Source: Chitinophagaceae bacterium (lineage in GTDB: Bacteria; Bacteroidota; Bacteroidia; Chitinophagales; Chitinophagaceae). Taken from it: DNA of 64,000 bases. Made by a program: the position numbers and the translations under genes. The stretch spans positions 62,001 to 126,000 of the forward strand of contig JAMLGT010000009.1 of NCBI GenBank assembly GCA_023957755.1. The letters run 5' to 3'. Shown here in pieces: positions 1 to 64,000 of this stretch. The notes beneath the pieces were generated by a model. The model saw only the letters and a program-made list of their open reading frames with translations. It had not been told where the DNA came from and did no database searches. Positions within the stretch are counted from its first letter, which is position 1. Each line of letters starts with the position of its first letter.

Positions 1-990
1 GATCTGAAACAAAAAATTTATGTGGTTTTATCCGGTCTTAATTATGCTTTACAAGACGTTTCAAAAGGTATTTATTATTTCAATCAATATGAACTCTTGA
101 GTGACAGTATATTAAATGAGTCCATCGCACGCAATACCATACAAAGCGAAAAAAAGTATGAGACACAGCGAAAAGAAACTCAGATACTACAACAACAAGC
201 TGCACTAAAACAAAAAGCGTTAGTTAATTATTTTTTGATTGCCGGCATAGCGGCACTCATATTAGTCTCATTGCTTGGGTATCGCAATTACAGAAACCGT
301 CAACGCCTGCAACAGGCAAAAATTGATGAACTAGAAACTGAAAAACATCTCACAGCAACCGAAGCAGTCCTCAAAGGTGAAGAGCAGGAACGTACCCGCC
401 TGGCCAAGGACCTGCACGATGGATTGGGTGGTATGCTCAGTGGCATTAAATATTCATTAAGCAATATGAAAGGAAACTTAATTATGACGCCTGATAATGC
501 ACAGGCATTTGAGCGCAGCATGGATATGCTGGACAGCTCTATTAAAGAAATGCGCCGTGTGGCACATAACATGATGCCTGAAGTGCTGGTGAAGTATGGT
601 CTGGATGCCGCGTTAAAGGAGTTTTGTGGTGAAATAAATCGAAGTGGGGTTATTCGCGCAAATTATCATTCTTTGGCATTGAATGAAGTAGCAATCGAAC
701 AAACCACTTCTGTAACTGTTTACCGTATTGTACAGGAACTTGTCAATAATGTGATCAAACATGCCGCCGCCAGTAGTGTTATTGTGCAGGTACAATACTC
801 GCAATCAGACAAATTATTAACAGTTACAGTGGAAGATGATGGAAAGGGGTTTGACATGGCTTCGCTGAAAGATGCCCACGGAATCGGTTGGAGTAACATT
901 AAAAGCCGGGTTGACTTTTTGAAAGGTAAGATTGATGTGCAGACAGGTGAAGGAAAGGGAACATCGGTGTTGATAGAGATAGTAGTATAG
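1..990 (+). CDS. Sensor histidine kinase (HisKA_3 type), 5' end outside window
   Basis: The reading frame is open from base 1, so the gene begins upstream; the GTG at 22 is only the first start-like codon. The visible part is 329 residues. It has a helical, charged N-terminal stretch that could be the end of TPR-type repeats (inference), one membrane segment around residues 77-95, a coiled linker, an HisKA_3 dimerisation helix with the phospho-acceptor in DLHDGLGG (His139 of the visible part), and a HATPase domain with N-box ELVNN and G-box DDGKGF. This is the NarX/DegS-like class that phosphorylates LuxR-type regulators. The regulator gene 168 bp downstream is the obvious partner. The input signal cannot be read from the sequence. 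Confidence 0.9.
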   Translation, partial: DLKQKIYVVLSGLNYALQDVSKGIYYFNQYELLSDSILNESIARNTIQSEKKYETQRKETQILQQQAALKQKALVNYFLIAGIAALILVSLLGYRNYRNRQRLQQAKIDELETEKHLTATEAVLKGEEQERTRLAKDLHDGLGGMLSGIKYSLSNMKGNLIMTPDNAQAFERSMDMLDSSIKEMRRVAHNMMPEVLVKYGLDAALKEFCGEINRSGVIRANYHSLALNEVAIEQTTSVTVYRIVQELVNNVIKHAAASSVIVQVQYSQSDKLLTVTVEDDGKGFDMASLKDAHGIGWSNIKSRVDFLKGKIDVQTGEGKGTSVLIEIVV

Positions 991-1017
991 TGTCGTGATA
1001 GCTATCAGGATGGTGCC

Positions 1018-1140
1018 CTGGTGTCTTTGTGGGTCAACATTTTCTCTTGCCACTAAGGCGCTAAGACACGAAATGACACAAAGAAGAGCCTGGTGTGCCA
1101 AAAGTTGTCGGTGCTTTATGCACTGGTCTCTTCGTGGCTC
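1018..1140. repeat. Short intergenic repeat with CTTTGTG / CACAAAG arms
   Basis: The spacer between kinase and regulator holds GTGTCTTTGTGG near 1021-1032 and, facing it, a CACTAAGGCGCTAAGACAC block followed by GACACAAAG near 1075-1083, then CTTCGTGGCTC near 1131-1141. These words face each other and could fold. Similar 'CACTAAGG..ACAAAG' words are, from memory, common as dispersed intergenic repeats in Bacteroidota. Only one copy lies in this window, so repeat status rests on the internal inverted words. Confidence 0.35.
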
Positions 1141-1158
1141 AAACAAAAAGATTAAATA

Positions 1159-1773
1159 ATGAAAGCAAGCGTATTCATAGTGGATGATCACTACATGGTG
1201 ATTGAAGGTATCCGGTCTTTGCTTCAAAATGAGAAGGGTATAGACTGGATGGGGCATGCAACCAATGCAGCCTCATGCATGGCCTTTTTAAGGCAACAGC
1301 AGCCTGACGTCATCCTTATGGACATCAATCTGCCTGGAAAAAGCGGTATTGATTTATGTAAAGAAGTGATTGCCACATATCCTTCAGTATTCGTACTGGG
1401 CCTTAGTACCTTTAATCAGCAGGCATATATACGCAATATGCTTGACAATGGTGCATCAGGATATGTGTTGAAAAATGCTACCAAAGAAGAGCTCCTCGAA
1501 GCCATTGCTGTCGTTATGTCGGGAAAGACATACCTAAGCGATGAAGTGAGCACTTCTTTAAGTGATACAATGGGAAAAATACCCCCGATTACCAGGCGTG
1601 AGAAGGAAGTTTTGCTTTTAATAACAGAAGGCCTTACAAATATTGAAATTGCGGAAAAGCTGTTTGTGAGTGTTCCTACCGTTAATACACATCGGAAAAG
1701 TCTATTGGAAAAGTTAGAATCTAAGAATACGGCAATCCTAATTGGCAAAGCAATAAAGTTGGGTCTGGTTTAG
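1159..1773 (+). CDS. Response regulator, NarL/LuxR family
   Basis: 204 residues. The N-terminal receiver domain has the acidic pair Asp9-Asp10 and the phosphorylation site Asp55 in the context LMDINLPG. The C-terminal LuxR-type helix-turn-helix starts near residue 141 (ITRREKEVLLLITEG, then NIEIAEKLFVSVPTVNTHRK). Phosphorylation by the upstream HisKA_3 kinase should promote dimerisation and DNA binding. The two genes are separated by a repeat-bearing spacer, so they may be co-transcribed or not. Targets are unknown; the secreted-protein genes that follow on the same strand are the nearest candidates (inference only). Confidence 0.93.
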   Translation: MKASVFIVDDHYMVIEGIRSLLQNEKGIDWMGHATNAASCMAFLRQQQPDVILMDINLPGKSGIDLCKEVIATYPSVFVLGLSTFNQQAYIRNMLDNGASGYVLKNATKEELLEAIAVVMSGKTYLSDEVSTSLSDTMGKIPPITRREKEVLLLITEGLTNIEIAEKLFVSVPTVNTHRKSLLEKLESKNTAILIGKAIKLGLV

Positions 1774-2163
1774 GATAATGCCGTGTGGCAGAGAGGCATC
1801 CCGGAATGGCCGTAAGGGTAGGGAGAATTTGTTTAGAGATTGGATTCCGTTTTTGCGATTATTAAAATTCAGTTCAGAATAGTTGGGAAATTTTGATGAG
1901 TCAGAGTGCTTGCACACAATAATTCTTTTCGGACATATTTCAGGTTGTGCGTTTATTGAAAGGGAACATGGACGAAAGGGTATCCTGTTTAGAAAAAACA
2001 GATAACCGGTTTGGGACAAAAAATCTAATTATTTTTTTATAATATGAAAATGGATTACCTAATTTTATAATAGAATGGTGGTGTAGGGATATAAGTTAAT
2101 TCAGATAGCAGAGACTTCTTCGGACGATTAATTGTTTTTTGGAGCGACTTCTAAAATTCTTAT
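1774..2163. other. Intergenic region, 390 bp, no gene seen
   Basis: No convincing ORF, RNA gene or terminator hairpin was found. The second half is AT-rich (T and A runs near 2030-2075) and probably carries the promoter of the downstream secreted-protein genes, but no clean TAnnTTTG box is visible. Confidence 0.4.
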
Positions 2164-3882
2164 ATGGCTACAATTGGCATCAAAAAGCGATTTCTTTTTG
2201 CAGGCCTGATTGCAGTTGCCTGTATCCTTACCGGAACTGCGGTATGTGCTCAGGATTTGGAGAGCATCAACCTTAAAAAGCCCATTACCTTTCATGGCAA
2301 TTTCAACCTTCAGTTAGAATATTATCAATCCCATGGTATCCCGGCACGCAAAAAAGATTTCAGTTGGCTGATATCGGGTAATCCGGTGGTAAATGTGCTG
2401 GGGGTAGATTTGCCATTTTCTTTTTTGCTTTCTAATTATGACAATAAATTTTATCAGCCTTTCAATCAATTTGGCCTGAGCCCACGCTACAAATGGGCTA
2501 CGCTTCATTTAGGTTACCGTAGCCTCAATTTTTCGAACTATACGCTGGCGGGGTATCGTATGCTCGGAGCGGGGTTTGAATTGAACCCCAATAAGTTTCG
2601 TATTGGATTTATGTACGGGCAACTTCGCCGGTCCACGAGTATTGATAGCAGTATGCTCACCAATCCGCTCTATGTGCGGCCGATACCCACCTATAAGAGA
2701 TTGGGCATAGCCGGAAAAATTGGTTACGGCACACAAAAAAACTTTGTGGACTTAGTGTATTTTAAAGGTTGGGATAAGATAAAGTCATTGAATTCAAAAC
2801 TACAGGATTCTGTTTTGCCTGCAGAGAATACTTCCTTTGGTATTAAGTCTAAAGTAACTTTTCTGGACAAGTTTACCTGGTCGGTGGACGCAGGAGTGAG
2901 CGCTTATACATTGAACAGGCTTGACAGCGTGGATACCAGTACCAGTAAGAAAATGTGGCCACAAAAGTTGATGAGTTTTCTTGTGAATGATAAGTTGAGC
3001 ACCCACTATTATTTTGCCGGAGAAACCAGCCTTGGATACCAGGAACGCAAGTGGGGCGCACAGTTGATCTACAAACGGATAGATCCCGGCTATCAATCTA
3101 TGGGAGCTTATTTCTTTCAAAACGACATACAGGAGATCAGGCTGGCCAATAACTTTCGGCTGGATAGTGGTAAATTAAATATCAACACTTCCATCGGGTT
3201 TCAACAGGACAATCTGAAAAAACAAAAAACTTCTACCTCAAAAAGGTTCATTGGCAATGCCAATATTAATTATGTGCCTTCGCAAAAATTTGGGATCAAT
3301 TTCAACTACTCTAATTTCGGTATCGCTAACAACCCACTGAATAATTCGCCAGGAAATGAATTGTTCAAACAGGTAAACAACAGTATAATGCTGATGCCCT
3401 TCTTCACCTGGATCAATGAGAAAACGATTAAGAACCTCAATATTGTAGCCAGCTACCAGTCATTGAGCACTCCGCAGAGTTACCTTGGCAGTGTGCCGGA
3501 TCTGAATACTTATTCACTCACTACCACCTATAACCATACGTGGATACAGCAGGGATTTAATGCCAATGCTTCAGCCAGTTACATCAACTCCAAAACTGCT
3601 GCCGGAGATATTATGTCAGTCGGGGGTAACTTAGGTGGTATGGCCCCCGTACTGGATAAGAAGGCTACTGTAAATGTATCTGCCTCTTACCTGAATAATT
3701 TTTTCAAAGGAAAGGATAACGGGCATACGATATCAGTAACGGCGGGTGTATCTGTACCTGTGGGGACGCATCACAACTTTCAGATTTTAGGTAACTATAT
3801 GGATAACACTTCAAAGGATATCACGGTGATTCAAAACTTCAATGAGCTGTCTGTACAGTTTGTGTATGGGTTTAACTTTTAA
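2164..3882 (+). CDS. Predicted outer-membrane beta-barrel protein
   Basis: 572 residues. A clear signal peptide (KKR, hydrophobic core, cleavage after AVCAQ near residue 30) is followed by alternating polar/hydrophobic strands rich in Tyr, Asn and Ser. The protein ends in Phe (VYGFNF), the usual terminal signature for BAM-dependent outer-membrane barrels. I do not recognise a named family. It precedes the giant exported protein by 10 bp, so the two are almost certainly translated from one mRNA. A role as membrane anchor, exporter or receptor for its large neighbour is plausible from context but not shown by sequence. Confidence 0.75.
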   Translation: MATIGIKKRFLFAGLIAVACILTGTAVCAQDLESINLKKPITFHGNFNLQLEYYQSHGIPARKKDFSWLISGNPVVNVLGVDLPFSFLLSNYDNKFYQPFNQFGLSPRYKWATLHLGYRSLNFSNYTLAGYRMLGAGFELNPNKFRIGFMYGQLRRSTSIDSSMLTNPLYVRPIPTYKRLGIAGKIGYGTQKNFVDLVYFKGWDKIKSLNSKLQDSVLPAENTSFGIKSKVTFLDKFTWSVDAGVSAYTLNRLDSVDTSTSKKMWPQKLMSFLVNDKLSTHYYFAGETSLGYQERKWGAQLIYKRIDPGYQSMGAYFFQNDIQEIRLANNFRLDSGKLNINTSIGFQQDNLKKQKTSTSKRFIGNANINYVPSQKFGINFNYSNFGIANNPLNNSPGNELFKQVNNSIMLMPFFTWINEKTIKNLNIVASYQSLSTPQSYLGSVPDLNTYSLTTTYNHTWIQQGFNANASASYINSKTAAGDIMSVGGNLGGMAPVLDKKATVNVSASYLNNFFKGKDNGHTISVTAGVSVPVGTHHNFQILGNYMDNTSKDITVIQNFNELSVQFVYGFNF

Positions 3883-3892
3883 AACAAAGTCA

Positions 3893-6800
3893 ATGAAAAC
3901 GTTTATTGACAATACAAATAAATGCAGGAGATGGATGCTTCTTTTCTTCATCTTCATCCTGCCTGCTATGGTTGCAGCTCAGAATATCGTTAGTGTTAAC
4001 GTAGTGCTCAAGCCACCCTATTCTTCTAATTACAGCGCTTATGAAAATCTCGCCAATCGTGCTATTATAACTTTGGTAGGAGCACCACGAAATTTAGACA
4101 TTTATCTTACAGGCTCACTGGCTAATTCGCAATCCGATTTATTTATTTATACCAGCGATGACTTTTTATCTTCAGGTGTCACCTTCACATTACCTGCCAG
4201 TCAGACCAGGGTAATTATGAATGATGTTTCTAAAATGCGGTTTCTTGCAAGGAATAATGTGATACATCAGGGGATATCAGAACCTGACTGGATGAGTATT
4301 TTACAAACTGATCAATTACCCGAAGGGCAATACGAGCTTTGTGTGCAGGCGATGGAGAAAGATGTAAGCGGCGTTCCTCATGAACTGGGAAGAGGCTGTG
4401 CTATTTTTAGTGTGACTCGTGCACAACCTCCCATCATCACAATGCCGCAGGATGGGCAATACCTGAGTCCGCAACAACCCAACACTGTTTTTTCATGGAC
4501 ACCGGTCATCGGCAATACAGTCGGAGCTAATGTGGTGTATGACCTGTATGTCACGAAGGTGTTGAATGGGCAAAACCCTGCCGATGCTATTGATGGAGCA
4601 ATCAACTACAAGGCCAATAATCCGATCATTAAAAAGAACCTGACATCTAACCAATATGTTACCCAACCTTACGACCTGAAAATTGACAGCAATACGCTGT
4701 ATGCAGTGGCTGTGGTAGCACACGACCTGAACAAGAAGGTTGGTTTTGCAAATAATGGAAGAAGTGAAATTGTCACCTTTACAAAGGGGAACCCATTGAG
4801 TATTACTCCGGCTACTACCCCCTTAGAAATAAAGACTGTGCCAAAGCAAAAGACTACTGGATTTGAAGTGACCAATGTGGACCCTGTGCCTTACAGCCAG
4901 TTGAAGGGTAAACTATATTACCGTTTTAAGGACGATGCCGATAATTTTTCTGTTACGAGAGGACTCAGAGCAGAGCAGAAAGGGCCTGTAAAAGCAAATT
5001 TGATTCAGGGCTTTGGAGGTACGCCTGATTTGGATTACAATAAGAGCGGCATACCTGTAAATAATGCAAAGCCTTTAGCTGGAAAGAAAATCAGTCTTGT
5101 ACTGACCTATATTTTTACGGGAAGTTATGATGGTGCCCAACTGTCGCAAACGTACATTCCGGGTAATTCTTCCTATCTCTCTCAGATTAATTATTCATTA
5201 AATGATGCTGATAAGGTACTGGCTACAACGACTACCCAAAGCGATGGAAGCTTCACATTTGATTTTGTAAATACAGAGAAGAAGTTGGGAATTTCAAATC
5301 CGGATTTTTCCTATAATAGCTCCGGGGAATTTAGCCATCAGGTTAAAGGAGTAATGTACAAAGTGCTTCGTATTCGTGTAGAGGATAATTATTATTGCAG
5401 TCCGGAAGTGAACATAAAGATTGATCCCTGGAAAGGATTGGACCTGGGTACACTAGTATCCTATGTAAAAAGCTATACGCTGAAAGTAAAGGTGAAATCT
5501 ACTACAGGCACTTTCTGGCAAATGACTAAAGGGCAGGGGGCAGGTCAATCTCAGATTTCTACCAGCATCATTAGAAAAGGACGCCCGGGTAGTGTGCCTT
5601 CCGATGAAGGTGAAAATGAAAAAGGTCCGAGAAAATTAGGAGACCAGTCTATTAGCACGGGTGAAACAGATAATGAGGGTTACGTAGTTTTCAAACATCT
5701 AGTACGGCATGATCCCAATAACAAGCAGGATAAATATTTTATCAGATGTACACCCAATTTAAAAAAAGGCAGTTTCATTTTTAAGCAAAAGGAAAAAAGT
5801 TATTATCCATTGTACGACAAAGACCTTAACGGTTTTCCCTTCAACAGCATTGGAGAATATGAACCTCAATATAAGCCCGGAGACTTCAATACCGGCCCGG
5901 TGAAGTACGGAGAAGATATCGTATGGAATAGTCAGTTAGAAATAAAGACTTATTCCACGGAAGTGGAACTAATGCCGGAACGCCCACGGATTGCAGGAAT
6001 GGTGAATGCTGCATTGGATAATGAAGCTAAACCCATGAGCAATGTAAAAGTGGTGATTGTAAATGATTATAAAAAGACAAGTGATCCTTCAAAATTATTT
6101 ACAACTACCAAAACGGATAAGGACGGACATTATGAATTTAACGACTTGGATGTGGAGATAGATGATGTGGTTTTTGACGAGAAAACAAATAAGATGTTTA
6201 CCCCAACAGTTCTTGGCCCCAAACGTACGATGATCACTAAGGTAGATGGCTTCAAAGCTGGTATTCTTCCTCAGCCGCCTGCTCCGCCATTTAAACCACT
6301 ACTCTGGGGACAGCAATTATTAAATCAGGACTTTTCACTTTATCCGGATGGGTTTTTATCGGGTTATGTAGTGGATGAAACAGGTGCTCCTGTAGAAGCG
6401 GATGTGGACATTGATGGTTACACGAAAGTGACAACAAAGTTGAGTAGCTCAAGTACGCAACTATTGCCAAAGGTGCAGAATCAGAATAAAGGTCCACAAC
6501 CGGTATTACTTTCTACTGCAATGCAGCGATTTTCAATTCAAGCTCCCTCAGGCAAACGGAAAATTACCATCACACCTACTGATCTTGCTTATACGGTATT
6601 AGATACCACAATTACTATTTCTAAAGAAAATGAGAAAACAAGCATTATCAAATTTGTGGTGCGCCGATCGCAAAAAAGAATCCGGTTTAGAGTAAGCGTA
6701 GCACCTGAAAGAGCAGCCCAGGGAAAAATAAAGGTGAATACCGGGAGTGAAAAATCAATTTCAGGCGCAACTGTGAAGTTGGATATACCCGGAAAAGATA

Positions 6801-9754
6801 TCTCACAAGTGAGTGATAAGGATGGATATGTTGTGTTTCAATTTGACAATAGTGCATCCAACTTTAATTTCATCATCACACCACCGGTAGATGGAGATTA
6901 TGAGGAAGGAAGCTATCAGCTTTCGGGAGTCAAAAACACGACTGAAATTGTAACCTACAAAGATGCACACCTGAAAAAAGCCGCAGTTATTACCGGCGTG
7001 GTTACTTCCGGAGAGGATAAGCAGCCCCTGAAAGGCGCGCTGGTGTATATAGAGTTGGGTAATAAGAGAATAGAATCGGCTCCCACTGATGATGCAGGGC
7101 ATTATGTACTCAAAGGTGTCCCCACATCGCCGGCAAAGAAAACGGTATGGGCAGGTAAGACGGGAATGGTGCCTAATATTATCAGTCAGCATAAAGAGAT
7201 AACCATTGGTAGTAAGAATGAGCTGGATTTTAATTTGATTACCGACAATGATATCGCCATAGAAAAGATATTCGGGTTTGATGTGGAAATTCAGTCCAAA
7301 GCAAAACAGCAGGATGGCACCTGGTTAGTGAGTGGCGACTTAGTACAGCTACCGGAGAATGATAATTTTTCGCTGAATGATAAGAAGCAAACTATACCTT
7401 TCCATGATCTAAAAATCAAAAAAGGTACTGCAACGAAAAATGGAGTACCAATAGGAGTGCCGGTAGAAAACAATTTGGTTACAGATTTACCTTCTATAAA
7501 GTTGCTGCTGCAAAACGCTTTTGCCGTAGTGCAAACCCCGTCAGCCGGTGATCAGCTAAAAATAAGTACAGCAAATGACAAGGGCGGCTTAACCGGAAAA
7601 ATCCATATTCAAAAATCAGGGTTTAGCTTTTCAAAAGAGTATGTTTCGTTCAATGAGGACAAGGAAAATGCATTGTTGCTTACCGATAAACCCGGTTCTA
7701 CAAATTCAGATTTGGTATCCATTACTACTACATCAACCTCAAAAATAAAATATGGTGTATTGAGCAGCGACGCAAAGGCATTGAAGTTTAAGTTGCAGGG
7801 TTTTGATGTCGACGCAGAGGCAGCCAACTCATGGGTACAGGATAATACCATCAATCTGAGAACAGTACTTCATGTTACACTCCCTGGTATTACTCCTTTG
7901 AATATTGAGGCAGGAGATTTAATTATTCATCCTGACAAATTAGAATCATTAAAGGGAGATAAGCCGCTCACTTTAAAGTTGGAAAAATGGGAGATGACAG
8001 CCAGTCAGTGGCAGCTTTCGGGCAATAGCAACACCATCGGTATTGCCAGCGGTACGATGAAAACCGGAAGCCTTGATGTGCCGCTATCTGATATTTCTAT
8101 TAAGCCGGATCATCTGGATATCGGAAGCTTTGATGTAAAACAGATTTCGTTTGCCAACATTATTCCCGTTGATGTGCTCAGTCCGAAACCTGTCTTTGGC
8201 TTTAACAAAAATGTCGGCAGCGATCAGAAAGCACATTACGAATTGCGGTTGATGGGTACGGAAACAACACCCGGCGTGGTGTTGAAAGGGTTGCCGGGCA
8301 TGAAGGCAGGCGATCAAATGAAATTTCAAAACCTCTCTTTGGTCAGCAATGGCGAGCAGATTTTGCAACCGGGCAACCAGGGAAATTTCGTTACTTTTTA
8401 TGATGTGATGAAAGTGCGTCCTATCGGGATTACAAGTGGCGCTAACTATGTGGATATGGCCTGTGGGATTGATTTCGGTATTCCACAACTGGAAGAAACC
8501 AATGGCGCTATACAATTTTATAAAGAGCAGGGAAGCACTAAACTGCGGCTCTATCCGGTAAATGTATCAATCAATGGATCGGGGGGAGTAGGGTTCTATG
8601 CCAATCTGCAATTTGACGATCATCCGCAAGACCTCACCCAGGGCAACTTTACAGCGATGGGCACCATTCAGGATAAAGAAGGCATTAATCTGAAAGCGGT
8701 GCTTCACCGAACCATACAGGAAGCATGGATTCAGGTAGAACCTGAGAATCAAAAACTACCACTGGGAGGCAGCAACACCAGTCTTGCGGATATCAAAGGC
8801 CGGATGCAGGCCAATATGACTACCGGCACCTGGAATTATTTTACTTTCAGTGGCGCGATGCAGGGATTCAAAGGTATGCAGGGCGATACGCGAAAGACTT
8901 TTACAGTGACCGGATCCATCAATGCTAATGATCAAAAAATTGATGTAAAAAATATTCCCTCCGGTTTCGGAAACATTGGGCTTACGTACGATATTCCGAA
9001 CAGCAGGTTTACCGGCAGCCTTCAATTAGATAAACAGATTGGCCCAATGTATATGGCGGGCGCGGCTGAACTGCTGGTGGATAATGGTGGCTGGTATTTT
9101 CTTGCAGGCGGAAAATTGAATACGCCGGGATTAGGTGGATTGTCTGCAGGATTATTAATTGGTGATTACAAGTCAATGCCTGCTAATGTTTCCTCCACGC
9201 TGATGCAGTTCGCTTATGACAAGAATGTCCCACCCAGTTTTAAGAATGGCATCTCCGGATTCTTCTTTACAGGTATGAAGGAATTGCCGGTTATCAATAT
9301 TCCTGACTACAGCATTGACCTGGGTGTGATCAGTGCTTCCTTTGGAGCAAAGGCCGGTCTTGATGCCAGATTGTGGATGGATTTCAATCAAACAGGAAAT
9401 CAATATGGGATTGGCGCTATGGTTTTTGCACATGCCTATCTGAAAGGCGCATCAGTTACCTGTACCAAATTTGGTGCAGATGCAAGAGCAGAACTTGGCA
9501 TGAAGGGAATTTATAATTCATCTTCAGGTTTGTTTTCATTGAAAGGTTGTGGCAGCTTTACGATTCAGGGTTCCATACAACAATGTTTTCCCCTTCCATG
9601 TTGGTCAGATGGTATTTGTTGTGAGGAGTGCATCGGAATCAGCAAGAGCACAGGAATCAAGATAGACCTGTCCTTAGATTCCGGTGGCAATACAGGCCTC
9701 TCTTTCGGATTTGGAAACTGTAGTGGTCAGGCAACTATGACAGGTAACTGGTAA
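3893..9754 (+). CDS. Giant exported protein, TANFOR-like N-terminus, carboxypeptidase-regulatory-like repeats
   Basis: The start at 3893 gives 1,953 residues and a good signal peptide (MLLFFIFILPAMVAAQ core); the frame opens at 3842 but that would overlap the previous gene and bury the signal. Residues ~30-300 (VNVVLKPPYS, LPEGQYELCVQA, VFSWTPV) resemble TANFOR-domain proteins of Bacteroidota, recognised from memory and not searched. At least three beta-sandwich modules of carboxypeptidase-D-regulatory type follow, seen as blocks like RIAGMVNAALDN, LSGYVVDETGAPV and ITGVVTSGEDKQPLKGALV, each with a D.G.Y or D..GHY turn. The C-terminus is cysteine-rich (CFPLPCWSDGICCEEC). Probably a surface or secreted structural protein. 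No catalytic motif was seen. Confidence 0.75.
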   Translation: MKTFIDNTNKCRRWMLLFFIFILPAMVAAQNIVSVNVVLKPPYSSNYSAYENLANRAIITLVGAPRNLDIYLTGSLANSQSDLFIYTSDDFLSSGVTFTLPASQTRVIMNDVSKMRFLARNNVIHQGISEPDWMSILQTDQLPEGQYELCVQAMEKDVSGVPHELGRGCAIFSVTRAQPPIITMPQDGQYLSPQQPNTVFSWTPVIGNTVGANVVYDLYVTKVLNGQNPADAIDGAINYKANNPIIKKNLTSNQYVTQPYDLKIDSNTLYAVAVVAHDLNKKVGFANNGRSEIVTFTKGNPLSITPATTPLEIKTVPKQKTTGFEVTNVDPVPYSQLKGKLYYRFKDDADNFSVTRGLRAEQKGPVKANLIQGFGGTPDLDYNKSGIPVNNAKPLAGKKISLVLTYIFTGSYDGAQLSQTYIPGNSSYLSQINYSLNDADKVLATTTTQSDGSFTFDFVNTEKKLGISNPDFSYNSSGEFSHQVKGVMYKVLRIRVEDNYYCSPEVNIKIDPWKGLDLGTLVSYVKSYTLKVKVKSTTGTFWQMTKGQGAGQSQISTSIIRKGRPGSVPSDEGENEKGPRKLGDQSISTGETDNEGYVVFKHLVRHDPNNKQDKYFIRCTPNLKKGSFIFKQKEKSYYPLYDKDLNGFPFNSIGEYEPQYKPGDFNTGPVKYGEDIVWNSQLEIKTYSTEVELMPERPRIAGMVNAALDNEAKPMSNVKVVIVNDYKKTSDPSKLFTTTKTDKDGHYEFNDLDVEIDDVVFDEKTNKMFTPTVLGPKRTMITKVDGFKAGILPQPPAPPFKPLLWGQQLLNQDFSLYPDGFLSGYVVDETGAPVEADVDIDGYTKVTTKLSSSSTQLLPKVQNQNKGPQPVLLSTAMQRFSIQAPSGKRKITITPTDLAYTVLDTTITISKENEKTSIIKFVVRRSQKRIRFRVSVAPERAAQGKIKVNTGSEKSISGATVKLDIPGKDISQVSDKDGYVVFQFDNSASNFNFIITPPVDGDYEEGSYQLSGVKNTTEIVTYKDAHLKKAAVITGVVTSGEDKQPLKGALVYIELGNKRIESAPTDDAGHYVLKGVPTSPAKKTVWAGKTGMVPNIISQHKEITIGSKNELDFNLITDNDIAIEKIFGFDVEIQSKAKQQDGTWLVSGDLVQLPENDNFSLNDKKQTIPFHDLKIKKGTATKNGVPIGVPVENNLVTDLPSIKLLLQNAFAVVQTPSAGDQLKISTANDKGGLTGKIHIQKSGFSFSKEYVSFNEDKENALLLTDKPGSTNSDLVSITTTSTSKIKYGVLSSDAKALKFKLQGFDVDAEAANSWVQDNTINLRTVLHVTLPGITPLNIEAGDLIIHPDKLESLKGDKPLTLKLEKWEMTASQWQLSGNSNTIGIASGTMKTGSLDVPLSDISIKPDHLDIGSFDVKQISFANIIPVDVLSPKPVFGFNKNVGSDQKAHYELRLMGTETTPGVVLKGLPGMKAGDQMKFQNLSLVSNGEQILQPGNQGNFVTFYDVMKVRPIGITSGANYVDMACGIDFGIPQLEETNGAIQFYKEQGSTKLRLYPVNVSINGSGGVGFYANLQFDDHPQDLTQGNFTAMGTIQDKEGINLKAVLHRTIQEAWIQVEPENQKLPLGGSNTSLADIKGRMQANMTTGTWNYFTFSGAMQGFKGMQGDTRKTFTVTGSINANDQKIDVKNIPSGFGNIGLTYDIPNSRFTGSLQLDKQIGPMYMAGAAELLVDNGGWYFLAGGKLNTPGLGGLSAGLLIGDYKSMPANVSSTLMQFAYDKNVPPSFKNGISGFFFTGMKELPVINIPDYSIDLGVISASFGAKAGLDARLWMDFNQTGNQYGIGAMVFAHAYLKGASVTCTKFGADARAELGMKGIYNSSSGLFSLKGCGSFTIQGSIQQCFPLPCWSDGICCEECIGISKSTGIKIDLSLDSGGNTGLSFGFGNCSGQATMTGNW

Positions 9755-9779
9755 TAATGTTGAAAGTAAGAATGGCGAT

Positions 9780-11828
9780 ATGAATTATTTTATTAGAAAT
9801 ATTAATCTTTTGAAAATGAAAAGCATGGGGTTCGGAAAGATGGTTTCTTTGGGAATTTTCTTTTCATTCTTTCTTGCTACCACGTTTGGCCAAAGCCGAA
9901 AAAGCCTGCCCGTAGCCGTGCCTGTTTCCGATGGTATGTGGATATATCTGGGTAATGAACTTCCCAAAAATTTTACCTACATAATTGAAAGGAAGAAGAC
10001 AGGTAAAGGAAACTATGAAAATGTAGGAGAAGTGAAAAGTCCTGTATCCGTAGCAGAAATGAACAGCCGGCAACAGCAGTACCAAAATCATTTTTCAAAG
10101 TTGGAGCTGTTCGGTGCTGATGAGGTCAGCCGTTTGTGGCAGTACCTCAGCGCACACAAGACGATTGACAGTTCTTACAGCCGGAATGTACCCATGACAC
10201 ACCTGCTTGCCGGCACCGCATTTTTTGACAGCAAAGTAGATAAGAATACAGATTACATGTATCGTGTTTCCATACGAGCTGCCGATGGAAAAATCCGATC
10301 CTCAGGAGAAAGTAATGCTACGGCGCAATTCAGAAAACCGGTATTTCCTGAAATCAAATTCAGTTCGTCTCAATCTGCTAAAGATAAAGTCACCATAATC
10401 TGGGCTGTAAAAACACAAATGAACATGGCTCACTTTAATATTTACCGGTCTGTTTTTGGAAAAGATAATTTTGAGAGAGTATCGCTGAATAGCGGGTCAG
10501 CCAGTGCTGGTGTATATGCCGAAAATGATTCGTTGAAATTAATCGTCACTGATTCCATCGGAAAACGTCCGGCATGGTACGAGTACAAAATAGCGCCCGT
10601 AGATCCTTATGGTATTGAAGGTCCGTTGCAGGGACTGACGAATGCGGGTAACATTGCGGACTATTATGCACCACCGATTACCAATTTCAGATCTGTAAAC
10701 ACTCACCAGAACCATGAGATAAAGCTGATGTGGCGATTGGAAAACAAGAAGTATCTGAATGGCATAACAGTAATGCGTAGCCGGAATTATGATTCGGGGT
10801 ATATGCGTATTGCCTCGCTCCCTGTTACGGATACCGTTTATACGGATATTGTACCGGAATCAGGAGAGAATTTTTATTACTACCTGAAGCTTGAAAGTGC
10901 CGACAATACACCCCTGACTTCTGCCAGGATATTCGGCTTCTATACGGATGACCAGTCACTTCCGGAGCCTCCCAATGAAATTGATGTAGTGACCGCGCCT
11001 AATGGAATCATTGTTTACTGGAAGAGCGAAGAACCCTACGCTAATGGCTTTTACGTGTACAGAAGGAAAAATACCAATGAACCCTTTGTGCAGGCAAGTC
11101 CATTCATTCCAGTTGGCAAGGAGGTGTATTCTTTTAGCGATACATCAAAGTTGCTACAGGGTGGAGAGGTGTATCAATACGTAGTGAGAACCCGTAATGA
11201 AAACAATCTGCTCAGTCGCAATTCAGATACTGTCTCTGCTACTTCAGGAGTAAAGGTTGTCCTCACCCCTCCTGTGAATGTGCGTTACAGGAATAACAAT
11301 GGAATCATCACCCTCATTTGGGAAAATATGAGCAGTTGGGATAATGATCTGATGGGATATAATGTGTACAGGAAAGCTGGTAGTGCCGCCTGGCAAAAGG
11401 TGAATAAGGATAGTTTGGATGCTGCGAGAAACTTCTTTGTGGATTCAACGGTTCAGCCTGGTATAAGCTATTCGTATGCTATCAGCAGTTTTGATATGTA
11501 TGGCAACCGGAGTGAGCGATCTATAATTGCGATTCCTGTAATTACCGAAGATATGTTGCCACCTCCGCCGGGCATTCGTGTAGCCCAATCAGACGGCAGT
11601 GTGTATATTTCATGGGGACAAATGGAAGGAGCTGTTTCATCCATCAAAATCTATCGTTCCGAACCGGGAAAACAACCGGTACTGGCAGGAACAGTTGATG
11701 ACGGAAGCGATTCTTATATTGATAAGAATGTCTCCAAAGGAAAATTATATTTCTATCAGCTTTCCTCTCTAAACAAGGATAAGAAAGAAGGAGAGTGGAG
11801 TGATAAGGTAGGAATCAGGATACAATAA
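9780..11828 (+). CDS. Exported fibronectin-type-III-repeat protein
   Basis: 682 residues from 9780; an alternative ATG at 9816 (MKSMGFGKMV) gives a more compact signal peptide ending at TTFGQ and may be the true start. After it come several ~90-95-residue beta modules with FN3 hallmarks: PPxxI/V..., a central W or WG (VYWKSEEPYANGFYVYR, LIWENMSSW, YISWGQME), NVYRKAG, and Y.Y.I/V..D..GN/S endings. The last module runs to the stop, so no type IX secretion C-terminal domain is visible. It lies 25 bp after the giant protein and is likely co-transcribed. Likely a cell-surface or extracellular partner in the same assembly; no enzyme motif was seen. Confidence 0.8.
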   Translation: MNYFIRNINLLKMKSMGFGKMVSLGIFFSFFLATTFGQSRKSLPVAVPVSDGMWIYLGNELPKNFTYIIERKKTGKGNYENVGEVKSPVSVAEMNSRQQQYQNHFSKLELFGADEVSRLWQYLSAHKTIDSSYSRNVPMTHLLAGTAFFDSKVDKNTDYMYRVSIRAADGKIRSSGESNATAQFRKPVFPEIKFSSSQSAKDKVTIIWAVKTQMNMAHFNIYRSVFGKDNFERVSLNSGSASAGVYAENDSLKLIVTDSIGKRPAWYEYKIAPVDPYGIEGPLQGLTNAGNIADYYAPPITNFRSVNTHQNHEIKLMWRLENKKYLNGITVMRSRNYDSGYMRIASLPVTDTVYTDIVPESGENFYYYLKLESADNTPLTSARIFGFYTDDQSLPEPPNEIDVVTAPNGIIVYWKSEEPYANGFYVYRRKNTNEPFVQASPFIPVGKEVYSFSDTSKLLQGGEVYQYVVRTRNENNLLSRNSDTVSATSGVKVVLTPPVNVRYRNNNGIITLIWENMSSWDNDLMGYNVYRKAGSAAWQKVNKDSLDAARNFFVDSTVQPGISYSYAISSFDMYGNRSERSIIAIPVITEDMLPPPPGIRVAQSDGSVYISWGQMEGAVSSIKIYRSEPGKQPVLAGTVDDGSDSYIDKNVSKGKLYFYQLSSLNKDKKEGEWSDKVGIRIQ

Positions 11829-12120
11829 ATCTTAAATCAGCCTTCAACAACTTCCGCATAATGTGGTTTTGCTTCGCGCATTCGTTTCATTCCTCAGAGA
11901 AATTAATTTGATTGGAGTGTAATAAAATTCATGCTAGCGATAGCTTGAGGGTATTTGCAGGGAATGAAACAAGAAAAAGAAGCTGCCCCGGAATTTTCAC
12001 TCGTATAGCCGCTCTCCGACTTGTGTGCTTTAGTGCGGTTAAAGAGCAATTTAATTTTATCAATATGGCCTGTAGTTTTTCCTTTCGGGGAAATAATAAA
12101 GAGTCTTCGTTGCCTGGTTA

Positions 12121-12160
12121 CATTATATAAAATGCGGCTAAAGCCTACTGAAAAGATTTT
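12121..12160 (+). repeat. Fragment of the 137-bp repeat, left part only
   Basis: The words ATTATATAAAATGCGGCTAA and AGCCTACTG match the left part of the intact copies (ATTATTCAAAATGTGGCTAA, AGCCCTTG) with a few changes. The rest of the element is missing. Confidence 0.5.
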
Positions 12161-12341
12161 AAGAGGTTTGTTGTGGTTTGCCTCTTCCTATGCTATAATT
12201 TTCAAATTGGGTATTGTTTCTTCCCGCCGCAACTGCTATTTTTTGCCTGAAATAGTTTTGTGTTTAGAGTGCTTTACTGGCCACTATTATCGTTAGTTTT
12301 AGCCAACGGAATGAAAGGTGACAGGTTACGGCTTTAGACAC

Positions 12342-12460
12342 ATTATTCTTAGTGAAATGCGACTAAAGACTTTATTGGGTTAGCTTTCATAGTCCTGCCC
12401 TAAAGTGCATGGTAATAAATTTAAAACCTAAGTCCGGTGGGCTAAAATCCCACAACCCAA
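12342..12460 (+). repeat. Decayed copy of the 137-bp repeat
   Basis: Same order of blocks as the intact copies: AAATGCGACTAAAG, then TTAGCTTTCATAGTCCTGCC (compare GACTTTCATAGCCCTACC), then GGTAATAAATTTAAAACCTA and GTGGGCTAAA. The terminal TTGTCCGG / CGGACAA arms are lost. Confidence 0.65.
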
Positions 12461-12666
12461 TTCCTTTTCCTTTATTTTTATCACGTACAATGACAGCCTT
12501 GTCCCGGAAGAGGCGGGAATTTTTCTTTTTCATCAGGGAAAAAGAAAAATGGAACAACACCAGGAAGAATGTGGGATCGTCCGGAGCGGTGGTTATTAAA
12601 AATATGATTTCACCAATTGATAATCGATGGTTGTGTCTTTCAATAATTTCGGCGCGGATTAGTCGA

Positions 12667-12712
12667 AAAAAGAAGCTACACCAGAATTTTCACTGGTATA
12701 GCCTCTTCTTTA
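12667..12712 (-). terminator. Intrinsic terminator of the DUF6600 gene
   Basis: Read on the minus strand, 20-65 bp past the stop of the DUF6600 gene, an imperfect hairpin (AAGAAG, CTAT, ACCAG facing CTGG, TAG, CTTCTT, loop AAAATT) is followed by a T run. A diverged copy of the same block lies at 11974-12015. Confidence 0.65.
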
Positions 12713-12731
12713 CCATTCACCAATCAAATAC

Positions 12732-14063
12732 CTAATTATTTTTGAATGTCCTTGTATTTGACTGTACAGGGTTATTCTTTGTTTCTACCTGCTTAACAGG
12801 AGGTGCTTTTTGGACAGGCCTTTCCTTTATCACCGGTTCTGCAGACCGTGAAGGAAGAGTTTGCCGGGGTTGTTCATTTTTGAAGACTCTTCTGCTTTCT
12901 TCACGTGGTGCTATTTCTCTGTTTCTGTTTTCTTTTGTATTGATACGGTTGAGATCTCGTCCGGTTTCGGGGTTGACCTCTCCATAACTTCTCTGTCTTT
13001 TTTCAGAATTTATGTTCTGATTCTGGTTGTCGAAAGTTCTGATAGTCCCCATTCTTTCTCTATTCCTTTCCGAATTTATTTCGGGATTCTTTTCGGTAGG
13101 TAACTGCTCCCTTTTAGAATCCTGAATCTGCGGAGTCTGATTGGGAAATGTGCGGACATTGCCCGGATTTCTAATCAGATCTTCTCTTTCCCGGTTTTGG
13201 GGATTTGAGAATCCATTGCCATTGTTTCTGATTGTGCTGTTGTTGTCCGGGGTTCTGTCAAAGTTTCTTACAGGAGCATCCAGCACTTTTCTGGGTTTTA
13301 CCTCTGTAGAATTACTTTCTTTTACCTGGGGTCTGTAGATTGCCAGTTCGTTTCTTCTGATTTCAGAAGTTCCGGGATTCGACATATTAACCACTCTTAC
13401 CGGTGCTATTCTCTGATTTGTCTGTCTTTCCACATCCATCACTCTAGGGCCGGCATTGTAAGTTCTGTTAGCACTCCTGTCATAATAGTTATTGTTAATA
13501 ATCGTAGTGTTATTTATGATTGTCACATTGCTGGAAGGCCGAACATAATACCTGTCAAGTCTGGAACTGTTGATGTATCTGGATGGAACAAAACACCAGT
13601 TTCTTGCAGGGATCGCTCCGATATTAATATTGATGCTCATTCCCGGCCCCAGAGGTGCCCAGCCGTAATATCCGGCACTGCCACCCCATGCTACCCATGC
13701 CGGAGCCCATTCATAACCTGGTACCCACACCCAACCGTAAAAAGAGTCATAAAGCCAGCGGCCATAATGAAAAGGTGCCCAGCCCCATCTGTAATTTGAT
13801 TTCCATGTCCACCCCATAGAAGTATATACCCATCGGCCATTTGTAGAGTAGGGTCTGAAACCTCTCTCAAAGGGAGCCCAGACATATCCGTATTGGCCAT
13901 TATAAATCCAGTTGCCGTAAGGACTTAACTCATCATAAAATCGTTGGTAGGTAACACCTTCGCCGGGCGAATAGTATTCCGGTTGCGCATAGTTTTTTGA
14001 GAAACTGCACGAACCGAGAATCACCATAGTGATGCCAAGTAACAGGTAATTTATCTTTTTCAT
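12732..14063 (-). CDS. DUF6600-type lipoprotein with YxWGW-like repeats
   Basis: 443 residues from the ATG at 14063; a longer frame from 14081 would add six residues before the signal. The N-terminus is a lipoprotein signal with lipobox LGSC, so it is lipid-anchored (inner or outer membrane not decided). Residues ~30-160 hold repeated aromatic blocks of the DUF6600 type (LSPYGNWIYNGQYGYVWAP, GRWVYTSMGWTW, GWAPFHYGRW, GWVWVPGYEWAP). The remaining ~270 residues are low-complexity, rich in Asn, Arg, Gln, Pro and Glu, and probably disordered. Function is unknown; envelope location is the safe statement. A rho-independent terminator follows the gene. Confidence 0.8.
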   Translation of the reverse strand: MKKINYLLLGITMVILGSCSFSKNYAQPEYYSPGEGVTYQRFYDELSPYGNWIYNGQYGYVWAPFERGFRPYSTNGRWVYTSMGWTWKSNYRWGWAPFHYGRWLYDSFYGWVWVPGYEWAPAWVAWGGSAGYYGWAPLGPGMSININIGAIPARNWCFVPSRYINSSRLDRYYVRPSSNVTIINNTTIINNNYYDRSANRTYNAGPRVMDVERQTNQRIAPVRVVNMSNPGTSEIRRNELAIYRPQVKESNSTEVKPRKVLDAPVRNFDRTPDNNSTIRNNGNGFSNPQNREREDLIRNPGNVRTFPNQTPQIQDSKREQLPTEKNPEINSERNRERMGTIRTFDNQNQNINSEKRQRSYGEVNPETGRDLNRINTKENRNREIAPREESRRVFKNEQPRQTLPSRSAEPVIKERPVQKAPPVKQVETKNNPVQSNTRTFKNN

Positions 14064-14298
14064 TTCTTGCAGATTTATCATTCAGAGATAAGACGATAAA
14101 TCGGGCCAATAGTTCAGCCCATTTTGTTTAATCAGGGTGTTTTAACTCCCTTTTAACCTATATGTGAAAACGAGCCTAATAGTTTTATTAGGATCATTTC
14201 AATCAGGCGACTGATTCAGACACAAATAGGTATCCTTTTGCTTTTTAAGTCTTTAAAAGAAAATAGTAAAATCTGTTTTTCGCAGTGAGAATTTTAGG

Positions 14299-14306
14299 TA
14301 GATTTG
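14299..14306 (+). promoter_or_regulatory. -7 box of the tRNA-Leu promoter
   Basis: TAGATTTG matches the Bacteroidota -7 consensus TAnnTTTG and ends 10 bp before the mature tRNA, placing transcription start about 5 nt upstream of the tRNA. A -33 TTTG is not obvious; the upstream T-rich CTGTTTTTCG may serve. Confidence 0.6.
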
Positions 14307-14316
14307 CAGCCTTGTT

Positions 14317-14400
14317 GCGGAGGTGGCGAAATTGGTAGACGCACTACTTTGAGGTGGTAGCGCCTTAACGGGCGTGGGAGTTCGAATCTCCTCTTCCGCA
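14317..14400 (+). tRNA. tRNA-Leu (anticodon GAG)
   Basis: 84 nt, class II tRNA with a long variable arm. Acceptor arms GCGGAGG and CTTCCGC pair (one G-U), discriminator A at 14400. The anticodon stem CTACT/GGTAG encloses loop TTGAGGT with GAG at 14351-14353. The T arm is GGGAG-TTCGAAT-CTCCT. CCA is not encoded. Reads CUC/CUU leucine codons. Confidence 0.97.
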
Positions 14401-14408
14401 CACAACTT

Positions 14409-14430
14409 AAACCCGTGATTTCACGGGTTT
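14409..14430 (+). terminator. Intrinsic terminator after tRNA-Leu
   Basis: AAACCCGTG - ATTT - CACGGGTTT: a perfect 9-bp stem ending in TTT, 8 nt past the tRNA. It could also end the minus-strand topA-plsC-priA transcript, since the A-rich 5' arm gives a T run on the other strand. Confidence 0.8.
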
Positions 14431-14518
14431 ATTCGTTTAATCACTCGCTGCGTACGCCTTCTGTATTTTGAAAGTTTAAATGGCTTTTATAAGCTTTGAG
14501 ATATATTGCCAATGATAA

Positions 14519-16990
14519 TCAGGCCGGATCCACATCAGCCACTATCACTACGCTTCTATACCGCTTCTCTGCCTTAAGCAGGTGGATGTTATTCAGGATT
14601 ATTTCTTTCTGAATTTCGAGTTTCTTAATATCAGGTGGGAGCTTCAGCATGATTTCCTGTAGATATTGATTCTTAATTCTTGGAATCACAGGTTCGGCAG
14701 GGCCAAGGAAATTTTTGAAATTTCTGGACAGCAGTGTGGCAAAAGCATGAGCCGCATTTTTCACAATATCTGGTTGCTTATGTTTGAATGTGAGCTTTAG
14801 CAATCTGCTAAAGGGTGGGTAATAGAACTCATCGCGTTTGACGATTTCGGTCTGATACATTGTATCATAGTCGTGCGCCTTAACGAGTGTAAGTATCGGA
14901 TGGTCGGTTTTAGTGGCCTGAATTAGCACTGTGCCGTCTCCATTTTTGCGGCCTGCTCTTCCACTTACCTGCTCCAGCATCTGAAAGGCTCTTTCATTTA
15001 CCCGAAAATCTGAGAAGCTCAGCAGGCTGTCGGCATCCAGCACTCCGATTAACAGCACGTTGGCGAAGTCGAGCCCCTTGACAACCATCTGGGTTCCTAC
15101 CAGAATATCAATGTGGTGTTGTTCGAATCGCTTAATCAACTCATCGTGCGCATATTTCCCTTTTACGGAATCGTAATCCATTCTCGCGATTCTTGCTGAA
15201 GGAAATTCAATTGTGAGTGCTTCTTCAATTTTTTCAGTACCAAAATTTCGCTCGAACCAGTTAGTACTTCCACAGCCGGGACACTGGACCAGGCGGCTAT
15301 ACACGTTACCACAATAATGGCAATGCAGTTTGTTTGAACTTTTATGAAGTGTGAGGCTGACATCACAATTCACGCATTTAGGAATATAACCGCAAGTGCC
15401 ACAGATGAGAAACGGGCTGTATCCACGTCTGTTCTGAAACAGAATAATCTGACGGTGGTGTTGTAGTGTGATTTCAATAGTTTCCTTCAGTTGGGGAGAG
15501 AGCAATTTCGGCTGACCTGCAGGTGCTCCTACTGATTTCATGTCGATTATCCGGATTTCCGGAAGCCGGGCGGCCCCAAAACGCTCCTTGAGGTTTACCA
15601 GTCCGTACTTTCCTCTCCGTGCGTTGTAAAAGCTGTCTAAAGAAGGGGTAGCGCTCCCCATCAGCACTTTGGCATTGAATAAAAGAGCGTAATAGATGGC
15701 CACGTCTCGCGCGTTGTATCTGGGAGCCGGATCGTATTGTTTAAAGGAACTATCCTGCTCTTCGTCGATAATAATAAGTTCCAGATTCTCAAAAGGAAGA
15801 AAGAGCGCACTTCGCGCACCGACTACCACCCTGACCTCTCCTTTCTTCACTTTGTTCCATATCTCCATCCTTTCCTTGCTGCTGAATTTAGAATGATAAA
15901 TGGCTACATTGCCTCCGAAGCATTTTTGAAGCCTCCGTATAATCTGTGTCGTTAGGGTTATTTCAGGTAGCAGGTAAAGCACCTGTTTCCCTTTTGAGAT
16001 CATATCCCGGATCAGGTTCATGTAGATCAGCGTCTTGCCACTTCCCGTTACTCCGTGGAGAAGGCATATTTTTTTTGCCCTGAATGATTCTTTAATTTCT
16101 TTGAGCGCTGTCGCCTGCCGGGGGTCGAGTTCGAAATCCAGTTGGTTCATTTTAGGCAATGTAGGCATTCTATCTACAATCCGGTTCTCAATCAGAAGGA
16201 TGCCTTTATCTGTAAGTCCTTTTAAATGGGACGGGCTTGCATCTGCCTTCTTAAGCAGATCCTGTTGTTTCACTTCTCCTTCTGCCCTTGAAAAGTGTAG
16301 ATAAGCCAGTAGTAATTCGAGTTGCATGGGAGCACGCCCGAGTTTGTCCATGAGCTTATTGAGCTGGTCGTCTGAGTCGTATTCCGGACTTAGTGTAACG
16401 TAGTTTTCTTTCTTTGGTTTGTACGTTTCTTCCAGAGATTCGAAGATGTAGCACACTTCTTTTTCAACCATGCGCCTTAGTAAGGGATAGACATTGGCGA
16501 GAGCAGTAACCTTTTTCACTTCTGACAGACGCAGTTCTTTTTTGATGAGTAGTGCCTCAGCCAGAATATATTCATCATCAGTGAGTGAAGAGAAGTCGTC
16601 TCCAAAGTTCTCATTAAAGATAATCACCGATTCGCTGCTTAGTTTCAGGTGTGCCGGCAGGGCGGCACTAAGCACTTCGCCTTCGCTGCACATATAATAT
16701 TTGCTGATCCATTGCCACAGTTGCAATTGTTGGGGGTAGATGACCGGCTCTTTGTCGATAAGGTTGAGAATCTCTTTAGTTTCAAATGCGGGTTTTCCTA
16801 CAAAAGCCTTTACTATTCCGGAGTACTTTTTGTTTTTTCCAAAAACGACCTCTACTCTGCATCCGGGCTTCACTTCTTTACGCAGGTCAGCGGAGACAGA
16901 GTAGGTGAAGTTATAGGGTACAGCCAATGGAAGGATAACCTCAATCCATTCTGAATTTTGATAATCCTGTGCGCTTAAATTAGATTCCAT
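14519..16990 (-). CDS. priA: Primosomal replication protein N' (helicase PriA)
   Basis: 823 residues, slightly longer than E. coli PriA. The N-terminal DNA-binding region (residues ~15-110) starts VILPLAVPYNFTYSV. The superfamily-2 helicase core has Walker A GVTGSGKT (313-320), a DEEQD Walker B motif, GSATPS, and a C-terminal VSGRAGR motif VI. Between the helicase lobes is the zinc-binding cysteine array (CGTCGYIPKC, HCHYCG, CPGCG). PriA restarts stalled replication forks. The gene is last in a minus-strand run topA-plsC-priA, 46 bp after plsC. Confidence 0.96.
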   Translation of the reverse strand: MESNLSAQDYQNSEWIEVILPLAVPYNFTYSVSADLRKEVKPGCRVEVVFGKNKKYSGIVKAFVGKPAFETKEILNLIDKEPVIYPQQLQLWQWISKYYMCSEGEVLSAALPAHLKLSSESVIIFNENFGDDFSSLTDDEYILAEALLIKKELRLSEVKKVTALANVYPLLRRMVEKEVCYIFESLEETYKPKKENYVTLSPEYDSDDQLNKLMDKLGRAPMQLELLLAYLHFSRAEGEVKQQDLLKKADASPSHLKGLTDKGILLIENRIVDRMPTLPKMNQLDFELDPRQATALKEIKESFRAKKICLLHGVTGSGKTLIYMNLIRDMISKGKQVLYLLPEITLTTQIIRRLQKCFGGNVAIYHSKFSSKERMEIWNKVKKGEVRVVVGARSALFLPFENLELIIIDEEQDSSFKQYDPAPRYNARDVAIYYALLFNAKVLMGSATPSLDSFYNARRGKYGLVNLKERFGAARLPEIRIIDMKSVGAPAGQPKLLSPQLKETIEITLQHHRQIILFQNRRGYSPFLICGTCGYIPKCVNCDVSLTLHKSSNKLHCHYCGNVYSRLVQCPGCGSTNWFERNFGTEKIEEALTIEFPSARIARMDYDSVKGKYAHDELIKRFEQHHIDILVGTQMVVKGLDFANVLLIGVLDADSLLSFSDFRVNERAFQMLEQVSGRAGRKNGDGTVLIQATKTDHPILTLVKAHDYDTMYQTEIVKRDEFYYPPFSRLLKLTFKHKQPDIVKNAAHAFATLLSRNFKNFLGPAEPVIPRIKNQYLQEIMLKLPPDIKKLEIQKEIILNNIHLLKAEKRYRSVVIVADVDPA

Positions 16991-17036
16991 CTTCTCAAAT
17001 GTACGATGTATGTCTAAAAGTGAAAGGAACGGCTTC

Positions 17037-17780
17037 TCAGTTTCCGACTTTGGTCAACTCCTCACTCATGAGGTGGTGGGCTTTCTCTTTCAGGCTGTAT
17101 AGGTCATTGGCCGTAAGTCCGGTTGTGGAGATTGCAGGCAGGAAAACTGCCCTGCAGATACCGGGGGTCATTGAAAATATACTTTTCTGATTAAGCCTTT
17201 TTTTAGTATCAGGAAAGAGTAGGGGGAGAAGGGGTAACTGTAAGTCGATTGCCAACCTGAAAGCACCGTCGTAGAATGATTTCAATGGCAGATCGGTCTG
17301 GTTGAAAGTACCCTCAGGGTATATGGCAACAGAAATATGAATTTTAGCAATTGCCTTCATTTTTTCCACGCTTGCTTTTCTGTCTTCTTCATTATCCCTC
17401 TGAATGGTGATAGCACCTGATTTGTAAATGAAACCAAAAATGGGAATTCTGGTCATTTCTGCTTTCCCGAGTACACGCAATGTCCGCCATCTGGTAGCGA
17501 GCATCATCATTGGGATATCCATGTAAGAAATGTGGTTGCTAATCAGGATGAATGTCTGATCCTTTCTGTAGAACTCTTTATTGATAGCACGGTATCGTAT
17601 GCCTGTGAAAAAGAAAAACAGGGTAGCCCATAGCCTGGCAATCTTGTAAACCCAGTTTCCATCGGCCGGGAAAGGAAGTAATGATACCAGCACAATAAAA
17701 GGAAATAACAGAAGCATTAATGCCACGAAGACTGTAAAGCCGTAAATAGAAAACAGAAAAGTGGCCGCCTTTTTTATCAT
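17037..17780 (-). CDS. plsC: 1-acyl-sn-glycerol-3-phosphate acyltransferase family protein
   Basis: 247 residues. An N-terminal membrane segment (residues ~7-36) precedes the PlsC domain with the catalytic NHISYMD box (His83, Asp88; HX4D), a second block around VLGKAEMTRIPIFG, and the substrate-binding box YPEGTFN near residue 156. It should acylate lysophosphatidate at sn-2 on the cytoplasmic membrane, making phosphatidate for phospholipid synthesis. It sits 21 bp after topA and 46 bp before priA on the same strand. Paralogs acting on ornithine or other lysolipids share these motifs, so substrate is inferred. Confidence 0.88.
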   Translation of the reverse strand: MIKKAATFLFSIYGFTVFVALMLLLFPFIVLVSLLPFPADGNWVYKIARLWATLFFFFTGIRYRAINKEFYRKDQTFILISNHISYMDIPMMMLATRWRTLRVLGKAEMTRIPIFGFIYKSGAITIQRDNEEDRKASVEKMKAIAKIHISVAIYPEGTFNQTDLPLKSFYDGAFRLAIDLQLPLLPLLFPDTKKRLNQKSIFSMTPGICRAVFLPAISTTGLTANDLYSLKEKAHHLMSEELTKVGN

Positions 17781-17801
17781 TATTTGATTGGGGGCTTTGG
17801 C

Positions 17802-20405
17802 TTATTTGGCAGACTTCCCTGCTTTTACAGCTTTTTTGGGAGCCGCCTTTTTCGTTGAAGCCTTTTTTGTGGTAGCTTTTTTGGAAGTGGTCTTCTTGCC
17901 GAGTGCAGTTGGATCCTGCTGCATTATCAGGTTTTTAACCTGTTCCAGTTCTAATCCTTTCAGCTCCTCGGGTGTGTATTTAGAACCATCGGCTTTAGCC
18001 GGTATTTTTACAATTTTCTTTCCTGCTTTAAAGATGGGACCCCATCTTGCATTTTCAATACTAATTTTTGCTTCCGGCCAGTTTTGAATGAATTTGTTGG
18101 CCTCCTTCTCTATTTTCTTTTCAATCAGTTCTGAAATATCCTCTTGTGAAAGATTGTCAGGATCGTATGCCCTGGGGATGTTAATAAACGTATCGTTCCA
18201 CTTGATAAACGGGCCGAAGCGTCCCTTGCCCTGCGTTACAGGTAAACCCTGATATTCTGCGATGGGAGCATTTTCCTCCTGCTTTTTTCTGATAAAACCG
18301 ATAGCCTCTTCCAGATCTACCTCCATTGGGTCTTTTCCTTTAGGCAGGGATACAAACTGTTCGCCCCATTTTACATAAGGGCCGAATCGTCCTACATTCA
18401 CCGCCACTTCAGCACCTTCCCACTCTCCGAGTGTGAGCGGTAGTTTAAAGAGGTCGAGTGCTTCATTGAGCGAAATGGTCTCAATACTTTGCGAAGGCTT
18501 CAGTTTGGCAAATCTTGGTTTTTCCTCATCTTCGGAAGTGCCTATCTGCACCATAGCGCCATATCGCCCCATTCGTGCATATACAGGTTTATTACTTATC
18601 GGGTCAGTGCCCAGTTCGCGTTCTCCCTTGGCTCTTTCTGCGGTTTCAAGGGTATGTGCAACAGACTGATGGAAGGGTTTATAAAACTCAGCCACCATCT
18701 CGTTCCATGCTACTTTGCCCTCAGCGATTTTATCAAACTCTTCTTCTATGTTGGCCGTAAAGGAGTAGTCCATTACCCTTTCAAAGTATTGATTCAGGAA
18801 GTCGGTCACCACAAAGCCCAGGTCTGTAGGAAATAGTTTGGCTTTTTCAGCGCCTGTATTTTCAGTGTGCACTTTTCGGGTGATGGCACCTTTGTTGTCC
18901 AGCACGAGCGAAGCCACTTCCCTGGATACCCCGTCTTTGTCCCTCTTCTCCACATAGTTCCTTTTCATAATGGTAGTGATTGTTGGGGCATAGGTACTGG
19001 GACGGCCTATCCCCAGTTCCTCCAGTTTCTTAACCAGCGAGGCTTCTGTGTATCGTGGAGCATGACGGTTAAACTTTTCGTTTGCAGCCATACTGATAAA
19101 ATTCAGTTTCTGGCCTTTTTGCAGGTTTGGTAATCTGCTTTCGATTCCGGCAATAGACTTATCGTCCTCGTCCTCGTCATGGCTTTCATAATATACCTTC
19201 AAAAATCCGTCGAACACCAATACTTCACCCGATGCGGTGAGTTCTGTGTTATTGCGACTGACATTAATTTTTGCAATAGTTTTCTCGGTTTCAGCATCGC
19301 TCATCTGGCTGGCAATTGTTCTCTTCCAGATAAGCTCGTAAAGCCTGGCAGACTGCGGATCATCTATCTTGTCGAAAGCCATATTGGTAGGCCTGATGGC
19401 TTCGTGAGCTTCCTGTGCGCTTTCGTTTTTATTTTTAAAGTAGCGTTCCTGGATATACTTTTCTCCATAATTTTTGCCGATGGCACCTTTAATCTGTCCT
19501 CTTGCGGTCTGGCTCAGGTTTACACTGTCTGTACGCATATAGGTAATCAGTCCGCTTTCGTACAGTTTCTGCGCTATCTGCATCGTCCTGCTTACCCCAT
19601 AACCTAATTTGCGGCTCGCCTCCTGTTGAAGGGTAGAGGTGGTGAAGGGTGCAGCAGGCGATCTCTTTCCCGATTTCACCTGAAGGTCGGCCACCGTATA
19701 TTCCGATCCTTTACATTCTTCAAGGAATTTCTGAGCTTCCTGTTCGGTGTACGACTTCCCGTCTTCAGCCTTGAAGATGATGTGCTTTTCGTCAGTTGGC
19801 GATGTAAAACTTGCTTCTATTTTGAAAGCAGCGCTACTCACAAACTGGTTTATTTCCCTTTCTCTTTCAACGATCAGACGAACGGCCACACTCTGTACCC
19901 GACCGGCACTCAATCCGCCCTGCATTCCGATTTTTCTCCATAATACAGGTGAGAGCTCAAATCCAACTAACCTGTCCAGCACTCTTCTTGCCTGTTGTGA
20001 ATTCACCAGGTTCATATCTACCCGGCGGGGGTTCTGAATGGCATTCAGGATGGCAGGTTTTGTAATTTCATGAAATACGATTCTGGGAGTCTTATTCAGG
20101 TCAAGTCCCAGCACTTCTGCAAGATGCCAGCTGATACTCTCTCCTTCACGGTCCTCATCTGATGCCAGCCATACCTGTTCTGCTTTTTTAGAAGATTCTT
20201 TAAGTTCTTTTACTACCTTCTGTTTTTCAGCAGGCACTTTATAACGGGGTTTAAATCCGTGCTGCACATCAATTCCCATGTCATCCTTCTCGAGGTCGCG
20301 GATATGTCCAAAGCAGCTTTTTACTGTGAAATCACTTCCCAGAATCTTCTCAATGGTCTTTGCTTTAGCGGGGGACTCTACTATTAATAAGTTCTTTTTT
20401 GTCAT
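17802..20405 (-). CDS. topA: DNA topoisomerase I
   Basis: 867 residues. The N-terminal TOPRIM domain has LLIVESPAKAKTIEK and the metal-binding SDEDREGE (82-89). The catalytic tyrosine is Tyr289 in GLITYMRTDSV. After the core, two short topoisomerase C-terminal-repeat-like modules (RYGAMVQIG, RFGPYVKWG, RFGPFIKW) replace the cysteine zinc fingers of E. coli TopA. The last ~35 residues are Lys/Ala/Thr-rich (TTSKKATTKKASTKK), a basic tail likely to hold DNA. It relaxes negative supercoils behind polymerases. First gene of the topA-plsC-priA run. Confidence 0.97.
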   Translation of the reverse strand: MTKKNLLIVESPAKAKTIEKILGSDFTVKSCFGHIRDLEKDDMGIDVQHGFKPRYKVPAEKQKVVKELKESSKKAEQVWLASDEDREGESISWHLAEVLGLDLNKTPRIVFHEITKPAILNAIQNPRRVDMNLVNSQQARRVLDRLVGFELSPVLWRKIGMQGGLSAGRVQSVAVRLIVEREREINQFVSSAAFKIEASFTSPTDEKHIIFKAEDGKSYTEQEAQKFLEECKGSEYTVADLQVKSGKRSPAAPFTTSTLQQEASRKLGYGVSRTMQIAQKLYESGLITYMRTDSVNLSQTARGQIKGAIGKNYGEKYIQERYFKNKNESAQEAHEAIRPTNMAFDKIDDPQSARLYELIWKRTIASQMSDAETEKTIAKINVSRNNTELTASGEVLVFDGFLKVYYESHDEDEDDKSIAGIESRLPNLQKGQKLNFISMAANEKFNRHAPRYTEASLVKKLEELGIGRPSTYAPTITTIMKRNYVEKRDKDGVSREVASLVLDNKGAITRKVHTENTGAEKAKLFPTDLGFVVTDFLNQYFERVMDYSFTANIEEEFDKIAEGKVAWNEMVAEFYKPFHQSVAHTLETAERAKGERELGTDPISNKPVYARMGRYGAMVQIGTSEDEEKPRFAKLKPSQSIETISLNEALDLFKLPLTLGEWEGAEVAVNVGRFGPYVKWGEQFVSLPKGKDPMEVDLEEAIGFIRKKQEENAPIAEYQGLPVTQGKGRFGPFIKWNDTFINIPRAYDPDNLSQEDISELIEKKIEKEANKFIQNWPEAKISIENARWGPIFKAGKKIVKIPAKADGSKYTPEELKGLELEQVKNLIMQQDPTALGKKTTSKKATTKKASTKKAAPKKAVKAGKSAK

Positions 20406-20660
20406 TGATTATTACTCCTTCACTATTTATTATCCGTTAGACACTCCAAGTTTTACTGAGGTGCAATATTAGCTTAAAAAATAAAAATGAATATGTTTGG
20501 CTATAGAATCTGTCATATCAAAAATTGAAATATCTGTGTTTTAAACCGCAAAAGACGAGGTTTGAACAAATGTACAAGTAAAAGAAAATGCAATTTTCTT
20601 CTATTTTATTGCGTTATCACCATAGTAATCCAAATTTGCTGAAAACCCATTAAACCTGAA

Positions 20661-21428
20661 ATGAGAGTTGTACTAGTTGGTGCAGGAAATACCGCAACAG
20701 TCTTAGGGAAATTACTGACCCGCGCTGAGCACAAAGTAATAAGGGTGATAAGTCGAACACCTGAAAGTGCTAAGACGCTGGCTGATTTGTTAGAGACAGA
20801 ATATGGTAATCTGAACGACAGTTCCTTTGGCGATGCTGACATATATATAGTAGCACTCCATGATCAGGTAATGAGTAATCTTGAAAGGTTTACGGCCCTC
20901 AATGGAAAATTTATTGTAAGTACAGCAGGTGCCTTACCGATAGATTCATTGAAAACATGTTCTGACCGTTACGGGGTATTATATCCTTTGCAGACACTTT
21001 CGAAATACGTCGATGAGGTGCCCAGGATCCCATTTATGGTGGACGGAAACAAAGATGAAACGCTGGGAGCCTTACTAAGTCTGGCAGGATCGCTGTCGGA
21101 TAGCGTGGTACACGCTAATGACAACCAGCGGATGGGATACCATATAGCAGCCGTATTTGCGGCGAATTTTGCCAACCACATGTATGCGCTTGCTGAAATC
21201 TATTGCCAGAGAGAGAACATTGATTTCAAACATATATTACCTCTTATAAATGAAATCTGTCAGAAAGTAAACCTCTATTCACCCTTTCTGACGCAGACCG
21301 GGCCGGCAATCAGAAATGATGTGATGACTATCAGCCGTCATTTAGAAAATCTGTCGAAGTATCCCGACCTGAAGTATATGTATGTAAAGATGACAGAAAG
21401 CATCATGAAACTTCACGGAAACAGATAG
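20661..21428 (+). CDS. Rossmann-fold / DUF2520 dehydrogenase-like protein
   Basis: 255 residues. The N-terminus is a dinucleotide-binding fold (MRVVLVGAGNTATVLGKLL, with VISRTPESA at the end of strand 2), and the C-terminal half fits the helical DUF2520 domain (NDNQRMGYHIAAVFAANFANHMYALAE). The family resembles F420-dependent NADP reductase/pyrroline-carboxylate reductase folds. Its substrate is not established. It opens a plus-strand run with a KdsC-like phosphatase and a UbiA-type enzyme, a neighbourhood I recall as common in this phylum. Confidence 0.85.
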   Translation: MRVVLVGAGNTATVLGKLLTRAEHKVIRVISRTPESAKTLADLLETEYGNLNDSSFGDADIYIVALHDQVMSNLERFTALNGKFIVSTAGALPIDSLKTCSDRYGVLYPLQTLSKYVDEVPRIPFMVDGNKDETLGALLSLAGSLSDSVVHANDNQRMGYHIAAVFAANFANHMYALAEIYCQRENIDFKHILPLINEICQKVNLYSPFLTQTGPAIRNDVMTISRHLENLSKYPDLKYMYVKMTESIMKLHGNR

Positions 21429-21541
21429 TCTTGGTGTCTGTATTCGTTTTGGACAACACTTGTTCTGAATCATTGCAATACCTTTTTTTGTGAAGCCCCC
21501 TTCATGCTAATTGCTGTTAATTTTCTATTTTGCCGGAAATT

Positions 21542-22078
21542 ATGGAAAGTCAGAAAGAAAACCTGCTGGCTGCGATGGGAAGGTGTGTGGCCTTCGTGTT
21601 TGATATGGATGGGGTATTGACAGATGGCAGCCTTATTATTACAGATGCACACAGTTGGATTCGCACGATGTATGTTCGCGACGGATATGCACTCCAGTTA
21701 GCTGCAAAGAAAGGATATCCTGTTATTATTATATCCGGGAGCGAAGCCGAACCGGTTAAAGATCGGCTGAATCGGTTGGGAATACAGGATGTATTTTTTA
21801 AGGTAAATGATAAAGCTGCATTCCTGAGGAATTTTGCTGCAGAAAAGAAGATTAATGTATCAGATATTCTGGTGATGGGCGATGATGTGCCTGATATTGA
21901 AATGATGAAGATATGTGGTTTCAGAGCAGCGCCGGCTGATGCAGTAAATGAAGTCAAACAAATTGCACACTACATATCCCCTCAAAATGGGGGTAGAGGT
22001 TGTGTAAGAGATGTCATAGAAAAGGTAATGAAGCTGCAGGGGAAATGGGATAGTGATTCAAAGGTTACCTCTACATAA
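21542..22078 (+). CDS. KdsC-like HAD phosphatase
   Basis: 178 residues from the ATG at 21542; an in-frame TTG at 21530 would add four residues. Cap-less HAD fold: nucleophile motif FDMDGVLTDG (Asp21, Asp23), motif II IIISGSEAEP, motif IV MGDDVPDIEMM. Size and motifs match 3-deoxy-D-manno-octulosonate-8-phosphate phosphatase, which makes free Kdo for lipopolysaccharide. Related phosphatases act on other sugar-acid phosphates, and no other Kdo gene is here, so the substrate is inferred. The next gene starts 10 bp after its stop. Confidence 0.85.
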   Translation: MESQKENLLAAMGRCVAFVFDMDGVLTDGSLIITDAHSWIRTMYVRDGYALQLAAKKGYPVIIISGSEAEPVKDRLNRLGIQDVFFKVNDKAAFLRNFAAEKKINVSDILVMGDDVPDIEMMKICGFRAAPADAVNEVKQIAHYISPQNGGRGCVRDVIEKVMKLQGKWDSDSKVTST

Positions 22079-22088
22079 TGAAGAAGCT

Positions 22089-23024
22089 ATGAAACATCTC
22101 ACTTCTTTTCTCAAGCTCATCAGGTGGCCAAATCTCCTGTTTATTGTGCTGACACAGATTTTGTTTTACTACATCGTGATACTATACTGTTATCGGATTG
22201 CAGGCGTGGATACAGCGCTGGCCAATCTAACCGATGGCGTTTTTGTAGTACTCCTTCTGGCCTCGGTGGTGATAGCGGCGGCAGGGTATATTATCAATGA
22301 TTATTATGACATTCCCATTGACCAGATCAATAAGCCTGACAGGGTACTTGCAAGCAAAGGCATGTCTGCCAAGAATGCGATGGTAGTCTATATTTTGTTG
22401 TCGGTGACCGGTGTATTTCTGAGCTCATTTGCCGGTCTGGCATTAAGAAATTTATATCTTCCTGTGATCAATTCGGGAGTGGTGGTGGCCTTGTTGTTTT
22501 ATTCGGCATTGCTCAAGAAAAAGATGCTGATTGGCAACCTGGTAGTGTCCTTAATGACTGCATGGGTCATCCTGGTACTGACAGTTTCTGAACATTCGTT
22601 GAATACAGGGGCGAATAATGCCTGGCCTGCATTACTAAAAATATCGTGGGTGTATGCAGGGTTTGCATTTGTGACATCGATAATCAGAGAGGTGATAAAA
22701 GATATTGAAGACAGAGAAGGGGATAAGAAACTGAAATGTACTACGCTTCCAATTGTATGGGGAGTGAGAGGAGCGAAGGTTTTCACATTTGCATGGATTG
22801 TCATTCTGCTGGGCGGCATCGTGGTGGTGTGTATGAATCTTATTTCTTCAGAGAAATGGTTACTGGCTGTGTATGGAATACTCTTTCTGATACTCCCGCT
22901 ACTCTGGTTGACCAAAAAGTTGTTTGATGCAAAATCGATTGCTGAATTTCACCGGCTAAGCAATCTAATGAAAGCAATTATGTTGATTGGAATATTGTCT
23001 ATGGTATTCTTTAAGTTTTATTAG
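22089..23024 (+). CDS. UbiA-family prenyltransferase
   Basis: 311 residues from the ATG at 22089, which has GAAGAAG just upstream; a frame start at 22053 would overlap the phosphatase gene. The protein has about eight to nine membrane helices. The first prenyl-diphosphate/Mg site is NDYYDIPID (70-78) and the second is KDIEDREGD. Such enzymes attach prenyl chains to aromatic or glycerol-phosphate acceptors in the membrane. The closest match I recall in Bacteroidota is annotated as geranylgeranylglycerol-phosphate geranylgeranyltransferase-like; acceptor and product are not certain. The stop is followed almost at once by a copy of the 137-bp repeat. Confidence 0.87.
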   Translation: MKHLTSFLKLIRWPNLLFIVLTQILFYYIVILYCYRIAGVDTALANLTDGVFVVLLLASVVIAAAGYIINDYYDIPIDQINKPDRVLASKGMSAKNAMVVYILLSVTGVFLSSFAGLALRNLYLPVINSGVVVALLFYSALLKKKMLIGNLVVSLMTAWVILVLTVSEHSLNTGANNAWPALLKISWVYAGFAFVTSIIREVIKDIEDREGDKKLKCTTLPIVWGVRGAKVFTFAWIVILLGGIVVVCMNLISSEKWLLAVYGILFLILPLLWLTKKLFDAKSIAEFHRLSNLMKAIMLIGILSMVFFKFY

Positions 23025-23028
23025 TATC

Positions 23029-23165
23029 ATTGTCCGGTTAAATTATTCAAAATGTGGCTAAAGCCCTTGTTGAGTAAGACTTTCATAGCCCTACCCTAAA
23101 GGGTAGGGTAATAAATATAAAACCTAAGCCCAGTGGGCTAAAGCCAACTTAATCGGACAACAATA
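23029..23165 (+). repeat. 137-bp interspersed palindromic repeat, copy A
   Basis: The ends are inverted: TTGTCCGGTTAA (23030-23041) and TTAATCGGACAA (23149-23160), one mismatch. Inside is a central palindrome CTACCC-TAAA-GGGTAG, flanked by two GGCTAAAGCC-type half-palindromes. It carries no ORF. Near-identical to copies at 38299-38436 (inverted) and 46100-46236. Its right end is 10 bp before the maf start codon. Confidence 0.9.
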
Positions 23166-23175
23166 TTTTATTAGG

Positions 23176-23757
23176 ATGAAAAAAGTCATTCTTGCTTCAG
23201 GTTCTCCCAGGCGGAAGATGATACTGGAACTGGCTGGCGTCCCTTTTCAATGTATTACTTCTGATGCGAGTGAGGACTTCAATCCGGATGAGGACAGGCA
23301 TAAGATACCTGTTATCCTTGCAGAGCGGAAAGCAGAAAAGGTATTTAGTTTGTGTGCGGATCCGCATCAGACTATTGTTATAGGTGCAGATACTATTGTG
23401 GTGCTTGGTGAGGAGATACTTAATAAACCGAGAGATAGGGGCGAAGCCTTTGCGATGCTGAATAAACTCTCAGGAAAAAAGCACAAGGTTATTACAGGGG
23501 TAGTATTGAAGAGCAACGGGATGAAGCTGAGTTTTTTCACAATAACCTATATAAAGTTTCGCAGGCTTAGTGCAGCACAAATCAGCAACTATATCGAACA
23601 GAGAAAGCCTTTTGATAAAGCGGGTGGCTATGCCATTCAGGAAGAAATTGGCCGTATTGCGGTTGAAGAGATAGACGGAAGCTATTTTAATGTGGCAGGC
23701 CTTCCTTTTATTGAGACATTGAATCATCTTGAAAGAATGGGTTATACTCCGTCTTAG
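23176..23757 (+). CDS. maf: Maf/YhdE-family nucleotide pyrophosphatase
   Basis: 193 residues, normal for the family. It has the phosphate-binding loop SGSPRRKM (8-15), catalytic Asp72 in IGADTIV, LNKPRD, and YAIQEEIG. Maf proteins hydrolyse non-canonical or modified nucleoside triphosphates (dTTP/UTP, or m7GTP in the YceF group), cleaning the nucleotide pool. The start codon lies 10 bp from the right end of repeat copy A, so the repeat forms the 5' leader and may affect translation. The next gene follows 44 bp later. Confidence 0.93.
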   Translation: MKKVILASGSPRRKMILELAGVPFQCITSDASEDFNPDEDRHKIPVILAERKAEKVFSLCADPHQTIVIGADTIVVLGEEILNKPRDRGEAFAMLNKLSGKKHKVITGVVLKSNGMKLSFFTITYIKFRRLSAAQISNYIEQRKPFDKAGGYAIQEEIGRIAVEEIDGSYFNVAGLPFIETLNHLERMGYTPS

Positions 23758-23801
23758 GCTGATTCGGATTATTGTTTTATCTTTCTGACTGTAATACGGT
23801 T

Positions 23802-25112
23802 ATGAAAGAGAAACTGCTGCAATTTATCTGGAAGTATCGTTATTTTAATCTGAATGATTTGCAGACCGCCGATGGTGAAAAAATTGCAATCATAAATCCC
23901 GGCACTCTTAATCATAATCAGGGGCCTGACTTTCTGAATGCCAGAATCAAGATCAATGACACTCTATGGGTGGGCCACGTAGAAGTACATATCAACTCGA
24001 AAGACTGGAATCGGCATAACCACCAGGCAGACCCTAATTATAAAAATGTGATTTTGCATGTCGTGTGGAAACACGACGGTGAAATTAAGGATTCAGAAGG
24101 TACACGGTTGCCCACACTTGAATTGGAGAATCGGGTATCCGGGTTGTTGCTTCAGAAATACGAAGCTTTAATGGAAAGGGAGTGGAATTCGCAGGAGGCT
24201 TTCATCCCCTGTCAGCATCTGCTTCCGCGACTCGATGAGCTGCAACTTGTAGCGTGGAAGAGCAGGCTGGTAGCAGAACGGTTGGAACGGAAAACGCGAA
24301 CAGTTTTTGAAGTCCTGGAAGATACCGGCTACCATTGGGAGGAGACCTTATGGAGGATGATTGCCGGTAATTTTGGAGGAAAAGTAAATGGGAGTTTCTT
24401 CAGGAGAATTGCAGAGACCGTACCCCAGAAGATTCTGGCACTCCATAAGAATCAGTTGATTGCTATAGAAGCCATCCTGTTTGGCCAGGCAGGATTGCTC
24501 GACGCTGATTTTGAAGATAAGTATCCGCAACTCTTGCGGAAGGAGTATGCTCATTACAAGAAGAAGTACAGTTTTCAGATAGCCGATGGGCAGGTGCAAT
24601 TTTCCCGTATGAGACCTGCAAATTTCCCAACGGTAAGGTTAGCTCAGTTGTCAGCTTTGATCAATCACAGTTCCCATTTGTTTTCAAAAATAAAGGAGAC
24701 AAAGACACTGAAAGAGTTGAAGCAATACTTTCACTCCTGTCAACCGAATGATTTCTGGAATTATCATTATAAGCTTGATGATGTGCCTCATGATGTGGCA
24801 AAGAATAAAACATTAGGGAAGCAGATGATTGAAAATATCATCATCAATACGGTAACGCCAGTGCTGTTTGCTTATGGAATCCATCATGATAATGCGGAGC
24901 TGAAAGAAAAGGTGCTTGAATGGCTCGAAGAAGTTTCACCTGAGAAAAACAGCATCACTTCGGGTTTTCAGCGTTTGGGATTCAGGAATAGCAGTGCATT
25001 TGATTCACAGGCTTTACTGGAGTTGAAGAATTCGTATTGTAATGAGCGCAGATGCATGGAATGCAGGATTGGGCATATTATCCTTTCCCGGGCCGGGGAA
25101 GAGATGAAGTGA
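23802..25112 (+). CDS. DUF2851 family protein
   Basis: 436 residues starting at the ATG at 23802 (MKEKLLQFIWKYRYF). The start, the block GDFLNAR-like GPDFLNARIKI, WVGHVEVHINSKDWNRH, and the C-terminal cysteine group CNERRCMECRIG are typical of the DUF2851 family, which is widespread in Bacteroidota and of unknown function. The HVEVHINSKDW block and conserved acidic residues recall nuclease folds, but this is only an impression. It is probably co-transcribed with maf. Confidence 0.88.
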   Translation: MKEKLLQFIWKYRYFNLNDLQTADGEKIAIINPGTLNHNQGPDFLNARIKINDTLWVGHVEVHINSKDWNRHNHQADPNYKNVILHVVWKHDGEIKDSEGTRLPTLELENRVSGLLLQKYEALMEREWNSQEAFIPCQHLLPRLDELQLVAWKSRLVAERLERKTRTVFEVLEDTGYHWEETLWRMIAGNFGGKVNGSFFRRIAETVPQKILALHKNQLIAIEAILFGQAGLLDADFEDKYPQLLRKEYAHYKKKYSFQIADGQVQFSRMRPANFPTVRLAQLSALINHSSHLFSKIKETKTLKELKQYFHSCQPNDFWNYHYKLDDVPHDVAKNKTLGKQMIENIIINTVTPVLFAYGIHHDNAELKEKVLEWLEEVSPEKNSITSGFQRLGFRNSSAFDSQALLELKNSYCNERRCMECRIGHIILSRAGEEMK

Positions 25113-25273
25113 TAGGGAGGATAGTTTTTTTTTAACATACCTGTGAAAAGTGATTCTTGCTGTTTTCAGGCCGGCTGTGTATCTTTCAAGTAAAAATCGG
25201 GAAACAAGAATTTTTGGTGAGGCAGTTGGGGTTGGGCATTTCCTGAAAAAATGAAAAGCTTTATTTTTGATAT

Positions 25274-25495
25274 ATGTATAAATTTAAAAACTTTATTGAG
25301 TGGCAGGTCTTTGGGGTGTGTACCGCTATTGGTGAGAAAATGGGAATAGCCACCTCCGTAATCCGGAGATATTTTATTTATATTTCTTTTCTGACTTTAG
25401 GCTCGCCGGTTGTCTTCTATTTATTTCTTGCCTTTTGGATGAATGTGAAAAATTATATTCGCTCGTCGCGTAGGAATCCGGTGCGGTATCTTTAA
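25274..25495 (+). CDS. PspC-domain small membrane protein
   Basis: 73 residues. It has an amphipathic start (FKNFIEWQVFGVCTAIGEKMGI), the PspC-like segment with an arginine pair (VIRRYFIYISF), and one long hydrophobic stretch (residues ~38-60), followed by a basic tail. PspC proteins sense or respond to inner-membrane stress. No other Psp gene is close, so the partner is unknown. It stands alone, 161 bp after DUF2851 and convergent with the DUF721 gene. Confidence 0.8.
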   Translation: MYKFKNFIEWQVFGVCTAIGEKMGIATSVIRRYFIYISFLTLGSPVVFYLFLAFWMNVKNYIRSSRRNPVRYL

Positions 25496-25504
25496 AAGTA
25501 GAAA

Positions 25505-25783
25505 TCATTTGATGATGACTTCTTCAATCATCTTTTCACCAAAACGCTCATTGATTCTTTCGATAATCTTACTTTTCTGATATTGCAGTTCTGTTTTTAG
25601 TGGTGCTACATCTGTGTAAATAATCAGCTTGTTGTTGACGATAGCAATTTCTTTGGTGTAGTTAGCAATGGTTTTACCCATGAGTTCGGCCCATACTTCT
25701 TTGATCTGAAGAGACTGAATGCCGCCTTTGATACGGCTTTCGTTTAGAAATTTCTTAATAGCATCGCCGAGTGAGAGTTCCAT
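25505..25783 (-). CDS. DUF721 / DciA-like protein
   Basis: 92 residues. The compact domain has the family pattern: IKKFLNESRIKGGIQSLQIKEVWAELMGKTIANYTKEIA, with W and the MG.... A-T turn, and LKTELQYQKSKIIERINE. DUF721 includes DciA, which helps load replicative helicase in bacteria lacking DnaC; small Bacteroidota members are usually left unnamed. The gene follows recF by 17 bp on the same strand, which supports a replication/repair link. Confidence 0.87.
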   Translation of the reverse strand: MELSLGDAIKKFLNESRIKGGIQSLQIKEVWAELMGKTIANYTKEIAIVNNKLIIYTDVAPLKTELQYQKSKIIERINERFGEKMIEEVIIK

Positions 25784-25800
25784 AGCGTAAAGTTACAAAC

Positions 25801-26886
25801 CTAATTTAATTGGATAATTTGAATTCCGGAATCCTTGCCTGCTACTATTTTCTGTAGCCTTTCAGAATCGGTATCTGTTATAAAAACCTGTGTGCCGGAT
25901 TCACTGCAGATAAATTCTATGAGATTGTGTATCCTGGATTCGTCAAGTTTTTCGAAAACATCGTCGAGTAATAATATCGGTGCAAACCCTTTCTCCTCTT
26001 TGAGTATTTCATATTCGGCGAGTTTGCAGGCAAAAAGCAGGCTTTTTTTCTGTCCCTGGGACGCAATAGCCTTGAAGGGGTTTTGTTCCAGTACAAAGCG
26101 TATTTCATCTTTGTGAATACCTACATTGGTCCGCTGCGTGTGCAAGTCCTTTGTGCGGGAAGATTTCAGTAGTTGGTCGAATGCATCTTCCTGTAATTGC
26201 GACTCATAGCTGATGTTTACAGATTCCGGGCTGCCGGCAATAGAGGTGTAGTAACGTAATATTGCAGGGAACAGCCTGGCGGTAAATGCCTTCCTTTCAG
26301 TGTGGATGATGTTGCCCGATTCCACTAGTTTTTGGTTGTAGGATTGCAGTAGCACTTCATCATATTTCAATCCGCCTGATTCGTATTTCAAAAGCGCATT
26401 TCTTTGGGCAAGTATTTTATTATATAAGATCAGTTGCTGCAGGTAATTCTCATCAATCTGGCAGATTGTGGTGTCGAGATATTTTCTGCGTTCGTCACTA
26501 TTTCCGTTAATCAATGAAATGTCGTCAGGGGCAATGAGTACACACGGAAATTTCCCGATGTGCTTTGAAAATTTCTCATAAGGAATGTCATTAAGGTACA
26601 GTTCCTTTTTCCCGCCTTCTCTGAAGATGCAGACAATATGCTGCCTCTCATTGCGATCGTCGGTGATCGTACCTTCTATTCTGAATCCCGGTGAACTGAA
26701 GTGGATATTAAGTGCTTCGGTACGCGTAAAATAACTCCGGGCAAGACAGAGATAATTGATGGCATCAAGCAAATTAGTTTTTCCTCTCCCATTCCTGCCA
26801 CATATCCCCACGATTCTTTCGTGAAACGAGAATGATCCCGAGTCGTAATTCTTATAACCGGTTAATTTGATAGAATTTAACCACAC
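25801..26886 (-). CDS. recF: DNA replication and repair protein RecF
   Basis: 361 residues, the normal length. ABC-type ATPase of the SMC-like class: Walker A GRNGRGKT (30-37), the RecF feature LTGYKNYDS, signature-like ASQGQKKSLLFACKLAEYEIL, and Walker B ILLLDDVFEKLDESR. RecF binds gapped DNA and, with RecO and RecR, loads RecA. It is first in a two-gene minus-strand unit with the DUF721 gene. Confidence 0.96.
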   Translation of the reverse strand: MWLNSIKLTGYKNYDSGSFSFHERIVGICGRNGRGKTNLLDAINYLCLARSYFTRTEALNIHFSSPGFRIEGTITDDRNERQHIVCIFREGGKKELYLNDIPYEKFSKHIGKFPCVLIAPDDISLINGNSDERRKYLDTTICQIDENYLQQLILYNKILAQRNALLKYESGGLKYDEVLLQSYNQKLVESGNIIHTERKAFTARLFPAILRYYTSIAGSPESVNISYESQLQEDAFDQLLKSSRTKDLHTQRTNVGIHKDEIRFVLEQNPFKAIASQGQKKSLLFACKLAEYEILKEEKGFAPILLLDDVFEKLDESRIHNLIEFICSESGTQVFITDTDSERLQKIVAGKDSGIQIIQLN

Positions 26887-26966
26887 TGGGCAGGGCTTGT
26901 GATGTTAGTGAAGCCTGAAAATTAAGAAAAAAGAAGCACCTTGTTGATATCTAAGGTACCGCGTTA

Positions 26967-27662
26967 TCAGGCAGCGAAGTATGACTCCAGTTCTTTAAGC
27001 GTATCCTGACTGGTGATGAGGTCTTTTACGACTACTCCTTTTTCCAGAATAACTATGCGATCGCACACTTCTGTTACGTGGTTGAGATCGTGGCTGCTGA
27101 TAAACATAGTCACATCATGTGCTTTGTATTCCCTGATAAGTTTCTTTAGTCGAATCTGTGTGGTAGGGTCAAGGTTGGCAAACGGTTCGTCAAGAATTAG
27201 TAGTTGAGGATTTGCCAGTAAGGATGCTGCAATACCTACTTTATTTTTATTTCCCTTGCTTAAGTCGCGGATGTATTTTCCCTTTTTCAGGATTTCATCA
27301 TTGAAGACCTCTGCAAATTTGTTGAGTTGTTCCTGAATGGCAGCTCTGGAAAGGTGATTAATCTGGCCAATAAAGTCAAAATATTCTTCGGGGGTAAGGT
27401 AATCTATCACAAACCCTTCGTCGACAAACGAGCCGGTGTATGCCTTCCACTGATCAGATTTGGACACGTCCTCGCCATTTGAAAGCACCTTGCCTTCTGT
27501 AGGACGGATGAGATCCAGTATCATTCTGAAAAGTGTAGTTTTCCCTGCGCCGTTGTTACCAACCAGGCCTACAGCCTCTCCCTGATTAATTCCAAGAGAT
27601 GGAATATTGACAACAGTTCGGTTGCCATAATTCTTTTTTAGATTTTGAACTTCTAAGAGCAT
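26967..27662 (-). CDS. ABC transporter ATP-binding protein
   Basis: 231 residues. Walker A GNNGAGKT (35-42), Q-loop region, the variant signature LSKGNKNKV, Walker B LLILDEPFANLD, and switch His in ISSHDLNHV. The arrangement fits the ATPase of an exporter- or Gld-like ABC system. The gene follows the permease gene by 9 bp, so the two form one transporter. Substrate is unknown. Confidence 0.93.
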   Translation of the reverse strand: MLLEVQNLKKNYGNRTVVNIPSLGINQGEAVGLVGNNGAGKTTLFRMILDLIRPTEGKVLSNGEDVSKSDQWKAYTGSFVDEGFVIDYLTPEEYFDFIGQINHLSRAAIQEQLNKFAEVFNDEILKKGKYIRDLSKGNKNKVGIAASLLANPQLLILDEPFANLDPTTQIRLKKLIREYKAHDVTMFISSHDLNHVTEVCDRIVILEKGVVVKDLITSQDTLKELESYFAA

Positions 27663-27671
27663 AGTTTGAAT

Positions 27672-29144
27672 TTATTCCCGAAATCCTTCGGCGATTGAAT
27701 AGCGTTGTTTTGAAAATAATTTCGTAAGCAGATTTACCCACAACTCACGGAGCGATAGTGTGATCAATCCAAATAAGCCTATAGCGATCAGCCCCCAGAA
27801 GGGTTGATTATTCATTCCGAAAGGAAGGTAAATCAGAAAAGGTAAAGCGATGAGCGGGATACCCAGAATCCATTGGGTGGCGCCTACTCCCTGCCAGTTG
27901 AACGTGCCCCCCTTGCTAAGGTCAAGGCGTTTCTTGTTGTAATTCGCAAAGAATAAGACAATGACAGCGCCGAATCCGATATTATATAAATAAATGACCA
28001 GATGAAGTACTATAAGTTTCCAACTCATAATCCCATAAAACATGGTGAGCATGGTCACCAAAGTAGCTGCTATGGTGAACAGTAGAAACTTGGCTCTGAT
28101 AAAATTTTTATAGTTAATTCTGTTAGCCATCAGTCCGTCGAAGTGCGCACTTTGCCAGGCAAACATGTATTGGCCATAAGCAATCTGGAAGATGCCCGTC
28201 ATAAAGATAGCCGCGAACATCATCATTGCAAAGCGGTCTTCTGCGATGAATTCCGGTTTGTAAAAGAAAAAGCCGTAAAGTACAAACGCGAAGCTCATCA
28301 TAATAGCCGACTTGCTTCTTTTGTGCCTTAGGATGAGTTTCAGTTCTAATGCAGCCAATTGCCCTACCTCGCCAAATCGGTTGAGGAAAGGATAGTCTGT
28401 GGCAGTCTTGACTGCCTCCTTTTTTGTCATTTCCTCAAGGAATAGATTGCTGTACAAGAATTTGGTATTTATCCTGTACACCAGGAGTGCCATGCCTGTA
28501 AAGATCAGGGCTAAGAACGGGTACTGGGCAATTTTTTGAAATAGCAGATTTGATAACGCGCTGATTGAAATGATTTTGAAATAATCAAGTGCCCCCAATA
28601 CAAGCACGGTAACTAAACCTCCTGCAAGAAGTGCGAGATTATCGTTTGCCTTCCGTTTTGTATATACGAGTAAGAAGTTGTTGAATAAGATGAGCGAACA
28701 GATGGTGACAATATATCCTAATGTAGCCATTGCGCCCAATGATGAAGCAATGGTGGTCAGGCAGAAGGGTAAGAACACTATCAAAGGTGCTACGTTAAAA
28801 AAACTCATCAGCGCCTTTCCGTTGAGAAAATTTATGAGTACTTTCTTTCTGATATTAATTGTAAGATAGGGCTGGATGCTCAGGGTAGGCAGTTCCTGCA
28901 GTTGTATTCTCATCAGGAAATCAGCCAGAAAGTAATACAGGATCACACCGTTAAAGGATTGAATAGGTTCCGTACCCGGAAAAACGTCCTTGAGAATTTG
29001 CTTCATGAAAAACCCAAGACCTAATGCCAGGAGCAGAAAGTAGGCTACAATTATCATCATAAAGATTTTGGCAGCCAGACTACCTGCCTTATTTCTTCCG
29101 CGCCAAAATTCTTTCCACTGATGTTCTAAAAATATTTTAAACAT
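27672..29144 (-). CDS. DUF5687-type ABC permease
   Basis: 490 residues with about 10-12 hydrophobic segments. The start LEHQWKEFWRGRNKAGSLA matches what I remember of the DUF5687 family, large permeases of Bacteroidota paired with a single ATPase. A cytoplasmic loop near residues 240-270 (EEMTKKEAVKTATDYPFLNRFG) divides the protein into two halves. With the ATPase 9 bp downstream it should form a complete exporter-like complex. The transported molecule cannot be read from sequence. Confidence 0.85.
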   Translation of the reverse strand: MFKIFLEHQWKEFWRGRNKAGSLAAKIFMMIIVAYFLLLALGLGFFMKQILKDVFPGTEPIQSFNGVILYYFLADFLMRIQLQELPTLSIQPYLTINIRKKVLINFLNGKALMSFFNVAPLIVFLPFCLTTIASSLGAMATLGYIVTICSLILFNNFLLVYTKRKANDNLALLAGGLVTVLVLGALDYFKIISISALSNLLFQKIAQYPFLALIFTGMALLVYRINTKFLYSNLFLEEMTKKEAVKTATDYPFLNRFGEVGQLAALELKLILRHKRSKSAIMMSFAFVLYGFFFYKPEFIAEDRFAMMMFAAIFMTGIFQIAYGQYMFAWQSAHFDGLMANRINYKNFIRAKFLLFTIAATLVTMLTMFYGIMSWKLIVLHLVIYLYNIGFGAVIVLFFANYNKKRLDLSKGGTFNWQGVGATQWILGIPLIALPFLIYLPFGMNNQPFWGLIAIGLFGLITLSLRELWVNLLTKLFSKQRYSIAEGFRE

Positions 29145-29174
29145 GCAAATACTAAATAATGGCGCTAAAGATAA

Positions 29175-29585
29175 TTATTTGAGAAATCCGTTAGCCACCT
29201 CACTAAAAGCTTTTATTTTTTTTTGATCTCCTGTGATTACGGTTATGGGGGTAGGGTCGTTCTTTATTTTGTTTATGATTTCCTTTGGAAGTTGATCCAT
29301 CTGGTCGGCCAATACCACGAAGGCATACAGCCTTACGTACGCATTTGGGTCGTCCATTACTTTCTTCAGAAGGTCATAAGGTGTAGTGAGTTTTTTAATT
29401 GCAGCTAATCTGGGGTCTGATTGGGATATAACTCCCTCAATCTGAAAGGTGTTTTCCTTTGCGATTCGCTTCCAGAGTTTTCTGATTGAAATTGAGTCCT
29501 TCTGGTCAGGCTGAGGCCCAGCATCTGCCTTAAATGGAAAGGTAAAGAAGATTAGGAGCGCGAAAAAGGTCAGAAGTGGTTTCAT
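29175..29585 (-). CDS. Small exported hypothetical protein
   Basis: 136 residues from the ATG at 29585; a longer frame from 29696 is unlikely because it puts 37 residues ahead of a good signal peptide (MKPLLTFFALLIFFTFPFKADA). The mature part is helical and charged; the stretch LLKKVMDDPNAYVRLYAFVVLADQ looks like one HEAT-type helix pair. No named family recognised. It is followed by the ABC permease gene 30 bp on, so it may belong to the same transcript. Confidence 0.65.
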   Translation of the reverse strand: MKPLLTFFALLIFFTFPFKADAGPQPDQKDSISIRKLWKRIAKENTFQIEGVISQSDPRLAAIKKLTTPYDLLKKVMDDPNAYVRLYAFVVLADQMDQLPKEIINKIKNDPTPITVITGDQKKIKAFSEVANGFLK

Positions 29586-29720
29586 CCTATTAAGTGAGTA
29601 TGTAAATATACATAGTACACAGGAAAAGAGAGGAGAAGATGGCGTTAAAATGGGACGGGACAGGTTGCCTCTGAAAGTCAGCAGCCCGGCAGCCACTCTT
29701 TAAAAGAAAAAAGTAAAGAG

Positions 29721-29753
29721 TTGAACTGAAAAAATTACAGAAAAATAACTTTG
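29721..29753 (+). promoter_or_regulatory. clpB promoter
   Basis: TTG at 29721-29723, 22-bp spacer, then TAACTTTG at 29746-29753, fitting the Bacteroidota pattern TTG-N17-23-TAnnTTTG. Predicted start of transcription is near 29760, leaving a ~110-nt leader. No CIRCE element was seen. Confidence 0.65.
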
Positions 29754-29869
29754 CAACTGAATTTCCGTCAGTCTGTAATTATTTTCAAGCCATAATTTCT
29801 GAAAGAATCCAAATTAAATTCTTGGATTAATCTTTGATGTGCTTTTCACTGCTAAAATGATCTATAAAA

Positions 29870-32491
29870 ATGAACCCGAATAATCTTACTATCAAATCGC
29901 AGGAGGCGCTACAGCGTGCGCAACAACTTGCCTTTGATGCAAAGAATCCCAATATTGAAGTGGAACATCTGCTGAAGGCTTTGTTGTCTGATAAAGACAG
30001 CCCTGTGGAGTATTTGCTTAAGAAGAATGATGTCAACATCAGTGTGTTGGACACTAAGATTGATGAAAGTCTTAAAAAGTTACCTGTAATGGGCGATGGC
30101 GAACCGGCACAGATGATTAGCAGGGATCTGAACAATGTAATGTTGAGAGCTGCCGGTACGCTGAAGACATTTGGTGATGAGTTTGTAAGTGTGGAACATC
30201 TGCTGCTGGCAATGGTGCAGGGAAATGATAATGTAGGTAAGATGCTTAAAGGAGCAGGACTTACTGAGAAGGATCTGGCACTGGCTATTCAGGGGTTACG
30301 CAAAGGAGGAAATATCAGTTCTCAAACTTCCGAAGCACAATTTAACGCACTCAATAAGTACGCGAAAAATCTGAATGAACTTGCCAGAAATAATAAACTC
30401 GACCCGGTTATCGGGCGCGATGAAGAAATCAGAAGAACGCTGCATATACTGAGCCGGCGAACAAAGAACAACCCAATCCTGGTAGGCGAGCCGGGTGTGG
30501 GTAAGACCGCAATTGTGGAAGGCCTGGCTAACAGAATAATCAGTGGGGATGTACCTGAAAACCTGAAGTCGAAAATAATTTTTGGCCTGGATATGGGTCT
30601 CCTCATTGCGGGGGCCAAATATAAAGGTGAGTTTGAAGAAAGGCTGAAGTCGGTAATTAAGGAAGTGACTGAGAGCGATGGAGCTATTATTCTATTTATC
30701 GATGAAATCCATACGCTGGTAGGTGCAGGTGGCGGTGGTGAAGGCGCGATGGATGCTGCGAATATCCTGAAGCCTGCACTGGCAAGGGGCGACTTGAGGG
30801 CTATCGGAGCCACGACACTGAATGAATATCAGAAATTTTTTGAAAAAGATAAGGCACTGGAAAGAAGGTTTCAGAAGGTGATGATTGATGAACCTTCAAT
30901 AGATGATGCTATCTCTATCCTCCGGGGGCTGAAAGATCGGTACGAAACACATCACCATGTGCGCATTAAGGATGAAGCTATCATTGCTGCGGTGGAACTT
31001 TCAAGCAGGTATATCACAGATAGGTTTTTACCTGATAAGGCGATCGACCTAATAGATGAAAGTGCAGCTAAGCTAAGGCTTGAAATGAATTCGATGCCCG
31101 AAGAACTTGATAAATTAGAAAGGGCCATCAGGCAATTGGAAATAGAACGCGAGGCAATTAAGAGAGAGAACGATGAAGAAAAGCTGAAAGATCTTAATAT
31201 GGAGATATCAAACCTGATGGTGCAGCGCGACACTTTCATGGCCAAGTGGAAACAGGAAAAAGAACTGGTAGAGAAAGTGCAAAATGCAAAAGCTGAAATA
31301 GAACAGTTGAAGCAGGATGCTGAAAGGGCTGAGCGCGAAGGCGACTATGGAAAAGTAGCAGAGATACGATACGGCAAGTTAAAAGAGCAGGAAGATATGA
31401 TTGCCAGATTCACGAAAGAGCTTTCAGAAAACAGTGATTCACGATTACTGAAAGAGGAGGTGGATGCAGAAGATATTGCGGAGAGTGTGGCAAAGGCTAC
31501 AGGTATTCCGGTAAACAAAATGATGCAAAGCGAAAAGGACAAACTCCTGAACCTCGAAGATGAATTGCATAAGAGAGTGGTAGGGCAGGAAGAAGCGATT
31601 GAGGCGGTTGCAGATGCGGTGCGCAGAAGTAGCGCCGGATTGCATGATCCCGATAAGCCAATCGGATCTTTTATCTTTCTTGGTCCTACCGGTGTGGGTA
31701 AAACGGAATTGGCCAAGGCGCTTGCCGAATATCTTTTTGATGATGACAGGATGATGACCCGTATTGACATGAGTGAGTACCAGGAGAAACACAGTGTGAG
31801 CAGATTAGTGGGGGCACCTCCGGGATATGTAGGGTATGAAGAAGGAGGGCAACTTACAGAAGCTGTAAGAAGAAAGCCGTATAGTGTGGTATTGTTTGAT
31901 GAAATTGAAAAAGCACATCCTGATGTATTCAATATATTGTTGCAGGTGTTGGATGATGGCAGGCTAACGGATAACAAAGGACGGGTCGTGAACTTTAAGA
32001 ATACCATCATCATTATGACGAGCAATCTGGGAAGTGAGATTATTCAGAACAACTTTGATAATGTAAATGAAGGTAACCGTGAAGAAGTGGTGGAGAACAC
32101 GAAAGCTACAGTAATGGAATTACTAAGGCAAACCCTTCGCCCTGAATTCCTTAACAGAATTGATGAGATAATTATGTTCCAGCCGTTGCTGAAAGGTGAG
32201 ATAAGGGAAATTATCGGGATTCAATTGGAGGAATTGAAAAAGCAACTTGCAAAGGATAATATTTTTATTGACTTCTCTGATTATGCGATGGATTACCTGG
32301 TGGATAATGGTTATGACCCACAATTTGGTGCAAGGCCATTAAAGCGACTGATACAAAAGAAGATTGTGAATGAGCTGAGCAAAAAACTGATTGCCGGTGG
32401 TATTGAGAAGAATGTTCCGGTGCTGGTAGATGTGTTTGACGGCACGGTGGTTTTCAGGCATGAAAATACAAAAGGGGAGATGGTGAAATAG
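29870..32491 (+). CDS. clpB: ATP-dependent disaggregase ClpB
   Basis: 873 residues, full length. Clp N-terminal repeat domain (1-145), AAA-1 with Walker A GEPGVGKT (206-213) and Walker B FIDEIHTL, the ClpB-specific coiled-coil middle domain (~400-540), AAA-2 with GPTGVGKT and LFDEIEKAHPDV, then the C-terminal D2-small domain (QFGARPLKRLIQKKI). It solubilises aggregated proteins with DnaK. It lacks the IGF/L loop needed to feed ClpP, as expected. It has its own promoter and a hairpin after the stop. Confidence 0.97.
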   Translation: MNPNNLTIKSQEALQRAQQLAFDAKNPNIEVEHLLKALLSDKDSPVEYLLKKNDVNISVLDTKIDESLKKLPVMGDGEPAQMISRDLNNVMLRAAGTLKTFGDEFVSVEHLLLAMVQGNDNVGKMLKGAGLTEKDLALAIQGLRKGGNISSQTSEAQFNALNKYAKNLNELARNNKLDPVIGRDEEIRRTLHILSRRTKNNPILVGEPGVGKTAIVEGLANRIISGDVPENLKSKIIFGLDMGLLIAGAKYKGEFEERLKSVIKEVTESDGAIILFIDEIHTLVGAGGGGEGAMDAANILKPALARGDLRAIGATTLNEYQKFFEKDKALERRFQKVMIDEPSIDDAISILRGLKDRYETHHHVRIKDEAIIAAVELSSRYITDRFLPDKAIDLIDESAAKLRLEMNSMPEELDKLERAIRQLEIEREAIKRENDEEKLKDLNMEISNLMVQRDTFMAKWKQEKELVEKVQNAKAEIEQLKQDAERAEREGDYGKVAEIRYGKLKEQEDMIARFTKELSENSDSRLLKEEVDAEDIAESVAKATGIPVNKMMQSEKDKLLNLEDELHKRVVGQEEAIEAVADAVRRSSAGLHDPDKPIGSFIFLGPTGVGKTELAKALAEYLFDDDRMMTRIDMSEYQEKHSVSRLVGAPPGYVGYEEGGQLTEAVRRKPYSVVLFDEIEKAHPDVFNILLQVLDDGRLTDNKGRVVNFKNTIIIMTSNLGSEIIQNNFDNVNEGNREEVVENTKATVMELLRQTLRPEFLNRIDEIIMFQPLLKGEIREIIGIQLEELKKQLAKDNIFIDFSDYAMDYLVDNGYDPQFGARPLKRLIQKKIVNELSKKLIAGGIEKNVPVLVDVFDGTVVFRHENTKGEMVK

Positions 32492-32556
32492 CGACAATGT
32501 CCGGAGCGGTTTTTGAAGACTGACGAGGGTTATGGCCGGGGTGCTTATATTTTTAA

Positions 32557-32601
32557 AATGAGAATGGCTGGTTTTGTGATATTAAACCTGCTATTCTCAT
32601 T
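32557..32601 (+). terminator. Hairpin after clpB, possible terminator
   Basis: AATGAGAAT (32557-32565) pairs perfectly with ATTCTCATT (32593-32601), and the inner GGTTT/AAACC extends the stem. Few Ts follow, so termination may be weak or in both directions. Confidence 0.5.
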
Positions 32602-32864
32602 TGTCGAATAGTCAGTTTGTATTTTCTATGAACTGTCTTTTTCCCGATAAGGATTTGGATCGAATATTATCTGCTTTTTGTGGGGGTAATATGTCTCCCG
32701 TGACAACAATCAAGTTTATCTGTAATACCTATAACCTGGCATTCAGAATTATTTGATATCTGATAACTTCAGTGTCTGAATCATTTTTTTTTCAAACGAA
32801 TTTATATAGCCAATCCCGCTATGTACTAAAAAGGCGATATTTGGAAGGATATAAGGAAATACAA

Positions 32865-33446
32865 ATGGCAGAATTACTTTACACTAAGATGAAAGAGTAT
32901 GTTTCATTGGATAAGGAAGACTTTGAACTTCTCAAGAATTTTTTTTATTCCAGGAGCCTCAGCAAGGGAGAATTTGTTTATAGAGAAGGTGATGCAGTGA
33001 ATCATGCAGTATTTGTTAATTCAGGCTTGTTTCGGACTTATATTATTGACGAACAGGGTACAGAACATATTTTACAATTTGCTTTACCCGGTTGGTGGAC
33101 AGGGGATTTGGGTAGCTTCATTTCGGGTGAAAGAACGAGATTTTATGTAGAAGCATTAGAAGAGTCTGAAATATTAGTTATTAGTAAGCAGTCGTGGGAT
33201 GAATTATTAGAGAAAGCCCCTTTTTATCTGGACTACCACCGTAAACTCCTGGAGAGAGGCCTTGTGTCTATTCAGAATAGACTACTTCAAACTTACTCAA
33301 CCGATGCTGCAAAAAAGTATCTCAACCTGGTAGAAGCATTCCCGGATATATTGCATCGGGTTCCACTTTATATGATAGCGTCTTACCTTGGAATGAGCAG
33401 AGAAACGCTGAGCAGGGTGAGAAGTCAAATAGTCAATAAGAAATAG
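32865..33446 (+). CDS. Crp/Fnr-family transcriptional regulator
   Basis: 193 residues from the ATG at 32865, preceded by AAGGAAAT; a GTG-started longer frame at 32772 would add 31 residues with no family match. Cyclic-nucleotide-binding-like beta roll (residues ~25-115: LSKGEFVYREGDAVNHAVFVNSG), then a helical linker and an HTH whose recognition helix reads MSRETLSRVR. The R-E-(x3)-R pattern is that of E. coli CRP, so TGTGA-type half-sites are expected. No conserved cAMP pocket or Fe-S cysteines are visible, so the effector is unknown. It is transcribed toward the redox gene run and probably controls the gene at 33602. Confidence 0.88.
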   Translation: MAELLYTKMKEYVSLDKEDFELLKNFFYSRSLSKGEFVYREGDAVNHAVFVNSGLFRTYIIDEQGTEHILQFALPGWWTGDLGSFISGERTRFYVEALEESEILVISKQSWDELLEKAPFYLDYHRKLLERGLVSIQNRLLQTYSTDAAKKYLNLVEAFPDILHRVPLYMIASYLGMSRETLSRVRSQIVNKK

Positions 33447-33533
33447 TGTGAAGAGATATTGTTGTTTCAAATTTTCAAATTGGAAACAATTATTATTACA
33501 TATTCAACTAATTAAATGATAGCCTTTAGTATT

Positions 33534-33579
33534 TTGTGACTTAGGTCAATGGCCATACTTTTTGATGGTTCTAGCTTTG
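33534..33579 (+). promoter_or_regulatory. Putative Crp/Fnr site with -7 box
   Basis: TTGTGAC-TTAG-GTCAATG (33534-33551) is an inverted repeat with TGAC/GTCA core. A -7 box TAGCTTTG lies at 33572-33579. If transcription starts about 5-6 nt after that box, the dyad is centred near -42, the classical class II activator position. No -33 TTTG is properly spaced, as expected for an activator-dependent promoter. Confidence 0.5.
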
Positions 33580-33601
33580 CATCAGAGAAAACATCTGAAA
33601 T

Positions 33602-34339
33602 ATGATAAGTGCAAAGTATAGAGTGAATAAACTAATAGAAGAGAGCCTATTTAACTACGGCAAAAAATTATTGACAATTATTTTTTGGATTTGCTTTCAG
33701 GGCACTGCCTGGGCTCAAAACAGTACTAAAACTGATAAAGGAAGCGCGACTTCCAATAGCCCCGTTATTGTGGAATCAATGATTGGAAGCAAGGGGTTAA
33801 ATCTTCAGACAATCTTCTCAAAACAGTTGACACCTGAAAGTCGTTTTGGAATTTTTGGGATTGCCGACTTGTATGGGGTATATAATACTCACGAACAGGT
33901 ATTCAGGAATCAGCAGATGGCGCAGACGCACCTTACTTATAGAATTGCTAAGGGATTAAATTTGAGTGCAGGTGCCTTTTTTGAGAATCATTCAGGATTT
34001 CGCCCTACTGTAGGTTTACAATATAACCTCTTTCATAAAAACCTTCACCTGCTGCTCGCACCTCGTATTGATTTGAGTCAAACATATAATGGTGAAATAT
34101 TAGCGTTGGGAGAATATACATCTCGAATAAAAGGAGACTGGAAATTTTATTCACGTGTCCAGGGCCTGTATAATAGAGATTTAAAAAACAATCTTCCCAG
34201 TGTAAGTTACATCTGGGGCAGGATTGGTGCGTCGTATAAGACCTATCGCTTTGGTGTTGGGGGAAACTTCTATTGGTTAGGGCCACAAAAGATGACGGAA
34301 AATAATATCGGTCTATTTTTTGGCGCCCTGCTTTATTAA
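33602..34339 (+). CDS. Predicted outer-membrane beta-barrel protein
   Basis: 245 residues. A long N-terminal region ends in a signal peptide (LLTIIFWICFQGTAWAQ); the rest is alternating beta strands (THLTYRIAKGLNLSAGAFF, KLNLLLAPRIDL-like blocks, FGVGGNFYWL) and the protein ends with an aromatic residue (GALLY). No named family recognised. It is the first gene after a predicted Crp/Fnr-controlled promoter and is followed by yceI 38 bp later, so it probably leads the operon. Confidence 0.7.
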   Translation: MISAKYRVNKLIEESLFNYGKKLLTIIFWICFQGTAWAQNSTKTDKGSATSNSPVIVESMIGSKGLNLQTIFSKQLTPESRFGIFGIADLYGVYNTHEQVFRNQQMAQTHLTYRIAKGLNLSAGAFFENHSGFRPTVGLQYNLFHKNLHLLLAPRIDLSQTYNGEILALGEYTSRIKGDWKFYSRVQGLYNRDLKNNLPSVSYIWGRIGASYKTYRFGVGGNFYWLGPQKMTENNIGLFFGALLY

Positions 34340-34377
34340 TAAACGAACAATTAATTAATCAAATAAACAAAGTAAAC

Positions 34378-34917
34378 ATGAGTAAAATCAAATGGACGGG
34401 TGACCCGGTTCACTCTCAAATTCAGTTCACGGTTCGCCACATGGTCATCTCAAAAATAAGAGGTGAGTTCGAACAATGGGAAGCCTTTGCCGAAACCGAT
34501 GGTGAAAATATGGAAACTGCCGAGATCACTTTTCAGGCTACTACTGCAAGTGTCAACACTGGCAGTGAAGCCAGGGATAATGACCTGCGATCTGATAAGG
34601 GATTATTCCAAAGTGAGAAGTTTCCTTACCTTCATTTTAAGAGTACTTCCTTCGCAAAGAAAGATGAGGAAAATTATGTCCTCAAGGGTGATTTGACAAT
34701 CAGGGATGTAACCCGACCGATTGAATTGGCAGTAGCACACGGCGGTATTATCACTGATCCCTACGGAATGCGTCGTGCCGGATTTTCGGTAACCGGAAAA
34801 TTAAATCGGAAAGATTACGGTATGACGTATAATCAGCTGATTGAAACAGGAGGTGCTGTAGTAGGCGAAACCATCAATATAGATATCCATATTGAATTTA
34901 CGAAACAGCCGGAATAG
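34378..34917 (+). CDS. YceI-family lipocalin-like protein
   Basis: 179 residues. The whole protein fits the YceI fold: start WTGDPVHSQIQFTVRHMVISKIRGEF, central DLRSDKGLFQSEKFPYLHFKSTSF, end DYGMTYNQLIETGGAVVGETINIDIHIEF. YceI proteins bind isoprenoid-like amphiphiles such as long polyprenyl quinones in a beta barrel. No signal peptide is visible here, so it is probably cytoplasmic, unlike E. coli YceI. The neighbours (DoxX, NmrA-like, FMN reductase) point to redox or stress physiology. Confidence 0.92.
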   Translation: MSKIKWTGDPVHSQIQFTVRHMVISKIRGEFEQWEAFAETDGENMETAEITFQATTASVNTGSEARDNDLRSDKGLFQSEKFPYLHFKSTSFAKKDEENYVLKGDLTIRDVTRPIELAVAHGGIITDPYGMRRAGFSVTGKLNRKDYGMTYNQLIETGGAVVGETINIDIHIEFTKQPE

Positions 34918-34980
34918 GTTAAATTTGGAGTACTGCTAAGATAGACAGTACTTCTCCGGATTTTTCATTTTTTAAAAGAT

Positions 34981-35850
34981 ATGATTAACGCCATCATCAC
35001 AGTTATTGGCAGCACCGGTACCATCGGTAGTGAATTGACCGATCTGCTTTCGAATTCGAGAACTTCCGTTCGGGCAGTATTGCGAAACATCAGTCGTGTC
35101 CGGGAGCTTGCAGGTGTCGTTTGGATGCAGGCCGATGTATCCGATAATAGACTTCTGGAAAGTGTGCTGGCAGGCACTGATCGTCTGTTTTTACTCACCG
35201 GAAACCGGGCGGGTTTTGGTAAAACGCAAATTGAAATCATCAAGATAGCCGAACGTTTGGGCGTAAAACATGTCGTGAAATTATCGGCTCTTGGCGCCAG
35301 TCCCCGAACCAAATCCGGTTTGGCACTGGAACACTGGGAAGCCGAACAGACCTTGGAAAATTCAAAGATGAGCTGGACTATCCTGCGACCACACGTTTTT
35401 ATGCAAAACTGGTTGGGCGAGGAATCAAAAACCGCCCGGGAAGAAGGCGTGATATACTCGGCCATTGGAGACGGAAAAGTTCCTTTTATTGATGCCAGAG
35501 ATATTGCGGCAGTGGCAGCTGAAGCACTATTACATCCGGAGAAACATTCCGGTAAACGCTATGTGCTCACCGGCGGTGAAGCCGTAGGATTTCAAAGTTT
35601 GGCGGAGGCCTTGAGTAAAGCAACCGGAAAAACAATTGTTTACAAGCCCTTATCCATGGATGAGATGCGACTGAGGATGGAAAAGCAAGGGATGCCGAAA
35701 ACGTCTATTGATTCGCTCTTAGCACTGGCGGCCTATCAAAAAGCAGGTGGCGCCACTGAAAGAGTGTCTGAAGATGTGCAGCAGGTATTGGGGAGAGCTC
35801 CGAGAACGGTGCTGGATTTTGCAAACGATTATCGCGAAAGATTCATGTAA
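34981..35850 (+). CDS. NmrA-like NAD(P)-binding protein
   Basis: 289 residues. Atypical short-chain dehydrogenase fold with the Gly motif VIGSTGTIGSEL near the N-terminus, LSALGASP at the active-site region, and TILRPHVFMQNWL, a hallmark of NmrA/QOR2-like proteins. The catalytic YxxxK is not evident, which is common for redox-sensing NmrA members. It may be a quinone or NAD(P)H sensor/oxidoreductase. It follows yceI by 63 bp in the same direction. Confidence 0.85.
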   Translation: MINAIITVIGSTGTIGSELTDLLSNSRTSVRAVLRNISRVRELAGVVWMQADVSDNRLLESVLAGTDRLFLLTGNRAGFGKTQIEIIKIAERLGVKHVVKLSALGASPRTKSGLALEHWEAEQTLENSKMSWTILRPHVFMQNWLGEESKTAREEGVIYSAIGDGKVPFIDARDIAAVAAEALLHPEKHSGKRYVLTGGEAVGFQSLAEALSKATGKTIVYKPLSMDEMRLRMEKQGMPKTSIDSLLALAAYQKAGGATERVSEDVQQVLGRAPRTVLDFANDYRERFM

Positions 35851-35903
35851 GCATTGGATTCAACTATACATAAGAAATAAAAAACAAACAAAAATTAAAC
35901 ACA

Positions 35904-36344
35904 ATGAAGCTGGTAAATTATTTGACAAAAGACTATGGTAAAGGCAACGACTACGGTTTGTTGATCCTGCGTATTGTAGCGGGGTTGGTTATCTTTTATG
36001 GGCATGGAATAGAAAAGATACAAATGCTCTTCAGCGGTCAGGAAATTCAATTTCTGGATCCAATTGGAATCGGAGGAACCACCTCTTTTTTCCTGGCCTT
36101 TTTTGCCGAAGCGATATGTGCCATTTTATTAATTGTAGGTCTGTTTACAAGATGGTCGGCCCTTATCTTGTCCATTAATTTCCTGGTTATATTATTCTTC
36201 CACGGTTTTGTGGCAAAGGATGGATTCCAGGTACTAGAAGCGCGGTTTTTATATATGATGGGATATGTAGTAATTATGCTTTTAGGGCCTGGGAAAATCT
36301 CTGTTGATTATTTATTATTCAAGAACAAAAATGCTATTGGGTAA
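35904..36344 (+). CDS. DoxX-family membrane protein
   Basis: 146 residues with four membrane helices. The features are the start LLILRIVAGLVIFYGHGIEKI (helix 1 with GHG), FLAFFAEAICAILLIVGLFTRWSAL (helices 2-3) and YVVIMLLGPGKISVDYLL. DoxX proteins are integral to the inner membrane and are linked to redox and thiol homeostasis in several bacteria; their biochemical activity is not settled. It lies 53 bp after the NmrA-like gene and 57 bp before the MFS gene. Confidence 0.9.
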   Translation: MKLVNYLTKDYGKGNDYGLLILRIVAGLVIFYGHGIEKIQMLFSGQEIQFLDPIGIGGTTSFFLAFFAEAICAILLIVGLFTRWSALILSINFLVILFFHGFVAKDGFQVLEARFLYMMGYVVIMLLGPGKISVDYLLFKNKNAIG

Positions 36345-36401
36345 AAAGAGGATATGGAAAGTTGTAGTATGATCATTTACATAATGGGCAGATTGAGTTA
36401 A

Positions 36402-37616
36402 GTGAAGAAGAATATTAATAAATCATTTTTAATCGTTTTACTGGGGTTGTTGGCAGCGTTGAGTACGCTGACCATCGCCATGTATATTCCGGGATTTCAT
36501 CAGATGGCTGCGGATTTTCGTGTAGATGAAAGTCAGATTGCTTTTACGCTTACTTCCTATTTCATAGGAATTACCATTGGGCAGTTGATTTACGGACCGA
36601 TTATAGACCACTTTGGACGGAAGAAACCTTTATTGATTTCCCTGATTATTTATGTTCTTACTACCGTGGTTTGTTCAGTAGCGGATTCTTTGGATATGAT
36701 GATAACCGTGCGTTTTCTGCAAGCGTTGGGAGCCAGTGCGGGTATGGTATCTGCCCTTGCCATTATTACCGATGTGTTTGAGCCACAACATCGGGCCAAA
36801 GCCTTCTCCTTAGTGATGACGGTGCTGGGTGTGGCGCCGATTTTATCACCCACCTTAGGCAGTTTTTTTGTGGCTTCTTATAATTGGGAATCTGTCTTTT
36901 ATGCGCTTACCGGATATGGATTGATTGTTCTTGTATTGGTTTTCTTTTTCTTACCGGAAACTATTTTATATCAATCCAAAGAACGATTGAGTGGTAAGCT
37001 CATCATGAAAAATTATGGTAAGGTAATCAGGAATAAAATCTTTCTACTATATGCGATTGGAGGTAGTCTGGCCAATTCGGTAATTTTCGCTTTTGTAGCC
37101 GCTTCGCCTGCTATTTTCATGGGGTTCTATAAAATTCCGCCCAAACAATTTGCCTTATTATATGGAATAAGTGCAGCAGGGGCTATGGCCGGAAATTACC
37201 TCAATGGTATTTTGGTAAAGAAAATTCATTTTAAGAAAATGATGATTTTCGGTTCTGTCATTTTATTAGTGTTAACCACGGCTTTTGCTGCAGTAGCGTA
37301 TCTTATGAAAGATTTTCCTTTTGAGCTTGTGGTGGTGGCCCTGTTTTTAATTTTATTGAGTGTCGGGTTGATCTACCCTAATACGGTGACATCTGCATTA
37401 TCTCCATTCAAAGAGCTTTCCGGCTCTGCTTCGGCTATGAATGGTTCATTTATGATGGGCATGAGCGCCCTGATTACTGCTGTAGTAGGAGTTCTGGGAA
37501 AACCCGCTCCTTTTACGATGTTTGCCATCATGATGGGGGCAAGTATATTGGTAATTGTTTTCGTACAGTTGGGTAAAGCTCAGGATAAAAAATTTGTAAA
37601 AGGAGGTGAAAAATGA
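36402..37616 (+). CDS. MFS multidrug efflux protein, Bcr/CflA type
   Basis: 404 residues from a GTG at 36402; no better ATG exists before the first membrane helix. Twelve predicted helices; motif A-like GQLIYGPIIDHFGRKKPLL between helices 2 and 3 and the RFLQALGASAGMVSALAII helix are typical of Bcr/CflA drug:H+ antiporters. It overlaps the FMN reductase gene by four bases (ATGA), so they are translationally coupled. The substrate is unknown; a toxic electrophile or drug fits the neighbourhood. Confidence 0.9.
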   Translation: MKKNINKSFLIVLLGLLAALSTLTIAMYIPGFHQMAADFRVDESQIAFTLTSYFIGITIGQLIYGPIIDHFGRKKPLLISLIIYVLTTVVCSVADSLDMMITVRFLQALGASAGMVSALAIITDVFEPQHRAKAFSLVMTVLGVAPILSPTLGSFFVASYNWESVFYALTGYGLIVLVLVFFFLPETILYQSKERLSGKLIMKNYGKVIRNKIFLLYAIGGSLANSVIFAFVAASPAIFMGFYKIPPKQFALLYGISAAGAMAGNYLNGILVKKIHFKKMMIFGSVILLVLTTAFAAVAYLMKDFPFELVVVALFLILLSVGLIYPNTVTSALSPFKELSGSASAMNGSFMMGMSALITAVVGVLGKPAPFTMFAIMMGASILVIVFVQLGKAQDKKFVKGGEK

Positions 37617-38173
37617 AAGTGCTGATTTTGAATGGATCTATTTTTAACAATACCCGATCGGCAGGTAACAAAATTTCAGACTTCGTGACTGCTAATCTGC
37701 GACGAAAAGGCCTGGATGCTAACATATTCAATGTGGGCACTGCAGAGATACCCATGTTGGATAGTGTAAAGATAAAAGCCGCTCCACCGGCAGTTACACA
37801 AATGTGCGAAGCCTTTCAATCGGCCGATTTGCATTTGTGGTTAGCTCCGCTTTACCACGGCAGTATTCCGGGGGTGATGAAAAATTGCCTGGACTGGTTG
37901 GAAATAACTTCTAAAATGGAAAAGCCCTACTTAACAGATAAAACCATCGGACTCATTTGCTGGGCTGATGGTTCAAAGGCCTTGGATGGGATCTATACCA
38001 TGAATTCGATTGCGCATGCCTTAAGGGCCTGGGTGGTTCCATTCACGGTTTCAATTAGTACAGAATATTTATTTGAGGGTAATGAAGAACGGGTGATCAG
38101 TAACCGTTATAAAAATAAATTGAAACAGCTTATAGACATTGCCGTTTCCAGGAAGATTGAGATACAAGAATAG
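37613..38173 (+). CDS. NADPH-dependent FMN reductase-like flavoprotein
   Basis: 186 residues. Flavodoxin-like fold with the phosphate loop LILNGSIFNNTRSAGNKI at the N-terminus and the flavin-binding PLYHGSIPGVMKNCLDWL motif. Enzymes of this family reduce FMN, quinones or azo compounds with NAD(P)H. Start and stop overlap with the MFS gene suggests joint expression. Substrate cannot be deduced. Confidence 0.88.
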   Translation: MKVLILNGSIFNNTRSAGNKISDFVTANLRRKGLDANIFNVGTAEIPMLDSVKIKAAPPAVTQMCEAFQSADLHLWLAPLYHGSIPGVMKNCLDWLEITSKMEKPYLTDKTIGLICWADGSKALDGIYTMNSIAHALRAWVVPFTVSISTEYLFEGNEERVISNRYKNKLKQLIDIAVSRKIEIQE

Positions 38174-38298
38174 AGTTTATTACTTCATTCAAATTGGGTG
38201 AGCAAATATAGAAGTGGGAACTTTTGACCACATTGCAATCCATTTATTAATACAGAGCTTTTTATTATCTATCAGATGAAGAGTCTTAGTAAAAAAAT

Positions 38299-38436
38299 TA
38301 TTGTTGTCCGATAAAGTTGGGCTAAAGGCCACTGGGTTTAGGTTCTATATTTATTACCCTACCCTATAGGGTAGGGTAATGAAAGTCTTACTCAACAAGG
38401 GCTTTAGCCACATTTTGAATAATTTAACCGGACAAT
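38299..38436 (-). repeat. 137-bp interspersed palindromic repeat, copy B (inverted)
   Basis: Reverse orientation to copies A and C. Ends TTGTTGTCCGAT (from 38301) and TTTAACCGGACAA (38423-38435). The centre is a perfect palindrome CCCTACCCTATAGGGTAGGG. It lies between the FMN reductase gene and bshB1; its end is 17 bp before the bshB1 start codon. Confidence 0.9.
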
Positions 38437-38453
38437 GAAAAAAAAATAGTATC

Positions 38454-39176
38454 ATGAAATTAGATATTTTAGCCTTTGGTGTACATCCTGATGATGTGGA
38501 TTTCAGTTGTGGCGGAACCATATTAAAACATATTGAATCAGGCAAAAAAGTCGGAATCATTGATTTAACTGCCGGTGAATTAGGCACGCGTGGCAGTGGA
38601 CCGCTAAGACTGGTGGAAGCACAAAAGGCAGGCGAAATTCTCGGCGTATCCATTAGAGAAAACCTGGGTTTTGAAGACGCTTTTTTTCAGAACGACAAGA
38701 AGCACCTTCTTGAAGTCATCAAAATCATTCGGAGATACCAACCCGAAATTGTGTTGGCCAATGCGATAAGAGACCGACACCCCGACCATGGTAGAGCAGC
38801 TCAATTGCTGTATGATGCTTGTTTTTACTCGGGATTAATGAAAATCGAAACCGAAATGGATGGAACAAAGCAAGAAGCCTGGCGCCCCCAAGCGGTATAT
38901 CATTACATTCAGGACAGGGATATCAAGCCGGATTTTTTGGTGGACATTACTCCGTATTTTGACAGAAAAATAGATGCGATTCTGGCTTTTTCCTCCCAAT
39001 TTCATAATACCAATAAGGCAAAAGACCTGTCACAAATCCCTGAAGATAGAAAGGTATTCGAAGATTTGATAAGAGGCCGTGCCGCCCAATACGGAAGGGA
39101 GGCGGGTTTTAAGGCAGCAGAAGGCTTTACAGTAGAAAGAATACCTGGAGTGAATAGTTTGTTTGATCTAGTTTAA
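38454..39176 (+). CDS. bshB1: Bacillithiol biosynthesis deacetylase BshB1
   Basis: 240 residues. PIG-L/LmbE-family zinc deacetylase: HPDDVD (11-16) and HPDH (109-112) supply the metal ligands, with the BshB1-like stretches ILAFGVHPDDVDFSCGG, LTAGELGTRG and RDRHPDHGRAA. It removes acetate from GlcNAc-malate to give GlcN-malate, the second step to bacillithiol, the low-molecular-weight thiol of Bacteroidota and Firmicutes. BshA and BshC are not in the window. It fits the redox theme of the region. Repeat copy B forms its 5' leader. Confidence 0.93.
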   Translation: MKLDILAFGVHPDDVDFSCGGTILKHIESGKKVGIIDLTAGELGTRGSGPLRLVEAQKAGEILGVSIRENLGFEDAFFQNDKKHLLEVIKIIRRYQPEIVLANAIRDRHPDHGRAAQLLYDACFYSGLMKIETEMDGTKQEAWRPQAVYHYIQDRDIKPDFLVDITPYFDRKIDAILAFSSQFHNTNKAKDLSQIPEDRKVFEDLIRGRAAQYGREAGFKAAEGFTVERIPGVNSLFDLV

Positions 39177-39191
39177 AGGAATAGGATAATT

Positions 39192-39659
39192 ATGAACACA
39201 GCAAAAACGCCCGAAGAAATCCCTGAGATTTTTGTGGATAATTGGAACAGACGCCGCCCCGACTTAATGGTTGAAATATTTGAGGAGGATGCTGATTTCA
39301 TCAATGTAGTGGGATTGTGGTGGGAAAACAAAGGGGATATTTTTAAAGCGCACGATTACGGACTAAAAGTTATTTTCAAAGATTCTACTTTGAAGATTAT
39401 CAAACTGAAAACCAAAAAACTTTCAGAAACATCTGCTGTAGTACATGCTAAAATGGAATTAACAGGTCAGACCCCCTTCGCAGGTGAAAAAGGCGGAACT
39501 CGTAAAACGGTCTTTTCATTTATCGTTCGTAAGAAAGAGGATGGGATATGGTGGGCCGTTTCAGCGCAAAATACAGATATTGTAGGTGGTGCTGAGACTT
39601 ATATCAGAACAGAAGATGGCAAGCTTAAGCCTGTTAATTATAGAAAGAATAAGAGTTAG
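39192..39659 (+). CDS. SnoaL-like (SgcJ/EcaC family) protein
   Basis: 155 residues. A cone-shaped NTF2-like fold is indicated by the N-terminal helix TPEEIPEIFVDNWNRRRPDLM, the core EEDADFINVVGLWWENKGDI, and the C-terminal sheet VFSFIVRKKEDGIWWAVSAQNTD. Members are small binding or isomerase-like proteins; many are only annotated as SgcJ/EcaC family oxidoreductase without biochemical proof. It starts 15 bp after bshB1 and ends the run. Confidence 0.85.
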   Translation: MNTAKTPEEIPEIFVDNWNRRRPDLMVEIFEEDADFINVVGLWWENKGDIFKAHDYGLKVIFKDSTLKIIKLKTKKLSETSAVVHAKMELTGQTPFAGEKGGTRKTVFSFIVRKKEDGIWWAVSAQNTDIVGGAETYIRTEDGKLKPVNYRKNKS

Positions 39660-39893
39660 TGGGTAACGCTTATTCCGGGGATTTCGGTTTTCATGAGACC
39701 ATCATACTTTATTATCGGAGAGAATAGGAATGGGCCCTGTATGGCTGTGATCAGGGTAGTGGTCAGCACATAAAAAGGCAGTTAAGAAGTTGGAAGAAGC
39801 CACTACCTTTAGGTGAGGGGTTTACCCAGTATAAGTGTGTGAAATGGTAGTTTATGATTCCTACCGGGGAATTTCAGAAAAAGCATTTTCATC

Positions 39894-42884
39894 ATGCAAA
39901 ACCGGTATCTAAAAAATATGCTTCTGCTTTTGGTTTGTTTTCTGAACAAGCCTTCAGGCTTTGCACAGGTTAAGGAGAATTTTGTTATTCACAGGATAGA
40001 TGTTGGGAATGGGTTGAGTGATAACAATGTGCGTTGTATTTACAAAGACAATAATGGAATAATGTGGGTAGGCACCAGGTGGGGGCTAAACAGGATTGAC
40101 GGATCCACAATCACAGTCTTCAACAATATACCTGATAATGAAAACTCTATCAGTAACAATGTGGTCAACTGTATTACAGAGAACAAGGCCGGATTGATTT
40201 GGATTGGTACGGACCACGGGCTTAATTCTTATAACCCACTAATGGGCAAATGGAAAAAGATAGCATTGGGTCGTGATGGAAAGTGGGATGTGGATGTGAA
40301 GGGATTGGCCTCAGATGAGAAAGGAAACCTGTTTGTTGGTACGAGCACAGGGTTGTATATATATAACCAACCTAATGGTGAAGTTGTGTATAAAGGATTA
40401 CCGGGCAATAATTACGAGCAGAAACTGAACAATCACATCACGGGCTTGTGTTTGGATAAGAAGGGGGATTTGTGGCTCAGCACCTTTAACGGATTGTGGT
40501 GCTACCACCGCGAGAGCAGAGAGTTTGAGATGGAAGTAAATGCACATAATGATCCATCGTTTAAACCGCTTATTACAACTTTCATTTTCGACCATACAGG
40601 GAAGGTATGGTACGGTACATGGGATGATGGGGTGAAGCGATTTGATCCGGAGACAAGACAGGTTAAGGTATTTAATAGCCTTCAGGAGCCCAATCGTCAG
40701 ATACGCACTATTCTGGAATTAAAGCGGCGGGATGGAGGATATCGTATTTATCTTAATTCATTTTACCAGTATTATGATGTAGCATCAGATAAGATAGTGA
40801 TTGTAAAAGAAGATGATGCCGGTAAACTAAACAGTACTGTGCTTTATTCCCTGGATGGAGAGGTGCTTTGGTTGGGTACGGATCAGGGATTGCTGTTTTT
40901 TAACACCAATGGAGACCTGTTTAAAACCATTGTACATAAGAAGCCGACAACCAACCAGAGTGTATCCGTACTGGAGTGGGAAAACAAGATTTTAGTGAGT
41001 GGAAGCGGTGATAGTTTCCTGAAACTATATAATAAAGACCTGAGTGTGGCAGCTGATTATAGCCGGGAAATTAGTAATAACACGGCGTGCCTGAAATTGA
41101 GTTTTGCGGGTAAAGCTAATCTGAGATGTGGGACATCTAAAGGGATTGCTGATATTAATTTGATTACACACGCTCTCCGATTTCACCAGCTTGCAGATAC
41201 TGCCGAAAATACACCTGACTTGCAGTTTGTCACCACACTCTTTGAAGATTCTCGTCATGACTGGTGGTACTTCCCCTGGAGGAGTGGGGTGTGGAGGACT
41301 GATTCAGGGACAAATATTTCAAAGCAGGTGTTTAGAAATTTCTCGCAGCAATTCGGTCTTCCGAAACCATTAGTCGTATCCGATGTGTGTGAAGATGCCA
41401 ATGGGAATTTATGGATGGGCGACTATGATGAAGGCGTAGTATTTTATGATAGGAAGCAAAATAAGTTTTCAAAACCATTTTTAAATATTGATGGCCAGGG
41501 TAGTTCCGTTTCTCAGATAATCTATTATAAACATTATTGTTATTCGTTTAGTGGGGCTGCGTTGTGGATTTGGAATACAGACAGTATGCTTCTTCGGAAA
41601 GTTCATTTTTCACCCCGCACAGACAAGTCTATTAATGCTATTGCTCTTGATAGTATTGGAAATATATGGATGGCTACGCAGAATGGATTGAATGTATATA
41701 GCCTGAGCAGTCAGACCTACAGGCATTTTTCCATAGCTGATGGGCTTCCCGGTAATGAGTTGAATGGCACATTGTATTGCTGTGCAGATGGTACTATGAT
41801 CTTTGCATGCCCTGGATTTATTACTTCATTTCGTCCTCGTGATTTGCTCTTCCATGTAAATTCAATTCCACAAATACAACTCATAGAAACGATTGTGAAT
41901 GGAGAGCCCTATCCGTTTCGTGTCGGCATGCAGCCACGCTTTGATCACAATACTCATAGTTTTATTTTCCGGTGGGCAGTTACTGATTATAACGATCCCC
42001 TGAATAACCGGTATTATTATAAACTGGAGGGGGCAGACAGGGATTGGAGATTTGCCGGCAAGGTCGCACAGGCAGAGTTTGCAAACTTATCCCCGGGGGA
42101 TTACACACTTTTGTTGAAAGGAGAGAACGCCAATGGTGTGGAGGCAGATAAAATACTGAAACTTCAATTCACAATACTGAATCCGTTCTGGAAATCGTGG
42201 TGGTTTCTGGCTTTGATAATTGCTGCCTTTGCAGGCTCTTTCTACATCTTATACAGGTATCGGCTTCGTCAGATATTGAAGATTCAGCAACTGCGAAACA
42301 AGATTTCTTTGAATCTGCATGATGACATAGGCTCTACGCTGAGTTCTATTTCCATTTTAAGTGATATGGCGCTCCATAGGAGTGCACAACCGGAGTACGA
42401 AGAAATGCTCCGGGAGATAAAGGAAAATTCAGTGGAAATGATGGACAGAATGGATGACATAGTGTGGAGTATCAATCCTGATAACGACTCTTTGGAGAAG
42501 CTCTTTTTGCGGGTTAAGACGTTTTCGGCAAGGCTATTCGAGGCCAGAGGAATTAATTACAAAATAGATATTAGTGAAGAGGTGCACGATCTACGGTTGA
42601 GGATGGAGTATCGTCAGCATCTATATCTGATTATTAAGGAGGCAATTAATAATCTGGTTAAATATTCGAGGTGTACTGAAGCTCAGATTAAAGTTAATTG
42701 TCAGGGTTCGTTTCTTTCTGTGGAAGTAGCAGATAATGGAAGAGGTTTTGATTTGGAAGGAGAAACTATGGGAAATGGTTTACGAAATATGAGAAAGAGG
42801 GCCAATGAAATAGGGGCGCAATTAAAAATTATTACAAAAACAGGGGGAGGTACTAAGGTATTGCTTGTGTCAAAAATCAAATAA
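39894..42884 (+). CDS. Beta-propeller sensor histidine kinase
   Basis: 996 residues. A signal peptide/N-terminal anchor (LLLLVCFLNKPSGFAQ) is followed by a large periplasmic part of two-component-regulator propeller repeats (blocks such as DNNGIMWVGTRWGLNRID, NKAGLIWIGTDHGLNSY, DKKGDLWLSTFNGLW), then a Y_Y_Y domain (YYYKLEGADRDWRFAG), one membrane helix (~765-785), an HisKA_3 helix with the phospho-acceptor His809 in NLHDDIGS, and a HATPase (KEAINNLVKYS, DNGRGFDL). It resembles glycan-sensing hybrid-like systems but lacks its own receiver. The LuxR-type regulator 44 bp downstream is its partner. No SusC/D or glycosidase gene is adjacent, so the signal is not obvious. Confidence 0.93.
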   Translation: MQNRYLKNMLLLLVCFLNKPSGFAQVKENFVIHRIDVGNGLSDNNVRCIYKDNNGIMWVGTRWGLNRIDGSTITVFNNIPDNENSISNNVVNCITENKAGLIWIGTDHGLNSYNPLMGKWKKIALGRDGKWDVDVKGLASDEKGNLFVGTSTGLYIYNQPNGEVVYKGLPGNNYEQKLNNHITGLCLDKKGDLWLSTFNGLWCYHRESREFEMEVNAHNDPSFKPLITTFIFDHTGKVWYGTWDDGVKRFDPETRQVKVFNSLQEPNRQIRTILELKRRDGGYRIYLNSFYQYYDVASDKIVIVKEDDAGKLNSTVLYSLDGEVLWLGTDQGLLFFNTNGDLFKTIVHKKPTTNQSVSVLEWENKILVSGSGDSFLKLYNKDLSVAADYSREISNNTACLKLSFAGKANLRCGTSKGIADINLITHALRFHQLADTAENTPDLQFVTTLFEDSRHDWWYFPWRSGVWRTDSGTNISKQVFRNFSQQFGLPKPLVVSDVCEDANGNLWMGDYDEGVVFYDRKQNKFSKPFLNIDGQGSSVSQIIYYKHYCYSFSGAALWIWNTDSMLLRKVHFSPRTDKSINAIALDSIGNIWMATQNGLNVYSLSSQTYRHFSIADGLPGNELNGTLYCCADGTMIFACPGFITSFRPRDLLFHVNSIPQIQLIETIVNGEPYPFRVGMQPRFDHNTHSFIFRWAVTDYNDPLNNRYYYKLEGADRDWRFAGKVAQAEFANLSPGDYTLLLKGENANGVEADKILKLQFTILNPFWKSWWFLALIIAAFAGSFYILYRYRLRQILKIQQLRNKISLNLHDDIGSTLSSISILSDMALHRSAQPEYEEMLREIKENSVEMMDRMDDIVWSINPDNDSLEKLFLRVKTFSARLFEARGINYKIDISEEVHDLRLRMEYRQHLYLIIKEAINNLVKYSRCTEAQIKVNCQGSFLSVEVADNGRGFDLEGETMGNGLRNMRKRANEIGAQLKIITKTGGGTKVLLVSKIK

Positions 42885-42928
42885 ACATACGATAGCATAA
42901 CTCATGGGTATGTTTCAATTTTGTCAAT

Positions 42929-43552
42929 GTGATAAAAGTTGCGATCATAGAAGATAATAAGGTGCTGAGAAATTCAGTAGCCAATCTGCTTAATCATCAG
43001 GAAGGGATGCGGTGCGTTTGTTCCCTTTCAAACCTGCTGAATGTTGTCAGTGAATTTCGGAAATGTCATCCTGATATTGTTTTGATGGATATTGGGCTTC
43101 CGGATATTTCAGGGATAGAAGGTGTGAGGGTGGTAAAAGAGAATTTTACTGAAATTGAAGTGTTGATGTTTACAGTATTTGATGATGATGAGAAGATATT
43201 TGAGGCAATAAAAGCAGGGGCATCAGGCTACCTGCTTAAGAAATCCTCAACCGATGAAATCATAGAAGCCATCGTTTCGCTCTATAATGGGGGTGCTCCT
43301 ATGAGTGCGAGTATTGCGAGGAAGGTAATTCGTTCATTTCAGGAAGGTAGTTATACCCTCAAAGAAGATTTTGCATTGACGGCAAGGGAGAAAGAAATTC
43401 TGCATTGCCTAATGGATGGCATGAGTTATAAAAAGATTACTGAAAAATATTTTATCAGCATCAGTACAGTACGCACTCATATCCGGCACATATACGAAAA
43501 ATTGCATGTCAATTCCAAAGCGCAGGCAGTGGCAAAAGCTTTGAAGAAATAA
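42929..43552 (+). CDS. Response regulator, NarL/LuxR family
   Basis: 207 residues from a GTG at 42929. Receiver domain with phosphorylation site Asp54 (VLMDIGLPD) and Lys in SGYLLKKSS; C-terminal LuxR helix-turn-helix (LTAREKEILHCLMDGMSYKKITEKYFISISTVRTHI is split across 138-175, read as ALTAREKEIL and SISTVRTHIRHIYEKL). It pairs with the kinase directly upstream. A strong hairpin terminator follows about 160 bp after its stop. Its targets may include the OmpA and barrel genes that follow (inference). Confidence 0.93.
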   Translation: MIKVAIIEDNKVLRNSVANLLNHQEGMRCVCSLSNLLNVVSEFRKCHPDIVLMDIGLPDISGIEGVRVVKENFTEIEVLMFTVFDDDEKIFEAIKAGASGYLLKKSSTDEIIEAIVSLYNGGAPMSASIARKVIRSFQEGSYTLKEDFALTAREKEILHCLMDGMSYKKITEKYFISISTVRTHIRHIYEKLHVNSKAQAVAKALKK

Positions 43553-44028
43553 GTCTGTTTACTCCTTGAAAAAATCATACTTTAATATGATTGACCCGGC
43601 TTGCAATTTGATATTTCTTTGCAAGTAGATAATTCACGATAGCATTTGCAATTAAATAACTGACAGAGAGAGGCAGAGATTAATAGAACACAATCTGGTG
43701 GTTTTTTCAATTGGGAGTTGGCTGAATCAAAACAGCCAACTCTTTTATGGAACCCGCTTTTTAGTGGTTGATGAGATAGTGCTAAAGCCAAAGGGCTTAG
43801 GCGCTGATTGCACATTTTCTTCCTCAAAAATCAATAATTCATACGATTGTCCGACGTCCTGATTTTGGATTCCTTTGTAAAGAGAAATCAGAGTTGTGAT
43901 GGCCTTCGTTCGCACCCTGAATTGTTATCCATATTTTATGAAAACCCAAAACCCTTCAAAGAAGGATAATGTTATAAGATTTTTTTTAAGCCTGGTTAGT
44001 CAGTATCACTTACAGAAAATAAAATGTT
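43553..44028. other. Intergenic region, 476 bp, with a terminator
   Basis: Contains the terminator at 43715-43746. A short plus-strand frame (43896-44138) and a minus-strand frame (43582-43827) are judged spurious. The GCTAAAGCC word near 43781 may be a scrap of the 137-bp repeat but is too short to call. Confidence 0.5.
43715..43746 (+). terminator. Intrinsic terminator of the second two-component unit
   Basis: GAGTTGGCTG (43715-43724), loop AATCAAAA, CAGCCAACTC (43733-43742), then TTTT. The 10-bp stem is perfect. Confidence 0.85.
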
Positions 44029-45264
44029 ATGAAATCAATAAATCACATCCTGAAAGGCTGCCTGATGGTAGTTTCTTTACTTTTTGTCTGCCAGTGTTCA
44101 CAGGGACAAATCCTGAAAAGGTTAAAAGAAAAGGTTAAGCAAACGGCAGCTGACCGTGTGATAAATGATGTGGGGAATGCGACGGAGAAGGCCATTGATA
44201 AAACCGAGGATGCAGCAAAAAAGGGAACGAAGAAAAGCAGGAATGGTGCCTCCGGAGGTGAGGGAAGTAATAAAGATGATGAAACCACTTCCGGTACTTC
44301 CTCCACGCCCTCTATCAAATCATATAAGAACTATGATTTTGTGCCGGGAGATACCATCCTGTTTGAATCAAATCTGGCAGATGAGCAGACGGGGGAAATC
44401 CCTTCGCAATTTACTTTGGCTGAAGGGCAAATGGATGTTCAGGAAGAGGATGGAGAGAATGTAATACACATTCCTGTTGGACATGGTACTACGTTTTCAC
44501 CCCGTATGAGCAAAGAAAACTATGTGCCTGAAAAATTTACTATTGAATTTGATTTTAAAAATGAAAAATTCGGGCTGAATCACCTGAGTGTAGATTTTGG
44601 CAACAGGGTTTATTATGCACAAGACCCCTCAATTATGCCAGGTTTGAGATTTGACGATCAGGTTGACTGGACTTTGGGAGATGTTGATTATCCCAATGGA
44701 TTAGATGTCGGTTCAGACCATCCTATGCAGTGGCATCACATTGCAATCGCTGTTAACAAAAACGTAGGAAAGGCATATGTGGATCAATTTCGTGTAGCAA
44801 ATGTCAATAACCTTACCGGCAAACCAAATAGTATTAACATCCAGGTGGATGGCTATGAAAACTCTTTCATCAAAAACATCCGCATTGCAGCAGGCGGCAT
44901 TGATATTTACAAGCAAAAAACAACGCCGGCAAAAATCATCATGCATGGTATTTTATTTGATGTGGACAAAGCCACCTTAAAGCCGGAATCAATGGGTTCC
45001 ATCAACCAGATATTTTCATTGCTTAAAAAAGATCCTTCCTTAAAATTTGAAATAGACGGCCATACCGATAATACAGGTGAGGCTGCTCATAATCTTACCC
45101 TTTCGCAACAACGTGGAGATGCAGTAAAAACTCAATTGGTTAAGATGGGAATTGATGCTTCGCGATTAACCACCAAAGGTTTTGGCGACACCAAACCAAT
45201 TGCAGACAACAGTACTCCTGAAGGAAGAGCAAATAACAGAAGGGTGGAATTTGTGAGGATGTGA
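44029..45264 (+). CDS. OmpA-family outer-membrane protein
   Basis: 411 residues. Signal peptide (MVVSLLFVCQCSQGQ), then a helical Lys/Glu-rich stretch (~30-90) and low-complexity linker with Ser/Thr/Gly, a central beta domain (VDFGNRVYYAQDPSIM, QWHHIAIAVNKNVGKAYVD, which recalls a concanavalin/LamG fold), and a C-terminal OmpA peptidoglycan-binding domain (ILFDVDKATLKPESMG, IDGHTDNTGEAAHNLTLSQQ, RVEFVRM). It probably tethers the outer membrane or an attached ligand to the wall. The barrel gene 90 bp on may be a partner. Confidence 0.88.
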   Translation: MKSINHILKGCLMVVSLLFVCQCSQGQILKRLKEKVKQTAADRVINDVGNATEKAIDKTEDAAKKGTKKSRNGASGGEGSNKDDETTSGTSSTPSIKSYKNYDFVPGDTILFESNLADEQTGEIPSQFTLAEGQMDVQEEDGENVIHIPVGHGTTFSPRMSKENYVPEKFTIEFDFKNEKFGLNHLSVDFGNRVYYAQDPSIMPGLRFDDQVDWTLGDVDYPNGLDVGSDHPMQWHHIAIAVNKNVGKAYVDQFRVANVNNLTGKPNSINIQVDGYENSFIKNIRIAAGGIDIYKQKTTPAKIIMHGILFDVDKATLKPESMGSINQIFSLLKKDPSLKFEIDGHTDNTGEAAHNLTLSQQRGDAVKTQLVKMGIDASRLTTKGFGDTKPIADNSTPEGRANNRRVEFVRM

Positions 45265-45354
45265 GTAGTGGGAATGTGTACCAGCTTTATTATGGTTGAT
45301 ACACCTTAATAATCATTTGAATAAAAAAATAATTCACCATTTAAAAACAAGGAA

Positions 45355-45930
45355 ATGATTAGGTACAAACAATTATTATTATTTGCTATGACAATTTTGT
45401 TCACCACTGCAAGTCAGGCTCAATCATCTTCAGAGATCGTCAGGAAAATTCAGCCCGGGATTAATGCGGAAGCGGCCTTCCCTGTGGGTGATTTTGGTAA
45501 GTCCTATTCCTTTGGAATTGGCGGAAGTGTGATGGGGCGATATGCGCTATCAGACAAGGCAGACCTGACCGCATCTTTAGGTTACATAAGTTTTTCGGGG
45601 AAAGACATTACTGTAAGTGAAGTGGAAACGGATGATGGGGGCAATCCAATACACGATGATTTCGGCAATCCAATGTACACCACCACTACAATGAAAGCCC
45701 ATTCATATCATGGCGTACCCCTTCGCCTCGGCGCTAATTATTTAGTCGGAGGGCCACTTTTCATTCAAGGTGAAATAGGCGCTGCTTTTTTGAAAGGTGG
45801 CACTGCTTTTTTATATACGCCGGGCATTGGCGTACGGTTCAATCAGTTTGAGGCAGAAGCCAAATACGAAGGCTGGTCAAAGAATGGTACGCTCTCCTTT
45901 TTTGGATTAAGAGTGGGATATTTTTTCTGA
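45355..45930 (+). CDS. Small outer-membrane beta-barrel protein
   Basis: 191 residues. Signal peptide (LLLFAMTILFTTASQAQ), then about eight amphipathic strands with turns such as DDGGNPIHDDFGNPM, ending in Phe (GLRVGYFF), typical for an eight-stranded porin-like barrel. A good AAGGA ribosome site lies just before the ATG. No specific family recognised. It probably works with the OmpA-family protein upstream. Confidence 0.8.
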   Translation: MIRYKQLLLFAMTILFTTASQAQSSSEIVRKIQPGINAEAAFPVGDFGKSYSFGIGGSVMGRYALSDKADLTASLGYISFSGKDITVSEVETDDGGNPIHDDFGNPMYTTTTMKAHSYHGVPLRLGANYLVGGPLFIQGEIGAAFLKGGTAFLYTPGIGVRFNQFEAEAKYEGWSKNGTLSFFGLRVGYFF

Positions 45931-46031
45931 AATAATGAGCTGTCCAGGTGAGCAAGGGTATCCCACTCGCAAATGGTCGGTAGCCCGGGTAAAATTTATG
46001 AGGATTAATAAATCTTACTAATCTTAAATGA

Positions 46032-46112
46032 ATGAATAGCGTTAAAAGTATCGACTGGACTAAACTGGATGCGCTGGTGAAGAAAACAGGAAAATTATTA
46101 TTGTCCGGTTAA
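46032..46112 (+). pseudogene. Truncated ORF running into repeat copy C
   Basis: A 26-codon frame begins at 46032 (MNSVKSIDWTKLDALV, then KKTGK). Its last codons and stop (TTA TTG TCC GGT TAA) are supplied by the end of the 137-bp repeat. It looks like a gene 5' end cut by repeat insertion; the missing remainder is not seen on the other side of the repeat. It may also be a real tiny ORF, so confidence is modest. Confidence 0.4.
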
Positions 46113-46236
46113 ATTATTCAAAATGTGGCTAAAGCCCTTGTTAAGCAAGACTTTCATAGCTCTACCCTAAAGGGTAGGGTAATAAATATAAAACCTAAGC
46201 CCAGTGGGCTTTAGCCCAACTTAATCGGACAACAAT
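46100..46236 (+). repeat. 137-bp interspersed palindromic repeat, copy C
   Basis: Same orientation as copy A and nearly identical. Ends ATTGTCCGGTTAA (from 46100) and TTAATCGGACAACAATA (to 46236). The right internal half-palindrome reads GTGGGCTTTAGCCC. It stops 8 bp before the start codon of the next gene and its left end completes a truncated ORF. Confidence 0.9.
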
Positions 46237-46244
46237 ATAAATAA

Positions 46245-47003
46245 ATGAAAAAGAAACTTCTTAAGCTATTTGTTTTACTATTTATCGTTTTCATCGGGGT
46301 AAATATTTCTGTGTCCGCACAATCATCAAGAAGTCCGACACAGAAGGAAAGACAAGCTATTGATAAGGTCGTTAAAACAGTAATGCCCATCATTTCTTCA
46401 TTTGCAGATAATAATTGGACTTTGACAGAAGGTGGCGCTGATGATCCGGAAGATTATACCGTACAAACAAAGCCCGATGTCGTGATGGGTACTGCGCCAT
46501 TTTCGGATTTTCATTTTTCAATGGTTCAGGGAACCCAACTTTGGAATACCGAATTAAAATCTCTATACGAAAAGATGACTCATCCTAAAATCAACTCAGA
46601 TGCAGAAGCTGCGGACTATGATAAATTATCTGAAACGTATGAAGAGCAATCAGAGGTTGTTGTGGAAGTTCTTGTTAACAAAAGAAATTTGTCGAAAAAA
46701 CCCGAACCAGGAAGTAAGGCGGATTTAAAAATTCCGGGTTGTTTTTTTTCTTATAAATCGAAGTTGGATTCGTATGATCAACCTACATCTAATGATGTGT
46801 ATTATCTCGCATTTGGAAACTGGAAAAATACCAAAGAAGTATTTTATACCCATACCCCGTCTTACAATTTTTCCTTTGTGCATCCTAAAGGAAGCCCTTT
46901 TGTAGAAAATATAGTTATCATTCTTAAAGGAAATGCCAATCGCGTAAAGGAATTGGTGTATCATACTGATTGGCGTAGCATAATAGATGGGCTTTCACTA
47001 TGA
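46245..47003 (+). CDS. Exported hypothetical protein
   Basis: 252 residues. Signal peptide (LFVLLFIVFIGVNISVSAQ, cleavage before SSRSP), then a mixed helix/strand protein with an acidic, helical middle (NSDAEAADYDKLSETYEE). No family recognised. It is bracketed by copies C and E of the repeat in the same orientation, so it may be a small accessory cassette. Its ribosome site is A-rich sequence adjoining the repeat end. Confidence 0.7.
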   Translation: MKKKLLKLFVLLFIVFIGVNISVSAQSSRSPTQKERQAIDKVVKTVMPIISSFADNNWTLTEGGADDPEDYTVQTKPDVVMGTAPFSDFHFSMVQGTQLWNTELKSLYEKMTHPKINSDAEAADYDKLSETYEEQSEVVVEVLVNKRNLSKKPEPGSKADLKIPGCFFSYKSKLDSYDQPTSNDVYYLAFGNWKNTKEVFYTHTPSYNFSFVHPKGSPFVENIVIILKGNANRVKELVYHTDWRSIIDGLSL

Positions 47004-47034
47004 GATTGTGTGGTTATAAAATTAAAAGCATAGA

Positions 47035-47155
47035 TGTCGGGTTTAGTTTTTCAAACTGGGGCTAAAACTCTTGTGAAGTAAGACTTTCATAGCGCTGCCC
47101 TTTATTCCGGACGAATAAATTGGAGCCTGAGCCTAACCTAATCGGACAGTATAAA
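47035..47155 (+). repeat. Decayed copy E of the 137-bp repeat
   Basis: Shares TTCAAACTGGGGCTAAA, the block GTAAGACTTTCATAGC, and TAATCGGACAGTATAAATA with intact copy C. The internal right palindrome is deleted and the TTGTCCGG arm is changed to GTCGG. It lies in the same orientation as copy C, on the other side of the exported-protein gene. Confidence 0.7.
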
Positions 47156-47541
47156 TAAAAATGATTACACTATCTAATGAAAAGTCACTTCATTGGGTCT
47201 GGTTATACTCGGGTAATTAACGTGCAGGGTGGTATCCTGAATATTTTATTGGCTCAGATTGCATTGATGTGCTGCATGCTATTCATCTGTACAAATTTTC
47301 TTAGTGATTAAGAATTTTATGCTGAGATTTTCCAATATAAGTATCTCTGGTGGTGAATTGTTATTTCGTAAAGATTGATTTTTGCGATAATTCTATTCTT
47401 GCACCTGCATGATACGTGAGGCACCGGCTTTCCATGTGTAGGTCTGTATTTTTGATTCAGCCATTAGGGGTGGCATGGGTGCCTTCGCCTTATTATTATC
47501 GGATAAGAAGAGTATAATTCCTTTACTTTTGTTATGGTTGT

Positions 47542-47549
47542 TAGATTTG
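47542..47549 (+). promoter_or_regulatory. -7 box before the DUF885 gene
   Basis: TAGATTTG matches TAnnTTTG, 32 bp before the ATG at 47582, giving a ~25-nt leader. The -33 element is poor, so this is a moderate call. Confidence 0.45.
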
Positions 47550-47581
47550 TAGATATCCATTCTTTTTAAAACTATTTGTTT

Positions 47582-49315
47582 ATGAAATTAACTCTTAGCT
47601 TACCCAGGCTGGCCTTGATCGTGCTTATGCTATTTAGCTTCTCTGACTCTTTTGCACAGAAAGGGGATGGTGATGTTTCCGGTGAGGAGTTGATAACCGC
47701 TTACTATGCAGATGTGCAAGACCTCGGCCTTGTTTATGTGTTTAAGAATTCAGACGAGCATTATAATCGTTTCAAAAAACTTTATAATGACTGGCTGAGC
47801 AGATTAAAGTCTATTTCATTTAACCGGTTGAATAAAGAAGATCAGGTGGATTATATCCTGCTGAAGCGAAATATTCTCAGTGATCAGCAGGTGTTGGAAC
47901 AGAATAGGAAGGATTTTTTAAAAGTGCAGTATTCGGTTCCATTTAGTCCCAGAATTATCAGTTTGCAACAAACCAGAAGGAGAGGGGGTAATATCAATGC
48001 TCAGGAAGCAGCAAAATCGCTGAGTGAGGTAATAAAAGAGATTCAGGCCGCAAAGTTGGATGTGATAAAGAACCCGATTGAGACTGAAGAGTTGCGGGCG
48101 GTGGCAGTTAGGTCGGTGGAAGAACTCCAAAAAGGCCTTCAGAATGTCAATTCTTTTTACAACAATTACGATCCGGATTTCACCTGGTGGATGAAGAAGA
48201 CCTATCCTGAAACAGATGCTGCACTGGGTGACTATGCGAAATGGCTGGCGAAACAATCGGTTCAGTTTCCCGGAAAGGCTATGGATAACTCGGGAATCAT
48301 TGGCAATCCTATTGGGAAGGATGAGTTGGAACGGCAGTTGAGGTTTGAATTTATTCCATATTCACCTGAACAGTTGATTCAGATTGCAGCAAAACAATAC
48401 GACTGGTGCCTCAATGAGATGAAGAAAGCATCGCGTGCTATGGGGTATGGGGATGACTGGGAGAAAGCGCTGGAAAAGGTGAAGCAGAATTTTCTTCCTC
48501 CGGGAAAGCAGCCTCAGCTAGTCAACGAACTGCAAGAGTTTGCTATGCACATGATAGATAGCCTGGGGTTGGTAACTATTCCTGACAATGCCCGTGAAGC
48601 CTGGCGGATGGTGATGTTATCTCCGGAACAGATGCGTTTTGCTTCTTACTTTCTTGGCGGACCCATGATAATGGTGGCTTATGCCAATGAAGAGCAGGAT
48701 TATGATACCAAGATGATGATTATGCGCAGTGGAAATTATTCATTTGCAAGGGCAGAGGTGTTTCATGAACTGATTCCCGGTCATAATCTTCAGTTTTATA
48801 TGAACAAAAGATACCGTCCGTACAGAAGGCAGTTTAGTACCCCATTCAACGTGGAAGGATGGGCATTTTACTGGGAAATGATTTTGTGGGATAATGGATA
48901 TAACCGCACACCAGAAGAGAAAATAGGAGCCCTGTTTTGGAGGATGACCCGTTGTGCCAGGATTGTTTTTTCTCTTAACTATCATCTGAAGAATTGGACA
49001 CCCCAACAATGTATTGATTATCTGGTAGAGAAGGTAGGACTTGAAAGGTTTGTGGCCGAGTCGGAAGTGAGGAGATCATTTACCGGTGGCTATGGTCCTT
49101 TGTATCAATTAGCTTACATGATAGGTGCCCTGCAGATGTATGAGCTCCATAAGGAGGTGGTTGGAGGGAAAAAGATGACTGATCGGCAATTTAATGATGC
49201 ATTTTTGCACAATGGCACCATGCCGATTGAAATGTTCAGGGCATTGGTTACTGACCAGAAACTAAGTCCGGATTTCACAACCCGGTGGCGTTTTGCCGAG
49301 GAAAGCCTGAGGTAG
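47582..49315 (+). CDS. DUF885-family exported protein (metallopeptidase-like)
   Basis: 577 residues from the ATG at 47582. Signal peptide (LALIVLMLFSFSDSFAQ), then a mostly helical protein with the DUF885 zinc motif FHELIPGHNLQFYM and, 20-odd residues on, FNVEGWAFYWEMILWDNGY, whose Glu is the usual third ligand. The family resembles M32/neurolysin-like peptidases in fold; a few members are described as peptidases or esterases, so activity here is inferred. It stands alone. The next gene, 139 bp on, is the FNR-like regulator. Confidence 0.9.
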   Translation: MKLTLSLPRLALIVLMLFSFSDSFAQKGDGDVSGEELITAYYADVQDLGLVYVFKNSDEHYNRFKKLYNDWLSRLKSISFNRLNKEDQVDYILLKRNILSDQQVLEQNRKDFLKVQYSVPFSPRIISLQQTRRRGGNINAQEAAKSLSEVIKEIQAAKLDVIKNPIETEELRAVAVRSVEELQKGLQNVNSFYNNYDPDFTWWMKKTYPETDAALGDYAKWLAKQSVQFPGKAMDNSGIIGNPIGKDELERQLRFEFIPYSPEQLIQIAAKQYDWCLNEMKKASRAMGYGDDWEKALEKVKQNFLPPGKQPQLVNELQEFAMHMIDSLGLVTIPDNAREAWRMVMLSPEQMRFASYFLGGPMIMVAYANEEQDYDTKMMIMRSGNYSFARAEVFHELIPGHNLQFYMNKRYRPYRRQFSTPFNVEGWAFYWEMILWDNGYNRTPEEKIGALFWRMTRCARIVFSLNYHLKNWTPQQCIDYLVEKVGLERFVAESEVRRSFTGGYGPLYQLAYMIGALQMYELHKEVVGGKKMTDRQFNDAFLHNGTMPIEMFRALVTDQKLSPDFTTRWRFAEESLR

Positions 49316-49454
49316 GACAGCCCTGTAACAGCATGGCATTTTTTGAGTGGATTTTAAGAATAGATTGGGATTAATTAATATCTTAGCTATCAGCTCTGGC
49401 AGCGTGTTTGGGTAATTAAGAAGTGGGCAGGGCTTTACATTAAACCACTGACTT

Positions 49455-50156
49455 ATGACTGTTAACGGGAATGGATGTTTGACCTGCAAGGTGCGTAAAT
49501 CGTCAGTATTGGAACCTTGTGCTATTGGGACACTTTCTGCTATCAGTACTTTTAAGAACAGCCGTAAATTTGAGAAAGGAGAATTTCTTTTTAAGGAAGG
49601 AGACGAGGTGAAAGGTGTTTTCTTTATTAAGAAAGGAGTAGTGAAAGTATTAAAGGAAGTGCCGGGTTACAGGACGTTGATTTTCAAAGTATGTGCAAAG
49701 GGCGAGATTGTGGGGCATCGTGGATATGATAGTAAGAATATTCATAAGTATTCCGGTGTGGCATTATCAGAAACCGAGTGTTGTTTTGTACCAATTGTTT
49801 TCTTTAAAGAAATTTTGAGAGATTCTCCTGACCTTGAGAAGCAGTTAATGGAGGAGTATCTCATAGATCTGGAGCGCATGGAGCAGAAGTCGATGTCTCT
49901 GGCCTACAAGAGTGTAAAGGAGAAAGTAGCCGAAGCTATTCTGCTCGTTTCAGGAGTATATGAATATCATGTCAAACGTAAGAGTTTTAATATTGATTTG
50001 TCCAGACAGGACTTTGCAGACCTTACCGGAACCACCAAAGAACAGGTGTCGGCAGTATTAAAAGAATTTTCCAGAGATTCCCTCATCAGATATTCCGGTA
50101 AGAAGTTCAATTTCATCGACTTAGATGCACTTAAGTCAGTAGCTGCTACCTATTGA
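49455..50156 (+). CDS. Crp/Fnr regulator with FNR-like cysteines
   Basis: 233 residues. The N-terminus carries Cys8, Cys11 and Cys22 (CLTC then EPC), followed by the beta roll (FEKGEFLFKEGDEVKGVFFIKKGVVKV) that also holds ECC, and a C-terminal HTH (LSRQDFADLTGTTKEQVSAVLKEF). Three N-terminal cysteines plus one in the roll is the arrangement that binds [4Fe-4S] in E. coli FNR, though the spacing differs (C-x2-C-x10-C). O2 or NO sensing is therefore plausible, not proven. It lies directly upstream of the respiratory cluster and is its likely regulator. Confidence 0.88.
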   Translation: MTVNGNGCLTCKVRKSSVLEPCAIGTLSAISTFKNSRKFEKGEFLFKEGDEVKGVFFIKKGVVKVLKEVPGYRTLIFKVCAKGEIVGHRGYDSKNIHKYSGVALSETECCFVPIVFFKEILRDSPDLEKQLMEEYLIDLERMEQKSMSLAYKSVKEKVAEAILLVSGVYEYHVKRKSFNIDLSRQDFADLTGTTKEQVSAVLKEFSRDSLIRYSGKKFNFIDLDALKSVAATY

Positions 50157-50197
50157 TTCATAGTTTTTCAATCATTAATTACTCCGGGTTCTAGTAT

Positions 50198-50221
50198 AAA
50201 AAGTACGAGATCGTACTTTTT
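50198..50221. promoter_or_regulatory. 24-bp palindrome between regulator and respiratory genes
   Basis: AAAAAGTACGA-GA-TCGTACTTTTT: perfect 11-bp arms with a 2-bp spacer, 42 bp after the regulator's stop. It may be an intrinsic terminator (A run, stem, T run, working in both directions) or an operator; its centre is about 70 bp before the predicted start of the respiratory transcript. Confidence 0.6.
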
Positions 50222-50246
50222 AAGAATTTTGATTCTTCATTCTTTT

Positions 50247-50274
50247 TTTGTGGTTTCCTGCAAGGGTAGATTTG
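50247..50274 (+). promoter_or_regulatory. Promoter of the respiratory cluster
   Basis: TTTG at 50247-50250 and TAGATTTG at 50267-50274, 16 bp apart, near the Bacteroidota pattern though the spacing is slightly short. Predicted transcription start is near 50280, 37 nt before the first start codon. Confidence 0.55.
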
Positions 50275-50316
50275 TTCATACCCGTTCTAAACTTCAAGTC
50301 CTAAAACTTAAAAACC

Positions 50317-50502
50317 ATGGAAACCAAACAACCGCCGGAACAGGAAAGAGTGCCCTTCTACAGGATGATTATGGACGACTTCATGTTGTTGTTATTCTTA
50401 GGCACAACCATTTATGCTATTTTTTATCTGCTTTGGGGAGTGATGGAGTTATCCAATCTTCCTGCCATTCCTGAAGAGGTAAAAAGGGCAGTACTCAAAT
50501 AA
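50317..50502 (+). CDS. Small single-span membrane protein of the heme-copper cluster
   Basis: 61 residues: a charged N-terminal part, one hydrophobic helix (DFMLLLFLGTTIYAIFYLLWG), and a C-terminal part. Size and position before subunit II recall the tiny accessory subunits (such as subunit IIa of Thermus ba3 oxidase), but there is no recognisable family motif. It is 27 bp before the subunit II gene and is surely co-transcribed. A structural or assembly role in the complex is inferred. Confidence 0.8.
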   Translation: METKQPPEQERVPFYRMIMDDFMLLLFLGTTIYAIFYLLWGVMELSNLPAIPEEVKRAVLK

Positions 50503-50529
50503 AATCTTTAAATCCAAAAACCTTCACTT

Positions 50530-51453
50530 ATGAGTTTACTTAGTCCTGCAGAAGGCTGGTATTACAAGAAAGTATCCAAAGATGAAAAGATGTGGATGCT
50601 GATTGCCTTGGTACTCTGCATCATGCTCTTTGTGTGGATGGTGATGTGGCACGTATATGGAAAGCAAAATCCGTCCAGTACTACTTACAAGACCAATACT
50701 ATTGAATTTGCTCAATTGACAGAAGCCTACATCAAGAAAAATATGATTGGGGTAGATAACGGCATTCCAGTGGTAAGGCCGGAACCGAACTCTGATGTCT
50801 TTCTTATGGCTGAAATGTGGCGATGGAGCCCTGTGTTAGTACTTGAAGTGAACCAGGCTTATAAAATGCATATCTCATCCAAAGACGTAGTGCACGGATT
50901 GTCTATTCAACCGGTGAACATGAACTTTCAGGTATATCCAACCTATGATTATTTACTGGAATTCAAACCAACTGAGACAGGTGAATACAAGGTAGTGTGT
51001 AACGAATTCTGCGGTATAGGTCATCATACTATGATTGGTAAGATTGTGGTAATAGAAAAAGAGGAGGACCTGAAACTCTACGGATATGAGAATATGAAAA
51101 AGGCGCCCGTTGCTGCAGTAGCGAAGGATGATAGCGCTCCTATGTCTGATGCTGATAAGGCGATTCTTGGAGAACAGGTTTATACACTTAAAGGTTGTGG
51201 TGCCTGTCACAAAACAGATGGTACGGTACTGATAGGGCCTTCATGGAAAGGCTTGTATGGGAAAGAAGAAAGAGTGAAGGAAGGGGGCAAAGTATTTAAT
51301 GTGCTTGTGGATGATGCCTATATACGAGAATCCATTCTGGAACCTACTAAAAAAGTAACGGTTGGTTTTGAGAATCTGGTAATGCCTCAGGTGCCTATGA
51401 ATGATGAGGAGTTAGACTATCTCATTGCCTTTATCAAATCCTTAAAAGACTAA
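50530..51453 (+). CDS. Heme-copper oxidase subunit II, CuA plus cytochrome c
   Basis: 307 residues. One N-terminal membrane helix (~22-42), a cupredoxin domain with a complete CuA site (His122; Cys157-x3-Cys161-x3-His165-x2-Met168, with Glu159 between the cysteines), a linker rich in Ala/Asp, and a C-terminal class I cytochrome c (Cys223-x2-Cys226-His227; Met ligand in VMPQVPM). Electrons should pass from cytochrome c to CuA and on to subunit I. The CuA site shows the complex accepts electrons from a c-type or copper donor, not directly from quinol. Confidence 0.93.
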   Translation: MSLLSPAEGWYYKKVSKDEKMWMLIALVLCIMLFVWMVMWHVYGKQNPSSTTYKTNTIEFAQLTEAYIKKNMIGVDNGIPVVRPEPNSDVFLMAEMWRWSPVLVLEVNQAYKMHISSKDVVHGLSIQPVNMNFQVYPTYDYLLEFKPTETGEYKVVCNEFCGIGHHTMIGKIVVIEKEEDLKLYGYENMKKAPVAAVAKDDSAPMSDADKAILGEQVYTLKGCGACHKTDGTVLIGPSWKGLYGKEERVKEGGKVFNVLVDDAYIRESILEPTKKVTVGFENLVMPQVPMNDEELDYLIAFIKSLKD

Positions 51454-51472
51454 TTTAAAAACGCTGCTTATC

Positions 51473-53212
51473 ATGTCAAATACAATACAAGAAGCCGGAG
51501 ATTTGCAACCTGCAGCAGTAACTGCAGTCGCAGCACCTGAACAGATTTTCAGGACATGCGATATCACAGGTTTTAAAGTTGACCTTCGTTCAGAGAAACT
51601 CATCAGAGCTAATGCCGTGGCGGCAGTAGTGTCATTACTGCTGGCAGTGACAGCTGCATTATTATTGGTGTTTACCCGCTATCAGCCGGTACATCTCCTG
51701 AATGCAGAGTGGTATTATCGTCTGGTAACCTTTCATGGATTGAATGCGCTTATCTTCTGGATAATATTTTTTGAAGTAGCCGGATTATATTTTGGATCCA
51801 CAGTCATCCTCAATACGCGATTCAGTTCGCCAAAGACCGGTTGGGTGGCCTTCTGGCTGATGATTGCCGGGCTGGTAATTTCTAACTATTATATTCTGAT
51901 TGGGAAGGCTGATGTGATGCTTACATCTTACACTCCGTTGAAAGCACATCCGATGTATTACCTCGGGGTGATTTTGTTTGCTGTGGGTGCTATTATAGCC
52001 GTGGTACTCTTTTTTGGAAATCTGATGATTGCGCGAAGGGAACGGACTTATGGCGACTCTCTGCCGCTGGTGGCGTATGGATTTATGACGGCTGCTATTA
52101 TTGCATTGATCACATTAGCAACCGGAGCCATCATTTATATCCCTACATTCTTATGGTCGCTGGGGCTGGTGGACAATATTGACCCTGCCATGTATAAGCT
52201 GATTTGGTGGGGACTGGGCCACTCCTCCCAACAGATTAATGTAGCCGCCATGGTGTCTATCTGGTACATGGTATCATTCCTTACTGTTGGCGGTACCTCG
52301 ATAAATGAGAAAGTGTCACGTACTGCATTCGTCCTTTATATCCTGTTTATCTGCCTGGCTTCCGCACACCATCTGTTGACAGATCCGGGAGTAAGCAGTG
52401 CCTGGAAAGTGTGGAATACAAGCTATGCAATGTATCTGGCCGTACTGGCTTCTATGATACATGCCTTTGCAGTGCCTTCATCATTTGAGTCGGCACAACG
52501 CCGTTGGGGATATAACAAAGGATTGTTTGAATGGCTCTCGAAAGCACCGTGGGGTAATCCGGCTTTCTCTTCTATTATTTTGGCTGTGATAGGTTTCGGC
52601 TTCATTGGCGGCACTACCGGGGTGATCTTCGGGATGGAGCAGACCAATATCATAGTTCATAATACCATTGCCATACCCGGGCATTTTAAGGGTACTGTAG
52701 TTATCGGAACTACCCTTACGTTTATGGGTATCACTTATTATCTGATTCCTTTGATTTTCCGCCGAAAGATCGTGGGAATGGGGTGGGCCAAATGGCAACC
52801 TTGGCTTTTCTTTATCGGAATTGCACTATTATCCATTTCCATGATCGTACTCGGGCAACTCGGTGTGCCCCGCCGGCACTGGGATTCTACATTTTCAGGC
52901 GGACCGTTTACCTATAACTTTAACCCTGCTGTAGATTTCTTCTGGACATTAATGATGCTGGGGGGTAGTATAGCTTTTCTCTCGGTATGTATCTGGATAG
53001 GAATCGTTGTTACCTCTGTATTCTTCGGTCCGCGTGTGAATGGGCCTGAGGATATGCAGTTGAAGATTTCACCTTTAGCGCCTCCGGCTAAATCTCATAA
53101 GGGATTCGAAGCTCCGGGTACGCTGGTATTAACCTTCATATTCCTGTTGGTATTCCTTGCGCTGTTCTTCCTAAACTGGAAGTGGCTGGCTGCTACCTGG
53201 TATGTGAAATAA
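51473..53212 (+). CDS. Divergent heme-copper subunit I (b(o/a)3-like; NO reductase candidate)
   Basis: 579 residues, about 13 membrane helices. By eye it aligns with Thermus ba3 subunit I. Present: His88 (low-spin heme, FHGLNAL), His250 and the pair His299-His300 (CuB, SAHHLLTDPG), His404 (high-spin heme, PGHFK). Absent: the crosslinked Tyr four residues after the first CuB His, here Gln254 (GHSSQQ instead of GHPxVY), and the second low-spin-heme His, here Lys406 (GHFK instead of GHFH). Loss of that Tyr is a known mark of nitric oxide reductases versus oxygen reductases. The enzyme could be a CuA-type NOR, but the reaction is inferred. Canonical oxidases of this fold use O2. Confidence 0.9.
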   Translation: MSNTIQEAGDLQPAAVTAVAAPEQIFRTCDITGFKVDLRSEKLIRANAVAAVVSLLLAVTAALLLVFTRYQPVHLLNAEWYYRLVTFHGLNALIFWIIFFEVAGLYFGSTVILNTRFSSPKTGWVAFWLMIAGLVISNYYILIGKADVMLTSYTPLKAHPMYYLGVILFAVGAIIAVVLFFGNLMIARRERTYGDSLPLVAYGFMTAAIIALITLATGAIIYIPTFLWSLGLVDNIDPAMYKLIWWGLGHSSQQINVAAMVSIWYMVSFLTVGGTSINEKVSRTAFVLYILFICLASAHHLLTDPGVSSAWKVWNTSYAMYLAVLASMIHAFAVPSSFESAQRRWGYNKGLFEWLSKAPWGNPAFSSIILAVIGFGFIGGTTGVIFGMEQTNIIVHNTIAIPGHFKGTVVIGTTLTFMGITYYLIPLIFRRKIVGMGWAKWQPWLFFIGIALLSISMIVLGQLGVPRRHWDSTFSGGPFTYNFNPAVDFFWTLMMLGGSIAFLSVCIWIGIVVTSVFFGPRVNGPEDMQLKISPLAPPAKSHKGFEAPGTLVLTFIFLLVFLALFFLNWKWLAATWYVK

Positions 53213-53219
53213 AATGTTT

Positions 53220-53267
53220 CCGCAGCCCTGCCTATTGCAAGAAACAAGGTGGGGTTGCGGCTTTTTT
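53220..53267 (+). terminator. Intrinsic terminator between subunit I and SCO genes
   Basis: CCGCAGCCCTGCC (53220-53232) pairs with GGTGGGGTTGCGG (53248-53260), followed by CTTTTTT (53261-53267). The T run ends 5 bp before the SCO start codon at 53273, so the hairpin also covers that gene's ribosome site region. It likely reduces expression of SCO and the cytochrome b fusion. Confidence 0.8.
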
Positions 53268-53272
53268 AAAAA

Positions 53273-54028
53273 ATGAGTAAGTGGTTTGTATATGTATTGT
53301 CGGTTTTCTTTTTAATCCTTTCGGGATTCAGACTTCCTGATGAAAGAAAACATCTGGGGCGCACAGTACCGGATGCCGTGTTGATAGATGCTGAAGGCAA
53401 TACGATAAAATTATATACACTATTACAAGGAAAGCCACTGATCATTTCCCCTATCTATACTAAGTGCCCTTCAATATGTGGGGTGGTGAGTAATGGCACA
53501 AAAGAAGCTGTGGCCAAATTGGGTACACTTGGAAAGGATTTCAATGTAATCAGCTTTTCGTTTGATAGTACTGATACCCCAAAAGACCTGAAAGCGTACG
53601 AAAAGCGATGGAAAATGGATGGAAATCATTGGCGGACAGTAACAGCGGATAATTATACGATTCATCAACTCATGTCAGCAGTCGGATTCGAGTATGATGC
53701 AGACACTGTCCTGAAGCAATTTAACCACCCGGCCTTTCTGGTAGTTGTATCGCCCGAAGGCAGAATTTCCAGATTCGTATATGGAGTCAGTCCGTCTCCA
53801 CGCGATCTGCGCCTGGCCGTGCTCGGTGCTAAAGCTGAGAAGACAACACCCGGATTATTTGCAGGAATCTATCTGAGGTGCTTCGGTTATGATCCGCTAC
53901 TTAGAACCTACAAAGTGGATTGGCGGTTTATTATCTCTACCTCAGCCGGATTCATCATAGTATTTTTTATGGCTACCCTGTTTGTAAAATCATTCATTAT
54001 TTCAAAAGCTAACCATGACAGCACATAA
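53273..54028 (+). CDS. SCO1/SenC-family copper chaperone
   Basis: 251 residues. N-terminal membrane anchor (VYVLSVFFLILSG), a thioredoxin-like domain with copper ligands Cys65 and Cys69 (KCPSICG) and His152 (NHPAF), and a second membrane helix near the C-terminus (STSAGFIIVFFMATLF), which is not usual for SCO. It should deliver copper to the CuA site of the subunit II encoded just upstream. Its 3' end overlaps the next gene by 14 bp. Confidence 0.92.
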   Translation: MSKWFVYVLSVFFLILSGFRLPDERKHLGRTVPDAVLIDAEGNTIKLYTLLQGKPLIISPIYTKCPSICGVVSNGTKEAVAKLGTLGKDFNVISFSFDSTDTPKDLKAYEKRWKMDGNHWRTVTADNYTIHQLMSAVGFEYDADTVLKQFNHPAFLVVVSPEGRISRFVYGVSPSPRDLRLAVLGAKAEKTTPGLFAGIYLRCFGYDPLLRTYKVDWRFIISTSAGFIIVFFMATLFVKSFIISKANHDST

Positions 54029-55985
54029 CGACATATCACAATCGATTAAAGTAAAGAATAAGGGGCATCAGGTATTCCAGAAACTGGCAGGTTGGCTTGG
54101 GCGCATTTTCTCTACTGAACTTAATCCACTATACAATCTGGGTGGCCTGACGGTGCTGATGTTCACAATTGCGTGCATTTCGGGTATTTATATTTTTATT
54201 TTTTACAACATCAATCCGCGCCAGGCATGGGAATCTGTAGAGGCCATTTCGGGTAATTTCTTTAATGGCTGGATGCGAAACATTCACAGGTATTCGTCAG
54301 ACCTGCTGGTAGTTTTTATCCTGCTGCATTTGGCACACACACTCTTCACCAGTAAGTTTAAGAGACTCATTTCCTGGATCAGCGGGGTAATCTCTTTTCT
54401 TGTGGTAGTTACCATCGGGGTGACCGGATTTATTTTGGTGTGGGACCAGAAAGCAAAACTCACTGGTTATCTTACAGCTAAACTCTTTTCAGGCCTGCCT
54501 ATATTTGATCCATCCATTATGGGGGCATTTTTACTCAACGACCTGAATGTGGTGGGAGGTTTTTTTAAAGTAGCGTTGTTTGGGCATATTGCACTTTCTC
54601 TGGTGACAGTGATTATCATTTGGATTCACGTGTTGAGAATTTCGAAACCTAAGATATTCCCTCCTAAAAAACTGATTCTATATGCTTCGATCGCACTGGG
54701 TATTATTGCAATTATTTTTCCTGTAAAGAGCGATCCGCCGGCCCAGATCACCAATCTGCCTGCTGAAACAACATTTGACTGGTTCTATTATTTTGGATAT
54801 TACCTCATGAAGGTGTTTAGTGTGTGGCAAAATTGGGCAATATTGATTGGGTCAGGGTTGCTACTAAGCATTCTTCCTTTTCTGTTACGGAGAAAAGACA
54901 GACCTCCGGTACATATTGACCTTGATAAGTGTAATGCGTGCAACCTGTGTGCGTATGATTGTCCGTATGATGCTATTGATATGCTGATTCATAATGGCGA
55001 AAGAAAAGCGATTCTTTCTCCGGATAAGTGTGTCGGTTGCACCATCTGTATCGGCTCCTGTGCAGAACATGCAATTACCCATCCGGAGTTTCCTATTTAT
55101 AATATTCAGCCTGCTCCTGCCCGGGATATGACTGTTTTTTCATGCAGCTTTTTTCCCGAAGCTAAATTTCCGCATGGCCTAAATGTGAAACAATATAAAG
55201 TGCCCTGTCTTGGCAGCGTCATGGCCAAAGATGTACAAAAGATGCTGGATAATAACACCGACAAGGTGGCATTGCTTGGGTGCGAAGATTGTTATTACAG
55301 ATATGGTAAAACGTGGGCTGTAAATAAGTTGTTGCATAAACGAGCTCCGGCATTCTCCAGAAGATATGATGCTGCCCGGTTACGATTGTTTACACTTAAC
55401 CAATACACACCGGAGCGCTTAAGAGAGTTTGCCGACGAGAAAGAGACTGTAAAAGAAAAGGAAACCCAGATAGTGGATTATCACAAATCTAAGCCTGTGC
55501 TCTCTGTGCTTGTGTTAGCAGCTTTCTTTGCATTGTTTATTCCGTTTACCAGTACTAAAGTGCGCTTCTTCAATCCGGAAGATAAAACGCTGGTGGTAAA
55601 TTTTAAGTATATCTCTAGTCCGACCGAATTCGAGCAGCACACTTCTACGATGACTCACATGCGTTCCGTGGCCCCCGTGGTGAAGAAGCGGAGCCCGGTA
55701 GTGCTTAGGATTTATGCTTCGGAAAGCGGGAAGTTGTTGTTTGAAAAGAGTTATACACCACGCGGATTGAGGCATGACATCGCGATGTTTATATTCAGCC
55801 AGATGAATGTAGAGGAGGATAAGGTGGATGTGATATTGCAGGAGACTGAAGGAGAAAAGAAAACGCTCTCCCTAAAGGATATTCCGGTGGTAAAGGGGGA
55901 TGGCACTTTTGTAATTCTTAATGAAGGGAGGTTGGAAGTAGCTAAAGAGGCAGCAACTGAAGAAGTTTCTTATGACGTACGTTAG
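54015..55985 (+). CDS. Cytochrome b / ferredoxin / MvhD-like fusion
   Basis: 656 residues. (1) Cytochrome b N-terminal domain, four helices, with two heme-ligand pairs His91/His105 and His191/His205 (both x13 spacing); (2) two more helices (~222-236, ~272-292); (3) a ferredoxin-like pair of [4Fe-4S] motifs (Cys306-309-312-316 and Cys339-342-345-349); (4) a segment with Cys377, Cys398, Cys423 and Cys426 that resembles MvhD/FlpD; (5) another helix (~495-515) and a C-terminal soluble domain. No Rieske protein is nearby. It could link a quinone pool to a soluble redox partner. It overlaps the SCO gene by 14 bp. Confidence 0.88.
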   Translation: MTAHNDISQSIKVKNKGHQVFQKLAGWLGRIFSTELNPLYNLGGLTVLMFTIACISGIYIFIFYNINPRQAWESVEAISGNFFNGWMRNIHRYSSDLLVVFILLHLAHTLFTSKFKRLISWISGVISFLVVVTIGVTGFILVWDQKAKLTGYLTAKLFSGLPIFDPSIMGAFLLNDLNVVGGFFKVALFGHIALSLVTVIIIWIHVLRISKPKIFPPKKLILYASIALGIIAIIFPVKSDPPAQITNLPAETTFDWFYYFGYYLMKVFSVWQNWAILIGSGLLLSILPFLLRRKDRPPVHIDLDKCNACNLCAYDCPYDAIDMLIHNGERKAILSPDKCVGCTICIGSCAEHAITHPEFPIYNIQPAPARDMTVFSCSFFPEAKFPHGLNVKQYKVPCLGSVMAKDVQKMLDNNTDKVALLGCEDCYYRYGKTWAVNKLLHKRAPAFSRRYDAARLRLFTLNQYTPERLREFADEKETVKEKETQIVDYHKSKPVLSVLVLAAFFALFIPFTSTKVRFFNPEDKTLVVNFKYISSPTEFEQHTSTMTHMRSVAPVVKKRSPVVLRIYASESGKLLFEKSYTPRGLRHDIAMFIFSQMNVEEDKVDVILQETEGEKKTLSLKDIPVVKGDGTFVILNEGRLEVAKEAATEEVSYDVR

Positions 55986-56076
55986 GAGACTTTGGGAGTC
56001 CATCTGGTGGAGTCTTTGTTGAAGTGCGAATCTTTTTCTTCTTTGGTGTGATTACCGAAAGTAAGGGGAAATGGAA

Positions 56077-57585
56077 TTATTCACTGGTGGCTTTCTCAGC
56101 CCATTTTGAAAGTTCGTCAGCTATTTTCCGGTCATTACTCAGCCGCGGTACTTTGTTCTGCCCACCCAGTTTTCCCATGCTTCTCATGTAGTTGATAAAC
56201 CCGTTTCTTTGGATTGGGGTAATGCGAAGTGGTTCTAAAATATTGCCTGCCAGCAAATCTTCGTAGTAAATATTCTTCTTACGTAAGTTATGATCTACTT
56301 CTCTTGCAAAAGCGTCCAGGTCGGCAGGAAGTTGTTCGAATTCTATAAACCATTCGTGATAGCTTTTGCCTTTATCGCTTGAGATAAACGGCGCCACAGT
56401 AAATTCTGTAATTTGTATTTGGTGTGCCTGGGCGGCTGTTAGCAATGCTTCTTCTACTTCTTCCGCAATTACATGTTCGCCAAAAGCAGAAATGAAGTGC
56501 TTGATTCTTCCTGTAACTACTATTTTGTAAGGGTTAAGCGAAGTAAACTTGATGGTATCACCGATATTGTATGCCCAAAGGCCGGCATTGGAACTGATTA
56601 CCAATGCGTAGTTTTTGTTGAGTTCCACATCTTTCAGGGAAATTCTTGTGGGGTGCTCATTGGCAATTTCTCCTGCGGGTACAAATTCAAAGAAGATTCC
56701 GCTATTTGTATTTAGTAGCAGGCCGTCCATTTCGGTGCCGTACTGAAAGGCAAAGAACCCTTCACTGGCGGGGTAGGTTTCGATGGAATCTATTTCCTTC
56801 CCAACAGATTCAAAGAGTTTGCCTTTATAGGGCTCAAAGTTGACACCTCCGTGTACGAGTACGCTTAGCGAAGGGAAGATGTCTTTAATTTTCTTTCCTG
56901 ATTTTTTTTGCAGTTCATCGAAATACATTTGCATCCATGGTGGAATACCGCTGATCAGGGTCATGTTTTCATTAATCGTCTCTTCTACAATCTTCGATAA
57001 CTTCTCTTCCCAGTCTTCAATGCAATTAGTAGTAAAAGAAGGTAGTTGATTACTTCGCAGATACTTGGGTATATGGTGGTTAACTATACCACTTAGCCTC
57101 CCTGTCGGGATTCCTGCAATACGCTCTAACTCGGGTGACCCGCTGAGGAAAATCATCTTGCCATCAGCAAATTCATTGTTGCCAGACTGGGCCATATAAC
57201 ACAATAAAGCATTCCTTGCTGTATTAATGTGGTTAGGTATTGAGTCTTTGGTGATGGGGATGTATTTCACTCCGCTGGTAGTGCCACTGGTCTTTGCAAA
57301 ATAAATCGGCAAGCCTTTCCAGAGCACATTATGCCTTCCTTCCTTTATTTTTTCTATATAAGGTTTAAAGGATTCATAATCTCGTATGGGAACCTGTGCT
57401 TTATACTCGTCGTAACTCTTGATTTCAGTAAAATGATGTTCCTTTCCAAATTCAGTGTTAGCGCCTGTTTTGATGATGGTTTCGAAGATGGAATGTTGGT
57501 CAGCGAGTGCAGTTTGCATCGATTTCTTTACCTGCTTGTTCACATAAAGTGCGAAAGGTTTGGCAAAGAGTGATTTTATCTTCAT
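56077..57585 (-). CDS. GH3-family acyl-acid amido synthetase-like protein
   Basis: 502 residues from the ATG at 57585; an extension to 57639 adds a poorly fitting N-terminus. Firefly-luciferase-superfamily adenylating fold: TSGTTSGVKYIPIT (P-loop like, phosphate-binding), YPASEGFFAFQ (acyl/nucleotide), and VVTGRIKHFISAFGEHVI (hinge). GH3 enzymes link amino acids to acyl acids such as auxins or jasmonate in plants; bacterial members have few known substrates. The gene ends convergently with the cytochrome b fusion gene. Confidence 0.93.
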   Translation of the reverse strand: MKIKSLFAKPFALYVNKQVKKSMQTALADQHSIFETIIKTGANTEFGKEHHFTEIKSYDEYKAQVPIRDYESFKPYIEKIKEGRHNVLWKGLPIYFAKTSGTTSGVKYIPITKDSIPNHINTARNALLCYMAQSGNNEFADGKMIFLSGSPELERIAGIPTGRLSGIVNHHIPKYLRSNQLPSFTTNCIEDWEEKLSKIVEETINENMTLISGIPPWMQMYFDELQKKSGKKIKDIFPSLSVLVHGGVNFEPYKGKLFESVGKEIDSIETYPASEGFFAFQYGTEMDGLLLNTNSGIFFEFVPAGEIANEHPTRISLKDVELNKNYALVISSNAGLWAYNIGDTIKFTSLNPYKIVVTGRIKHFISAFGEHVIAEEVEEALLTAAQAHQIQITEFTVAPFISSDKGKSYHEWFIEFEQLPADLDAFAREVDHNLRKKNIYYEDLLAGNILEPLRITPIQRNGFINYMRSMGKLGGQNKVPRLSNDRKIADELSKWAEKATSE

Positions 57586-57641
57586 TTCACTAAGGATGCT
57601 GGAATGCAAAACTACAAATAAAAATGGGGTAGTAGCCACCG

Positions 57642-58037
57642 TTAATCACAATCACAAGCCCATTCTTTTTTTAGATCGATTACGGTTATTACCAGAAGCC
57701 CATTGTCCTGTGGGGTGACCACTACGCGAATGTCCTGGTTATCGTGCGAGGTGCCTTCCAACGCATAGGTCATATCACCGCGAGTACTTTTGCCGGACTT
57801 GCTCTCGTTTAAGACACCGTCCCGGATAATCTCTCTGATTTCGGTCTCGTCAATATGGCGGCAATCCATCCTGCATCTGGCGTGTTTGGTAAATACCAGA
57901 TGGTTGGCATTCCGGAATGACTGGTCGGAGGTGGGTGGGGAGGTATCCTGCTTCCGGTAAAAAAATATAATCACCAGGCTTACAATAATTATCACCAAAG
58001 CCCGCCATTTACTGCTCTTATTAAGCATTCTTTTCAT
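57642..58037 (-). CDS. DUF4258-domain protein, membrane anchored
   Basis: 131 residues. An N-terminal helix (WRALVIIIVSLVIIFFY) anchors it; the rest fits the DUF4258 fold, with FTKHARCRMDCRHIDETEI, VLNESKSGKSTRG, and VVVTPQDNGLLVITVIDLKK. Some DUF4258 proteins resemble RelE-like toxins, but a membrane-anchored one with no antitoxin partner is unlikely to be a toxin. It ends in Cys-rich WACDCD. Function unknown. Next gene on the same strand (GH3) follows by 56 bp. Confidence 0.8.
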   Translation of the reverse strand: MKRMLNKSSKWRALVIIIVSLVIIFFYRKQDTSPPTSDQSFRNANHLVFTKHARCRMDCRHIDETEIREIIRDGVLNESKSGKSTRGDMTYALEGTSHDNQDIRVVVTPQDNGLLVITVIDLKKEWACDCD

Positions 58038-58143
58038 CTGGTAAATGTAAAGGATTCAGAGGCTTGCAGATAGTGGGATGTGTTTTTTTGTTGAAATACC
58101 TCATGCCCTGACCAAACTCCCGAAAACCTTATTTTTGCACTCT

Positions 58144-59418
58144 ATGATAAATGCTAAAACAGTGGCGCTGCACACACTGGGCTGTAAACTGAATTTTTCA
58201 GAAACCTCCACTATGGGGCGCCTGTTGGAGAAAGATGGTTTTCAGACTACTTCGTTCGAAGAGGTCGCTGATATATATGTGATTAACACCTGCTCGGTTA
58301 CAGATAATGCAGATAAGGAATGTCGTCAGTTGGTACGGCGTGTACATCGCAAAGCGCCTGAGGCCATGGTAGTCATTACCGGGTGTTATGCACAATTAAA
58401 ACCCGAAGAGGTAGCAGCGATACAGGGGGTAGATCTTGTACTCGGGGCAGCCGAAAAATTCAAAATCCACCAACATGTACGCAATTTGCTGGATGGTGAC
58501 ACTACTAAAATTCATAGTTGCGAAATAGATGATGTGACGGGGTTTACGAGTTCCTATTCACTGACCGACCGTACCCGTACTTTTATGAAGATTCAGGAGG
58601 GATGCGATTATAATTGCTCATACTGCACTATCCCGATGGCCAGAGGAAGAAGCCGCAGCCAGAAGATTGAAGAGGTGTTAAAGGAAATTAATTATATCGT
58701 TTCGCAGGGGGTAAAGGAAATCGTGTTTACAGGTATTAATCTGGGCGATTTTGGCAGGGACGGGCATGGAGACAAAACTGACGAAGACTTTTTTAAGTTG
58801 CTCCAGGCCCTTGAGCATCATAATGGAGCACCCCGTTACCGGATTTCCTCTATCGAGCCCAATCTGTTATCAGATGATATTATCAGACTGGTAGCGCAGA
58901 GCAGCAAAGTAATGCCTCATTTTCATATTCCACTGCAAAGTGGTAGTAACAAGATTCTGGGTCTGATGAGGCGCAGATATCGCAGAGAACTGTATCAGCA
59001 AAAGGTAGAGATGATTAAAGAACTCATCCCTCACTGCGGAATTGGTGTAGATGTAATTACAGGTTTCCCGGGTGAAACGGAGGAAGATTTTATGGAGACT
59101 TACTCCTTCCTTTCATCACTCAATGTTTCTTATTTTCATGTATTTACATATTCTGAAAGAGCCAACACGGTGGCCCTGGATATCGAACCGATAGTGCCGA
59201 TGCATGAACGCCATAACCGGACTAAAATGTTGCGTGCGTTATCATTTAGAAAAACGAAAAACTTCGAAAGAGAACATGCGGGCACTACCCGAAAAGTGCT
59301 TTTCGAGGGTATGCACCATAACGGCATGATGGAGGGTTATACAGATAACTATATTAAAGTGTCAGTGCCCTTTAATGAGGAACTGACCAATCAGATAGTA
59401 GATTGGGAATTGAAGTAA
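58144..59418 (+). CDS. mtaB: tRNA t6A37 methylthiotransferase MtaB
   Basis: 424 residues from the ATG at 58144. UPF0004 domain with Cys14, Cys50 and Cys81 (HTLGCKLN, INTCSVT, TGCYAQ) binding the auxiliary cluster, radical-SAM domain with Cys154-x3-Cys158-x2-Cys161 (CDYNCSYC), and a C-terminal TRAM-like domain. It adds a methylthio group to N6-threonylcarbamoyladenosine at position 37 of ANN-decoding tRNAs. The frame opens at 58078, but that adds 22 residues before the family start. Confidence 0.93.
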   Translation: MINAKTVALHTLGCKLNFSETSTMGRLLEKDGFQTTSFEEVADIYVINTCSVTDNADKECRQLVRRVHRKAPEAMVVITGCYAQLKPEEVAAIQGVDLVLGAAEKFKIHQHVRNLLDGDTTKIHSCEIDDVTGFTSSYSLTDRTRTFMKIQEGCDYNCSYCTIPMARGRSRSQKIEEVLKEINYIVSQGVKEIVFTGINLGDFGRDGHGDKTDEDFFKLLQALEHHNGAPRYRISSIEPNLLSDDIIRLVAQSSKVMPHFHIPLQSGSNKILGLMRRRYRRELYQQKVEMIKELIPHCGIGVDVITGFPGETEEDFMETYSFLSSLNVSYFHVFTYSERANTVALDIEPIVPMHERHNRTKMLRALSFRKTKNFEREHAGTTRKVLFEGMHHNGMMEGYTDNYIKVSVPFNEELTNQIVDWELK

Positions 59419-59608
59419 CCTGTATTTTTTAGAAAAAAGAGTCTGTTTGCTACCTGTATTATTTGACGTTTATCTTTAGCGCTAGCATAAAGTCAGCACA
59501 ATTTTATTTCTTCGTCAGATTGTCATTATTTTTCTAGCATTTTGTCTTGAAATGCGGGCTGGTACACAGTTTGAGCTAACTGTTGTAAATGATTAATAAT
59601 TTTAAAAC

Positions 59609-59615
59609 AGGAGGT
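59609..59615 (+). promoter_or_regulatory. Strong Shine-Dalgarno before hsp20
   Basis: AGGAGGT, 4 bp before the ATG at 59620. A full SD is rare in this phylum and here suggests very strong translation of the small heat-shock gene. Confidence 0.7.
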
Positions 59616-59619
59616 ACTT

Positions 59620-60063
59620 ATGACACTCGTTAAAAGAAATTCAAATCGTTCTGCATTGCCCAGCCTGTGGGACAATTTTTTCAACCGCGACATTTTTGGT
59701 TGGGACTCTTTTGTTACTGGTGAAGGACAAAGTTTACCTGCAGTAAATATAAAAGAGAATAAAGATGCCTTCGTGGTCGAAATGGCTGCGCCTGGTATGA
59801 AAAAAGAAGATTTCAAAATTGAACTGGATGGTACAGCGCTGAGCATCAGTTCTGAACAGCGGAATGAATCTGAAGAAAAAGATGATAACTACAGCCGTCA
59901 TGAGTTTAGTTACCAGTCTTTTTATCGTACTTTTCATTTGCCTAAAGATGTGGTAGATTCTGAAAAGATTAATGCGAAGTATGAAGATGGTATTCTGAAA
60001 CTTGAAATTCCAAAGCGGGAAGAAGCTAAAGAAAAGCCTTCTCGACTGATCGAGGTGAAATAA
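59620..60063 (+). CDS. Small heat-shock protein, Hsp20/alpha-crystallin
   Basis: 147 residues. N-terminal arm (NRSALPSLWDNFFNRDIFGWD), alpha-crystallin domain (~45-135: PAVNIKENKDAFVVEMAAPGMKKEDFKIEL is split here; markers are AAPGMKKEDF, FHLPKDVVDSEKINAKYEDG, and the final GILKLEIPK), and a short C-terminal tail. ATP-independent holdase that keeps unfolding proteins soluble for ClpB/DnaK; clpB is in the same window. A full SD precedes it and a perfect terminator follows. Confidence 0.95.
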   Translation: MTLVKRNSNRSALPSLWDNFFNRDIFGWDSFVTGEGQSLPAVNIKENKDAFVVEMAAPGMKKEDFKIELDGTALSISSEQRNESEEKDDNYSRHEFSYQSFYRTFHLPKDVVDSEKINAKYEDGILKLEIPKREEAKEKPSRLIEVK

Positions 60064-60416
60064 CAAGGATCAGTACAATTGTTAAGAAAGATGTTTTAAG
60101 ACTGCCGGTAACACAGCAGTCTTTTTTTTTGAGATTTTACCATTTAAGAAAAATTTTGGTTTAATATTCCTGAGTATTATTATTTTCACACTCTGAAATT
60201 AAAAATTGTACTTACAATTTAACTCCGATAGAAAGGTGAACAATTATCTTACCTACCTTAAAAACATTGCAAGACATCCGCTCCTTGAAGGAAGAGAGCG
60301 AATCTTTTGGAGTCACTCAGTAGATACTTTTTGCCGACGACCGCGAATCTGATAGGTCAGCACATTCAAAGTGTGCGGACGTGAGTGTATAGGCTACACT
60401 CAGCCCAGAATATTTT
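60064..60416. other. Intergenic region with terminator and candidate structured leader
   Basis: Apart from the hsp20 terminator, it has two consecutive hairpins: GCACA..TGTGC (60360-60376) and GAGTGTA-TAGGC-TACACTC (60383-60401). These lie just before the GNAT gene and may form a structured leader or small RNA. No ORF. Confidence 0.45.
60098..60130 (+). terminator. Intrinsic terminator of hsp20
   Basis: AAGACTGC (60098-60105), loop CGGTAACACA, GCAGTCTT (60116-60123), then a T run to about 60130. Perfect 8-bp stem. Confidence 0.9.
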
Positions 60417-61121
60417 TTGCAAATCGTATTTCTCACTATTTATTTTTTACAATCGTTGAAATCACAATTGAATACAATTGTCAGAATAGCCCATTCTGAC
60501 GATCATCAATATGCAGCTTTAATAGCTGACGAAATGAATCTTTCTGCCTCAAAAAGAGGAACCGGAATCAGTCTGCGCACTCCCGAATATATCATTGAGA
60601 AAATTGACAGCGGACTGGCGGTAATTGCATTGAATGCAGATAGTAAGGAGTGGATCGGATTTTGCTCTATTGAGGTGTGGGATCATCAGCGTTATATTGC
60701 CAATACCGGCCTGATAATTTCATCAAAGTACAGGGGAAACGGTTTCTCTAAAGACATCAAGGAAAAATTGTTTGATCTGGAAAGAAAGCAGTTTCCAGGG
60801 GCCACCATTTTCAGTCTCACAACCTGCCCCGCCGTAATTCATATTAATGCAGCATTGGGATACAAAAAGGTAAGTTTTGACGAGGTGATGAAAGATCCGT
60901 GGTTTCATCAGGGGTGCCACAGTTGGGTGAATTATGTGGAGCTAATGAAGAAAGGGCCTGAGTCAGGCTATGTGGCGATGGTATATGTGCCTGAAGAGGA
61001 GGCTGCCTTATTTCCTCTGTGGGGAAGCCGGTTGCTTGGAAAGTTGAAGCGTCTGAAGAAAAGTAAAAGAGCACATGATGTGCAGAGGCAATTGGTGCCC
61101 CAACTGGTAATAAATCAATAG
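60417..61121 (+). CDS. GNAT-family N-acetyltransferase, non-ATG start
   Basis: Up to 234 residues. The frame contains the acetyl-CoA loop KYRGNGFSKDI, after a beta-strand ANTGLIIS, and FSLTTCPAVIHINAALGYKKV, the usual end of a GNAT fold. The C-terminus is basic. No ATG exists before the domain; starts at TTG 60417, 60456 or 60468 are possible. A perfect 8-bp inverted repeat (GTCAGAAT-AGCCC-ATTCTGAC, 60480-60500) lies inside the first codons. The acceptor is unknown. Confidence 0.75.
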   Translation: MQIVFLTIYFLQSLKSQLNTIVRIAHSDDHQYAALIADEMNLSASKRGTGISLRTPEYIIEKIDSGLAVIALNADSKEWIGFCSIEVWDHQRYIANTGLIISSKYRGNGFSKDIKEKLFDLERKQFPGATIFSLTTCPAVIHINAALGYKKVSFDEVMKDPWFHQGCHSWVNYVELMKKGPESGYVAMVYVPEEEAALFPLWGSRLLGKLKRLKKSKRAHDVQRQLVPQLVINQ

Positions 61122-61282
61122 AGCATTTCAAGATACCGTTTCAGATAATAATACCAAAGGAAGCTTAATGTTTACCGTCTGTAATACGGAGTGTAACCTT
61201 ATGTTATTTTTTGCATGTGGTTGCATAATTGTTTTTTATATTCACCTTCTAAAATCATTATTTTCTAATAACAGTATTAAAA

Positions 61283-62563
61283 ATGAATAAAAGACTCTTA
61301 ACACTTTCATTTGCCCTGGTAGGATGTATATTAGCTCATGCACAAAAGCCTGATCGGATTATCAACGTTCAGGATGTGTCAAGAATTGAGAAAACACTTT
61401 CGGCCGATGATATGGAAGGAAGAAAAATTTTCACTCCTGGTATAGAGAAAGCAGCGTCGTTTATCGCAACTGAATTTGCAAAGGCCGGTCTTGGTTACCT
61501 GGATGGGCTTCAGACCTACAGACAGGAGTTTGGCATGATTCAGCAGAAATCAATTGAGATATCAGGAGATATTGACGGGAAGCCACTGGATCCACAGTGG
61601 GCCACAGCTTTAGGTACCGAGGCTGAGTTAACGGTGAATGAACAAAGCGGGTTTAATCAGGTGTATATTGATAGCCTGCCCAACCTGTTCAGAGGATTGT
61701 CGCCCATATTAAGTTCGGGCAAGCCGACTGTGGTATGGCTATCTGAGAAGAATAAGAATAGCTTCAGGCAGCTCGGCTTTTTCAGCAGGCGTCCTATGAT
61801 GGAAGGCGCCGTGCCGGTAATTTTTGTGTTGCACGAAAAACCTGAAAAGTTTTCGATTACAATAAAAAGGAAAATCGAGAAGCAACCTCTTACGAATATT
61901 GTGGGTGTGATCCCGGGGAAAAGTAAGAAGGATGAGTATGTGGTATTCTCCGCACACTACGACCATCTCGGATATGGCAAACCTGATGCTAAAGGAGATT
62001 CATTATATAACGGAGCCAATGATGATGCCAGCGGCACTACGGCGGTGATTATGCTTGCAAAATATTTTAAAGCACTAAATGATAATGAGCGAACACTCAT
62101 CTTTGTAGCCTTCACCGCTGAAGAGTCGGGTGGTTATGGTTCCAGATATTTCTCACAGCAACTTAATCCGGATAAGGTAGTTGCAATGTTCAATATCGAA
62201 ATGATAGGCACTGATAGCAAGTGGGGCACTAATAGTGCATACATTACGGGGTATGAAAAGACTGATTTCGGACAGATACTTCAGAAGAATTTAGAAGGCA
62301 GTAAATTCAGATTTGAGCCAGATCCTTATCCGGAACAAAATCTTTTTATGAGAAGTGACAATGCGACGCTTGCAGCACTCGGTGTGCCGGCACATACTAT
62401 CAGTACATCCAAGATGGATAACGAGCCGCATTATCATAAGCAAAGCGATGAGTTTGAAACGCTGGATATGAATAACATGACTGAAGTAATCAAAGGCATT
62501 GCGCTCAGCAGTAAGTCTATTATCAGCGGAAAAGACACTCCCACACGGGTAAAGCAGGATTAG
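61283..62563 (+). CDS. M28-family zinc peptidase, exported
   Basis: 426 residues. Signal peptide (LLTLSFALVGCILAHAQ), then a two-zinc M28 domain: HYDHLG (first His ligand), NGANDDASGTT (bridging Asp), FTAEESGGYGSRYF (catalytic Glu), MIGTDS (Asp), and HYHKQSDEFET (last His). Aminopeptidase-like exo-activity in the periplasm or outside is expected. Not a member of a visible operon. The REP-type repeat region follows. Confidence 0.93.
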   Translation: MNKRLLTLSFALVGCILAHAQKPDRIINVQDVSRIEKTLSADDMEGRKIFTPGIEKAASFIATEFAKAGLGYLDGLQTYRQEFGMIQQKSIEISGDIDGKPLDPQWATALGTEAELTVNEQSGFNQVYIDSLPNLFRGLSPILSSGKPTVVWLSEKNKNSFRQLGFFSRRPMMEGAVPVIFVLHEKPEKFSITIKRKIEKQPLTNIVGVIPGKSKKDEYVVFSAHYDHLGYGKPDAKGDSLYNGANDDASGTTAVIMLAKYFKALNDNERTLIFVAFTAEESGGYGSRYFSQQLNPDKVVAMFNIEMIGTDSKWGTNSAYITGYEKTDFGQILQKNLEGSKFRFEPDPYPEQNLFMRSDNATLAALGVPAHTISTSKMDNEPHYHKQSDEFETLDMNNMTEVIKGIALSSKSIISGKDTPTRVKQD

Positions 62564-62624
62564 TTTGGTTTAGGAACTGAATCCAATGTAATTCTAATTC
62601 AGGCCTGATACTGGTTTGGTTCTG

Positions 62625-62701
62625 GCGCAAGCGTCCCGCTTGTGCCTTACTGAAACTTCGTGCTACTTTTATTGAATACAGCACAAGCGGGACGCTTGCG
62701 C
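62625..62701. repeat. Inverted pair of REP palindromes
   Basis: GCGCAAGCGTCCCGCTTGTGC (first 20 shown as GCGCAAGCGTCCCGCTTGTG) at 62625-62645 is the exact reverse complement of 62681-62701. Each arm itself folds (CAAGCG-TCC-CGCTTG). A REPIN-like arrangement with a 35-bp spacer. Confidence 0.8.
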
Positions 62702-62850
62702 TATAATGAGTTTGTTTAAGGTTTATTAAGAATTTGTAATAATTGTATTAAATACAGCACAAGCGAGACGCTTGCGCTATAATGAGTTTGTTTAAGGTTT
62801 CTTAAGAATTTGTACTAGTTGTATTAAAGACAGCAAAAGCGAGACGCTTG
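62672..62850 (+). repeat. 76-bp tandem repeat containing the REP palindrome
   Basis: The palindrome starts at 62681, 62757 and 62833, giving an exact 76-bp period for about 2.3 copies. Copies 2 and 3 carry CAAGCGAGACGCTTG in place of CAAGCGGGACGCTTG; the third begins GCAAAAGCG and decays after CTTG. Between palindromes lies GAGTTTGTTTAAGGTTT and AAGAATTTGTA. Confidence 0.85.
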
Positions 62851-63085
62851 ATTTAACGATGTCTGTTAATCAACACTGTTTCTTTCTGATGAGAAAGATG
62901 CAATAAAACAAGGATAAAATTAAAATTTCTTCTAATAACTATCAGGATACATCTCGTTTCGGGAAGCTATTATGAGTTCGTAACACATGGCTTGATGATC
63001 AATTCAATTAAATTAGATTTATTAATTTTAGTTACGTTTTCTAAGCGAAGGCAACTTTCACGGCACATCCATAACAAGATTACCA

Positions 63086-63883
63086 ATGCTCACTTCGCAA
63101 ATAGTTCAGGAGAGAGGTAGTCCGGAGCAGTTGATTCTGGGTACTGAGGAATATCGACAATTCCATTCTTATGTAAAGGATAAATTTCTTCCTCGTCCTC
63201 ATGTTTCATTAATTTTCCATTTTGAGGATCGTCCTACAGTTTTTAACGATTCTGAAATTCGTCTGGAATCCTTTTTTGTGGTGCCAATAATCTCCCATGC
63301 GGTAATCCTTGGATTTGACGGGCGTATGGATACGTTTGTTGTCAATTGCAGACCCACAGTTTTTTCTAAACTTTTTGATATTGATTTGTCAAAGTCAACT
63401 GCCCAGCGAATAAAACTTTCTCAACATTTATTCTTTCCATTATGGCGTGAGTTGAAGACCCTCGAAAATAAACACAGTCGGGCTACCTGTTTCTCAAAAT
63501 TCGTCAAGACCCTCACTCCGGTATATACTCCTGACGCTGTGGATCAGCTTTATGATAAAATTGTGGAAAGGGGAATGAATACATCCTTAAAATCGCTGAT
63601 GGATGAATGTAATGCCAGCAAGAGTACACTATTACGGAGATTTATCAGCCGTACTGGTGTTTGCCCGAAAACACTGATGCGAATTGTGAGGCTAAATCAA
63701 CTCTGGAAGTCAGTAAGGGATATAAATAAAAAAATAGATTTTCAGGAAATGGCATATCAGGGAAATTATTTTGATCAGGCACACTTTATCAATGACTTCA
63801 AATCCATTATCGGCGAAACTCCCGGCTCCTTCTTCAGGCGCAATTTGAACGATGTTAGAATACTTTCGGGTACACAGAATTAG
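63086..63883 (+). CDS. AraC-family transcriptional regulator
   Basis: 265 residues. An N-terminal sensor-like domain of unknown family (~1-150) precedes a C-terminal AraC-type double helix-turn-helix: LKSLMDECNASKSTLLRRF (first HTH) and FQEMAYQGNYFDQAHFINDFKSIIGETPGSFF (here in two pieces: DFQEMAYQGNYF and FINDFKSIIGETP). No signal peptide, so cytoplasmic. It stands alone after the repeat region; targets unknown. Confidence 0.87.
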   Translation: MLTSQIVQERGSPEQLILGTEEYRQFHSYVKDKFLPRPHVSLIFHFEDRPTVFNDSEIRLESFFVVPIISHAVILGFDGRMDTFVVNCRPTVFSKLFDIDLSKSTAQRIKLSQHLFFPLWRELKTLENKHSRATCFSKFVKTLTPVYTPDAVDQLYDKIVERGMNTSLKSLMDECNASKSTLLRRFISRTGVCPKTLMRIVRLNQLWKSVRDINKKIDFQEMAYQGNYFDQAHFINDFKSIIGETPGSFFRRNLNDVRILSGTQN

Positions 63884-63929
63884 CCGTTAAATTGAGACTT
63901 TTTTCCAATTTTAAACAAAGGCTGGAAGG

Positions 63930-63960
63930 TATTTTTGATATCCACAGTGAATCAAAAATA
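63930..63960. promoter_or_regulatory. 31-bp dyad before the next gene
   Basis: TATTTTTGAT (63930-63939), 11-bp spacer, ATCAAAAATA (63951-63960): a perfect 10-bp inverted repeat just upstream of a possible start codon. Operator or weak terminator; sequence alone does not decide. Confidence 0.5.
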
Positions 63961-63968
63961 TCAGAGCC

Positions 63969-64000
63969 ATGATTGCAAAGTATTCAAAACTCATTCTGTT
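63969..64000 (+). CDS. Possible start of the next gene, cut by the window
   Basis: ATG at 63969 opens a frame MIAKYSKLIL that runs to the window edge, 8 bp after the dyad repeat. Too short to identify; the hydrophobic end could be the start of a signal peptide or membrane helix. Confidence 0.35.
   Translation, partial: MIAKYSKLIL

Follow-up and report, generated by a model that had tools for sequence, protein, structure and literature searches.

The window analysed here, a stretch of 64,000 nucleotides from a Chitinophagaceae genome, carries a gene for subunit I of a heme-copper enzyme that departs from the O2 reductases at two positions. Gln254 stands where these enzymes have a cross-linked active-site Tyr, and Lys406 stands where they have the second axial His of the low-spin heme b. 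The questions raised by this locus are which reaction such an enzyme would catalyse and which of the two substitutions is out of the ordinary. O2 reductases use the active-site Tyr to split O2, and the two axial His residues of the low-spin heme are, to our knowledge, treated as fixed across the heme-copper superfamily. The first-pass annotation of the locus gave both substitutions equal weight; on comparison of sequences, its emphasis on Lys406 holds and that on Gln254 does not. Gln254 is a published signature of the eNOR family and is not the novelty; of the two oddities, only Lys406 is unusual. The reading that is considered probable is an eNOR-lineage, CuA-dependent NO reductase with a remodelled low-spin heme, the ligands of which would probably be His and Lys.

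Table 1. Features of the locus, in window coordinates
Feature	Position	Strand	Evidence
CRP/FNR-family regulator, upstream	49455..50156	+	homologs in 31/55 Lys-type and 1/25 His-type loci
61-aa single-helix protein, candidate conserved small subunit	50317..50502	+	tblastn conservation
CuA subunit II with fused C-terminal cytochrome c domain (CGACH)	50530..51453	+	CuA ligands H122, C157, E159, C161, H165, M168
Predicted eNOR-type heme-copper subunit I, 579 aa, Lys at low-spin heme ligand position	51473..53212	+	ORF list, Pfam, phmmer, alignment
His88 codon, first axial low-spin heme ligand by alignment, helix II	51734..51736	+	His in 197/197 rows counted
Gln254 codon CAG, cross-linked Tyr position	52232..52234	+	phmmer alignment, row residues, codon count
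Lys406 codon AAG, second axial low-spin heme His position, helix X	52688..52690	+	alignment, rows, codons, tree
SCO1/SenC copper chaperone	53273..54028	+	same-strand homolog in 54/55 Lys-type contig loci
Cytochrome b / two 4Fe-4S / FlpD-like fusion protein	54015..55985	+	homolog in 54/55 Lys-type and 19/25 His-type contig loci

Subunit I and its family assignment

The subunit I ORF has a Pfam COX1 match of 223.6 bits, and its top phmmer match among solved structures is the ba3 oxidase of Thermus thermophilus (E ~3e-48). The active-site stretches align with this oxidase without gaps, GHSSQQ lying over GHPIVY and PGHFK over PGHFH; in the alignment, Gln254 therefore matches the cross-linked Tyr, and Lys406 matches the second His ligand of heme b (presumably Y237 and H386 of ba3), as the annotation had stated. 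All the residues that it had named, H88, H250, H299, H300, H404, Q254 and K406, are read directly in the translation. The His residues are kept in 81/81 relatives that have Gln254 and Lys406 (Lys-type) and in 102/102 that have Gln254 and His at position 406 (His-type). With a COX1 fold, three CuB His and one high-spin heme His, subunit I is, by its sequence, a B-type heme-copper protein in which the CuB and high-spin-heme His are present. In its DNA, the nearest relative (L041) is 92% identical over 11.5 kb. The subunit I genes of the two differ at 135 nucleotides, 125 of them at third positions, and at two amino acids, which indicates strong purifying selection on subunit I.

An AlphaFold2 model of subunit I, predicted from 33 aligned sequences, has a mean pLDDT of 81.1 and a pTM of 0.84. 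Its best Foldseek matches are ba3 oxidases, 3s8f_A being the first (TM-score 0.72 by query length, rmsd 7.5). The likeness to the Thermus enzyme extends to sequence, fold and the possession of a CuA subunit II, whereas the window protein lacks the active-site Tyr and has Lys at H386, Asn at W239 and His at the T312 position, in what we take to be the ba3 numbering. The NCBIfam matches of subunit I are to oxidase models only and lie far below the cut-offs of these models, so the protein is easily misnamed or missed.

Residues were compared over 199 rows of relatives, with identities given to the window protein. Position 254 is occupied by Gln in 185 rows and by Tyr in 14, and by no other residue; the 14 Tyr rows are the most distant, at 27–30% identity. 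According to Table A4 of PMC8756737, the residue at the Tyr position is Gln in eNOR, Asn in sNOR and bNOR/CuANOR, Asp in gNOR and Glu in cNOR and qNOR; the window protein shares the residue of eNOR and differs from all the others. PMC11388526 describes eNOR as biochemically characterised, and sNOR, gNOR and bNOR/CuANOR as relatives of B-family oxidases for which NO reduction is proposed or shown. In Ardenticatena maritima, eNOR is encoded in one operon with NirK (PMC4653789), and eNOR is counted among the denitrification NO reductases (PMC8114936, PMC12569097).

The gene order is also that of eNOR, with a CuA (cupredoxin) subunit II, the CuA ligands of which are complete, encoded directly upstream. 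The likeness to eNOR, of which a characterised example is reportedly that of Rhodothermus marinus, further includes the three CuB His and the high-spin heme His. The main difference is that the Lys-type has Lys, not His, as the residue aligned with the second ligand of the low-spin heme.

The cross-linked Tyr of B-family oxidases, located on helix VI, is replaced by Gln254. In the C family (cbb3), we take the cross-linked Tyr to lie on helix VII, six residues before HH; judged against a cbb3-like protein of the same genome, this position is I293 in the window protein. A Tyr contributed from helix VII as in cbb3 is thus rejected, and the case that the annotation had named as contrary to its proposal, a Tyr supplied by another helix, did not occur. 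An ordinary ba3-type O2 reductase, to which the nearest solved relatives point both by sequence and by fold, is extremely unlikely, as Tyr is absent from both known positions and the Gln rows are split from the Tyr-bearing rows with a support of 100 (14 Tyr rows in the first tree and four in the second). In both trees, the homologs fall outside the Tyr-bearing, ba3-like rows; the annotation's other contrary case, a grouping within O2-reducing ba3 families, was thus not seen.

The enzyme is most likely an NO reductase that depends on CuA and, by residue signature and gene order, belongs to the eNOR type. This predicted activity, which the annotation had proposed, is supported by the complete CuA ligands, the absence of Tyr from helices VI and VII, the eNOR-type Gln and the nirS or other denitrification genes that neighbour some of the related loci. 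Subunit II would take up electrons at its cytochrome c domain and CuA centre, both of which are seen in the sequence, and the electrons would then pass through the low-spin heme b to the high-spin heme (His404) and CuB (His250, His299 and His300). At this heme/CuB site, two NO molecules would be joined to give N2O. Gln254 would replace a Tyr that is needless where no O–O bond is split.

Distribution and origin of Lys406

Among the 185 Gln rows, position 406 is Lys in 81 and His in 102. The two uncounted rows are L067, in which the codon is an unreadable AAN, and L124, a fragment of the window's own gene that lacks residue 406. Identity to the window protein is 63–100% for Lys rows and 40–59% for His rows, and these ranges are separate. 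Every row at least 63% identical with a readable position 406 has Lys (81 rows, 67 distinct sequences), so that both Gln254 and Lys406, the conservation of which in close homologs the annotation had left to be checked, are retained. Over residues 30–440, the Lys-type comprises 67 distinct sequences and the His-type 96, with the window and the own-genome copies L003 and L007 counted as one. The Tyr rows have His at position 406 in 14/14 cases. In total, the second ligand position of the low-spin heme is Lys in 81 rows vs His in 116 others; in place of the two His typical of the superfamily, the Lys-type has, by alignment, one His and a Lys.

In the 80 loci besides the window, Lys406 is encoded by AAG (42) or AAA (38), whereas His at this position, Tyr rows included, is encoded by CAC (85) or CAT (31). 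The passage from His to Lys therefore took at least two nucleotide changes. A sequencing error or a decayed gene is ruled out by this requirement, by the 67 distinct Lys-type sequences and by the purifying selection on subunit I.

In the first tree, the Lys rows and L067 form one clade of 61 (SH-aLRT 100), several long branches being flagged; a His-type sequence filed as Thermaerobacter marianensis (L100) adjoins this clade (94). The second tree, with 82 representatives and the seven trait columns removed, also contains the Lys-type rows, 13 in number, as one clade (100/100) and has a single change of state at position 406 among the Gln rows. His406 was replaced by Lys once, in the Lys clade, on a branch that also saw changes elsewhere in the protein.

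The named hosts of the Lys-type belong to Bacteroidota (Kapaibacteria included) and Aquificota, together with 'bacterium HR21'. Among the hosts of the His-type are Gemmatimonadota, Bdellovibrionota, Acidobacteriota, Rokubacteria, Myxococcota, Kiritimatiellota and Pseudomonadota. In the window's class, a match was found at the limits set in 5/295 genomes, the own genome among the five, and the four relatives from this class are all Lys-type. At the limits set for the other phyla, Aquificota (the phylum of L090) gave matches in 19/136 genomes, with 19/19 loci Lys-type. Matches were found in 58/249 genomes of Gemmatimonadota (the phylum of L095), of which 30/58 were fetched and 30/30 proved His-type. 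All matches were likewise His-type in the phylum of L100 (3/348 genomes; 3/3) and in Pseudomonadota, the phylum of L116 (30/398 genomes; 30/30). In the window's phylum, 46/395 genomes matched at a looser threshold of 1e-25, with Tyr-type homologs included, and 30/54 places were fetched. This phylum has both types, His-type sequences being found in 14 loci (L013–L026). Seven of these, L020–L026, constitute a divergent Gln-type group with 40–42% identity, in which the helix II His is part of HAWNL or HAWSL and position 406 is His.

The accessible parts of the literature on Lys ligands of heme-copper low-spin hemes and on eNOR contain no description of the Lys variant; the principal eNOR study lies outside this coverage, and an earlier description is possible. 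The main eNOR paper is reportedly that of Murali and colleagues in PNAS, 2024.

Ligation of the low-spin heme

The Arg pair R467/R468, which we take to be the heme propionate pair, is kept in 79/81 Lys-type rows, the remaining two being gaps. Together with His88, kept in 81/81, this pair suggests that the low-spin heme is probably still bound in the Lys-type. Lys406 would occupy the sixth position as the second axial ligand of this heme, and His88/Lys406 ligation would shift the heme potential and provide a ligand that can be protonated off. A Lys in place of His as a heme iron ligand is present in another nitrogen-oxide enzyme, the cytochrome c nitrite reductase NrfA; however, NrfA is an unrelated protein containing heme c, and the heme concerned is catalytic rather than a low-spin relay. 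Whether the Lys clade in Bacteroidota (Kapaibacteria included) and Aquificota as a whole comprises NO reductases with a native His/Lys low-spin b heme serving as an electron relay is, judged from the sequences, an evenly balanced matter.

Several other positions changed on the Lys branch. At position 92, which follows His88 by four residues or one turn, the Lys-type has A/T/G in 81/81 rows and the His-type M/L/V/I in 102/102. Position 58 is Ala (72) or Gly (9) in the Lys-type vs Gly in all 102 His-type rows, and position 444 is Trp in 81/81 vs Tyr in 90, Trp in 11 and Phe in one. In the AlphaFold2 model, positions 58, 92, 406 and 444 fall in helices 38–69, 78–111, 400–429 and 436–462, respectively. 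These are taken as helices I, II, X and XI, which line the low-spin heme. Changes at positions 388 (Met in 81/81 Lys-type and 0/102 His-type rows), 391 (Thr in 81/81 vs Ile/Leu/Val) and 333 (Ala in 81/81 vs Thr in 93, Ala in seven and Ser in two) are located away from this heme. Position 333 presumably corresponds to T315 of the ba3 proton channel, and Ala at this position is a second difference between the Lys-type and eNOR, for which one proton channel is predicted; Y265 and S327, presumably equivalent to Y248 and S309 of the same channel, are kept. As all these co-changes descend from one ancestor on one branch, they suggest rather than establish a coupling with Lys406.

The co-changes also bear on a rather unlikely alternative, an eNOR-type NO reductase in which Lys406 is off the iron. 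The heme would be five-coordinate, held through His88, and the Lys would be engaged in an ion pair or hydrogen bond. Lys is often protonated, and two residues that closely precede helix I, D30 and D37, show higher conservation in the Lys-type (61/61 and 60/61) than in the His-type. A buried, charged and unligated Lys facing the heme would, however, be costly, and among the conserved positions listed there is no Lys-type-specific Asp or Glu within helices I, II, X and XI.

Axial ligation might also have been taken over by another residue, for example the clade-specific Met388. In the AlphaFold2 model, M388 ends the helix comprising residues 363–389, well before helix 400–429, which makes this replacement very improbable in spite of its strict conservation; the region of M388 presumably lies near the high-spin heme and subunit II. 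A His moved to the low-spin heme, which the annotation had considered as a possible objection, finds no counterpart either: the comparison of conserved positions in the subunit I rows revealed no conserved Lys-type His lacking from the His-type.

A change in function of the whole clade, to NO sensing, electron relay or another small-molecule reduction with loss of normal heme b ligation, would be in line with the replacement of a ligand that is conserved in all other rows examined and with the uniform Ala at the T315 position. Since the other catalytic His, CuA and SCO1 are kept and nirS or nosD loci are found in both types, such a change is considered improbable.

If the preferred reading, an eNOR-lineage NO reductase with a His/Lys low-spin heme, is true, this b heme would be a naturally occurring exception to the superfamily's bis-His rule, and it might control electron delivery as a ligand switch that depends on pH or redox state. 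A Lys kept across two phyla would be a natural experiment on what a low-spin heme must do, for which Lys-type and His-type eNOR offer a clean comparison.

Gene neighbourhood and denitrification context

Neighbouring genes were counted in 80 contig loci, the best 80 of 138 relatives found, comprising 55 Lys-type (L067 included) and 25 His-type loci. Subunit II has a homolog in 53/55 Lys-type and 23/25 His-type contig loci. The Lys-type misses, SCO1 in L092, the cytochrome b fusion in L089 and subunit II in L060 and L089, fall in loci cut by the end of a contig or stretch. The flanks of His-type loci vary, the weakest matches to the cytochrome b fusion being those of L112 and L106, and homologs of this fusion are found on the opposite strand in several loci. 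The small ORF upstream of subunit II was matched by tblastn (E up to 1e-3, with any place in the locus accepted) in 77/81 Lys-type loci, with L067 counted as Lys-type, and in 67/102 His-type loci; it was matched in 51/51 Lys-type contig loci with more than 1500 bases upstream.

The CuA ligands are conserved in both types at the thresholds used, and a comparison of 76 Lys-type with 99 His-type rows revealed no position of subunit II that is clade-specific at the threshold applied. A CXXCH motif is present in subunit II in 8/13 Lys-type loci checked and in 0/17 His-type loci. The cytochrome c motif is therefore a mark of some Lys-type loci only, and constitutes a third difference from eNOR.

The cytochrome b fusion protein has a cytochrome b6-like membrane domain and accompanies many Lys-type and His-type eNOR loci; both 4Fe-4S motifs are present in 13/13 Lys-type loci checked. 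Among the best 25 of 35 NCBIfam matches listed, no model reached its cut-off. This protein may be a dedicated quinol-side electron donor.

At 50198–50221, just after the CRP/FNR gene, lies an inverted repeat with perfect 11-bp arms around a 2-base centre, AAAAAGTACGA-GA-TCGTACTTTTT, a candidate terminator or operator. In 55 rows, the 350 bases that precede the small ORF were searched for FNR/CRP-like palindromes. The pattern TTG-N8-CAA occurs in 7/55 rows, against a shuffled mean of 6.15, and TTGA-N6-TCAA in 3/55, against a shuffled mean of 0.6; the window's own 350 bases contain none of the patterns tried.

Genes of denitrification are found in loci of both types. An ORF for NirS, with a cytochrome d1 domain, is present in the Lys-type loci L080, L084, L085 (partial), L088, L089, L090 and L098, of which L084 and L098 are close kin, and in the His-type locus L103. 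NirK-like multicopper/cytochrome c fusion proteins are encoded in L071 (Lys-type) and in L104 and L114 (His-type), and NosD in L072, L091 and L092 (Lys-type) and L113 (His-type). Nitrite reductase candidates, taken from one blastp cluster with its short member L087 left out, occur in at least 11/80 loci, several of which are short. The record titles of some relatives, two of them with 'SlAct', hint at activated sludge, where the enzyme may be relevant to the formation of N2O.

The own genome encodes NirK (361.9 bits; cut-off 296.3) and NosZ (941.8 bits; cut-off 625), and a search of it gave no cytochrome d1 match. It contains six COX1 homologs. In a COX1-family protein of this genome (L209:10266-11669; C13:24308-25534), a Ser (SYGSMV) is located at the helix VI CuB His, and a small cytochrome c gene directly precedes its gene. 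A COX1-family protein of a second genome (L065:4022-5428) also has Ser at this position; both proteins seem to lack one CuB ligand. Contig C13 further carries a second heme-copper enzyme (L208:6504-7988) accompanied by L208:8002-8583 and L208:5825-6469, with a COX2-type subunit II and SCO1; its Tyr position is occupied by Asn (FGHMLVN), which is listed for sNOR and CuANOR. Contig C3 encodes a NorB-like protein (L005:1468-3393) with a Glu close to the His of helix VI (VVHYWVE), and on this account the number of NO reductases in the own genome may be three or more.
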